From NCBI RefSeq assembly GCF_040436345.1, contig NC_133218.1, positions 28,161,710-28,225,709 of the forward strand: a DNA stretch of 64,000 nt. Reading direction: 5' to 3'. Every line of letters starts with the position of its first letter. Within the stretch, counting starts at the first letter, position 1. Under the pieces are notes generated by a model that saw only the letters and a program-made list of their open reading frames with translations, ran no database searches and was not told the origin of the DNA. The translations under genes were made by a program, and so were the position numbers. Below are positions 1-64,000 of the stretch, one piece after another. The stretch is from Pagrus major. Its lineage: Eukaryota; Chordata; Actinopteri; Spariformes; Sparidae.

Positions 1-222
1 ACGTTTCATTCCTGTTGTATTTAAGTGGGTGACTGATGTTACACATGAGAGACGGAGGGTAATATGTGACATGAGATTATGTGGAAGGCAGCTTGCTGAG
101 CCCAGTTATCACAGTTTGATCTTCATTATCCAGCCTGATCAAATATATATTAGATGGTGTTTACAAGTTCTTACATACACTTGTTCTTTACAAGTGTATG
201 TAAACTTTTGACCACGACTGTA
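1..222 (+). mobile_element. Tc1/mariner-type transposon end (partial)
   Basis: The segment ends at 222 with the classic Tc1-like inverted end of fish elements (TGTATGTAAACTTTTGACC at about 194-212), followed by a TA. A short hairpin is formed by the two copies of ACATACACTTG and its complement around 172-203. The left end is not visible and may lie before the window. No transposase reading frame is seen, so this is a decayed or non-autonomous copy. Assignment rests on recognition of the terminal sequence. Confidence 0.7.
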
Positions 223-3120
223 AGCAAAATGACAAACTGATCAATGTACCTCAATTAACAACATGAAACATAATTTGTCTTTGAATCCCACCTTCAAAGA
301 AAGAATGAAGTATGTAAGCTGTATAACTTTTTATGGTTCAGGTGAAAATGAATAGTAAATGACAGAGAGTTGGAGTTTTTTTTACAGTGAGAAAATATGA
401 GTCACAACTGTCTTGGACCATATTGCGGGGTTTGCAGGGAGAAGGAGGTCTCAAGCAGTTATGAAAGTCAAGTTGTTTTAAGTGAATGTGAAAATAATTT
501 AGATAGAGAAATGGAAAACCAATCAGATTTAAAAGACATTCAGACTAAATGAAATGTCACTTAAGAGAAAGTTCAAGGCTCAAATCCTCACATTTCAGAC
601 GTTGGATCCAGAAATTGCTTTGTTTTCTTGACAGATCTAGTAAAAAAGTAATTGAAAACTATTTACTAACCACTTATTGTTAGAATATCTAAGTGAAAAA
701 ATATTATTACAAATATTGGATGCTGTTGGTTTCTGTTCAGGGCACATTTTCTGTTCATAATGAAACTAATTTATTCATATTTGTCTACATCCCTAGTTTT
801 TAGTCAGAACTGCCCTTTGGACTGCGCAATTGGTCCAATAAGGAAATAGTTTTTTGTTGTACTGCCATTATTTGTGCACAGTAGCTCTGGTGAAGAGGTC
901 TAGTTTATCATTTATAATTTGGCTTCAATTTCCACTTAATCCAACTTACTGGAAGTCATAAAATTATATAAAATTAAAAGATTTCCTTATTTCAGGTGGT
1001 AACACTGGTTATCCTTTAACCAATAAAGCTACAGAGGCGAGAATTTATCATGCTATCAAGTTTTAAAGTTGTGTCTCATTGTCTGTTTTAGAGAGACAGA
1101 TTTAAGAAGGATATACGTTAGACACACTGTGAAGTTTTGGCAATTCCACTTCCTGTCCATAGGCACACAACGTTTATTGACCTCTTTATCATTGTTAGGA
1201 GGTTAATTGTAAGGTAGATAGATATTGGTAATGAGTCATCTCAGTGATATATCATAAAGTATTGTATATCCACATTTCTATTTTGTATAATTTACAGTTT
1301 GAGGAAACAGTTAATTTCCCTTGTGCACTGCTGTGCTTTCTCTTTATTGCTGTGGCTAATATCATCCCCGCAGATACTGACTGCTGTTAGGGGAGTTCTG
1401 CTCCATTTAAAATATTAAATACGTGCTACAGTTTTAATCACATTCTCCATACTGGTTCCTCTGAGGTTGTTTTTTTTTTAATAATACACTCTATCTATGT
1501 TCTGCTGTCCTCGATGTGATTAGGAGAACGTTCTATTGGGAAACAACTTACATTTTCAACAACCAATTATGATTTGACAACTCTGACACAGCAAATACTG
1601 TGTCAAATGTATCAGTGAAGTCTGAGAATACTAGCAAATTACTTAATAATTACCATTCATGATTTGAGTCGAACAGTACATTAAGAGTTATCCGACAGTG
1701 ATGAGTGACAAGCATACAAGTGTGTTGGGAAATCACCAGAGGGTCAACAATTAAATTCTAGGCAAGTTGAACCAATCTGCTATGTTCTGAGCTGTGCAGC
1801 GGCCTTGAGTAGAATAAAGAGCTGTATTATGATAAACAAATCACAGCAGAACCACATTTAGATTGATGTCCCTGTTTAGATTAGTATGATAAAAAATATA
1901 CATTAAATAGTTTATACACACCTAAGGCAAGGACACACATTACGGCAATAATGAGTATGGTTTGGGCGTTGTGAATGATCAGACAAAGTTAGAGTTGAAG
2001 TTGGCTCTTGTCTGTTTCCGTCTGAGTCAGCTGGTGTTGACAGTCTGCAGATAAATTAACATGGTGTGCTGCTGCCCATCGTTCCCCAAAAGCTTTTTTA
2101 TAAACATTTGATATTTGCGACTGACATTGGCGACAAAAGACATAATTTTTTACCAATAATATTATGATGGCAGGAGGTCTACAGTGGTGAGCATGTAGCA
2201 GCATGAGAAAGTTAATGATAAAAATAGATACCATAATTTTAAGTATCTTTGCTCTTCTAAATTAAGCAGCTTTTCATTGCTATTTATGTAATGGCTGCTT
2301 ATTTTTATGAGTCATTAAAGAAAAGAGTGTGTCATCATGCACACACATACACTCTGATATCCCAAACACATATCCTGCCAGCGAGTAGATTTTCCTGGAC
2401 TTGCTTGTATTTTTGTGGGTTGTTGTGGCAAAGTCAAAGATCATAACGTGCTATCAACTCAAGGCAGATAACCCACACCCTGATAAATTATACTGTATTT
2501 GACATTAATCAGCCAGCAGTGGATGACGACAGCAAGGCTGATAGACACTCTCGGGTCATTAGTTTGGTTCATAAGTCCAGTATAAGTACGTGCGCATTCT
2601 GTGGGCTCAATCAGCTTAAATGCCTGCTGTGTGTCATTAGGTTCTCCGGTTAGAAACCAGCCGTCATTAATCCTAACTTTTATGCCAACACCTTTCATCT
2701 CACTGCATTTCAAACTGACTCGTAACAATAAAGTAGACAGATAAAAATAATATACAAACCAACAAAAAGAAAACAAGGAAATATTCTGTACCCTGATCCA
2801 TCTGAGCAAATACACAATGTTAAGAGGTTGTTTCTTTTCGTGACTATGATCAGTGAATCATTATTATCTATTGAACCTTCTGAAGACATAGTCCAACACC
2901 ACACCCTGATCATGACAGGCAGTAGCCAGTCATCTGAATTATCATTATCATACTATAATAAACATTTTCATTTGGGTGCATTTGCTTCCTTGTGATGTCA
3001 AAATGTTTCAAAGTCCAGCATCAGTGAATAGTTAATGGTTCTCACTGCCATGTAGCTATCTTGGTTAAGTGAGTTTGGAGTGACTTTCGCCTCAATACAT
3101 AATGTGGGATAATTGTGATG
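223..3120. other. Unannotated DNA upstream of the first visible chs1 exon
   Basis: About 2.9 kb of AT-rich DNA with no exon that could be supported. The first visible chs1 exon (3451) begins with the last base of a split codon, so at least one coding exon lies upstream, either hidden here as a short exon or before the window. The short ORFs here have no recognisable domain and are treated as chance frames. Confidence 0.5.
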
Positions 3121-3395
3121 TAGGGCTGCAACTAACTATTATTTATGATCATTAAATAGTATTTATTTACTCTGTCTATAAAATGACAGAAAAATTGTGA
3201 AATGAAGCTCATCACAATTTCCCAGAGCCCAAAATGACATCTTCTGACTGCTTCATTAGTCTACAAACACACCAAAACCAAAATACTCTTCATTACGCAT
3301 CATATAAGAAAGAAGAAAGCCAGGAAACGTTTGAGACTTTTGGTCAATCAATTATCAAAAAAAGTCTTTCAATCGACTAATCGATGCAATTCTAC
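3121..3395 (+). mobile_element. hAT-like MITE (teleost 'GGGCTGCAACTA' family)
   Basis: Begins TAGGGCTGCAACTAAC and ends with a degraded inverted copy (ATCGATGCAATTCTAC). The interior contains the phrase CATCACAATTTCCCAGAGCC, which is typical of a very common teleost non-autonomous element. It lies inside a chs1 intron and ends only about 55 bp before the splice acceptor at 3449-3450. No coding capacity. Confidence 0.65.
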
Positions 3396-3450
3396 TGTGA
3401 TGATAGCTGAACTCATTCGATGTACATGTGTTTTCATGTGTGTTTTTCAG

Positions 3451-6400
3451 AGATACATGGGATCCATTCCAGCTGAACCCAGTGGGTTCTGAGAAGGAAT
3501 CTAAGAGACGATGTTTCCAATTTGCCCAGTACCTGGTGGCTGTTTTTGTGGGGATCGCTGTTCTAACCAGTGCTGTTCTCGCTAAGGTAGGATTTTCTAT
3601 CTATCTGCCTGTATGTCTGCCTATCTGTCTATCTATTGATGAAGTTATTCATCTATCTATCATTGCTGTCGAGGCACAGAGAAAGAAGTATCACCACAGT
3701 GTCGCTGGCACTAAATGTGGAGCTTTAGGATAAAAATGTTAGGGTTGTTTTGATGCTCATAATAGAAACACCACCAAAATTGCCTTTAGTCATCTTCGAT
3801 AAAAGTCAGAGTGCCCACAGCCTGTTCTCTCAGAAGCAGACTCCTAAAAACATACAGTATATATAGTATGTCTTCATCACAGTTACCAGATTCAATTACT
3901 GTAGGGTCTTTTTCCTTTCTCTTTCTTTTTGAAGTCTGTAATTTGATAAATTACACGAAGCATTTATTTTTGCATGAATTGCAATTTTGCATGACAGTGC
4001 TTTGATTTGTTTTGACGTGATTACTTGTCCGTCAAACAGTAATTGTTGGTTCTGTGACTTTTTTCCTTGGGTTTTTTTTTTTTTTAATAAGGTCAGAATT
4101 TCTCTAGACGCAGTTCTTTTCTTCTTTTGTCCAGTCACGGTGTCTGCTGCTGTGCATGCAAACTTCCCAGTAGTTCCTCATACTTTTAAACATATAGATG
4201 ATATCTATTAATTTCTTTTGAGAGGAAAATAAAGTAGCTATATATATAGAATATAGTGGCCTATGTCAAAGAAGTATAATAAGGAGTGTAACAGGAACCT
4301 GGAACCTGCTGTGTGCTGTATGTTGTATGTCTCTTACTGGCAGCAGTGTTTGAGTTTGTTCCTGTGTTTAACATTTCCTTTAACAGTTCCTAGTAACTAT
4401 TTAACCAACCCATGGTCGTTAGAAAACTGAATACAGTTGTAAATGTATTAGTGTCACAATATTTGGAATTTCTAACTTTGTGACACAACATTGAGGGCAT
4501 AAATTTCAGGTTTTTATTAAAAGATGAATATAACATGGCTCGTGTACTGTGTGTTACGCACAACAGCATCTAAGCTAATTTACTTATGGATACAATTAGA
4601 AGAGTAGAAGGAAGCAGACGTATGTGAGCACTGTGTATCAACTCTCTGACAAAGATTAGAGAGAGCAAAAAAGTGCTTTGAAGGGTGTATCAATGCTGTG
4701 GAAAATGAGTGTTGACACTGTTTCAAATAGTTATTAACAACAAAAACACATTACTTATATGAAAATATTTCAGACTAGTTTTTGGTAAAGTGATTTGAGA
4801 TAAAACTTAATTATTTGATCTCTATGTACCAAACTCTTCTCTCAGCAGTTCTCTTATTCATTTTCTCTCTATCAATCCTCCTCTCTCTCATATGTGCATG
4901 CATTTTCATAGTCTGCCTCTCTGCTTTTGCCTCTATTCCCTTCGATTTCTCATCTTCCTCCTTCAGCCTCATCTTTCTCTGTCTTTCTTGAATCACAGGA
5001 TTATGCTCGGACTCGAAAACAACGAATTCCCTAGATGTCATTGTCTCTGTTTCACTACATGAGAAAACTGATTAAGTTTTTAACCTGATGAACTTCCCTC
5101 ATGGCTTGAGGATAAATGACGACAATAAAGCAATTGGGTGTCCTAGATAGGAGTTACAGTAAGGCACGAGGAGCTGGAAGCAGGAAGGAATGCAAGCAAC
5201 CCCATTTTTTTATATTTACAGTTTATAGGGTTGCTGCTGCTGCTACAAGCAGGGCTTTACTGTAACTGCACTTAAAACAGATGAGTGTCAGTCAAATGTA
5301 TTCTTATGTGCCTCTCTAAAATAGAGAGAGGGAAATATATTACATATCTAACTTGAATATGTCATAAAGAGTTGTTAACTTTTGGTTTTCTGTCTCATCT
5401 GGTCAAACTGGTTTTCTTTAACATACTTTTGGTCTCTGTCCAATCAGGGGTCTCTGTTGGTGTTGTCAACATTGTCCAGTCCACACTCATTGCGCGACAA
5501 AAAGGAAAAACAGTTCTACATGCTGATGTTGGTTTTCTGCCTGGTCTTCCCCAACTTCCTGGTGTTTTTGAAATCACTGTGGAGGGTTGCCTTCAAGAGC
5601 TTTGTCCAGCCCAATATGAAGACCATGTCATTTGTAAGTTTTTCTAAAGCATACTCATTTATGTATTGATGTGTCCTGCATTGCATGTAAGTAGTTTTAT
5701 TTTGCATTTGAATTGATGTTGCATTTACAAAACTGTAGTTTTCAGTAGTTTTGAGTGTGACAATATTCTGCATTTATATGGGTTGTTAAACAGCATATTC
5801 CATCTGGATATTCAGAATCAGTTATCAGGACATGTGTACAGCGCAGTTGAAATATGCATCTCACTTGTTTTTTTTTACCGCAGTTTACATCTATATAAAT
5901 CATAGAAACTCATGACTACCCTCCGGTATTATCTGGCATTATCAGTCACTCACTGATTGCCATAACTGAGTAGGCTGCCTGTTGCACAAGTCGTATGAGT
6001 CCAAGTCCGATATCATGCATATCTGTAAACAGCAGAGCTTGAAAAACACAGTTTTTCAAAAATGTGCACAAAGGTGACAGTGAGGGTACACCATGGGAAC
6101 AACATGACTGCAGTGTAGGGCATACATCATAATGTTAGTATGCACTGCTGCCTTTAAATGGGAAGATGAGTGGAATATTCATTATCATAAGTCGTGTAAA
6201 CAGCTCAGTTGGAATATTGTGTTTTTGGGAATGAGGGAAAAAAATCTGAATATGTTGCGTTAACATGATCAGTGTCAGTATGATTTTAATAAATGATAAA
6301 TGTCAATCTAAATCTTAACTGTGATGCTTAAATGTGACGCTTTCACCCACCTGAAAACCAAAGAAATACTGTGAGCAAACGTAATGGTGTTTGTCTTTGT

Positions 6401-9400
6401 GTCTTATCCAGATTTGTGCCGTTGAGTGTTTGGTGTCTCTTGGTACTTCAATCCTGGTGCTCGTCGTTATGCCTCAGTTTGATGTGTTGACTAATCTCTT
6501 CATCAGCGGAGGAGTCTGTATTGTGTCTGCCATTCTACAGATCATATACCGACTACAGAGAGAAACATGGAGAATCATTTTCCCAATCTGCTCCCTCACT
6601 CTCACAGTTACAGGTAACTCTCTTTATGTTTACTCATTATCTGCACAGTCTCTGTCTGCCTGTCTGTCTTTGTTATTACTGGTATCACTCTCAACAAGAA
6701 TACAATTAAAAAAGTGGATATCCAGCATGAATTCTACCTTCACAGACTCAAGATGGATCTGCAGAGTCTCACAGCTCTATACTCCATGGACTAAAACTGT
6801 GCTTCACACTAAAAAACAAAACTGCTAGCTCATAGGAGGTCATATGTTTAATATCCATGCTGACAAGTCTTTTCAAATTAGAACTTGGATGGGGGTGAAG
6901 CAGAAAGAGGAAGCCGACAAGTTGTTATCCTCTTCTTCCAAAATAACATGTGCAGTAATGACAGATGTCACAGCGATTGTTTGGCTGTGTTTTTCCCACT
7001 TCTCCCACATTTCGGTTCATGTCTTCAAGTTTTGACTAAACTGAGGCGTCTCTCTAATTATCTGTCACGTCAGCTCTCTCACTTTCTTTTCATTGTTGAG
7101 GTGTGTTTTTCCATGGAATGTCTGATTCAGTAAGTCTGTCACCCTAATTATGACGGCTGTCTCAGACGAATGATGTAAGATTTGCTAACTGGCACGACAA
7201 CACTGCTGATTTGACTTTTCAAATACAAGTTGTAAGTAGGATGCAAGCTCCAGGTTTCATGGTGGAGATAAACACCTCGACAGTTCAGATTGTTTAGAAA
7301 GCATGTTTGAATACTGACAAACTTTCAGCTGCAAGGTGAACGCAGCCTGAGTATGTCATTCATTTCAAGTGGAAACAGAAAACTTCCCAAAACATACACT
7401 GTCAGCGATGTATTATACTGATACATTGAGGATCAACATTATTGGACAGATACATTAACAACATTTAATCATTGTGTCAGTCGAAAATGTAATACAGTCA
7501 CCATTGCATTTTCTTTAAAACATATTTGCTGTTGCAAATCAGTTTTAAAAGTAATATCTAGGACAAAGAGTAAATGTCTCCAAGTTCAAGTTACTTTATT
7601 AGTACCCAGAGGTAGATTTTGTTTGCAGTAGAGTCCTCATACACACAGTGTTGCAACAGTGAGCAGTGTTAGGGCTGCACAATTAAGTAAAATGTCAAAA
7701 TCGCAATATGGCCAAGTGCAAAATTAAAATCACAGAGGCTGCAATTTTTGATAAAAGGTCAAATGTGTGCCAAAACAGGACTAAAATGCAGTAATGTAGT
7801 GTAGTTTTTATTGTTTATTTTCAACAGCTGAAAAAATATCCAGGCAAATAATTGGAAACTACTTCAATATTAAGTAATAAGCTTGCATCCGAATTTGCTG
7901 ACATAATAGACAGAGAAACAGAGCTATAACACTAACTGCTTATATACTAAACAGGTTACTGCCTCCTGGGGGTTGACTACATGGTTCGTGAATCATCACA
8001 TGTGGCAAATCAGAGCAAAGACTGCTATATCTACATTGCACTTGGAATCTTCGCTTCAATCCTCGTCTCCATTTGCTGGTGGGAAAATCCACTGCAAGCC
8101 ACTAACCGCATGCAGGTATGTTTTTCTATTATGTGTTCTGTTGTTCTGCCCTCACTGCACCAATCAGCAAACTAGAACACTGCTTTTTTCAAATCAGCCA
8201 CCAAACGAGAATTTATCCATGACCATAAAATATAAGTTCTTTTGATTGTTGCAAATTTGCTATCATTTGTAATTGTATTGCCCACATGGCCAGGTGTTTT
8301 TCCATGTCCTCCGATAGAGCTTCAGCTGGATATTGGACTGTTTTGGTCCATTTGTGGTGTTAAAAAATATGATAACTGGAGTCAGTGAGACTCTTTTCTA
8401 ATCTCTTTTCGCATCCCTGCAGAAAACATTGGCAGAACTGGACGGTTTCAGAGACTTTGTGTTTGTGATCAGCAGTATTCTGAGGATAATTGTGATAGGT
8501 AAGTGTCAGCCATCAATGTCTGTATCAACAACACTTGAAATGTATTATCATCACCTGTTCGTTGTCTAGTGCAATCACCTATGCTGTGTTCGAAGTTGCT
8601 TTGATAAAGTCCTCAATTGTTGTTTTCAATAATGTAAAGCTATACTTCATAATCTACACAACACTATCAGTTTTTCTACTCTTTATTACAGTGATGCTGT
8701 GTTTTTTACTATTTCAAATCAGCACACTTGATTTCATGTTAACCTATGCTAACACATTTAACTCCTTTTAAAAAAGTATGTCATACACACAATTTTTTTT
8801 TTTGTTCAACTGTATATTTTACCTAATTAGATTGTCTCTTCACAATCATTTACACATTGCATTCTGTTGTAGGAGCGGTATACCTGATCTACCATAAGCT
8901 TATAGTGGGGGAGGGGGAGTCTATCGAATGGCCAGACTTCAAACTTGATGATGGTGTAGTCCTGAAAATAGGACTGGTGCTGCTTTTCTTACAGGTAGGT
9001 AAAAGGAAAAAACTGACAAACAAAAAGTTTGAGACAGGAAGAGGTGAGCAGTAGTTATGTATGGAAGGCATGCGCATATGATTAACGTTTTTTTTTCTTT
9101 ATTTGACAAATGGTCAAATTGCACTTGTCCGCTCAAGGTTTTGAACAAGTAAAACTGACTGACTGAAAAATAGCAGCAGAGATATGTGTTTAAGCTCATG
9201 CAATAAACATCACGCAGAGGTGCAAAGTAACTGAGGGACTGGATAATCTAAAAAAAAAATAGCTGCAGCACCTGATTTATCGCTGCCGACGGACCACTGT
9301 GGTAGTTTGGAGGGTGCACCAGTTCCATCACTGTTTTACCGGACACACACTGAGAAAGAATAGCCTGTTATTTTAACATGATTTTACTGTTTTTCTCTCA

Positions 9401-11483
9401 ATGGTCTCCAAATTGAGTATGTATTTTTTTCTTCACTACTCACTACTCAGAGCCTAGATCAAATCAGTCAATGAAACACTTTATCAACATACAATTCTTG
9501 ATAATTCCAGCAGGTTTAACTCAATCACAGATCAGAATCAGATATTGCTGATACTATTTTACATCTGTAGTCTCAAGTTAGTAACAGGCTGAAGTGAAGA
9601 ATAAAATGTCTCCACCCCTGACAGTAATTTGCAGTTGCTTTAATAAATGTCCTTCCTGCGTCTTGTCTCAGGCCTTCTTCTCAGCAGCCTGCCATTGGTT
9701 TGGTGTGGTGGCCTGTAAGATTCATGCAGTCAGGATGAGTTTCGCACTGCCTGTATGTTGCACAGGACCTGCAACCCTACTGCTGGGACTGCTACTTTTC
9801 CTAACTGAGGCACAGAAATTAGATGGAGCAGCGCACTCGAACATGACAGGTGAGTTTATTTTTTCCCATTAACCTGATATTGAGATATTGTTTGTGCTCT
9901 GCTTAATTGTCATTTAAACTTACCTTTGTTTAATCCCCTCTTACCAAGATCCTAAAACATGTAGCTATGTTTACATTGCAGAGTTTTGTGCAAGCTTGGG
10001 TCACGTGAATGCTGAGAACGAAACCGTGATTTTACTGGAACTTACAAGGAGCATTTGTCGAACTTCACTTGCCAGGTACATGTTTGTGTTTGAATATGTG
10101 TATGAGTGAGTCAGCAAGCGAGTATGTGAGTGAATAATATTCTTAGTTGTATACTCTATACTACTTCGGACAACAGTATTGAGCTTTTACCTGTGTCAGG
10201 TTTATACTATTGTGTGTATGTGAGCAGTGTGCCACACTTCATGCAGCCTCTGTGGTTTATTAATGTGATTAAAATGTCCTAAGAGTACATATCATGCAAT
10301 GTCCTAGAACAACATATTTGGTCATTTATATACAGGCATCTACAGTTTATGCACAACACATTAAATCTATGAAAATTTTGCCTAAAATGTGTGTGGGCTA
10401 TTTGATTGACAGCCACTACTTCCAATGGCCTTTTTCATTGCTGGTTCTGGAAGGAGCATGTATGTGGTTGGGCTTCGTCTCATGTACCTACTACGTATGG
10501 AAGATCAAGGTATAAACATAAACATACGCACACATACACCTCCAAGTCCTTCATTTAGGATAAGCTTCTTAAAGTGTCCGTCACTTTGTAATTTGGATCA
10601 ACTGACCCCTTCAGAAGATGAGTTCTGAGATATTTTCAAGAATCCATTTAATCTAAAAACACAGTCTTCTGCCAAATATTCAATATCACAAGTTATTAAG
10701 TGGCCCATTTTATTTGATTTTAGGTCTACTACTAATTTCATCAGCCCAGGGGGTTGACAAAAAGACAAACACCTAAATGTTTCTATGGTTCACCATTTCT
10801 TAGGTCCAGCGTATCGAGAGAACCTCTCAGCTCTTTGTTCGCCGTCTCTATGAATCTGCTTTCATTGACCTGTCTCTGCTACTCAACACGAAGATGAAGG
10901 TGCCACGAGCCCAAAACGAAGAGAGGTAAGGGGGGTGTTAGAAGATACATTGGCATAATTCATTTTTTAAATATCTCTTCATGTGTAATAGATGTGCTTT
11001 TGATTCTCACTGTTGGGTTAAAAAAAAAACGTCCTTATTTGGATTTCCAAGTTAGTTGTAACTGCACGAATATGATTATGAATGTATATGCTCAAATACT
11101 CTCTCTTATCCTCTCCTCTCCAGCGCGGACGACATACAGAACTGTGTGATCTATCTTTGTGCCACAATGTGGCATGAGACCTATGATGAGATGCTGAAGA
11201 TTCTCACCTCCATGTTCAGGTTAGAGACACTGTCACTGCAGACACTAAGTAGTAACGGCATCAAGGTGAATAGGCTTTTTCAGTGTCGTTACAGTTGTCT
11301 GTTTTCATTTCAGGTTGGACCGCTATCGAGGTGATCCAAAACAGGATCACAAGGATTGTTTTGACTTTGAATGCCACATTTATGTAGACGATGCCTTCAT
11401 GACAGAAAAGGAGACAGGAAAGAGGCTGGTTAATTCCTACGTTGATGACTTGGTCCAGGTCGTCATTGAGGTTTATAGGTGAG

Positions 11484-11550
<67 letters not shown>

Positions 11551-14500
11551 GTCTGTCTGTCTGTCTGTCTGTCTATCCGTCTATCTGTCTATCTGTGTGT
11601 CTGTCCTTCCATCCAACCATCTATTTATCCATCCATTCAGGGTGTTTACCAACAAAGAACCAGATGACGTGTCGATCATTGAGGCTCCCTACGGTGGCAG
11701 GCTGATGTTTGTCATGCCAGAAGGCAACATGCTCTATGTTCACCTAAAAGACAAAGCTCTCATCAGGAACAAGAAGAGATGGTCCCAGGTACGGGGTTTT
11801 AGTGGTGTTTTATGTGTTTATATATTCCTGGATATGTGTGTGTAAATCATTGGGGTGTCAAGATTCTCCAAATCAATGATTTGATATGATTTTCAAATTT
11901 AAGGTCACAATTCCATTCAATTTTCAAACAAATATACTATTTAGATTGTACCTCTGTGTCTAACCGCTGTTCATGGATTTTGACACTAAACATTACCGTA
12001 TTGTGACTTTCAGATTATGTATCTGTATTATTTACTTGGCTGGAAGGGATACATCGTCAAGAACCCTAAGAAGATCAGTGTAAGACTTTACTGCATTCTG
12101 TGTAAAATGTGCACATAAGAGTTAATTAACCGTACAACATTTAAATATGTCAAATATCTATCCTGCTCTGTCCAGCGCCAGAATAACCCATTAAGAGCTA
12201 GTTTGGTCTCTTTGGATGGTGAGAGTTACCTGCTGCCTCAGGAAGACAACGACAACAAGAGACGATTCATCTCAGATGACCACACGTACATCCTGGCTCT
12301 GGACGGAGACACTGACTTCCAACCCAAAGCTGTGATTCTGCTTGTAGACAGGTTAATAGCAGACAAATTAACCAACTGATTTATATCACCATGACTCAGG
12401 ATTTAAATCTTGTATATTATATTATATATAATATTATTATATAACATAAATCACTGACACTGCTGCTCGACAGGAAATGCTTCATCTAGTTTTGTTAATT
12501 AGTTTGTCATTCAGCCAGTAAGGACAAGTGTTACAATTGTATAAGAAATATTTTTAAAAGTGGTCATTAACATATGCATTGTGATTGACAGGTTGAGGAT
12601 GTATTACACTGTAGGTGCAGCGTGTGGAAGAATCCATCCCACTGGTATGGGTAAGTAGATCTTTTAATTATGCTCTACACTGTATGTTTGTCTTCTGGTC
12701 ATTTGGTACAGTTTCTCAGGGGAAACTAAATAGCAGAAGTGGAGGGTCAAATGTCTGAATGTGTGTGATGGACAGACCCTGTACAGCACATACATAATCA
12801 CTGTATCCTAGGACACAAGCTCCCATAACTCTCAACATAAATGAGCAAAGAAAGAATTGAAGGAATGAGCATTTGTGTTCCATCTCTCATCTATTTTCCT
12901 CCTTTCTTTTTTCTCTATCACTATCACCTGCCTACAATCCCAGGTCCCATGGTGTGGTACCAGAAGTTTGAGTATGCAGTGGGTCACTGGCTGCAGAAGA
13001 CAGCAGAGCATGTGTTTGGTTCTGTGTTATGCAGTCCAGGATGTTTCAGTCTGTTCAGAGGGACAGCCTTGATGGATGACAATGTATTGAAGAGATACAC
13101 AACAACCGCATCCAGAGCTTCGGAATATGTGCAATATGACCAAGGTTGGCACAGATCCGCAAGTTCGCAACCATTTTTGCTTTGACTAGGTTTGTCTCTT
13201 TATGCCTCTTCTTTGACCATTTCTGTCCTTTTCTTTTGTGTCTTGTGTGTACATGTTTCCAGGGGAGGATCGTTGGCTGTGTACTTTGTTACTGCAGCAA
13301 GGGTGGCGCGTAGAATACAACGCTGCATCAGATGCATACACCAACTCACCACAGGAGTTCAAAGAGTTTTATAACCAGAGGAGACGATGGGGACCATCTA
13401 CACTGGCTAATACGCTGGACCTTCTGCACAGGTAACTGTTGTTTATTATTATTAGTAGTGGAGTTTACATCCTTGGCCAGGTGCTTAACTAATTTTAAAA
13501 AATTGAGTTTTGACTGCAACTGTATGTTCTGATCTTATTCTATTATTTTCTGGTGTTTCAGAGTCATATCTACCGGCTATACATCCTAAATCAGCTGTTC
13601 ACTATGACACGATGACTTATACATTGTATAAATGTTAACTTTTCTGTGCTTGTGACTTTAATCACAGTGGTATGGAGACAGTGAAGAGAAACTCGTCCAT
13701 CTCCAGGATTTACATCTTCTACCAGATGTTCACTGTCGGTTCCTCTATCCTTGGTCCAGCCTCCGTGACTCTCATGATAGCAGGTAGGTCCAGGTCTAGT
13801 TAATTAACCTACAAGTCCATACTTGTTGGGCCTTGTCCATTGTTTGCAGTGAGACTAACATTTGATTTCTCCTCTGCCATTGTGTCCCTGTTTCCACCTA
13901 TCTGTTTACCCGTATTATTACTTTTTATGAGTCTGTGAAGGCTCACTGCATCCATCAGATCAAACTGTTTCTGCAATCACATGAGCTTGGTGAAAACAAT
14001 CATTTATTGTGTTTTTCTCTAAAAGTGTATGATAAATAATAAATATATTATAAATAAACAATTTGCTGATCATAAAATTGTTCAAATCTTCATCCTATGG
14101 ATTTCCTCAGGAGTCTGCGACTCACTTTCATCCAGGCTTTTGTCTAACACGAGAGTGGTGTGCGTCACTCAAGCTATACTGCAGTTGGCGATAGTCACAT
14201 GATCCTAACTGCCAAATTGTTTCCTTAGAAGATATCTATTGTGAGCTGTCATATCCTAATTAGCTGGTTTCTAAGTATGGCCTCTGGACATTTTGACATT
14301 TGCGTCATAAATTGTATTCACTGGAATTAATGGGCCAGCATCTTGGAGTACTGTATCTAGTTTTCCTTAAACAATCAACAGACTTTACAATAAACTGTAA
14401 TCATAGTAATGGTGTCTACCAGGACAGGCACCTTGCGCCTAGAGATCTGTATTAATAACTTGATCCAGGACCATCCACTTGCATCTGTTCTTTATTAATA

Positions 14501-17005
14501 CCTCCCTCTCTTTCTGTCTTTTTCTGCCAGGTGCTTTCCAGTTTGTCTTCAGACTCGCCGGTACACTTTCCATCATCATCGCATGCATTCCTCCCGTGTT
14601 CTACATCATGGTCTGTTTTATAACCAAGAGTAACACCCAAATAACCATTGCGGCCATTATGAGTGTTCTGTATGCGTTCCTCATGACTGCATCCTTCTTT
14701 TCCATCATTGGTGGGTAAAAACTCTTTGTGACTTCATATTACTGTGTGTGTGACGTTTTGTCTAAAATTCCGTTAGTAAATGTATTTTTAACCCTTAAAT
14801 GTCCATGCATACATCGTATTTCCCTTTTAGGTGACATGGTGATGCAGGGCACCTTCTTGACCCCCACTGGCGTGTTTTTGGTTTCTATGACAATCATGTA
14901 CCTGGTGACAGCTATACTACACCCTGAGGAGTTTGGTATGGTTTGGCTTAATATTGTAAACATTATTTTCACATTTTTATGTTATGTTACGTAATAGTTT
15001 ATGTAATGCTTTTTTATATTTTCTCCTCCAGGGATGATTATCTACGGTCTGATGTATTTCATCTGTATCCCCAGTGGATACCTCCTGCTGACCATCTACT
15101 CACTGGTTAACATGCACATTGTGTCCTGGGGCACAAGGGAAACCAACAAGTAAGGCACTGATCATTATTAGAAGGAGTAGTCGCATCTTCAGCAGCAAAC
15201 AAGAAGTGAACCCTGCAGTTTCCAAATCAAATTATCCCTTGATAAAAGGACAATCTCTTAGTTAATAAAGCCGGGCTCAGAATACAGGAGTTTGGGGCTG
15301 ATTTTCCCCCAACTTCCGATAACTGAAGGAGAAATCTAATCTGGGAACTTGGTCAGCACTGATGTTCGGGCCAGATTATCTAGAAATGTGAAGGGTTTTG
15401 AGATCCAGTCATAAACCTCCTGAACTGCTCACAGACCAATTGGGGCTGCCCAGATTATTTCACATATTTAACATGTTTGATATTTAGGAGTTAGAATCTG
15501 GATGATTAGGTCAGTACTATTTGAGCATGGCTGCAATACCCAGAGAAACATTGGAGGAATTTGGTCATGTAAAAAAGAAAGAAGTAGTAAAACGGGCAAC
15601 ATAGTGTTTTATTTTTCTGACCGTCCATCCTTCTGTCTGTCTGTCAGGGGAGAAGGAGAAGTGAAGAAGAACACTAATCTTCTGTGTGACAAAAACTGTA
15701 AACTCTGCTGCTGGGACATGAAACTACAGGTACTGTTACCAAACAGCCATACTGACAAGCCTTCCACCAATAGACAAGCCTTCCACCAGATGAATAGATG
15801 GACAAATTAATGATCTTATCTTGTTGTTTTACAGGTAACGCAGGAAACAGAAAATCTGATGATTCAACAGATCACAGGTCAGATTGCACAGCAAGCCCCT
15901 CCCCTTCCAATCACCAACCATGAAACAACTCAACAAGCAGCTGCAAAGATGGAGCCTCAAGCCAAAGTCGACACAAGGATGGAAGCAGATTTGTTTGTGT
16001 CAGGATCTAAGTCGCCGTCAACTGACAGTTCGCCAACTGATGAACCGATCAGGAAGGCAGTAGTAGCCTTTGAGGATCAGTCTAGTGTTTCTAGGTATTT
16101 GTTTTATCCTTTTCTTTCTTCTCTTCCTTAATCATTAATCTATTTGGCCACTAAATATTTTAGTTAATCCTTCAGAAATCTGTACTTCCATTAATCAATC
16201 TGCCGTGACACATACTGACGTCTGCAGACTATCAAACATAGTACAGTGTAGTTCAAGTCCCAAACTGAGGACACTCGGCTGTTCCTCCTTCCGTCCTTGT
16301 AGAAGGACAAAAACACATACACACTAGAAATGTGAAATCCATACCGCCCAACACTGACAAAAATGTGTGTGCCTGTGTGCAGTGATGACAATGGCGAACG
16401 ATCGAGCATATCGAAGAGTATGTTCAGTGATGACGGTGATGATGATGATGATGAAGGTGGCTTTAATGACCATGAGGAAACAGAGGAGTTCCCTGTCAGT
16501 GGTGAGAAGCACTTTACAATGTAATTTGTCCTGAGTACTTCATACAATTCATTATGTAGAAACCAGTATAGCATGCTATAATAACATTACTTGTGCATAG
16601 ACTGGGTGGAGCCAGTGAAAGAAGAGTTTTTGAAGAAGCTGACCTATGCCAACATGAAAAGAAATCTACAAGAACAAATACGGTAAAAATTTACATTTTA
16701 CAGAGAATTTTATGTTTGTGTGTGTATTGTTAACTTGCAGGTGTTTCCACGAATACATTTTTTTAAAAATCACAAATTTGTGTTCATTATGTTTTCAGTC
16801 AGTTAAGAGTGTACAACTGTAAAATGTTTTTTTGTGCTTTTCTTGTCCTCAGATACGCACTTCGTAACAAAGCTGAGGATGAAACGTGTGAGGAGTTGGT
16901 CGCATTGTTGACAGATGTCCTTAACAGAGAACTAAGTGGAGACGGGCCTGAGGATATTCAGTCAGAAAGCCGGCTGGAGGAGTTACGACATGCACTGGAA
17001 TCCCA

Positions 17006-17043
<38 letters not shown>

Positions 17044-18662
17044 TCATCGCTCATAAGGAGTTGGATTTGGTTTCAAAATAGTCACAATGTGTTCTTACAA
17101 TATGTGATATGTTTTGTAGCTCAGCTATTTCAGTTTTCTTTCTTTTAACATTACTCCTTTATAACATACACATTAAATAAAATGTATAATTGTATTATAT
17201 CAAATTGGAATGCTTTTATTTATAAGGCTCTTGGTTTTATGAAAGGCAAAAGAGGAATCATTTTATTGAATTAATAAGTAACTCACTTTCTCTGTCTCCC
17301 AGGCTCGCCACTACCTCAGGAGCGCTAAAATGGATAGATTATTGAAGAGAGTAAAGAGAGCCATCGAGAAAACACTGACTGCCCCACAAGTGCAAAAACT
17401 GGACGAGGTAAGATGCTTTTTTCGTTACCGGGTCTGTGAGAAGCAAATACGATCTGTCTATTTCTGTACAGAAAACAAATAGTAACTTAAAAAGGGAGTT
17501 AAGAGAAAGTATTGATACAACAATACTTCACGCCTTATGGGTCCAAGACAGTAAGGTGAAAAAGCCAGGTGTTGCACAGGGTTGATGAAACTGTCAATCA
17601 ATCGATCAATAAAAAAATAAGTTACCATCTTGAAATAACATTTCATGATTATCTTTGTGATCTCAGATAATTAAAATGTGTAAAATGGAGCTTAAGTTAA
17701 ACAAGTTTGTGTGCGTGTGTGTGTGTTTAGGGTGAGCACGACTTCTGGAACAAGTTAATCGAACGCTACTTGAAGCCTATTGTTGAAACAAAAGAACATC
17801 AGGCGGAGGTCACCAGAGAACTGAAGTCACTGCGCAACAAGGTTAGCTTTCTGCCTTTACTGTTTGTGCTAATATGTCTGTTTTTTTGTGTTTGTGGCAT
17901 TGGTTCTGTCTCACATGAAGTGTGCATCTTTGTTGTTTGGACCTTGAAATACAATGTATTATTATTAGTTTAATATCTGTTTATTCGTTAAAAATGAGTC
18001 TGTATTGTGAAAAGGTCTACTAAAGGAACTACTGCAGAGAGGGAGAGGCCAAAGGTCAATCAGAAAATTGCTCTGTCCTGTTATTTATGTTTATTGCTCC
18101 TCTGATTGGCGTGGTTGACTTTGACCACTGTCAAGCCACTCACAAGCTGAGTGTTCCTAAAGTGCACATGTCATGATGTTTGAGGCAACCCTCATAAAGG
18201 GACTTTGTTTATTTCCTGTGTGGCTCTTTTGCTTACCTCAAAATATGTTCTAACGCCAACATACTAGACTCTTAAAAGCAGGTGTCAGTATCAATATTTG
18301 AGAGTTTAAAAATCCGATGACAATGCAGTACACTGTCCAATATAAGGTTGGGCCGATGGACGATGCCATTGTCCATCGCCAATGGCTGACAGTCATCACC
18401 TACTGAGCCCTGTATCATCGTAACATCAGCGAGCGCAAATTAGCGAAGCCTCATGGGACATTCATCTCATATCTTGTCACACTAACATTGCTACTAAAGT
18501 TGACATGTTCAATATTTAGTATGAAGACTTTTGTTAAAATAATTCTCAGTCAGCTCAAAGTTCAAACAAGGTTTTAATCTTGTACAAGAGGAGCATTCAC
18601 AGAGCAACACGCAGGTCAGTTACAAAGTGAAGACTCAATTTCTAAGGAGGAAACCTTGGTAT

Positions 18663-18716
<54 letters not shown>

Positions 18717-20838
18717 GTGTGTTTTATACTCTAACAGCTACTAATTTATGCCCTCCTGCAGAGAAGAGAGTGTTTACCTTCAGTGATTACTCAGTACCTT
18801 ACATGGGTCATAAAACAACATAAAAGAAGTCATAAAACAAGGTCACAGTTCACGTTAAACAGGCTCTTCGAATAGGGCTGTGTACAACTTCAATTCACAT
18901 ACCTCTACATGAAGTACAAAATTCTCATCACAACTTTGAAAAAGTGTATTCCGTCCCCACAGGCAGTCTTCCTGTATTTCATCATCAACGTGCTGTGGGT
19001 GGTAGCTACTTTCTTCCTGCAGGCCATTGGAAATGATATCATCAGCATCAAGATCCCCAAATACATACCAGGCAAAAATACTACGGGAGAATATCTCAAG
19101 GTGAGACAGACAAACTGTGGACTGTGGCATATTTTTAAATGTCTGTCAGAATTGCTGTGACTCCTAGCTGAAACGCTAATAACTATTATTGCCACTTTGT
19201 GTTGACAGGTGGAGCCTCTCAGTTTGATGTTCCTGTTGTCTTTTGCTGTTCTTCTCCTTGTCCAGTTTCTGGCCATGTTATATCACAGGTACATGCACAC
19301 ATACACACTCAGACAAATATGTGGATGTGCCACACACCCACTGAATTCTCGTTGCTCAGTTTTACTTGTATTTGGCAGCGTCACAACCCACTCACAGACT
19401 GACCTTGAGAAATAAGGAGGAAACCGTACTAACTTCCATGACGTAGAAATTATACCAAAGTTTTTACACACGTACCGAATAATTTCCCCCACCAAGAAAT
19501 TCCTGCCTTAAATGGAGAAATATAATGACATCTCCTGTTCTTGAAAAACTTGAAAATCTTCATTTTCATTTTCCCATATTTTCCTTGTTTTCATCTTGGT
19601 GTTTCTCTTTTTGCAGGGTCTACACTCTCATCCATGTGGTGTCCTATCGAAGCTCAGAGAAAGACTACAAAAAGAGAGACGATGTAAGTAACAACACTAA
19701 CTGCACGTGTACACATACAACTGCAGGGAATTAACTTGTGTGGTAGAGGACTTAGGGAGGCTTGATTATATTAAGGCGCTATGCTACTTGGCCCTCTCAA
19801 CATAACATTGTTGCCATGAAAACAGAAAGATTAAAGCATCGAGCAGCTACACACAAATCTAAACCTAACTGTCAAAAACTGTCAAGCTCAGACACCCACA
19901 CATTATGACAATCTCCAGGAAAGTGGCTTGTGCATCACGAACAAAAACTCAAGAAAGTACTATTCAATCTCTGACAGGATTCACATGAAGAGTTCATTTG
20001 CAAAAACAGATATAGAAACAGAAAAAATAAGTTTGAAATATCTTATCAAAACAACTCAACACCAGTTTGATTAATATTCCCCGAGTTGCACAATTAAATA
20101 AAGATTTTCTGGGAAATAAATGAAAATAGAGATAACTGCTTTTGCAAATCAACCTTTCACATACAGTATGGTATAATCATAATACATTTAAATATGAGTG
20201 TAAAGAAAGGAAATAATTTATTTAGTGCAAAGATTAGTCGTAGCGGTGTGATGGGAAAAGTGTGGGGGAAGCTGAATGGCACTTCACCCTTCAATGTACA
20301 TAACACAAGGCTGAAATGCAGTTCTGTTTCTGAAGTTCAAACTTAGTACAGATCAGTCTTGACAAGCACTGGATAGTGATCGGCTACAGCATTTAATTGT
20401 CACAAATAGATAAACTGATGAATTCGGTCAGTGTGCCACACCGTTAAAACAAAACATGTCAGCTGGCTCCATATAGGAGCAGTATTCTTCTTCTCTGATA
20501 TATTTTGGGGTCCAAACCTTTCCTGTATTGTTTTCCTCCCGGATATCCTGGAGGAGTGAAGGTGCTAATCAACAGATGGCAGCTTCACCTGCGTTTTTAT
20601 TGGAGGACATGTCACCAGACGTGCTGAATGAGATTTAAAAACAATTGCAATCCGGATATATTCATTGTGCATAAAAAATACATGATATCAAACTCTCGAT
20701 TAGAATAAGTCTGTTTCTTTATTGTCATGAAATCTTTCCTGTGCCTTCCCTTTCTCCTAGGAGAATGAAGACTTGGGCATGACTTTGGAGAATATCACAG
20801 CCAATAAACTAGATACCGACGATGATGTAGTGATGTAG
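3451..20838 (+). CDS. chs1: Chitin synthase (vertebrate chs1 type), 5' partial
   Basis: Membrane GT2 enzyme that polymerises UDP-GlcNAc into chitin and extrudes it through the membrane. 33 exons join in phase: 3451-3586, 5448-5633, 6412-6613, 7955-8115, 8423-8498, 8873-8994, 9672-9849, 9949-10075, 10413-10509, 10804-10925, 11124-11219, 11314-11478, 11641-11788, 12014-12079, 12176-12351, 12592-12650, 12944-13144, 13263-13431, 13668-13783, 14531-14710, 14831-14935, 15032-15149, 15648-15729, 15835-16094, 16383-16501, 16601-16682, 16853-17006, 17303-17407, 17731-17841, 18963-19100, 19209-19288, 19617-19683, 20761-20838. About 1,426 residues are visible. Order: many N-terminal membrane segments, the GT2 core (DGD near residue 670, EDR near 775, QRRRW near 811-815), a second membrane cluster, SWGTRE near 994-999, a long acidic cytosolic stretch, then two C-terminal membrane segments. 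The N-terminal exon is missing. No frameshift or stop is needed anywhere. Confidence 0.93.
7576..7650. repeat. Probable L2-type LINE 3'-tail fragment
   Basis: The string around TTACTTTATTAGTACCC resembles 3' tails of L2-type elements scattered through teleost genomes. It lies in a chs1 intron. Short and without coding content; assignment is by recognition only. Confidence 0.35.
7672..7780 (+). mobile_element. hAT-like MITE fragment ('AGGGCTGCACAATTAA' family)
   Basis: Starts TTAGGGCTGCACAATTAAG and contains AATCGCAATATGGCCAAGTG and GGCTGCAATTTTTGATAA, hallmarks of a common teleost non-autonomous hAT-like repeat. The 3' end could not be placed. It lies in the chs1 intron before the exon at 7955. 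Confidence 0.55.
11314..13431 (+). other. chs1: Catalytic core of chitin synthase (exons 12-18)
   Basis: These exons encode the cytosolic glycosyltransferase-2 core. Exon 12 carries the [11 protein letters not shown] stretch. Exon 15 holds the ALDGDTDF motif (DGD at 12302-12310), which is expected to bind the UDP-sugar and divalent metal. Exon 18 holds GEDRW (13263-13279, catalytic Asp) and QRRRW (13376-13390), the chitin-synthase signature that contacts the growing chain. The SWGTRE motif, typical of animal chitin synthases, follows at 15124-15141. All signature residues are intact, so an active enzyme is expected; activity itself is inferred. Confidence 0.9.
11479..11640 (+). repeat. (TATC)n/(TGTC)n microsatellite filling a chs1 intron
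   Basis: The 162-bp intron between chs1 exons 12 and 13 is almost wholly tetranucleotide repeat. TATC units run from about 11486 to 11552, followed by TGTC and degenerate TCCA/TATC units up to the acceptor. The repeat therefore also supplies the pyrimidine tract of the acceptor at 11639-11640. Long reading frames of alternating Leu/Ser/Ile/Tyr across it are repeat artefacts. Confidence 0.9.
15648..17841 (+). other. chs1: Cytosolic linker of chitin synthase: acidic and charged region
   Basis: After the SWGTRE motif the protein turns hydrophilic. A Cys-rich stretch (15648-15729) is followed by a Gln/Pro/Ser-rich segment (15835-16094) and then an acidic run with six consecutive Asp codons in the exon 16383-16501. 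The remainder (16601-17841) is rich in Leu, Arg, Lys and Glu with a helical, coiled-coil-like pattern, before the last two membrane helices. The segment fits the variable C-terminal region of animal chitin synthases. A regulatory role is inferred only from composition. Confidence 0.6.
17007..17041 (+). repeat. (TAA)n microsatellite at a chs1 splice donor
   Basis: A run of about 11 TAA units begins directly at the GT donor after the exon ending at 17006, so the donor (GTAATAAT) is itself the edge of the microsatellite. Repeat length changes would alter sequence just inside the intron. Confidence 0.85.
18345..18480. repeat. Possible degraded hAT-like MITE in a chs1 intron
   Basis: The string GGTTGGGCCGATGGACGATG with the nearby inverted CATTGTCCATCGCC resembles the ends of a common teleost 'GGGCTGGGCGATGGACGAT' repeat. 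Boundaries are uncertain and no target duplication could be recognised. Confidence 0.3.
18666..18714 (+). repeat. (TC)n microsatellite
   Basis: About 24 TC units in the large chs1 intron between exons ending at 17841 and starting at 18963. Confidence 0.9.
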
Positions 20839-21760
20839 TCAGAAAAACAACCAACTGTAGCGGTGAAACCTAACTACCTGCAGCGCCAGTGGCAACCAAT
20901 CAGCAGATCTCTTACCATTTAAGGGCTGGCATTTAAATACTTCTTTATCACAGCTTCAACAATGCATAAGTACTGTACATTCTAATGATCAAAAAGCAGA
21001 AGGTAGCCCATCAGTCCATCTTTGTGGACGGGCCATGTTTTAATCAGTCACAGTGACAGAAAATCATCTTGTTTTCAGTGCTTCTGCAGCAGCTGTTTTG
21101 CCTCTCGGCTAAAAAGATTTGAGTATGATCCAGCTGGGAAGGCAAAATGGCACAAGGGAAATTAACCATAACAGATCCAATAATCTTTGTTTGACAATAT
21201 AAAATGAGGAATTATTAAGATGTGAGCTCAGGTTTTTACACAATGGGATATCAAGTAGGAGAGTTTTTAATGATGGTTTTATTTGAATGTATTTGCTCTG
21301 AAGGCTTGTATTTATTTTATTCGGAGTGTAATTGACTGAAGACAGAGGGTGCACATTTCATTGTACAATGATTTAGGAGGGTTGATAACCAATTTAGAAG
21401 GATCTTGTGCCAGTGTAAACTGGTGTTTGTTCTGTTCTGTTTGTGTGTCTACATCAGAATAATTTTTTTCAATGAATCTGGATGTATGGAGGCTAATCAT
21501 GTAATTGAGCTCCATGTTTTAATGTGTTGCTGTCTCTGCCAGCCCCTCATAGACTTTTAAATGCAATATTTGCACATGAAATATTTTTACATTTTACTTT
21601 GACCTTACACAATATATTCTCGTTTGATGTCATTTGCATGTGTTGACTTTTTAACATTGTATGAAGACGGTATCAGCGTAATTATGTTTACCAATTATGT
21701 ATACAAATTGTATGTAAAACTGATTCAATTAAAATAAATGTAAGAAATTCAGCCTTTTAT
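20839..21760 (+). other. chs1: chs1 3' UTR with poly(A) signal
   Basis: Downstream of the chs1 stop (20836-20838) the DNA is AT-rich and non-coding. The best polyadenylation signal is AATAAA at 21733-21738, which would give a 3' UTR near 0.9 kb. The 81- and 67-aa frames on the other strand show no homology I recognise. Confidence 0.55.
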
Positions 21761-22970
21761 GTATAAATTGTATTCAAACATATCCAAATTAAACTTACGA
21801 GGTCTGACTTATAACAAGCATCTCTTATTTATGTTGCTCATACCACTGGTTTGTAGATGTGGCGTTACAGGGAGAGAGCCAAGTTTGTCTGTTGTGCACC
21901 ACAATCCTTCACTGAAAGGGATTTAGTGACAAAGGTTAAGACAGAGCAGGTAGTGCGACCTATTGTTACTTATAATTTAATTTCTCCTAGGTCTGGTGTT
22001 CTCTCCTGGCAGTCCCGACTCTAAAACATAAAATCATTTTACATTTTTAGTGTTCTTACAAGGCAGTTAACACTGAAAATTATACCTTAAACCTTTTGTA
22101 TTTGTGTTTTATTTCACACCCCTTATGAAAAAAGACAAAAAACAACCTCAGTTGACCTTTTTTTAATGAAAAGTCATTTCATTCAAATGAATGGAAGAAG
22201 TAGACACAGTTATTAAATAGAGGCAATTGCAAAGCAATCATCCAATATATTTGGGGAGAGCAGTATTCAGCTGAGGTGAAGGCAGCAGTCCAACACTAAG
22301 CACAACTGTAAAGGTTAACAACCACTTCATCACTTTTCTGTGCAGACACAGTGCCTCAAACATGACAGTGTCTGTGGTAAAGTGCTCCTTAATGGTAATT
22401 TACAGTTATCAAGTGTAGTCCTGTTACAAGTTGCATGTTTACAAGACATGTTTGCTGCTGTCACAGTTCCCCAAACATCCAATATAAAAAGAGTAACACT
22501 TTACCTCAATGGATGACACGTTCAAACTTTTAAAGTGGATTAGTCAATTTTTTTGACCCTTTGCCAGTTAACACATGGCATCTAAATAGTGTAACTCTGC
22601 TGGTAGGAACGTGTCATTTCAAGAGATACAACTTAAGTGTCCGAAAAGATGCACACAACCGGCATTACAGAATGGCTGCCAGCGGTGCTGCGTGGATACA
22701 CAGCACACAGAAAATCTGATCTTAAATGATGGCTACGTGGAAATAAATCTGATTTCTCAGATAACATGTGATGTTCAAGTTATTTTCAGAGAGCGGGAAT
22801 TGGTAGTTGAATGTACTGTATATAACCCTTCTAAATATTTGAAAACTTTCAATTTAGCATCTTGGACATTTTAACCAGCCATACATCATTCGCGCTCACT
22901 GACAGCCAATAAAAATCACTGCCAGCCCAGATGAGTGACAGTCAGTCTCATCAGTCCACATGTTGGCACT
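21761..22970 (-). other. ddx21: chs1/ddx21 convergent gap and probable ddx21 3' UTR
   Basis: No gene is seen between the two convergent genes. On the minus strand a candidate AATAAA (TTTATT at 22108-22113) lies about 860 bp beyond the ddx21 stop, so most of the segment may be ddx21 3' UTR. The 87-aa plus-strand ORF at 22611-22874 has no recognisable domain. Confidence 0.45.
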
Positions 22971-25900
22971 TCAATAATCAAAAGCTTGGCTGAAGTTGCG
23001 TTTGTGCCCTCCTCCTCCTCTGTTGTTGCCATAGCCGCCTCCACCTCCGCCTCCGCCACCACTGTTCCGGAAGCCACCGAAACTCCGCCCCCTTCCACCT
23101 CTAAACCCTCCTCCTCTGTCACCGCGGTTACCGCCGCCAAAGCCTCTGTTATTGAACTGCTTCTCCTCCAGGTCTGGGAGCTCTGTGGCTACAGTCAGCT
23201 GCCAACGGCGACCATCCTTCCAGTTGTCCTGTGAAAGCATCAAACGGGGAGAAAAGGACGTTAGGAGGACAACCACAGTCTGTCAACACTGTCGAAATAT
23301 ATTATTTTGATTTTCGATTACCGTATTTCCTCAAATATGAGCCTGTAGTCAAATAAAAGCCAGATCTCGAATAATGGCAGGAGGGTCGACATGAACAATT
23401 ACAGGTCAGTGCAAGATACAGGCCAGGAAAAAAAATGTAATGCTGGATAAACTTGCCAGCCATGGGTGTCATATAATTTGCATGCCAACTAACAAAAGCC
23501 ATATTTCCATTGCTTTAAATTAATTAATCAAAAAATATACTGTTTCCTGCATCTTACTGTTCTGGATTACTTTTCTAAAGTGTTATTTAATGTTAGTGTT
23601 TCACAATAAAAGCCATGTTAAAAAAGGAAAGGTTTCTGTCAACTGAAATGCTACAGGGCTTTTATTTTAAAATGGATACAGAAAGTGTTACATTTGTATT
23701 AACAACATACTGCAGTAACTTTAACAGGGAAAATGGGAGAGGGGAATACAAGGCTTATTTGAGGAAATACGGTACTCATTTGCGTTCCTTTAATCTTAAA
23801 CGGACTATAAACAGTCCACATGACATCTTAAAAGAGTTTTTGCTGTTGTTCTCACCTGCATCTCCTTGACTTTGTCAGCTGGGACATCAAAACAAACCCC
23901 CTGAAACAAACAGAACAAGGGTGAGATGGTGAGTGTTTCTGTCTCACACCTACAGAAAGGCTTCACGCATTTATTTTTTACTAACAGATGTTTTGCTGTT
24001 TACTTGCTGTGGATAATTAGTGTGTGGCTGTAGCAGCTGAATTTACATATAAACTAGACAATACGTGTTTTTTTTTTTTTAATGAATTACACAGGTTTTT
24101 CTCTCAATTTGCATTTTGATTTACGAACAGGTTCCCCATTTATTTTTTCATTTGCCAAGTCTATTGCTTTCATTTATGGCATTGTGGGGACCTACTCCAA
24201 GTGGGATCCAAGACAAAGGTAGAATTTGACAAGATTAATCTAAAAAGTTCCAGTGGCCCCCACACTACTGTAACAAATACTGTAACAAATGTCTTTAAAC
24301 TGAAGCAGCACTTCACATATGCACACGTTTGTCTTTTTACATACCGTTTTGCCTTTAAGGAAGGTCATTCTGTGAATGTGGTTCTCAAACTGTTCTCCAA
24401 GCTGTTCTTTGATGCTTCTCCAGACGTAACCCAGATTGTGCAGCTCCTGAGAACATACCAACTGCACAGTTGTGTAACCCTGCAAAAACAGAAGCAATAA
24501 GTTAGGTTTAGTTAGGTGGAATTAGGTACTAGTTACTATAATGCATGCATTTCTGTGTATATATCCTTTTTGTTTCTTTTGTTGTTTTGTGTGAATATAT
24601 TTGTGTGTGTAAGTGTGCTGTGTGGAGGTCGTTTATGACGACAGTAAAGCCAAACCAAACTCACAGCATCAGAGTTGAGCAGTGACCTCTGCTCTAGACT
24701 TGTGGCTCCAGATATATGGGCCAGGGCGGCAGCTAATGCGTCGACTGCCCCTCTTTCCTCAATCAGCTTCTCAGCTGACACTCTGAAGTAATCAACAGCT
24801 GCGGCTGGAACAGAGTCCAGAAACCTGGACGCAATAAAGAAATAAATTCATTACAATCTTTTTCTTTCTTTCAGGAAATGTGTTTCACACTGACCGGCAA
24901 CATGATTAAGGGGATTTCAGCAGGGCAGAGGGTTCTTGGAGCCACTGTTAAAAGTTTATGTAACAGCTAGGCCACTAAGTTGCCTAAGTAATGATTAGCA
25001 CTCCTCATTATAAACCAAACGATGTGTCTGACAAAGTCCAAGGTCTCAAACTGTAATAAGTACAGTTGTTTTATTCATCCAAAGCAAAATATAAAAATGG
25101 TTCCACTTGGCTTTCTGTCTAGAATTGCCCACCTGACGGCATCCTTGCTTGATGACTTGATGATATCATTGGCGGTGGGAACGCCAACTCTTCTGAATGT
25201 GATGCCCTGAAAATAAAAAAAAAACAATTAAAATGTATTTAGTTTTATAGTCACTATAGAAACATCTGAAGCAGAGTCACACAGATTGCATACAATATCT
25301 GAAAGCTGCTTCTTCGTCAATAACATGTAACTTTACACACCATCTCCAAACGAATTTCAGTCCGTTTTTCGATTTTAGCACAGCAGCACCTTCTTCGTCT
25401 CCGGCCTCTCTTATGAAACACTTCCTATGTTTTTCATCCCCTTCTTTCTGTACCTTCTTGACCATTTTCATCCCATGCAGCACAGACATGGCTGAAAGTA
25501 TTTTTCTATTTTTACATAGCTGCTCAAACAACTGAACTCAACATTCTTCCTTGCCCCCGTCTTATTTTACTTCACCTGAACTTAAAACGACACATACCGC
25601 TTTGTTTTCCACGTAGCGCAGCTGGTCCTCTTCTTTCCTCTGGTAGAAACAGATGCAGACTCCAGTCCTCCCTGCTCGACCAGTACGCCCTGAGCGGTGG
25701 ATGTATGACTCCACATCCTGAAAAAAACCACAGAGACAGAAACATTTTCAAAGAAAGTAAAGGTGACAGGCCTTTATGAATGATAATTTATGCAACACTG
25801 ATAATAAGCAAGGATGCACCAATATTCATCTGCAAAGAGTGAAGTATACTGCAGCGGTTTTCATTTTTTAAATTCTAGCAGTCCTTAAAAACATATTTTT

Positions 25901-28900
25901 AAATCTAAAATACAATTTAAATAACACAGCACTAGCACGTCCAAAAAATGCAAAGATGTGCTCAGGTTAGAAAATTGTTTCAGGTTATTGGCATCACATC
26001 ACACCTTGGGCGGAGAACACTGGACCACTAGATCGACTTCAGGGATGTCCAATCCACGAGCTGCCACGTTGGTGGCAACCAGAACCTCGAAAGCCCCATT
26101 CCTGAAGCCCTTCAGCGTTGTCTCTCTCTGTTTCTGTGGAATATCACCATGGAGGGACTGGGCACTCTGAAACATACAAACAAAATAAAAATGAGACATG
26201 TACGCTTGAGAATCTGCTCACTTCTACATAGCTCAAGTGACACACTATGCACCAAAAATTAGAAACTAAAAGCAGAAAACAAAGGTGAGACGACAGCCAT
26301 TCTCAAACTAATTCTCATTCAATGACGTGATGTCCATTGATCATTTTACAATCTATAAGTGTGTTTACGTATGTTTAAGTGTGCGTCTACCTGTTTGAGG
26401 GATGAATTCAAGGAAAGTTCGTTGACATCTTTCTTTGTCTCACAGAACACAATGGTTCTGCCGTGGCTGCCGCTGTAAACCTGGATCACATCACCGAGCA
26501 CGGCTGCACGCTGTGACCAGTGACAAGTTATGGCCAGATGCTACACAGACAGAGACACATAGGAGAGAGAGAGCGAGAGAGAGAGACAGAGAGAGGGAAA
26601 CCAGGGAGTGAGAACAGAGGCATTTTCATTAATCCAGCTGGCAGACTTTAACTCTTACTTCATTATAATTCCACTGGTGTTGACAGTGATAAATACCGCA
26701 ATTTTTACTGCACATTAACTTGCTTGGCTTTTCTGGTGGAGATACATGTGAGTGGATTTTACAGGCTTTAACTGTCCCTGCTTACAGGCAACTGAGAGAC
26801 CTAAGCCTAAAAAAAAATAATAAAAAAGACCACTGTAACGCTTGTCAAACTAAACCCAACACACACCGGTTACCTCTTTCACCTCTGCCAACTGATTTTC
26901 TCTCTCTTACACACACACTTACTTCCACAGTTGTTGCAGCTTTCTGTGTTTTCTTGCCAATCAGGTCAACATGTTTGCACCCTGGCCTCATGTATTTCTT
27001 GGCAACCTCGTAGACCCAGGGGGGGCAGGTGGCCGAAAACAGAAGAGTCTGCGGGTTGGAGTCGGAGTCTGGAGACGAGCACAAACACACAGAAAACATA
27101 ATCGATATATCAAGCTTCCTTTTATTGTCATTTACACTCTATACCAGACAGGTACATAGTGGAACGAAATTATGTTGCATCTGGCTCAAGACGCTAAAAA
27201 CTACATTTTAAAAAAATCAGCACACAAAGCAAAATCCTAACACTAAACCCTATACACATATATGAACACAAACACAAAAAACAGGAACACATACAATTTG
27301 TATACTGTATGCAAGGCAACAAAAACACACAGATTTACTTTACCTTTCTGATATGATGAGGCCAGAATCTCTTCAACCTGTTCTGCAAATCCCATGTCCA
27401 ACATCTGGTCTACTTCATCCAGAACGACATGCTTCACTTTAGAGAGGTCGAGTTTATTGTTCTGGAGGTGGTCCTTAGTGCGACCAGGGGTACCGACCAA
27501 AACATCGATACCATTACGGATAGCTTCGACTAGACAGAAGGAGAGGAGTGTCATTATTAATACTAATGCATGAAGTATGTTGTTCAAACAGCCAAACAGA
27601 AAAAAGACACTGAGCTGAGCTGGCATTTAAATAGTCAACATAAAAAATAACATTAAATATCAAGAACCCAAAGAAAATAGATGAACATATTCAATTATTT
27701 GAATGCTTTCAGAATTACTGCTATTAAGGACATATTTGTATTTTTGCATAACACTTACTCTGTGGCATATATGAGCTGCCTCCATAGAAACAAGCAATAG
27801 AGACTCTCTTGCTAACATCTTTAAAGTCCTTAGCGACCTGGATGGCTAACTCTCTGGTTGGAGTCAACACCAGGACCTACAGACAAACAGAGAAGAGACT
27901 CAGTCATACACAAACATACACAGAGAGCAACTGATAGTGGGACTGATGTTTGTCTTCAGTCATTTGTGTGAAAGTGTGTGTGTGTGTGTGTGTGTGTGTC
28001 TGTGTGTGCGCGCACCTTGGGAGCCCGGCCTCTGGCGTAGTCCACCGTACTCTTCTGGATCTTCTCCACCAAGGGGATGGCAAATGAGAAAGTCTTCCCT
28101 GTTCCTGTTCGGGCTTGGGCAATTACGTCCTCTCCATCATATACAGGATTAAATGTCTTCGCCTGAATGTCAAACAGGTAAGTGACTCCCCGAGCTGAGA
28201 AAGTGACAGAAAGAAAGGTTTTTTGGGGGCAGAGCAGCAAACAGGATATTGGACATGTACCAGGGCCTCTCTGCTCTTGAGCCACAGCGGTAACAACTAA
28301 GGTATAAACATACATATAGTACAGTTCTATATCTTGAGAGTAAAAATGTAAATATGATATCTACCTTTAAGTTTATCGATGGTGACTTGGGAGATCCTGA
28401 AGTTGGAGAAGGCCCCTTCCTTCTGCTCTGGTGTCTCCTCCTAAAGAAATAAACAGTCAGTTTATGTGACTGTTACCCTACAGCTGACTTTGAGGAATGG
28501 CTGTTAATAAAAACCAAACGCGTTGAGGCAAACGTTGAACAATCAAAGATAATGTAATATGAGTATAACAATCAAATCAAATGAATGAGAATAATATAAG
28601 TTGATATCATTTTTGAAACTTTTAAATGCTTTCAAGACGTGCTAAGTTGTAAAATTAGTTGCTTTGCAGTCATCTTGCGGTTTCTTTGTTACTTAATTTA
28701 TGAGTACAATCGTGTAATATTGCGATATAACAAACTAAAATACACCAGCATAATATTATCATATTGTAATACCTAAAATAAGGATTAAACAACAGCTTCC
28801 ATAGGGGACACCTTGATTGTTCTTCAACCAACCAACAGAACTCAAACATCCAACAGAATAGTTATTCAGATTACCGCAAACACCAAGTCATCATACATGG

Positions 28901-30973
28901 AGTATCACCAAAAACGTGTCCAAAATTAATTTGCAGTCATACCGGTTCTTTTTCGCTGTCGCTAGCTGATTCTTCACTCGACTGCGCCGGTGTCTGAATG
29001 GGTGTCTGAACTGGGGTGTTTGGGGTGGAATGTCCGTTGGTTGCTTCCTCTGCGATTGCTTTCTTTTGCTTTTTCTTTTTTTTCTACACCCACAAGATAA
29101 AAGTGGAGTCAGTATTAAACAAAGGACAGAGTATGACCCTGTCTACACCAGAGCAAAGACAGAAATTATGCATTTGTTTTCAATTGTCTCTATAACTTTT
29201 CCACTATTCATGAGAACAGATTTTTCAACACCAACAAAACCACTTGACAGGCAATGAATATAGTTTGTTATCTACTTAGCTATTTACCTCTGAGTCTCCT
29301 TCAGTCTTTTCCTTCTTGCTCTTCTTCTTTGGTGTTTCAACGCCATTACTGTTTCCATTCATGTCGCCATTCATGTCTATTGCCTCATCTGTATGGCCGT
29401 TTACTTGGTCCGCTGCCAGCTTGTCTTTTTTCTTTTTCTTTTTTGGTGCTGGTGGTTCACAGTCTGGGTCCTCCTGCTGTTCTTGGTCCTCCAGCTGCTG
29501 CTTCTTCCTCAGCTTCTTGGCCTCCTTGGCCTTGATCTTACAGAAATAATAACATTAAACAGGTTTCAGTTAGAACAAATACTGTGCAGTGACTGAAGTT
29601 TGTATCCTTTCAGCTGGAGTAATCTGCTGTTATCACATAGTTTAACAAACATCTTTTAATTATAGATGGTTATAAGTGGTAAGCTACAATTTACCAGTGG
29701 TTAAAGAACATAACATCAGATTTGTTACATCATTTTTGAAGAAAGTCAAAATGATATATTGTTTATAAATTAAAAAAAACCCTGTCAATTCAACACCGTG
29801 TGGTGACTTTATTCAGATTTCTCATAATTACTTGAATTACCCCTGAATAATTCCAGGATGAGTTCATAGTTGAAGCACTGACCTAACTGGACACCTTTTT
29901 TGAAAATTTCAATAACTATGTCCTTATAATAATTTGAATGAACGAATAGAACTAATTAAAATTTAATCCATCATATTTTGTTTTTAGGTAAACAAGTACC
30001 TACCTAACTAAAGAGGGTGTTATTGTCTATTAAATAGAACTGTTGCGCATATTTAATACTGAACTGTATTTTTCTTCCTACCAAGGATGCACTATAGTAA
30101 AATAAACAATGCACTTAATGAAACCCCTTTAGACTTTTTAGACTGTTGTGCCAACTCACTTTGGTTTCTAGACTTGTTATTACTTACTGTTCATACTTTT
30201 AGACACTACATAGAGTACACAATGAATCAAAGCATATATAAACAGATAAGCATTACAGTTCAGGTCTGGACCTTGGAGATGGTAGTTTGCCAAAACAATC
30301 CCAATTTAATTTTTCTCTCTCTCTGCAAGAGGAGCATGAAAAATATAATAAATATCAAAAAAATATCAATAATCACAAATAAAATATAACAACCTGTAGC
30401 AGATTTACATTACTTTAACTTTCTCGTGTTACTGTAAAGAGCGGGTTGTTTTGTATACTTTAACAGCTGACGAGCCCAGCTGTATAACACGTCATCAAGC
30501 CTCGCCCGCAGCACGGACACACAGATGTAAGCAGTTTCCAGCAGGCCTGCACGTTGTCAAGCCGTGAATCCACGTGATCCGCACATCAGCTCTCACCAAC
30601 ACATGGGCATACCATGAGATCTTCTGGCTAGGCTAACCACGAATGCTAACTTTTCATTAGAAGCGGGTCACATTTACATCCTTAATTCACACCACTGACG
30701 ATTAAACCCCGTTACTAATCATTACTAGCACCAGAGTCGTGAAACAAATCTATCCTGCGTTGGTTTCCTAACAGTTAGCTAGCCGGTTAGCACGTTCAGC
30801 CACATGTTGTCAAACATGGAGCAGGACGTCGTGTGAGCTACACGGATGATATTCAGTCTGCTGGCGGCGTCACGGCCCGCTCCGCTCACCTTCAAGGTTT
30901 TGGCCTCCGCGGCAGTGTCTACAACGTCCTCCATGGCCTGGTCTTCGGTGTCAAATATGATTTTTGTCGGCAT
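22971..30973 (-). CDS. ddx21: Nucleolar RNA helicase 2, DEAD-box (DDX21)
   Basis: ATP-dependent RNA helicase of the nucleolus/nucleus acting in rRNA transcription and processing. Sixteen exons, 5' to 3': 30973-30890, 29536-29288, 29083-28943, 28440-28365, 28194-28016, 27876-27759, 27529-27344, 27068-26923, 26540-26391, 26166-26005, 25717-25598, 25206-25133, 24824-24665, 24479-24345, 23900-23856, 23228-22971. They join in phase to 760 aa, close to the usual length. Lys-rich acidic N-terminus (1-183); motif I ARTGTGKT (211-218), PTREL (249-253), TPGR (296-299), DEVD (320-323), SAT (356-358), ARGLD (479-483), [10 protein letters not shown] (503-512). A GUCT RNA-binding domain (about 570-665) and a Gly/Arg-rich tail with an FRGGRG repeat follow. 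DEVD in place of DEAD plus the GUCT domain restrict this to DDX21/DDX50; the Arg/Gly tail ending in a Lys-Arg-x-Phe-Ser motif favours DDX21. Confidence 0.95.
23321..23772. mobile_element. Non-autonomous DNA transposon (MITE) in ddx21 intron 15
   Basis: Left end CCGTATTTCCTCAAATA is matched by its near-perfect inverted copy at the right end (TATTTGAGGAAATACGG without exact boundary bases), each flanked outside by TA. The ~450-bp element sits between ddx21 exons at 23856 and 23228. The internal AATAAAAGCC motif is typical of a repeat family with ends of this type. No transposase ORF. TA flanks suggest a Tc1/mariner-type mobiliser; that is inference. Confidence 0.75.
26563..26595 (+). repeat. 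(GA)n-rich simple repeat
   Basis: Interrupted GAGA tract inside the ddx21 intron upstream (in gene direction) of the exon 26540-26391. Confidence 0.7.
27105..27200. repeat. Probable L2-type LINE tail in a ddx21 intron
   Basis: Contains CCTTTTATTGTCATTTACAC followed by GTGGAACGAAATTATGTTGC, a signature of very common teleost LINE-derived tails. It lies between ddx21 exons at 27344 and 27068. Assignment by recognition. Confidence 0.5.
27974..27999 (+). repeat. (TG)n microsatellite next to a ddx21 donor
   Basis: A TG run lies about 15 bp beyond the splice donor of the ddx21 exon ending at 28016 (minus strand), where it reads as (CA)n just inside the intron. CA repeats near donors can bind hnRNP L-type splicing regulators; a role here is speculative. 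Confidence 0.85.
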
Positions 30974-31200
30974 TTCTCTCCCCTGTTGGAAACCCTCAAC
31001 GCAGACACACAGGCTAACCCACGGGCACGCGGACGGAAAGGAACGCGCACGGCTGCGCGTGGACGCGTGTTCACGAGCGAGACATAGAAATAGAGGCGAT
31101 AGACAGACACCACGGGGCAGAGCAGGCGAGGACGTGACTCACACCAGGACCCGCCGATCAAAATACACGGAGACAGTGTGCGATACATACACTTAAATCA
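30974..31200 (-). promoter_or_regulatory. ddx21: CpG-rich 5' UTR/promoter region of ddx21
   Basis: Immediately upstream of the ddx21 start codon (complement of 30971-30973) the sequence becomes GC- and CpG-rich, with many CG dinucleotides between about 30860 and 31150, in contrast to the AT-rich surroundings. There is no obvious TATA box. This is the expected picture for a housekeeping helicase promoter. The transcription start cannot be fixed from sequence alone. Confidence 0.55.
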
Positions 31201-31226
31201 ACATTTCTTAGTTTACAACTCAAAGG

Positions 31227-32175
31227 AAGTTTATTTGTATAACACAATTCAGACACAATGTACTTCAAAGGGCTTTGCAAGGACATGCAAATACATTAAA
31301 ACAAAATACTATATATCAGTATTGTTTTATTGTATTCCATTTGTCAACCATCATCAGTCCTGATAGCAAATACTAAATATTCATTCATTTTCAGGATTTT
31401 AACCCTATTAAATACCAGTTTGTTTACATGATGCCACTGTTTTTTTAAATGAAAAAACAAAACAAAAATTATTATCTTCCATACTCTTAATCTATAGTAT
31501 TTTTATAGCTGTGCAAAAGGTTTGACTGTACTAAATGTGGTCTTTTATAAGTTGCATGAGAGTTAAGTTTTATTACGAGGCAACGCCCCCTACAGGACAC
31601 AAGGGAAATAGCATGTATGGGTGTATGGGCAAAATACAGGTAAATATCTAATGAAAGATATTAAAATTCTCATCCAGGACCACAGAATGAAAGCCTGATA
31701 ATATCGGATGCATGTTTTAATGCTGTAATGACAGTAGGATGAAAAAAATAGTTTTAATGAGTTTTAATAGTATAATATAATATGTACAATGGTTCTGTCT
31801 GTCTGTCTGTAATATACACAGTGTATTATAGACATATTATATGAGCCAAGGTTGAAATTGAATCGAAAAACAATAACAAACACCAAACTGTATGCAATTT
31901 GCATTAATACAGCCAAAGTAAAAAAATAAAAAATAAAAACATAAAATGCATCAACAGTTGCATGAGGGTTAAAATACATTAAAACAAACAGGAAGACATC
32001 AAAAAACGAAACAATGAAACAAGTTTAAAAAAGAAAAATAAGCTAAAATAGGATAGGTTTAAAGAAGACAAGACAATAAAAGTTACAGTGCAGTTTAAGA
32101 TATTGATCAAAACCTTAAAACTGCCTCAACAAAAGGCAGTGGCAAACACAAAGGTCTCCAGCCTTCAGAGTTGGA
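31227..32175. repeat. Teleost interspersed repeat interrupted by a 667-bp insertion
   Basis: The start (AAGTTTATTTGTATAACACA, then TTCAAAGGGCTTTGCA) is characteristic of an abundant teleost repeat with a 'TTTATTTGTATAGCACA...TTCAAAGTGCTTTACA' head. Its continuation (ACAATAAAAGTTACAGTGCA) appears only after about 31990. The 16-bp string AATACATTAAAACAAA occurs at 31290-31305 and again at 31973-31988, exactly at the interruption. Nothing coding is seen in the insert. Confidence 0.5.
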
Positions 32176-32371
32176 GTGGACCGAGAGGAAAGCTCAACTG
32201 AACATGGTTAAACACGGTTCATCTTCTCAGCTGATGACGTCATAGAGTCGCAGCAGAAAACACACTGCCTCTTTAATGAGAAGATTGCAGTGAACATCAA
32301 AACAGTAATGACAGTAACTGCCCAGCAGATGGCGCACTTGCAACTTAACTTGTTTTTACAAGACCTTGTTT

Positions 32372-35300
32372 ATGGAAGAATTATCCTATCTTTATTCAAG
32401 GGCATAGATTTTCAGTCTGAGAGCATGATTTCATTCCTTTTCAGTGACACAGCTCCTTCTCGTGCTCAGATTTATTCTCCTCACGCTCACATGTTTGCTG
32501 CTTTCTTTTTCAAAATGTGTGCTTGAACTCAAAAATCACATGCTTGTGCTCACACATCTTCTTCTTGCACACAAAAATTTCGCTCGCATTCAAATATGTC
32601 CTGTGCGCGCTCAGATCTAAAGTCTGCGTGCTCAGATCGACACATCCTCGCTCCGCGCCGCCGGTACAGGTGTAGTGCCGAGAAGAGACTGCTTGCCGAA
32701 AAACGACTGCCCCCGACGGGAACGCGCATCAGTTCAGAGGAAGTGGGCGTAGGTCTACTACGGGTCAGCTGGCAGACGCAGCACCGAGAGAAATGTTTTT
32801 TTTTACTGTGCAGTCCTGTAGCCCAAGTGAAGAGGCTACGGAAAAAGAACGGCGCAGATAAAAAAGTAACCTGATGTTTCCATAATGTAGGCTAGTTGTC
32901 AACAATTGATGAGGGTAGATGCTTTACCTTGCCACTTTTATTGTTGTTGTTGTTGTTATCGTTGTTGCAATGTGATTTTACACCGCTTTGAGTTACAGGG
33001 TGCAGTCACTTTTCGGCAGGCCCTGCCGAAAAGTGACTGCACCCTGTAACTCTGGATTGCAAGGAGTGATATTGACCAAATTCACTGTACATGCACCTGG
33101 TTTCCTCTACTATTAATGCTGAAAAGACAGAGAATGTAACCCCTCCCAATCCAGAGTTGTAGGGTGCAGTCACTTTTCGGCAGGGCCTGCCGAAAAGTGA
33201 CTGCACCCTGTAACTCTGGATTGCAAGGAGTGATATTGACCAAATTCACTGTACATGCACCTGGTTTCCTCTACTATTAATGCTGAAAAGACAGAGAATG
33301 TAACCCCTCCCAATCCAGAGTTGTAGGGTGCAGTCACTTTTCGGCAGGGCCTGCCGAAAAGTGACTGCACCCTGTAACTCTGGATTGCAAGGAGTGATAT
33401 TGACCAAATTCACTGTACATGCACCTGGTTTCCTCTACTATTAATGCTGAAAAGACAGAGCATGTAACCCCTCCCAATCCAGAGTTGTAGGGTGCAGTCA
33501 CTTTTCGGCAGGGCCTGCCGAAAAGTGACTGCACCCTGTAAGTCCTTATTGCAAGGAGTGATATTGACCAAATTCACTGTACATGCACCTGGTTTCCTCT
33601 ACTATTAATGCTGAAAAGACAGAGAATGTAACCCCTCCCAATCCAGAGTTGTAGGGTGCAGTCACTTTTCGGCAGGGCCTGCCGAAAAGTGACTGCACCC
33701 TGTAACTCTGGATTGCAAGGAGTGATATTGACCAAATTCACTGTACATGCACTTGGTTTCCTCTACTATTAATGCTGAAAAGACAGAGAATGTAACCCCT
33801 CCCAGTCCAGAGTTGTAGGGTGCAGTCACTTTTCGGTAGGCCCTGCCGAAAAGTGACTGCACCCTGTAACTCTGTATTGCAAGGAGTGATATTGACCAAA
33901 TTCACTGTACATGCACCTGGTTTCCTCTACTATTAATGCTGAAAAGACAGAGAATGTAACCCCTCCCAATCCAGAGTTATAGGGTGCAGTCACTTTTCGG
34001 CAGGCCCTACCGAAAAGTGACTGCACCCTATAACTCTGGATTTCTGAGGAGTGATATTGACCAAATTCACTGTACATGCACCTGGTTTCCTCTACTATTA
34101 ATGCTGAAAAGACAGAGAATGTAACCCCTCCCAATCCAGAGTTGTAGGGTGCAGTCACTTTTCGGTAGGCCCTGCCGAAAAGTGACTGCACCCTGTAACT
34201 CTGGATTGCAAGGAATGATATTGACCAAATTCACTGTACATGCACCTGGTTTCCTCTACTATTAATGCTGAAAAGACAGAGCATGTAACCCCTCCCAATC
34301 CAGAGTTGTAGGGTGCAGTCACTTTTCGGCAAGTGACTGCACCCTGTAAGTCCTTATTGCGAGGAGTGATATTGACCAAATTCACTGTACATGCACCTGG
34401 TTTCCTCTACTATTAATGCTGAAAAGACAGAGAATGTAACCCCTCCCAATCCAGAGTTGTAGGGTGCAGTCACTTTTCGGCAGGGCCTGCCGAAAAGTGA
34501 CTGCACCCTGTAAGTCCTTATTGCAAGGAGTGATATTGACCAAATTCACTGTACATGCACCTGGTTTCCTCTACTATTAATGCTGAAAAGACAGAGAATG
34601 TAACCCCTCCCAATCCAGAGTTACAGGGTGCAGTCACTTTTCAGCAGGGCCTGCCGAAAAGTGACTGCACCCTGTAACTCTGGATTGCAAGGAGTGATGT
34701 TGACCAAATTCACTGTACATGCACCTGGTTTCCTCTACTATTAATGCTGAAGAGACAGAGAATGTAACCCCTCCCAATCCAGAGTTACAGGGTGCAGTCA
34801 CTTTTCGGCAGGGCCTGCCAAAAAGTGACTGCACCCTGTAAGTCCTTATTGCAAGGAGTGATATTGACCAAATTCACTGTACATGCACCTGGTTTCCTCT
34901 ACTATTAATGCTGAAAAGACAGAGAATGTAACCCCTCCCAATCCAGAGTTGTAGGGTGCAGTCACTTTTCGGCAGGGCCTGCCGAAAAGTGACTGCACCC
35001 TGTAACTCTGGATTGCAAGGAGTGATATTGACCAAATTCACTGTACATGCACCTGGTTTCCTCTACTATTAATGCTGAAAAGACAGAGCATGTAACCCCT
35101 CCCAATCCAGAGTTACAGGGTGCAGTCACTTTTCGGCAGGGCCTGCCAAAAAGTGACTGCACCCTGTAAGTCCTTATTGCAAGGAGTGATATTGACCAAA
35201 TTCACTGTACATGCACCTGGTTTCCTCTACTATTAATGCTGAAAAGACAGAGAATGTAACCCCTCCCAATCCAGAGTTGTAGGGTGCAGTCACTTTTCGG

Positions 35301-35717
35301 CAGGGCCTGCCGAAAAATTTAAATTACGATAACTCTTTTTAGGATTACTTAAGATGAATTATACAATATCCTAAATATGCTGGCGTCTTAAATAGGTGAC
35401 GATTCAAATAGCTGGCTAATATGGTAAATTGGTGTATTTTGAGAGAAGCAGTTTTACAAACAGACCATATGCCTGCCCCTGCGGAGCACTCAAAAAAAGT
35501 GCGAAGGAACGCACCCAAGTGAGCACAAGCATGTGATTTTTTAGTTCAAGCACACATTTTGAAAGAAAGCAGCAAACATCTCAGTGCGAGCACAAAATGT
35601 GAGCGTGAGGAGAATAAATCTGAGCACGAGAAGGAGCTGTGTCACTGAAAAGGAATGAAATCATGCTCTCAGACTGAAAATCTATGCTCTTGAATAAAGA
35701 TAGGATAATTCTTCCAT
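32372..35717. mobile_element. Foldback-like element with long inverted ends and an internal satellite
   Basis: The segment 32372-32553 reappears inverted at 35519-35717, nearly identical apart from a roughly 20-bp insertion in the right copy. Ends are ATGGAAGAATTATCCTATC and its complement. Between the arms are a CpG-rich unique part (about 32560-32880), a short (TTG)n run, a 2.3-kb palindromic satellite (32990-35316) and about 200 bp of unique DNA. Possible degenerate target duplications are CTTGTT (32365) and CTTATT (35719). There is no convincing transposase, so the element is probably non-autonomous. Long inverted ends with internal tandem repeats are the hallmark of foldback elements; the superfamily is undetermined. 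Confidence 0.75.
32990..35316. repeat. 164-bp satellite array, about 14 units, each with a large palindrome
   Basis: Unit centres (GCCTGCCGAAAAGTGAC) recur near 33022, 33186, 33350, 33514, 33678, 33842, 34006, 34172, then a shortened copy near 34330, and 34486, 34650, 34814, 34978, 35142 and 35306. In a typical unit about 38 bp (from CAATCCAGAGTT to TTTTCGGCAGG) is followed at once by its inverted copy, making a near-perfect ~76-bp palindrome, then an ~88-bp spacer. Unit length is not a multiple of three. The recurring 66-aa minus-strand frames are repeat artefacts. Confidence 0.95.
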
Positions 35718-35849
35718 ACTTATTAACCTTATCTTTTAACTAGGGCTGTAGCCAGGATTGTAGAAATACTGAGGTCATGCGTCATAGCCGTGCTAGGCTC
35801 CCCTGCAAGAATATTTTGAAGATTATAGTATGAATCTATGCAGTTTATT

Positions 35850-36350
35850 ATGGGGCGCCGATTGTAAAGTTGCGCACGCTAAAATAAACAGCAACTTTTC
35901 GCCACATTTAGCAACAAACCACGTTTAAAAAACGTATGTGAATTTTTTTATGTTACTTTTGACCAGATTTACAGCAATATTTGTGAACTTTGTGATATTT
36001 ACTTTTCTTGTAAAAATATAATGTCAATGTTAAATCTAAATGTTAAATGTTAAATCTCAATCTAAATGTTAAATTTAAATCTAAATTTTAAATATTAATC
36101 TAAATGTTAAGTATTAAATCTAAATGTTAAATCTAAATCTAAATGTTAAATTTAAATATAAATGTTAAATCTAAATATAAATGTTAAGTATTAAATCTAA
36201 ATGTTAAATCTAAATCTAAATGTTAAATTTAAATCTTAATCTAAATGTTAAATTTAAATATAAATGTTAAATCTAAATGCTAGATGTTAAATCTGTGGGA
36301 AAAAGTTGCTGTTTATTTTAGCGTGCGCAACTTTACAAGCGGTGCCCCAT
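35850..36350. mobile_element. hAT-like MITE with ~57-bp inverted ends
   Basis: The left end (ATGGGGCGCCGATTGTAAAG, continuing through GCGCACGCTAAAATAAACAG) is repeated inverted at 36296-36350 with only a few differences over about 57 bp. Flanking octamers AGTTTATT (35842-35849) and ACTTTATT (36351-36358) match at 7 of 8 positions, the size of a hAT target duplication. The interior is an AT-rich array of TAAATCTAAATGT-like units (about 36015-36290). No coding capacity. Confidence 0.75.
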
Positions 36351-36358
36351 ACTTTATT

Positions 36359-39550
<3,192 letters not shown>

Positions 39551-39700
39551 TCTTAGTTTAGATATGCGTCTGTTCCGTCTCCTCGCCCTCTGTCCACAAA
39601 GAAAGAGGGGAAGGAGAAGGAACAGAAGCACATCAGGGGAGCACTTAAAACCTGTGGCTACCCAAACTGGACCTTTGTCGAAACCTCTAAAAGATCCAGA

Positions 39701-41260
39701 GCAGACAGAGAGGAGGAGACGGGAAAAAGTAACAACATTGTCATTCCTTATATCGTAGGAACATCTGAGAAACTCAGGAGGATCTTCAATAAATATCATA
39801 TCCTGGCTCACTTGAAACCCAGCAACACACTGAGGCAGAAACTTGTCCATCCTAAGGACAAAACACCCAAGCAAAAGCAGAGTAATGTAGTTTATGCTGT
39901 TCAATGTGTGGTACACTCAAAATGTGTAATATTTTTTTGCAATATGGTTTATTGATAATAATATTATTTTAAGTCTTTATTTTTCAAAACTGCTTACCGT
40001 GATTAATGGTGGTGCCCGCATTGCCCGCAACTTAATTTGCACACAACGTTTACATTTGTATAGAGGTTAAACACACTGTTAACATGATTGTGTACATTGC
40101 CAGCCATTTTATTTGAAGCTGGGGCCCTGAACATTTGGCATATATGTTGATATTTTGTTATTTCTGTGACTAGGATTTATGAAGACGTTTATGCAGAAAA
40201 GCACTTAGTTAAAATTAAAGGTTCAAACAATTTTGTGAATTTAAGCCAAACTTTTTCCCTATGTGACATGGTTGATGTTTTTGCTGTCAGTACAGTTTCA
40301 TACTGCAATTAGTGGGTTTAAAGGATCAGTATGTAATTTTATACTGCACTGTCAGTTTATAGAGATTTCAGAGTTTAACTCTTGGCTGAATTATTTGCAC
40401 TAAGTGGAAGTAGCCATTGATACAGTACTGATGCTGATGAAAGGCACTTGGACAAAAGGGTAATGTCCATCTAAGACTGTGGTGAAACTGACAATGACCA
40501 AAAGGACATGAACCATACTAATGAACCTTATTGAAACAAGGCATGGACAGTGGATTAAATGATGAACATGTATACCAAAACAAAGGTTACTCATTCACAA
40601 GGGATAGTTTCATATATATGTTTTATGTTTTTGAGATCTTGTAATAAAGAGGAAAATTGGGAAGAGAAAGCATCGGTTCGTGTCTTCATTCCTCTGAACT
40701 TTCACCTGTGTTTACCAGAAACCTGAACAGAACTGAACCACAAATTATTTTTGCCTGAGGTACTTAATGTATTGAGACCTGTAACAAATGCAGCCAGGAC
40801 AACACAGATTTGTACATTGGGGAAACACAACAACCTCTCCATAAACGAATGGCACAACACAGGAGGGCCAACTCCTCATGTCAAGACTCTGCTGTCCACT
40901 TACATCTGAAGGAGAAAAATCATTCCTTTGAGGACAACAATGTGAACATCTTGGCCAGAGGAGACAGATGGTTTGAAAGAGGAGTGAAAGAATCCATCTA
41001 CATCAAACTGGCATAACCGTCTTTGAAAAGAGGAGGTGGCCTACGACATTACTTATCACCAACCTACCTGCTGTCCTGAGTTCCCTCCCCAGACGGCTTA
41101 ACAACCAGTCACAACTGGGCTCACTTTGTCCATCGCCCCACATGTAAGGACACTCCCATACAGAGTTTAAAGCCTGAAACTTTCCAGTTAGTTAGAAGTG
41201 AGGAAATCCTTTGGATGAGAGGTGATGTTCAGTAGTGTTTCGGTTACAGATAAGGTTTGA
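39701..41260 (+). mobile_element. Penelope-like retroelement remnant, split by an ~870-bp insertion
   Basis: The frame from about 39701 to 39907 encodes the region just before the endonuclease of teleost Penelope-like elements (IPYIVGTSEKLRRIFNKYHI, ending VVYAVQC). The GIY-YIG endonuclease continues at 40780-41016 (LYIGETQQPLHKRMAQHRR followed by RWFERGVKE), with decayed C-terminal sequence to about 41260 (GGGLRHYLSP, then an in-frame stop-bearing tail). The intervening 39908-40779 is unrelated DNA. The reverse-transcriptase domain is absent, so the copy is 5'-truncated and dead. It ends about 50 bp before the glycosyltransferase start codon. Confidence 0.8.
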
Positions 41261-41308
41261 TTAGTCGTTAGCCTGTAAATTATTAAAATTATTTTTAAAA
41301 GAGTTGCT

Positions 41309-44300
41309 ATGCTTCGCTACATCTCAAGGATCCACATTTTTTCCTTTATTGTCTTTCTTCTCGTCCTTTTGGGGTAAGCCTTTTCACTCGTTGTACTTCA
41401 TTACTACATCATATTTAAGATTTAAGGGGGGGCAGATAAAACTATTAAACAAACAAAATCTGAATTTCTGTAGTTCTAAAAGTCTTTTTTAAATTATTTT
41501 ATAACTACATTCTGGATGATTATAATTTTTCAATTTGGAAAAAAATCTTCTCAGTCTTGCACTGAACCAAAAAGGGACTAAAGTGTGAAACCTATAACAG
41601 CAGCGTAGACCAAACCGCTAATTCTTAAAGTATCCTTGTTAGATTTATGTGATTGAGTCCTTCAATAGATTAAATTACCAATATAAGCTTTAGAAAGGCA
41701 CTGACATCTGCAGTTATATGACTCATGGAGGATCCGATTCATATACTGTATGCCTCTCAATGGGTTCAGTGGTAAATTACTATATCCTCCACCCAGTTGG
41801 TTGCTGGTTATCTCACTCTCTTATCTATCTTGTACACTTGTACACACTAAAAGGACAATGACAGTTAGAGTTAATAACTTATTATAGTTAAAAGTATATA
41901 TTTTTTTATCAAACAATATGGCATTGTAATTTACAACATCCTTCATTGTGGGAATACTTTTGGCTTGTTTTTTCTATAAACCATTCAAAACATACACATA
42001 ACAGAGACTGCTCCATTTCAGTTTTACTAGACTTACGCCCTTCATGACTGTATCGCTTCGGTTACTAATTGGATGTCTCAAGATTTCCTCCGTCTCAATT
42101 CTGATAAAACTGAGGTCGTTGTGATCAGCCCTCATTGTTAGTTATAGTAAGGAGGTCAGTCCCCTTTTTTAGCCCTTCGCTAACAATATCAAGACCATCT
42201 CTAAGAATCTTGGTTTTCTGTTCGACCAACTCCCTCTTCAGAGGAATTACTCGGTCCTCATTAGGACGTCTACAAGTGGCCAAAACTGCAGCAGCTAGGC
42301 TGTTAACAAATACTCGTCAACAGTCCCATATCAACCCAATTCTTGCCTCCCTTCATGGCTTCCAGTAAAACATAGAATCAGTATCAAAATGTTAAGGCCC
42401 TGCATGGCCTGGCACCTAACAGAATTACTGAGCCCTCATTCTAGCGGTCATCCTCTCCAATCATCTGCTCTGGGGCTTTATATCTGTTCTGGGTCACATT
42501 TCAAATCCAGTAGACTTCAATAGATTAGCACCTTACCCGCCTTGGCATCATACTTGTGTTTGCATGTGAATGTTTGTCGTATTGTCTGTAGTTATGTCTG
42601 TTTGTACACTGGGTTTTGACTCGAACACTGCTGCCCTTTCTCTTCATCTTTAGTGTATCATGGATGTTGATGTGGCAATTTTTACAATTAGGGTTGTGTT
42701 GAGGCTTCGTTAAAATGTCATGACTGTTTCCCAAGTTTGCATGTGCACACACGCACACGCACACACCCACACACTCAGTGTCTTGTAATAGAGTGAATGG
42801 TGTCTCTGTCTCAGCCACCGCCCCCCCCCCCCATCATTTGTTTCTGCACTACGTAACATCAGTGAGAGGGAAGGATCACAGCCTTACATGTTTACTTCAA
42901 GTTTTCAACACATAAAATTCTTATGACGTAATGAGTTTTGTTTGTAGTTAGCACCTTGATTATGTCTGACAAATTGTTACGGATCTGCGATTTGTATTTA
43001 CAATGCCAAAGTCTACATAATGCTGCTTTAAAGAAAAGGACAATATGGTAAAAAGTAATACTAGGCTCATCGTAATTCAAGCTAAAGGAAAATCATTGTG
43101 AGAAAAAACAATACATGATGATGCTAATCTGATTTTGGGCAAAATACCTCACTGGAGAGAACCCTTAGGAGCTTTAATCATTGTATGTCATGTCCCACCA
43201 GGGAAAACAAGACTTTTACTGTAAACCCAATAGATTTAGAAACTCTTCTATACCCTCCACCATCTTCCTCCTAAATACGAGGAGGATTTATCATTTGCAT
43301 AATATTTTTACTTATTGGTCTTTAATCTTTTTATAGCCATTTACGTAGTTTTACTGTGTATTTATTTTTTTGGGGTGGTGACTAAAGCTGTATACATTTT
43401 TACTGGCTGTTCTCTGGTTAACTTGTGCCTGTATGTCTTCACAGGGCGATCTATATTTACTCAGGGTATAACTACTCCTCCTTCAGGTAAGGCTTATCAT
43501 CATATCAATTCAAATACACGCAACAGAGCATGTCACTAACCACTCACTAAAGGAGTTGAACCCATTAAACTGGCAACTCAAAGAGATGTATGCACAAATT
43601 CCACCAAAACAAACACCGACCCACCTGTCATACATTGACACAGCCACTGGCTGGAGTTAATATAAAACTACCTTTTGAAGTTACTCATTAATCCTGTCAC
43701 TCCCTAAAGATTCATGTCGCAGGAATTTTGTCAAACTACACAGCTTTTTTTAATCTTCCATTTTAACATGTAAATCCTGTCATATTATTAATAAATGTTG
43801 TGTTTCCTTTTAAGCTTGTGCCAGCCATGTTATGAAGACTCCAAGCCAGATGTGAAGTCTTTGGTGACAGAGATTGTAGAAGATGTAGTGACAAGAGATT
43901 GCCCGGAGAAGGGCAGCTGGAGGATCAGAGACCTCACAATGCAAACTGGGTGAGAATACTAACAGAGAAGATCAGCTGGTTCAAATACAGTTCCAATTTA
44001 CACTTGCTGTGACTCAGGTTACAGTCGACAGACTTTACTGCACCTCTGCCCCCAGACACTGGCTACACTGAGAATTTAAGCTTCAGTTCCCTGGTTATTG
44101 CCTCAAAACTAAAAACCCTTCTGCAGTGCACTCAGGAGATATTGGATATTATCACTATCACTTGAGTATTTTCATTTTATCTAACTTTATACCTCTACTC
44201 CACTGTATCCCAGAGGCAAATACTGTTTACTCCACTACATTTGTCTGACAGCTTCAGTAGCTGTAAAATACATTGTCACAAAAAGTGAAAAGTTTGACGT

Positions 44301-47300
44301 TTTTATGTATATGTTTTTCGAACAGGGTAGCCACATTTTGAACATATGATGATCTTATAGAATACAACTCATCAATGCAGCAATAATATTAATCCAAAAA
44401 CATCAGATATAATCGTAAAAACTGACAGGGAACATTTTACAATTATAATTTAACAATTTAACGATGACTAGTTATACTTTGGTACTATAACTATATTATG
44501 CTGATAATTTATACTTTTACTTAAGGTTTTAAATGCAGGACTTTTACCAGTGCTGGACTATTTTCACTATGGGTAGACCGATCATTGGCCCTGGCAGATT
44601 ATCGGGCCGATATTCAGCATTTTTGCAATTATCAGTGATTTTTCTGTCCGATTGACGATGAAATAAATTAATTAAATAATGTGCTACTTTGGCTCTGATG
44701 CAGCATCCTCTCACAAAATGTCTCACCCACAACAATATCTGATTGGTAACATGTCATAAGTAATAACCTATCAACACTGAATGACGCGGATCTGCAAAGT
44801 AACTAGTAACTAAATGTATCAAACGAATGTAGTGGTTGACCCCTATTGGTCGACCCCTAATTTTCACAGTGTGGTATTAGTACTTTTACTGAAGTAAAAA
44901 ATGTGATTATTTTTTCCACCCCCGATTGAACCTTGACTGAGAGACTAAAAAATAATTGTCTTGTTTTTTGATATTATGTGCACTGAAACACAGCACACAG
45001 CAGGTCTGACATGACACAGCTCCATGAGATGACGATGCTTTCCTCCAGTATTTGGTCCTCTGGTTTCTTTATATGGATTGTCTGTCTTAAGTGTTTTAAA
45101 TCAGCCCATGAATTTTCTGTATCTCTTGTACTTTACCCCTGTATTTCCTCTTTTGTTTAACTAATTTATATTTGATTAGATCTTTTCTCTTTTCTCCAGG
45201 GTGAAATATGCTCAGCCAAGCACGCAGAAAGGGTAAGCTATTAGAAAACAGATATTGCATTATTCTGCTGAGAAAAATCTCTGTGACAACCTTTGATTAA
45301 AATAACAGCTGTTGAAAGTGTAACTGTGGCACTCCTATCACGTTTTAAAGAAACAATAACTTTCAAAACATCTTCTGTAATAATTTGTGTCCATGTAAAA
45401 CTGTGAAGTCACTTTTGGTGAAACCTTTATAGCTTTATAGACAGCTTTATATGTCACATTATAATAGCTACTATCAGGTCTCGAAACCTTTTTTGATTGA
45501 TTGGGTACTGACTTTTTTTTTGTTTGGCAAACAAATCCCTCCACCTACACAATCTGCAACTTAGATACTTTAATCTTTGATGCTGACTGCATAATGGTGC
45601 CCTGCCTTTCCATATTTGACAATAATTACTGTGGCTATTCTAAGATGGAGAGTCATAATTTAATATAGAATCATTTCACAAGTGCAACAGCTTATTGAAT
45701 ATTGAACATACGGAGCCAAACTAGAAAATTAATAGAGAAAAGAAAAGATTTAATCCTATAAGATTTATGTTTTAATTCACAATTTATTTGTTCTCACCAG
45801 ACGCACTGATGTGAACTCAGTGACAAACTGGAACGCTCCTCTGGTTTGGGAGGGAACCTTTGATCCAGTGGTTATTGATGCAATCTATAAGAAAATGGAC
45901 CCAAGAATTGCTGTGGTGGTGTTTGCTGTTGGCAAGTAGGTACACAGGATTTTCTCACAGGATATTATGGGAGTGAGGTTCGACCCGACACACTGTGTCA
46001 AGCTGAAATCTTCGTCTTTGTCATCTGTGTCTTATCTTCTGTGTTGTATTTTTGTCTTGTTTTGTCTTTTCTTGTCCTAAACGAATGCATTATCCTTCTG
46101 GCTTGCTTTTTTCTACCCGGACAGATACACACGTTTCCTGAAGGGCTTCCTGGAGTCGGGTGAGAAGTACTTTCTTGTTGACTTCAGGGTCACTTACTAC
46201 ATCTTCACAGACAAAAAAGAAGAAGTCCCCGAAGTGAGTTATTCTTTTTATGTGTCAAATATTTTTTATTCTTGAACATATATCATTTAACAAGAAATGC
46301 CACAAAATAATGTTACTTCATAATACTATATAATAACAATACACTCCACAGAAGACATTTGGCTTGGTGGGGAAAGAACAGGTGTAACTGATAACATCAA
46401 TATCTCAGTTACAGCAGCTGTGTCAGTAAGCCAACATGTGTAATAAAAGGCCAATAAGGAACTGGCCCACCTTATGCATCATTACTAAAGTTGTGATGTG
46501 TACAAATTATGAGATTTGAGATAGGGGGAAACACATTATGAAGCTGAGGGAGAGATTAACTGGGACTGGGACTGGGCCATACAGATGAAGCCACCTTAAA
46601 GAAAGAGGCTGATGTTTTCATAATTATTAACAATTCCTCTGAGGAGACCAAAACCAAAAATGAATGTATCCTAGCAACAAAGTATTTGGTTATGCCACAC
46701 CCTGATCATTTAAATACAATGAGTAGGACCTGTGTGGTTTATTCCCCTTAGCTCAATAAACTTGCAAATAAGGTTAAACAGGAAGCTAAGTTCCTGCATG
46801 ATATCTGTGAAACATATAACTACTCTCCAGAGTTCAAAATGCAGTTTCAGTTGCAGAGTAAAGTACACAGGTCGTGTTTATTATCACAGTGAAGTAGAGG
46901 ACGTGATGGACGTTATACATGTAGAGAACTACCGCTGACAAGAGGAAGGAGAGAAGGAACTGAAAAAAGGGAGAAAGGAACAAAGGGTGAAAGGAAGAAA
47001 GGAAGGACATCAATGCTTTGTATATAATAGTAGCTTCAAGGTGTTAAAATGTTTACCTTTTTTAATGTAGTTTAATCCACAATTTGTGAAAAATACATTC
47101 AGACAACATTTAGAACATTTAAAAACAGTTTTTTATGTTGCCTCGACATCTTCCGGCTACAAACACATCAAATTAACCATGCTTGAAGATTTCATTTGTA
47201 ATTAATTTGTTTTAATTTTTATTTGACCTGTCAGATTAAACTGGGTAAGGGGCGGAAGATCTCAGTGCTCAATATCCCCAGTGCCACCCGCTGGCAGGAG

Positions 47301-48498
47301 GTAGTACTGGGCAGGATGAAATGGGCAACCATCACCATTGACAAGCAGGTAAGAAATAAAAGATGCAGATGCTTTAAGATCGTCACTGCTTTGTTTCTAC
47401 TAGTTAGTCAACATTCAGCTCTTACAAAGAAAAAACACACAACAAAAATTATTCAACAGCTCTGTCATCATCGGTGCCATCTCTGATCCCTGAGCGGCAT
47501 AAATATAAAATATAGTGCTCTGAAATCTTATTTCTTGTTATTATTGTGTAATCACAAATATCATTTGTAATATTTGCAGATCCGTAATGAAGCAGACTAT
47601 CTATTTATGATGGACATCGACAGTGTCTTCCACAACCGATTCGGAGCTGAGTCTCTCAGTCAGCTGTCTGCTGTTCTCCACCGTGGCTACTACAAGGTTT
47701 CACTCTTTTTCATACAGTATATTCATTTCAAGTTAATAAAAACATTATGATGTAATGACATGTTTTTGACTTCTTTCACCTTATTTTATGCTGCTTGATG
47801 ATTGATTGTAGACTGATACACCTATTATGCCATGTGTTATGCATTTTTTGCCTCAATCGGATCAGTCACTACATTAAACTCGATTCATTTCCCCTAATTT
47901 TTTTCTCAGAATACAAAAAGGGATCAGTTTCCATATGAGCGTCGGCCCGAGTCCAAGGCCTACATTCCTCTTGATGAAGGAGACTATTATTACACTGCTG
48001 CTGTGTGGGGTGGATACCTGGAGGACATGTACAAGCTAGTCAAGTAATCAAAACCAAATTACCTTTTAATTAACTGTAAATTACCTTTACAGTTGTTTCT
48101 GTGCTATTTCTAGTATTAAGAAGGCCAATATTCAGTGGAAAGAGATAGTAATGATTGGACAGAGAGAAGGTGACAGTACAGTGCGCTTCTATATACTGAA
48201 TGGATAAAAACCTTTGCCCTCAGAACCCTGTGCATGTTTAAAAACCTAAGTCAGTATTTTATATATGTTCTCTAATGAAAATGCTCTGTGACTTTGTCTA
48301 CTTCACGCATAACAACTGTGTCTTGTCCCTCTTTTACTTTACAAGATACTGTTACACGCAGTCAGAGGAGGACGCCAAGAATAAGATTGAAGCTGTGTGG
48401 CAGGAAGAGAGTCACCTAAACAAGTAGTGTACACATTTCATTCTCTTGGTTTTTAATGAGCCTTGGTCTAATTTTATCCACAATATTTCTATATAAAC

Positions 48499-48545
<47 letters not shown>

Positions 48546-48699
48546 ATAAAGGTACCTTTTGCACAACAAACCAACCAAGGTGCTGTCTCCGGAGTACTTG
48601 TGGTCAGACTACGATACGGTACCGGCAGACATTAAAGTCGTCAGGATCTCCCAGTTGGTCAAGAACTATGCAGAAGTGCGGCCCAATGGTGGACACTGA
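41309..48699 (+). CDS. Family-6 glycosyltransferase (ABO/GGTA1/GBGT1-like)
   Basis: Type II Golgi enzyme of CAZy family GT6, which adds Gal or GalNAc in alpha-1,3 linkage to cap glycans. Eleven exons: 41309-41373, 43445-43486, 43815-43949, 45200-45232, 45801-45935, 46125-46233, 47235-47348, 47580-47696, 47910-48043, 48346-48423, 48552-48699; they join in phase to 369 aa. A short cytosolic tail and hydrophobic anchor (about residues 10-27) precede a stem and the catalytic domain (from about 130). The metal/UDP-binding DXD is DID (223-225). WQEESHLNK places the expected catalytic Glu at 316, and the [13 protein letters not shown] block of ABO is present as [14 protein letters not shown]. The donor/acceptor specificity triplet is Thr-Ala-Ala (279-281). 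Substrate cannot be assigned, so no symbol is given; fish relatives are often named gbgt1-like or abo-like. Confidence 0.92.
42039..42520 (+). mobile_element. L2-type LINE reverse-transcriptase fragment
   Basis: The frame reading [20 protein letters not shown] (about 42070-42129) is the conserved C-terminal reverse-transcriptase block of teleost L2-clade LINEs. A downstream stretch ([12 protein letters not shown], then the [12 protein letters not shown]-like tail) continues the same region in shifted frames. Frameshifts and stops show the copy is dead. It lies in intron 1 of the glycosyltransferase gene. Confidence 0.75.
44573..44862. mobile_element. hAT-like MITE ('GGTCGACCGAT' family)
   Basis: The left end GGTAGACCGATCATTGGCCC is mirrored by ATTGGTCGACCCCTAA at the right, and the interior contains ATCGGGCCGATATTCAGCAT, features of a widespread teleost repeat. 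It lies in the glycosyltransferase intron between exons ending at 43949 and starting at 45200. Confidence 0.6.
48501..48542 (+). repeat. (CT)n microsatellite at a glycosyltransferase splice acceptor
   Basis: About 21 CT units end about 8 bp before the acceptor AG (48550-48551) of the last exon, so the microsatellite acts as its polypyrimidine tract. Length variation could tune last-exon inclusion; that is inference. Confidence 0.9.
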
Positions 48700-49700
48700 T
48701 GTCAAGATGATCATATTCTGGCCATAAAAACTACATTCTTAATAACCAACTTAAAAAAAGAAAAGGAAGAATTGGGATAGCTGGTGTGGGTTGCTTTTCT
48801 TTTCTGTATGTTGTATACACAAAGGTATAAATTAAGGGTTTAAAGTACTTTTTTAATCATGGTCCCTGCAGACATGCATGACAAACTTTGTGACCAGCAT
48901 ATCATTTCAGAACAAAGATTAAAGTTTACGCCAGACTACATGTGCATGTTTCACAGCATGACTATAATCATTGATTCTGTTTGGTTGGCTGATCACTACC
49001 TCAAACACAGTTTAGTCAACAGCCTCAGCGTCCTTACTTGCACTTTGTTTCATCTATCATCTGTGTTTTTTCTTTTGTACGGTGCAGGCCTCAGAATAAG
49101 GTTTTTTATCGTGAACTCTGTAGACTTATTTTCCTGCTTTTCTAAGATGTATAGATTCTCATGTTGCCCCCTAGTGATGTTTTAGTGCACCTGCATCCTC
49201 TGGATTCTTTGGGATTTACATCTGTCTCCCATTTCATTGCATAGTTATCTTTTCAGTATTTTTAAAGCCTTGTGTGTATTGTATTATCTGTTCGTGACTA
49301 GGAATGCAATTCCATTGTACACTGAATGTAACTGAACTGAATTTAAATTGTTGGGGTTTTTTTTTTTATAAAGAAACTGTTTACAAAAACGTTCCTGAAT
49401 AATAGAGTTTACTTTAACCATCAGGACAAAATTACTTGAGTGAGTATGTGTATGTGCAAGTATGCATTTATCTGTGTGTGCCTTTAGTGGATGATTCTTG
49501 AGGATCCTCCAAGATCAGAACCAGATTTCCATGAATAGGAAAGTTGTACTGGGAGGTTTCATGAGCAACATGGGCACCTTTCTCCACACCTTTAACATCT
49601 TATAAACGTAATGCTTCCAACAGTAGTAATATGTCTAACTTTAAAAACAATTATTGTTAAAAATTCAAATTTACTAACTGTAAGGCAATAATAAACATTT
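48700..49700 (+). other. Glycosyltransferase 3' UTR
   Basis: Non-coding sequence after the stop codon at 48697-48699. A candidate AATAAA lies at 49690-49695 and a weaker ATTAAA near 48917, implying either a short or a ~1-kb 3' UTR. The 108-aa frame at 48859-49185 has no recognisable domain. Confidence 0.45.
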
Positions 49701-50205
49701 ATAATAACACTTCCATAATGAACAGGCACGATCTAACAAATACAAAACAATACAACACAGAGACAATATAATATGGTATTAGAAAGAAAAGATTTAGATA
49801 GAATAACAGAGTTAAACATACAATTATCCTTGTAAAAATAGGCCTACATCGATGATATCATATTCTGGCTTTAGCATGTTTGGAATCCATCAATTTAAGA
49901 ATATCATTATAATAACATGTTTTGTTTAAATATACATATAATTTAGCCTTACGAGTAAATAATTGTGATCAAATTATTATAAAATTATAAACTGATCAAA
50001 ACATTGACCAATATGTCAACACATAAATTTTTTTTTATTCAAGAACTTCAAATACATACAAACAGTTTATACAAGTTCAAAATTCCAGTCCACCTGCAGC
50101 ATAACCAAACATCAACAAACAAAACAAAACACAACTTAGAATTTAGAGGTCTGCCAATTAAAAGGAGTAAAGTTGAAATATCTAAATAGTCTAATTTCTG
50201 TTTTT

Positions 50206-50460
50206 TTTTTTAGATTTAAATTATCAATGGAAGTCAAATATGATTTCAAATCTGTAACTTTAAAAGTGTGTCAGGAGGGCAATCTTTCAAGCCATTTCAT
50301 TTTGTGAATGTGATATTTTGTTAAAATAGTAATTACATTAATTATGTACATTTCATCTTGGGAGAAGTACGAATTGTTAAAGATGCGTAAAATATCAATC
50401 TTTGTTAGCGTGACATCTTTTTCAAGTATTTCTGAAAGATATTTCTGTAAAGCAAGCCAA
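50206..50460 (-). mobile_element. L1/Tx1-clade LINE ORF2 C-terminal remnant
   Basis: Read on the minus strand, the DNA encodes a frame starting WLALQKYLSEILEKDVTL and continuing through INVITILTKYHIHKMKWLE, with one in-frame stop. This pattern (aromatic/aliphatic strand, then K-Y/F-x-I-H-K) is the conserved extreme C-terminus of fish L1/Tx1-type ORF2 proteins. The copy is truncated and dead. It lies about 0.3 kb upstream of the mpc1 start. Confidence 0.55.
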
Positions 50461-50759
50461 AAAATCTGTTTTTACAACCTGTAAAAAGATGAATTAACAA
50501 ATATTGTCCTTAACAGGATAGTACCTATGTACAATTTTTAAAAAAGATACTCTTTTGTCAAGATATAACTTGTTCTTACCTTTTTTCCAGCCCAGACGGC
50601 CGTCAAACGTTGCGCTGCGTGATTACGACAGTGTCGTAAAGCGCCAATGTTGTGGTCGGAAATTTGACCAGTCGTCCTCTGAGCTAACCTGTCAGTCGCC
50701 CTTCAACACAACGAGAGCGCTCTTCTCAGCCAAACCAGACACCAACCCAGCGTTTAACC

Positions 50760-53479
50760 ATGGCGGGGACAGTTGCACGGAAAGCTCTTGACCACCTGAA
50801 GAGCAAAGAGTTCAGGGATTATTTGACGAGGTATGTATAGAAAGCTGCTAGCCACATTATCTATTAGCACGCATGCTAAAGTAGCTAGCTGGCTGTTGAG
50901 TCGTTCGGTTACAGCCAGGTAACGTTAGCTAATGTTTCACAACCGGGTGAATTCACCCACCTGATATGTCCAGCCAACGTTTTATAGAAATCACACATTG
51001 TTAACACGTTGTGTGTTACTCTCGAAAGCATTTGCATCGTTTATCCACTGCGAGTTTTCAAGGACGATTGTGCTTTTTTGTCAGCAGCGTTCAGTCAACT
51101 TGTTTCTCCAGTTTGTGAGGTATGCTCAAAATGGAGAAGAAAAAGACTTGATGAACACGTTTATTGAGCACATTTTCTTACTTAACTAAAATACTTGTGA
51201 GATAAATGTTGTCCGTTGCTCTAGAAGCACTTAAAACACAACCAGGAAGTTTTGAAAGTGGGTCGTAACCTGTGAAAGGCTCTGATAGGGTCGCAGGGAA
51301 ACACCTACAATACAACAGTACACTGAAGGTATTTTGGCTATTTTGCCTCTAACAACAGTACTGGACTCGGTTGTACTTTTGAGGATGTGATCAGTGTCCA
51401 ATATGGCTGTATAGGCAAAGGCAAACACATTTATTTACTTCATGATATGTTGTCAAGACGTAGGTTAATGTGTACACGATGCTCTGGTGGCGCGTGTACT
51501 TACCACAGACCAGCAGCATTCTTGAAATTTAGAGTAAAGGCTAAATGATGACACACTGACGTAAGAGGCCACCTTTGTTTACATGTGTCACGGATAAAGA
51601 TGGGTATCTCTGGGTTATATTTTGAGGAGATATGTCTGTTAAGTCTTGAAGTTAAACAAACGCACTTAAAGTTTCTTTGGCTTTCTGTCTGGTCTTGTGC
51701 TTTGTCATTGTGCAGTAAATACAGTAATAAAAAAAAGCTTATTGTAGTTAAATATTTCCATCCAGGCACTATAATCTAATTTAGACACGTGGAAACAAAG
51801 AAAAAGCAAAGATTTTACTCCCTGTGGGATCTGGGGCCTTAAAATTGAACTAGTTCTCTCGTCATTTGTGATTTGGCTGAAACGCATGATGACCTGTTTT
51901 AGGTGGCAGCAGCTCTTGTGTGACCTGGCACATATCAGCATGATTTATCTGTATTTCTGTTCTTCTCTCTTCTATGTGGCCCTGAAAATAAATAAACATT
52001 CAACAGCACGGTAAGTACTCATCCTGTCTGTCCAGTCTGTCTCTTGTCTGTTTCCTATCTTTGTCTCTCCACATTTGTGACCTTGCTGGTTTATCTGTCT
52101 GCATGTTCACTGAGTGTGTATGGGTGAATCCTTTTCAGTTCTTGCTCTCCTGCTTTTCATAACGGGATTCACAATACAGATTTTACTGTTAAGTATGCAC
52201 ATAGTGGATATTGATATAGCTTTGTTCCCCTGTACAACCTGCTTCAGATAAATATCCAGACCATATAAAGTCTATGGTCCAAACTATATTTTGTGTCTCC
52301 ACAGCATTTCTGGGGTCCAGTAGCAAACTGGGGACTTCCTATAGCCGCCTTTACAGATATGAAGAAGAGCCCTGAGATCATCAGTGGCAGGATGACCTTC
52401 GGTAAGACACACATACTGATAAACCCAGATGTACACATGCAGGGTGCACAAAGTACCCCCATCCTTTTCTAGTTAACTTTGTACGTTCTACATTATCTCA
52501 AGGTTACTTAGAAAAAAGAGCTTCTTTAAAGTAAACTACTGCTGCAATTCTTGTTAGTCACTCATTTCCCTTTTTATGTTACATTCTGAATGAGAGAGCT
52601 TGTACTTTGGCCTCAAAAGGGACTTGAAGAAACAAAAAGCCTGACAGAAGAGTTAAACTTGTGCTGTTATAAACAATTGTCTGTGTGTTTTCTCCTTTCT
52701 CTCAGCTCTGTGCTGCTATTCACTGCTCTTCATGAGGTTCGCCTACAAGGTGCAGCCTCGCAATTGGCTGTTGTTTGCTTGCCATTTGACCAATGAGTCA
52801 GCACAGCTGGTCCAGGGAGGTCGTCTCATCAAATACAAGTAACCAATATGTGTTTGTCTGTTTGTTTTGGTATCATTATGAACATATTTATCATGAAACA
52901 CTGTAGACCCTTTGCATGGCAGACTTTTGACTTGTCAAAGCAGGAAAAGTACAGATGAAATTTCTAGCATTAATGACTGCTGCATTCCACTTAGGTGAGC
53001 TTGTTCCAGGGCTCTGGTATTGGGCATCCTCACTCATTGACATGGCTCACTTAAAATAGAAAAATCAGATCCTGTTTGTGGAAATACAACCTTAGTTTCT
53101 CTGCAAAGGAAGCTTGTGTGTTCACTTGTGTGTTGTTTATGTAATGTCATCCTATGTGTTTTTGCATGTTATTTGTGAGGACAATAATGACCAAAAATAT
53201 TAGTGTCTGTCCAGTTACTTTCTGCCTGGTTCTTATTTTGCCACCATGACTTTCGGCCCAGTTCACATTTCATCAAGGACTAAACTAAAGAGTTAAATGT
53301 GAAACTCAGAGTGACGTATTGCTAAAAAGACGCTTAATACAGTAGCGAGACTTAGGATAACAAGACTTAAAGTAGCTGAAATGATCTTTTAAATTCAGGC
53401 CATGTAATAAAACAGATTTGTATATGCACCCTGACTGTTTCTATGTTTTTTCAGATTGGAGAAGAAGTCGGGATCTTAG
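50760..53479 (+). CDS. mpc1: Mitochondrial pyruvate carrier 1 (MPC1)
   Basis: Subunit of the MPC1/MPC2 heterodimer of the inner mitochondrial membrane, which imports pyruvate for the TCA cycle. Exons 50760-50830, 52007-52010, 52305-52401, 52706-52838 and 53455-53479 join in phase to 109 aa, the same length as the human protein. The N-terminus ([20 protein letters not shown]) is an amphipathic helix. [20 protein letters not shown] and [18 protein letters not shown] are family signatures around the membrane helices, and the protein ends with a Lys-rich tail (YKLEKKSGS). The start is in good context (AACCATGG). Exon 1 and exon 3 cannot be joined directly without a stop; the 4-nt exon at 52007-52010 restores the invariant Ser-Thr-His junction. 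Confidence 0.95.
52007..52010 (+). other. mpc1: 4-nt micro-exon of mpc1
   Basis: CACG lies between a consensus acceptor (CATTCAACAG) and a consensus donor (GTAAGTAC). Exon 1 ends with two bases (AG) of a split codon; adding CACG gives Ser-Thr and returns to phase 0 before His-Phe-Trp-Gly at 52305. Direct joining of exons 1 and 3 would hit a stop within seven codons. This is the only solution I found that reproduces the conserved family sequence. Confidence 0.85.
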
Positions 53480-54170
53480 TGGCCGAGTGAAGCCGATGGA
53501 GACAGTCACTGCGGAATGGCACCATGGTGATCCAACAGACACCTAAAACTGGACATCAAAGCCATTGCATCTAAATATATTATTAAGTCACTGATACTGT
53601 GGCACTTACACAATTTTTAACCTGATTGATCATCCTCATGAAGTTTTAGTCACTTTTTACAACACAGACAGAAAAAAGCAGATGCTTTTCTCCAAGAAAT
53701 TAGGTCAACTGCTGTGATCTATTTTTAGATTTATGCAATATTCATCATTACACACAAAAATATAATGTGAGTGAATGTAGACCAGCCTGACAGTTAGATG
53801 CCTTGCACACTAGATCCACTGGCTGTTGCAAACTAGGCTGACACAATCATCAATCATTTCATTTAATTTTAATGATATTTCATAGGGAACCTAGCCTGAG
53901 GTCAGTTTGTGCAAATGGCACCGTTAATATACCTTTGTCCACACCATGGCAGGTTATGACTGGCTAAGCATATAGACTCTCATTCATTAATCTTTGCTTA
54001 AACCCAGAGGACACACAGAAAGCTAAGGTTTTGTTAGTTATGCCCTGGAGTCAGAAATAATGCTGTACAATGAAAACTGTGTATGAAGTTCTAATTTGGC
54101 ACATCTTAATTAAAGTACAATAAATAATGATTGTTAAAACAATTGCTTAAATCATACAAAATAAATATCT
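53480..54170 (+). other. mpc1: mpc1 3' UTR
   Basis: Follows the mpc1 stop TAG (53477-53479). Two AATAAA signals are visible, at 54119-54124 and 54160-54165, so a 3' UTR of about 0.7 kb is likely. Confidence 0.6.
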
Positions 54171-55520
54171 TTTATGTGGTGCAGCTGCCCACACTGTAAA
54201 GCTGTACATAGACTGTCCAGGTTATGAACCTCCATGACTGGGCAAGATAAGCTGCTTCTGTCAGTGCTGACCAAACATGTACTGTGTGTTGTTGTCATAT
54301 GCCATTCACATTAATTTATTGTCTGTGTATAATTCACATTATTTTTTCCCTGATTAATGATTTGATTCTCTGGGTTTGTTAAAATAAACAGGCTGTAACC
54401 AACTTGAACACAGTTCAGCGAGTGTGTAATCTGTCTGCCAGGATTATTTGTAATGGCAGGGTTTGTTTGATTCTTGTTTGTCTCAAGGTCCTGTTCCATG
54501 ACCATTGTCTGGGATCAGGTGACCTTTACAATGTCAGATATTTCAACAAGGTAATGCCAAGAAGGCCACTGCTCCTTGTTTACACTCAACATTGCAACCT
54601 AACACCCATGTTAAATAATCAGTAAACATCTTTTCAGCAAATTCACGAGGTGCAATTCAAATTAACTGAAAATAAGCAGGTAATTTCTTATATTATACAT
54701 TTGGTGTTTTTACGTATACACCCAAGCTTTTGAGCTGAGTGAATGTATTTAGTATTTTTGTATATATGTATTTAACCTCGAAAAAATATTGAGGACGTCT
54801 ACAATGGTGTTTAGATGCAAAACAGTTAAACAACAAGACAAAGTAAAGAATACAGGCTAAGTCTGCTCAGAAGTACAAATTGTAAAAACAATGGAGTATA
54901 AAGCAGATTAAAAATAAATAAATACAAGATTGAAAAATGGATAAATTTACAGCAGCTAATAATTAGAAGCATTTACAATCAAATAAAACAAGATATCAGA
55001 GATGAGGGCTTTGAACTGCTTTAGTGGCAGTGAAGAGTTTAAGTTTGCGGCCCTTTGCAGATTATGCCATGTATAAGGTGCACTGTAAGGAAATATATAT
55101 TTTACCTCATTCTGTTGTGACTAATGGAGTGTGGAGCAACAACTCATTCTGTGAGTGAGTACCACGATCATGCGAGTTCAAAGTTAAAAGGGATGTAATA
55201 TAAGGTGGCAGCATCTGTATTAAAGATTTCTATAATGTTAGACATTTGTTAATTTCACCACTACTTTATGCACAGTGAACAATAAATAATTAGGAGCCAT
55301 TCGACGTCATTGGTGCATTTATGATTCGGATCCTCAACTTAGTAAAAGTAGTAATATTACAAAATGACAAAATAAATAAAAAAAAAAAACATTAAATAAA
55401 AGGCCTGCAAATACAGAAATATTATGAGTAAATGCAGTTAAAGTGTTCATTATGCAAAATGGACCATTGAAATACAAGTCTACAACTCAAGTAAAGTGCA
55501 AGTACATTACAACTTTTGCT
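54171..55520. other. Intergenic DNA between mpc1 and kifbp
   Basis: About 1.35 kb of AT-rich DNA with no recognisable gene. Short ORFs at 54311-54505 (minus) and 54404-54625 (plus) have no domain that I can name. Confidence 0.5.
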
Positions 55521-55852
55521 ATTATCATCATCATTATTATTATTATTGTTATCATTATTATTAGTAGTAGTAGTAGTAGTAGTATTATTGTTGTTATTAT
55601 TATTATTATTATTGTTATTATTATTATTGTTGTTATCAGCATCATTATTATTATTATTGTTATTATTATTATTGTTATAATTATTATTGTTGTTGTTGTT
55701 GTTGTCATTATTATTATTATTGTTATCATCATCATTATTATTATTATTATTATTATCATCATCATTATTATTATTATCATCATCATTATTATTATTATTA
55801 TTATCATTATTATTGTTATCATTATTATTATTATTATTATTATTGTTACTGG
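55521..55852 (+). repeat. (ATT)n microsatellite, interrupted, just upstream of kifbp
   Basis: About 330 bp of TTA/ATT trinucleotides interspersed with TTG, TCA and TAG variants. The long poly-Ile, Leu or Met/Ile reading frames on both strands are artefacts. The tract stops about 80 bp before the kifbp start codon and so lies in or next to its promoter/5' UTR. Confidence 0.95.
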
Positions 55853-55931
55853 GAGAACAGGCAGGCAGTAACCAGGAGATGGCAGTAATTCATTTTAAAG
55901 GAGCCAGTCGCAGTTGAAGAAGAAGACAAAC

Positions 55932-58900
55932 ATGGCGTCCCTCAGCAGTGATGAGTGGAGAGCTATCTGCGACAAATTCACCAACGCCCAAAACCTCACT
56001 GATGTAGAGTCACGAAAAGACCCAGATAACGACCCTTTCCGCTCCAAATACAAGGCCAGGGAGCTCCTCAGAGAGATTTACTGCTCACTGAAGAATTTCG
56101 AGGCCGGGGACGGTGAAGAGGACAGCGGCGGTGAGAGCGGCGACCAGCGGCCGACAGAGCCGCCCGTGGACGGGCAGAGGGAGGATGTGTTCGGGCAGGG
56201 CTTCAGCGGCGACTCGCCAGCCGGGCTGCGGGCCGCCAAACTCGGGGCTGTGGAGTACTATCTGGGCGTCAACCATGTCGACACAGAGGAGCTGTCAGCC
56301 GGCCAGGAGCATCTGATGAACTGCATGAAACTGCTCGAGAGATGCAGAGTGTCGTCCGAGAACGTGTCGCTGTTTATCCATGTCAGGGTAATGTTGACGT
56401 TTGCTAGCTGTTAGCTTCAATAATGATATAAAGCTAATTGTCAGTCAGCTAGCTTTCCATTAGCTGACAGGTCAGGAGAAGTCTTTATACATAAGCTTCA
56501 GGCCAAATGGGTGAAGCTAGCGTAAAGTGCAACCAAAATGTATGCATTTTAATGATTGTAACTGAGATGCCCATGACAAGCTAATTGAATGTAATGTTGT
56601 TAAACCCTCACAAAATTGGCAATGACATCATCAATAACGCCATTTCTGGAAACTGAGTGAGTTTTGTAGGCCTGTTTCTACCATCACTTCCCTTCTACAT
56701 TCATTACAGCATACATACTATATATTGTTTACATATCAAGCTGTCGTAATTATCAACATGAATCACGGTGCATCAGATCCATCAGGTTGATTTATAAAGC
56801 CTTGCATACATAGTCAGTGATTTGAAATGCAAAGCAGGAGATCATGATGTAATGCTGATCACTTGCTTGTTTGTGTATTCAGAACCAGTTGGGCATCCTT
56901 TGGGCAGGCCGGGATGAGACGGAGACGGCTCAGGGATTCCTCGAAACAGCAGAATCCATCTACCAACGTTACATGAAGGAGGTGAGGTTGGTTTCCTGTG
57001 TGACTGTTTACTTGAAGCTGCTGTTGCACTGGTTGATTGATGACAGAACAGGAGAGACTGTAGCAGATGAAAACCATCACTGCTACGTGCTACGAATGGG
57101 GATACAAACAAACTATTTGCCACCAAGGTTATTTTCAGAATGAGCATTTAACTTAATCATTGTCTCACAACTCTATATTCTGTCTCTATACTCTGATATT
57201 CTGCCAATTGTCAATTTCCCTCAGCATCAGCAGGTGGAGTTGTCACATAACTATAATGTACCTGTCTATCAAGAGCCAAGACAGAGCATTACATTGTTGT
57301 CATCTCTGATTTTTTTGTTTGTGGGTGCTGCATTATGCTTAAAAATTTACCTTGAATGTCACATTAATATAAAATGTGGATACAGTGCACTAGGTAGCAG
57401 ATTTGTAAGTATCGGACGCAAGACTCTTTTGACACCAGCATTCAAAATATGTAGTGTATTGGTTTCTAGCAGCAGCAGCAGCAGTAGAGCAAGATTGTGG
57501 AGGCAACATGGATGAGATAGGAAACTACGATGGTCAACTTCTCTTCACCAGCAGCCATGTGTGTTGTGTTTCCCTTTTTTTCAGGATGGAAGTCCTCCCA
57601 CTGATATGACAGAGTACTTTACTACTGAGGAGAAGCTGCTGACTCATCAGGAAAGGACCAAGAGGTACTGTGTCCCCACACACGAGTGTACAATGACATA
57701 TTTCCTCCCTGTTTATATTAACAATCTTGTTCCAAAGTCTGCAAGATGGTGGTAATTCATGTAAGAAATGCTGCTAGAGCTGGTATTGCTTCTGATTAAT
57801 TTGTAGTAATTTGTACAAGGAACCCTCGAATCTGGTGCATTATTGAATTAAATGGTTTCAGAGATGTGTGGTTATAATCTCCCTGTAGAAAAATGAATAG
57901 GATGTTATGATCTAATTATTAAAATGTGAGAGTAAAGAAAACATTAATGGCAGATATAGGCCTATGTATTTCAGCAAAAGAAAATAAGAAAGGAAAAATA
58001 CAAAACTTTCATGGTACAAGGTGAATTTATTGTCTTTTTTTTTTAAAACAAGGGTTTAAAAAATAAATAATAAGCATTAAATAACCTTTGTGGTCATCCA
58101 TTTATACATTCTTGAGTTTACGAGGTGCATTCCTGCCCTCCTCATATACCCATTCTCTTTTTCACACTTTCTCCAACTTCCTCTCTTAGGTTTGAGTTGG
58201 CGTACACCCACACTATGTACTATCTTGCTCAAGTCTACAAAAACCTTGGTGAGTCTGATCTTGGTTCAGTCAAAGAGTCGAACAATAAAAATTACTTTTT
58301 CTCTCAATGGATTATGTCTCCAAAATCCATTTACAGTCATTTCAATCTGATTAGGAGTCTTCTGAAGTTACATTATATGCATTGATTCATATTTATCTGT
58401 GTGAATGTAATGAAGCAGAGTCTTTATATGTTAATGTATGTATTTTTTTGGTGATAGTTATAATAACTTAGTGTTTTGTCTCTCCCAGGTGAAACTGAGC
58501 GTGCTGCCACCTACTGCCACAGCACCCTGCAGAGACAGTTACAGTTGAATCAGTTCAGTCCAATGGAGTGGGCTCTGAATGCTGCTACACTTTCACAGTA
58601 TTACATCACTAAGGTAGGGCTTCGAGTGGCAACGAGTCCGATCATTCTGATTACATGGGAAGAATTGTGTTCGTAGTAATCATATATGTTTTGTAAGATC
58701 TGCTATAGATGTTTACTATGGCTATAGTAGTTTGTTTTTGGTAATGAGAGGTGTCTGTCTGTGTTTGTGGTTTCCAGGGCCGATACATGGAAGGCAGACA
58801 TTGCCTGTCAGCAGCTACTGTCATATCAGGTTTGGCAGGAGAGGTTCCTTCTGAGGCCGCAGCACAGGAGAGTAAGAATCTATTCATTAATCTTTAATTA

Positions 58901-61881
58901 ATATAAATATTTAAAAAGCATACCAATTCGCTTATTTCCTTTGCGCTCTGTAGCCCCAATTAATTACAATGACAGGAAAGAACTGTCTAGCAAAGTGTTG
59001 CTACAGTTGTACAACTAATCCTACCTCCCTTCTTCAGTATTTCCTTCTATTCCTCTTTCTGACTCCTTCCACTTCACTCTTTCCCTTAATCCAGATGTAT
59101 CTATGACTCATTCTGTCTCTTGTCATATTATAACCTCTTCCTCTCCTCCCGTCTGACCCAGGTGAGACAGAGTGTGAGCGCAGGGAACAGCTCAGACAGA
59201 AGAGAGCAGAGATTGCGAGATGTTGGATCAAATACTGTCTCAACCTCCTGCAGGACGCTAAGAAGCTGCTAGAGGTACTGCATGGTTGTATGTGTCTGGG
59301 CATGTTTGTGTGGCTTTCAGTGTTTATAAAAATATTTATACTCAAGTACAAATAACGCAACTAAGTCCCAAGTGTGGAAGATCAAGTCCACACCTCTCCA
59401 GGCTGAAGGAAACAGCGCCACCCACAAAAAAAACTTTTTTAAAAAGTCAGAGTTGGCACCAAAATTGTAGTACCAAAGATGCTGCTTAAATACAAGAATT
59501 TTAAGGAATACCACTTTAACTCTCTTGTTTTTCTAATGGCCAAGCCTCGATGAGCATGTTTGTTCATGAAGAGTATCTGTACATCTGTGTGTTTACGTAA
59601 CTAAGTTACTGTTTACCTGTCTGCATGCTTGTGCGTATCTCAGTCTAGATAATTGTTTGTGTGTTTTTTAAAATTGCTTGCATGTGTGTTTGTCACCAGG
59701 ACAACATTGGGGAGCTTGATGGTGATCGTCAAGAGGAGTTGAAGAGAGCGAGAAGACGCGAGGAAGAGGAGGAAGAGAAGGGCAGGAAGAGTGCTATGCT
59801 GTTTGGCTCTGAAGACACCTTCGACTCCATTGCTAGCCTGGAAGAGAAGGTCTATACGCTGTGTTAAAAAAAAATTACCACCATCTCTGTGTCACTAGTA
59901 GCAGAAACTCCTCTTCATTTTAAGAATAGCTGTTTTTATTATGTTTTAGTAATACAAGATTCTGATGCGACAGTATCATTAATTATATCAAAACAAAACT
60001 CAATTTAGGTGAAATAAATACATATCAACAGAGGGCGCCATTCTCATAGATGCCATCAAACATCTGCTTTCTGATTTCCAGGTGCCCGGTTTGTTGCCAC
60101 TGGACTTCACTGAGGCCAGAGCTGTATTTCTGGTGGGACAGAATTATGTCACACAGGTACACACACACGCAGACACACTCACTGAAACTGGGTTGATATC
60201 ATCAACTTAAACACTCTTGTTCAACTAAACACACAAACAGCAGTGGAGCACAGTTTGCTAATCCTGTGTAGCTGAGTTTGAAGTTACCATTTTGGCAGAT
60301 AAGTGATAATTAAAATCAATTTAATACGAAAAAAAAAATGTTAATACAAAATCAGACTATACAATAATAGAAATACTTTTAAGCATTGGTATTTATGTTC
60401 TCCTCTCAGTGCAGTTTGTAGTCCATGACGTACATGGTGATAATGTGTGTGTACAAAAAAAACTTGACTGGAGTTGACACGTCGATAGTTAAACTTAGCA
60501 GATAGCTCAGGATGTTTTCAACTATACTGGTGCCACTTTGTTGTTCTCGAGTCTCACGTCCTCAACAATGTTGTTGTCTTGAATATTCACTTCAAGAATC
60601 AAATGTACATTGGGATGTCAAGGATATGATGTTATCTGAAATATGGTGTTTAGCTGGTATTTATGGCAAAGTTACCAATTTTGTATGAAAGGCCAATGAG
60701 AGAAATTGCGATAAGAGTACAAAAACAGGTTTTCTTAGCAGTGAATGGAGGAGAGGAGGCCGTCATTCTCTTTTTCACCCAGATGGAGAAAAAAAATGCC
60801 CTAAGTCTTGAACCCAGGATATATAGTTTCAACTACATAATACAGACATCTTCCTCTCCATCCTTTCCCTCACTCTTGCAGGCCAAAGAGTACTTTCAGA
60901 TGGACGGCTATGTTACAGACCACATAGAGATTTTGCAGGATCACAGTTCTATGTTCCGGGGCCTGGCTTTCTTTGAAGAGGATCTGGAGCGGCGCTGCAA
61001 AATGCACAAAAGAAGAGTTGACATGCTGGAGCCAATCTGTAATGGTACTGCTCTAACTTTTACCTTGGGTTGCAGTTATTTTTATTTCTTCTTTTGTCTC
61101 TGAATATTTTCAGATGGACAAAAGGGTAATTGTCAGTGTTCAACCTGAATGTCCACATTTAGTGACATAATTGATCAACCTTCCCTCTCTCTGTTTCTCT
61201 AAAGACTTGAACTCCCAGTACTACCTAATGATCCGCAGACAGTTGATGTTTGAGTTGGCTGAGACCTACAACGAAATGATGGACCTGAAACTGACACTGG
61301 CCAACAGACAAGCAGACACAGAGTCTCTGGATAACCACACCATTAAGAAATTCAACACTCTCTGCTCTGCCTCTGCCAAGTGAGTGTGTATGTGCTTGTG
61401 GACAACCCGTGTGTCCCTGTGCATCTACATTTGTACAATCTAAATCCTTTGCTATCCTCTGCAGATACTTCCAGATGTTCCTCGACTCTCTGTGCTCTCC
61501 TGAGGGGAAGGTTCCAGAGCACTTGGAGGAGGAGGTGCTCAGACCAGCTCTGGTGGCCCGCTTCAGACTGGCCCGACTCCACAGCCAGCTGATCTCCTCT
61601 ATACCCACTGTGCAGCTCGAAAATCTCAACAGATCTCTGGAAAACTACAAGTATAAGATACATTTGTTCATTTATTGTGATGCATCCAAATACTTTCTGG
61701 GTGTGTGTTGACCATCACTTTCTTCCTCCACCTGTTGTCTAGATATGTGGCGCAGTATTGTGATGCCCACCCCGAAGCAGTAGCCGCTGTGGAGACGGAG
61801 CTGGAGTTGAGTAGGGAGATGGCCGGCCTGCTCCCTCTCAAAATCAACCGCCTCAAAGCAAGAATGGCTGCAAACAACTGA
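55932..61881 (+). CDS. kifbp: KIF-binding protein (KIFBP/KIAA1279)
   Basis: Cytosolic TPR-like helical protein that binds kinesin motor domains and regulates their microtubule attachment; in human, loss causes Goldberg-Shprintzen syndrome (family knowledge). Exons: 55932-56387, 56883-56981, 57585-57664, 58190-58248, 58489-58613, 58778-58871, 59162-59274, 59700-59849, 60082-60156, 60882-61044, 61205-61379, 61465-61650, 61743-61881; in phase, 637 aa versus about 621 in human. Signatures: the LGVNHVDTEELSAGQEHL repeat in exon 1, ETAQGFLETAESIYQRYMKE, CWIKYCLNLLQDAKKL, DGYVTDHIEILQDHSSMF and ERRCKMHKRRVDMLEP. Exon 1 adds a Gly/Glu-rich acidic insert (about 60-95). The start at 55932 (AACATGG) is chosen over the in-frame ATG at 55914 for its better context. 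The donor after 59849 (GTCTAT) is non-consensus. Confidence 0.95.
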
Positions 61882-62480
61882 AGACAAAATCTAACACCTT
61901 ATAGTCAACGGACACTCCCAACAATTGGAGAAACTGGATTATGGACTGTCTTGCTATGACTGTCTTATGACTATTTGCATTTGTTATGGCCTTTTTTGTG
62001 AAGTGGGCATGCTGCTTTCACAAGACCTTTTAACACATCACATGCTGTAAATATGTGCTCTCGTCTGTGTGTACTCGTGTGGTCAACTTACACTTTAATT
62101 CAGGTGGTACATCAAATATACACTTATCGAAATTAATATGAAAATTTCTAGTCTGATTCATACTTGTTTTTTATTGTTAACCATATTGGTTTTCATTTAA
62201 TGTGGTTTTGCTTCATCAAACTAAAAATTGGTGTCTTCAGCTACTTTATATCTCTGGTGGTAAACAATAGGAAGCCAGAGCCACAGAGAGTACCTGTGTG
62301 AACTGTCAGAAACAACCGTCATTAAGTGGACTTGATAATCTGCATGATGCCAACTAAACCTAGTTGAATCTGTGTATTTTCTTGCTGTCTGAGGAATCGC
62401 GGTGTCATCCCGTTTTATGTACTGTAGATATTGTATGAAAGGATAATAAACTAAAGAAGTAATACACACTTGAGTCAATA
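61882..62480 (+). other. kifbp: kifbp 3' UTR with poly(A) signal
   Basis: Non-coding DNA after the stop at 61879-61881, with AATAAA at 62445-62450, giving a 3' UTR near 0.6 kb. Confidence 0.65.
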
Positions 62481-64000
62481 CCAATGTGTGGTTTTTTACT
62501 CGCATTAAGAAGCTGGGTGTAAAATGTGTCCTGTCCGTCTCTTGTTTATCTCCATATAACAGGAGTACAGAGTTGATTTAATGGCTGTGGAGTAAAAGGC
62601 TAAAATCGTCTCCGTTTGTGGCCCGAATTAGTTTTTTTCCAGGCTAATAAATTGCGGTGTGCAGAGAAATGTCTCAAACGATGTCAGTTAAAGCCAAATG
62701 ACCTCTTAAACTGACTGTGACAGACTGTGTGTGTTAAGATGTCCTATAAAAGTTACAGTACATCTGAGCGTACACCTTTTTTGTCAGTTATGTTTCCACA
62801 GTTTTATCCTCCATTGCATAAAGTGTTGCGTACATTTACCACAGTGTGTAGTTGAGTAAAAACAACAGATAAAGGGACATTTCATATGAAAAGTCATGAG
62901 TTTATTGGATGTTTTTATAAGGAGAAGGATTTGCAACAGAGGTCAGATGTCTGAGCTGGTGCATGATAGATTTCCAACTAATCTTGAGTTCGTGCTGCTT
63001 CCTCTCTGAGGGCATTATTGCGTTGTGGTTAAACTGTACATCTGCAGGCCAAGTCTGGTGACACAACAGTGACAGGATTAATCCCCATCATAGCTGCCCA
63101 AGTGAACTTAAAGGTGCTATGTTTTTTTAGTCAAACTCAGAAAGTTAGTACTTACACTATAAATAACGTAATAATACAAACTCAGAAATAGAAAAACATA
63201 TTAAAGAATACATTTTTAAAAAGCGTCCTCGAGGGCAATAAAATAAAGCAAATGGGTTTTTGTTATAGTCATGAAAATTAAGCAGTGAAGATTTTTCTCT
63301 TCTTTTAAAATGTATTCCCCAAAACTACACAGTGCAACTTCAAGTAAATCATTTAGCTTGTAATGCCGTTTGTGTGGCTGTACAGACAGAAGTCAAAGGA
63401 AACTGAAACAAAACTAATACAGATCCTTCTGTACACACTCCTCGTTAGTTTTTCCTTTAATTTGTCTTCATCTCCACCCATGTGAGTGTTGATTAGTCCG
63501 AAATGTGAAACAGGTAACATTGTCTCTTCATCTCATAAAGGCTTTTTTACAGTAGTTTTTTCCATCAAGATATGTGACAAAGGTTCAAGACAACTGAAAT
63601 CAGTTTTACAAATAATTAACACCAACACCCCCCCTCCCACACACACACAGGCATGCCAGTCAAAATACTGATTGTGACGTAAATTGCAGTTATAAAACTT
63701 TTATGGCTTCTTCATGTTATGGAAACAATTTAGGTGCATCAAAACCTGCAATGCCTGCTTTCATTTCTGCTCCCACAAACTTTCTGTTGCTTGTCAAAAC
63801 GTGTACCTGCTCAGCTCAAGACACTTGAAACTAGCATGCTGTGAGCTGTGCCAACAGAGCTTACTGGAAATCCCACCCTAACACTGAATACACATACAGA
63901 CGCACTTCAGGATTACATTCATGTTCATATTTGAATATCTAAGCAGAATGTCAACAAAAACGTCTGGAAGATTTTTTTTAGATTTTAACTTTTTCTTTTT
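62481..64000. other. Downstream DNA, no gene recognised
   Basis: About 1.5 kb with no supported exon. A minus-strand AATAAA (TTTATT at 62901-62906) and a lack of long frames would fit the 3' UTR of a convergent minus-strand gene beyond the window, but that is only a guess. A short (CA)n run is seen near 63640. Confidence 0.35.

Follow-up and report, generated by a model that had tools for sequence, protein, structure and literature searches.

A fold-back element carrying a 164-bp satellite array is nested in a non-autonomous hAT-type transposon of Pagrus major

The window analysed here is a stretch of 64,000 nucleotides from the genome of Pagrus major (assembly GCF_040436345.1, contig NC_133218.1, positions 28,161,710 to 28,225,709 of the forward strand). 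It contains a 3.35-kb feature in which two inverted ends enclose a CpG-rich segment and a tandem array (Table 1). The inverted ends of 182 and 199 bp, which had been proposed from the letters of the window (the sequence-only reading), are present. Their alignment is identical in 179 of 202 columns, and gaps, chiefly one 19-bp indel, account for 21 of the 23 differences. The outer arms of the feature are complementary over 125 nt at 98%. The 2.3-kb array, which the same reading had described, has a period of 164 bp and 94% matches. The observed/expected ratio of CpG is 1.19 at positions 32571–32860, compared with 0.40 for the window as a whole and 0.21 for the array. Chance does not explain any of these parts of the feature. 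After a terminal T and A are added, the outer element spans positions 32371–35718. Elsewhere in the window, an open stretch at 55899–56414 matches KIF-binding protein (PDB 6zpg, E 8.6e-26), and open stretches on the minus strand at 27243–28360 resemble a DEAD-box RNA helicase, as judged by eye.

Table 1 Parts of the nested feature, in window positions
Feature	Position	Strand	Remark
Left 6-bp flank of A, CTTGTT (candidate target-site duplication)	32365..32370	.	5/6 equal to right CTTATT
Left inverted end of A (outer portion of a longer arm)	32371..32638	+	Matches other A copies to about base 267
A internal 33-bp piece, joined to left end by internal deletion, 7-bp overlap with end	32632..32664	+	Away from end in 11 other A copies
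TA of uncertain origin, A/B join	32665..32666	.	Other A copies: CTTA
B terminus plus outer arm (325 of 684 bp)	32667..32991	+	99% identical to L015 arm
B terminus, first 17-mer, TGCCGAGAAGAGACTGC	32676..32692	+	
B terminus, second 17-mer, TGCCGAAAAACGACTGC	32694..32710	+	
Satellite array of 164-bp units (14.3 copies), each containing a palindrome of about 75 bases (17-mer in both orientations)	32990..35316	+	
GAAAA microhomology, array/A join; B right arm absent	35312..35316	.	
A right part including right inverted end	35317..35718	+	
Right 6-bp flank of A, CTTATT (candidate target-site duplication)	35719..35724	.	

The feature consists of two nested mobile elements, an outer element A and an inner element B. 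The 786-Mb assembly of 25 contigs was searched with the left end of A, which gave 41 matches; the best 40 of 171 first-look candidates were scored. Twenty stretches were fetched around A matches, not every one of which spans a whole copy. Copies of A have the ends TATGGAAG..CTTCCATA and are flanked by 6-bp target-site duplications, which are exact in seven of the 12 copies that could be compared (11 fetched and that of the window); the remaining nine stretches were left out because the copy lacks an end or extends beyond the stretch. In the 6-bp flanks 89% of the bases are equal, compared with 24% in mismatched pairs. When lengths from 2 to 10 bp were scanned, only 6 bp stood out, and a duplication of 8 bp is exact in none of the 12 copies. 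The flanks of the copy L035 contain no duplication. A TA duplication, suggested by the window alone, was rejected, because the aligned copies give 6 bp with the ends named above. Repeats of the motif GCTCR near the ends of A were likewise dropped as a signal, their count being reached in 38 of 2000 shuffles. It had been considered that the inverted ends of the window might be two independent insertions of a MITE; they look like the ends of one insertion, with flanks equal at five of six positions.

The longest copy of A, L032, is 5436 bp long and has inverted arms of 754 bp with 87% identity. Between the arms lie the Pfam domains DUF4371 (E 2.3e-14) and Dimer_Tnp_hAT (E 8e-10), so that a fuller copy with the ATGGAAGAATTATCC end and a coding part, whose existence had been raised by the sequence-only reading, is found in this genome. 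The pieces of transposase are located in separate open stretches, and L032 is therefore not claimed to be active. Several shorter copies retain L032 positions 1219–1448 and 4087–4217, one on either side of the coding region, and are thus read as deletion derivatives. The inverted ends in the window are short because the left arm stops matching the other copies after about 267 bp. In the window, A is a hAT-type transposon that has long inverted ends and 6-bp target-site duplications; it is internally deleted and non-autonomous. It shares with the hAT superfamily the inverted ends, a target-site duplication of fixed length, and the hAT domain pieces of the longest copy. The usual duplication of hAT elements is 8 bp long, and A differs in its 6 bp and in its arms, which reach about 750 bp in L032.

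Two observations concern sequences in or similar to A. Element positions 2169–2677 of L032 are self-inverted (about 510 bp, perfect in length, 92% identical to their own reverse complement). A neighbouring element at window positions 35849–36351 has a 67-bp inverted end that starts with TATGGGG, candidate 6-bp flanks GTTTAT and CTTTAT (five of six bases equal), and an internal AT-rich minisatellite at 36014–36294; its ends and the length of its flanks resemble those of A.

The borders between the two elements can be followed base by base. In 11 other copies of A, GCCGCCGG or a variant of it continues into CTTA and more A sequence. In the window, GCCGCCGG is followed by TA, which is an exact fit to neither element, and then by B. 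On the right side, the array runs into A at a common GAAAA, and the same place is uninterrupted in nine other copies of A. The two pieces of A that flank B are 328–344 bp apart in L038, L039, L040, and L046, in the orientation of the window, and 1172 bp apart, not about 330 bp, in L036. The right arm of B was thus lost, and probably some 330 bp of A as well. The left arm of B in the window is cut at 325 of its 684 bp.

A search of the genome with the CpG-rich segment, in which the best 40 of 294 first-look candidates were scored, identified 39 copies outside the window with 97–99% identity. Their matches start at query positions 93–101, not at the query start, indicating that the second element begins near position 32667. 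The segment, which had been called CpG-rich and unique, is CpG-rich, but from about 32667 onwards it is the terminus of the dispersed family B. A pattern of this terminus (at most two mismatches) has 89 matches genome-wide, and a pattern of the inner arm has 107, 100 of them listed; the reversed pattern, used as the control for each, has none. The 189 listed B markers fall into 93 clusters. Most copies start with CAGG or CCGG and continue with TGTAGTGCCGAGAAGAGACTGC; single-base variants occur in some, and the flanks vary from locus to locus. The first bases deviate in L012 and L022, and the outer 63 bp of the left arm are absent from L025. Inspection by eye of the open stretches that reach at least 110 aa in L001–L028 revealed no coding interior of B.

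Twenty stretches were fetched by the B terminus, not by the satellite. Two arms are present at 12 of these loci; the number includes L025, L028 with its partial left arm, and L010, for which a marker just beyond the fetched stretch suggests a second arm. The arms are 684 bp long and inverted, with about 98% identity to the L015 arm in two-armed copies such as L015, L017, and L022. The inner 36 bp of the arm match the satellite unit at 94–100%, and the number of units enclosed by the arms goes from zero to about 40, with both orientations represented. A stretch at arm positions of about 475–570 in L015 resembles, as judged by eye, the ends of Tol2-like hAT elements. In L017 (974–2477) and L019 (1035–2867), on two different contigs, the flanks are 99.5% identical over 200 bp; the unit numbers differ, one and three. 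Since they agree in both flanks, the two copies are a single insertion, duplicated afterwards along with its surroundings, and some copies of B have thus spread inside larger duplications. Next to the B termini at C4:36591141-36591512 and C2:4959986-4960625, the array starts only about 50 and 150 bp away, respectively. Shortened left arms like that of the window may be frequent elsewhere.

The other eight loci (L009, L011, L013, L014, L018, L023, L024, and L026) are one-armed. A 9-bp remnant of the right end is kept in L011, and the array of L023 reaches the end of the stretch. Palindromic arrays are difficult to assemble, and L009 contains a run of unknown bases, so one-armed copies, including that of the window, could be assembly faults at the arrays. 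This is improbable, given that the two sides of the window's feature belong to one A copy with matching flanks, and that one-armed forms also occur in L014 and L024, which contain at most a single partial unit and are thus easier to assemble.

The satellite belongs to B, which is nested in A. Satellite unit sequence of at least 120 bp is present in 18 of the 20 B stretches and in none of the 20 A stretches. The two B stretches in which no unit of this length was found, L020 and L024, both keep the central palindrome. Among the listed part of 499 unit matches, 27 arrays were grouped by hand, and for 26 of them the nearest listed B marker is at most 5 kb away, which is true of 0.13% of the genome. 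The exception, at C9:27889501, is without a listed B marker; it may still neighbour B, because seven of the 107 inner-arm matches are absent from the list. Of the 27 arrays, that of the window alone has one of the 41 scored A matches, which are the best candidates, at a distance of 50 kb or less.

The sequence-only reading had assigned the satellite to the 182-bp ends, in a single fold-back element with 182- and 199-bp ends and a 164-bp satellite of its own. In the window itself the ends do enclose the array and the flanks match, but the A stretches without units, and the sampled arrays that lie beside B and, apart from one, far from A ends, make such an element extremely improbable. Within the sample, the satellite was not seen elsewhere together with these ends, an outcome that the reading had itself named as counting against its proposal. 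Its idea of a mobile, fold-back-type source of the satellite holds in a changed form, with B as the carrier.

About 75 bases of a single unit are predicted to form a hairpin (z −11.2; reached in none of 200 shuffles). The halves of the palindrome carry TGCCGAAAAGTGACTGC, and the B terminus contains two tandem copies of this 17-mer with two mismatches each. Outside B, the window contains no occurrence of the 17-mer within three mismatches. The satellite could alternatively be an independent tandem repeat that B repeatedly entered or captured, and not a product of B. The unit has a stretch that is unmatched by the inner arm, and the arrays are found in either orientation relative to the arms, as this origin would allow. 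Its probability is low, however, considering the match of the inner arm to the unit, the terminal 17-mer of B within the unit palindrome, and the B marker listed near all but one of the sampled arrays.

Units tend to resemble their neighbours. Among 189 full units, defined as covering at least unit positions 3–162, the nearest relative is in the same locus for 63%, compared with 9% after shuffling. The mean divergence of units differs little, being 3.0% within loci and 3.8% between them, which is weak evidence of strong local homogenisation. Copying of arrays as blocks between loci was rejected, since three unit trimers are shared, compared with 1.9 after shuffling, and 582 of 2000 shuffles are as high. 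The similarities of the units can be read as a few founder units followed by local expansion. Irregular unit spacings recur within L010, L016, L022, L023, and L026 (for example, 47 in L022; 80 and 388 in L023; 150 and 280 in L026) and look like locus-specific higher-order repeats. An exact satellite 21-mer has no match in IMG/VR and GTDB contigs. MOSAT of fish was set aside as a named relative of the satellite, because the part of the source available to us gives no sequence for comparison.

No consistent target-site duplication of B was found in eight two-ended copies (L012, L015, L016, L017, L020, L021, L022, and L027). L019, which is the same insertion as L017, the incomplete L025 and L028, and L010, part of which lies outside the fetched stretch, were left out. 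Duplications of 8 bp or of TA, tried as candidates, are inconsistent among the eight copies. The same kind of test detects the 6 bp of A, so the missing duplication of B is informative, but not final. Just inside the ends of B, there is an exact 3-bp match in four of the eight copies and an exact 4-bp match in three; over 4 bp, 25 of 32 bases are equal, and at least this number was obtained in 720 of 40320 permutations. As neither a transposase of B nor a consistent duplication was found, we infer its transposition from its sharp ends in unrelated flanks.

One-armed copies mostly end at a palindrome. In seven of eight readable cases (seven fetched loci and the window), the end is located at most 25 bp from a palindrome centre. 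Only L013 departs from this, and L023 was not among the cases counted. The chance of at least seven of eight ends within 26 bp is 0.002 in a test that was devised post hoc. L014 and L018 end 7 and 8 bp past CGGCA, where the real terminus extends 9 bp. The remaining ends are 0, 14, 15, 23, and 28 bp past CGGCA, and that of L013 is elsewhere. No duplication was seen at one-armed ends.

It is possible that B moves without a cut-and-paste enzyme, as fold-back DNA captured at chromosome breaks by end joining. Such capture would account for the missing duplications, which the same procedure recovers for A, and for the one-armed copies, eight of 20 B loci; the extra TA at the window join and the ends near palindrome centres also fit. 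Nevertheless, the outer end of most B copies varies by no more than a few bases, a constancy not expected of random capture, and the short matches inside the ends could represent a short duplication. We therefore regard end joining as a real, although rather unlikely, route.

The palindromes might also act as spare transposon ends, the array being a set of amplified ends that seeds new arrays. Each unit has the terminal 17-mer in both orientations, so an enzyme could use any palindrome as an end. The enzyme of B would pair one real terminus with any palindrome of the array and cut close to the centre of that palindrome, thereby moving one-armed pieces of whatever unit number. The clustering of one-armed ends near palindrome centres and the stops of L014 and L018 close to the offset of the real terminus favour this idea; the scatter of the other one-armed ends and the lack of duplications at them speak against it, and we consider it doubtful.

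The history of the locus is very probably that of a fold-back element B inside the non-autonomous hAT-type A, in which B brought the satellite, the array grew locally, and the window copy was subsequently damaged. B landed within A. In a two-armed B, the inner ends of the arms are unit-like, and a variable number of units lies between them. The spread of B would take the satellite to new sites, with the proteins for transposition most likely supplied in trans and the 17-mer as their putative binding site. At each site, the array would lengthen and turn over through local duplication. In the window, B is missing about half of its left arm and all of its right arm; the latter probably went, along with some 330 bp of A, in a break at a satellite palindrome that was rejoined at GAAAA.

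The locus appears to be a vertebrate example of a satellite linked to a fold-back element that has dozens of dispersed, closely similar copies. Some copies of B lack a full unit and others have up to about 40, so the transition from the centre of the element to an array can be followed in stages within one genome, and the palindrome that repeats the terminal motif of B makes the idea of binding sites testable. The locus also illustrates that nested insertions can pass for a single satellite-bearing element. A search of the literature for such an element gave no match. This does not prove the element to be unpublished, and A and B may already be named in Repbase or Dfam.

Like other fold-back elements, B has very long inverted repeats that make up much of the element, and internal tandem repeats. 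Helentrons are not known to have long inverted ends, in contrast to the 684-bp inverted arms of B. DINE/Helentron elements, in the part of a review available to us, are similar to B in having a central tandem array tied to satellites (PMC9659126), and no consistent target-site duplication was found for B. A table of the same review places Tetris, DINEs, and Xmix among satellite-linked elements. The closest case to B that we found comes from Drosophila virilis, whose fold-back transposon Tetris contains TIR-220 satellite repeats and has target-site duplications of 8–10 bp; it is likened to B here by its description in the accessible part of the report, not by sequence (PMC4079207). Both elements are non-autonomous and have long inverted ends and variable numbers of internal repeats tied to satellite arrays. 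In both, the repeat and the outer end have a stretch in common, which is 37 bp at about 80% in Tetris (PMC4079207) and the 17-mer at two mismatches in B. The authors of that report, citing Galileo, suggest that the repeats supply additional transposase-binding sites (PMC4079207). The repeats of Tetris are located within both inverted ends, whereas B has one array between its arms, with a palindrome in each unit, and none of the consistent duplications of Tetris. B works like the Tetris, DINE, and Xmix elements and is filed under none of them.
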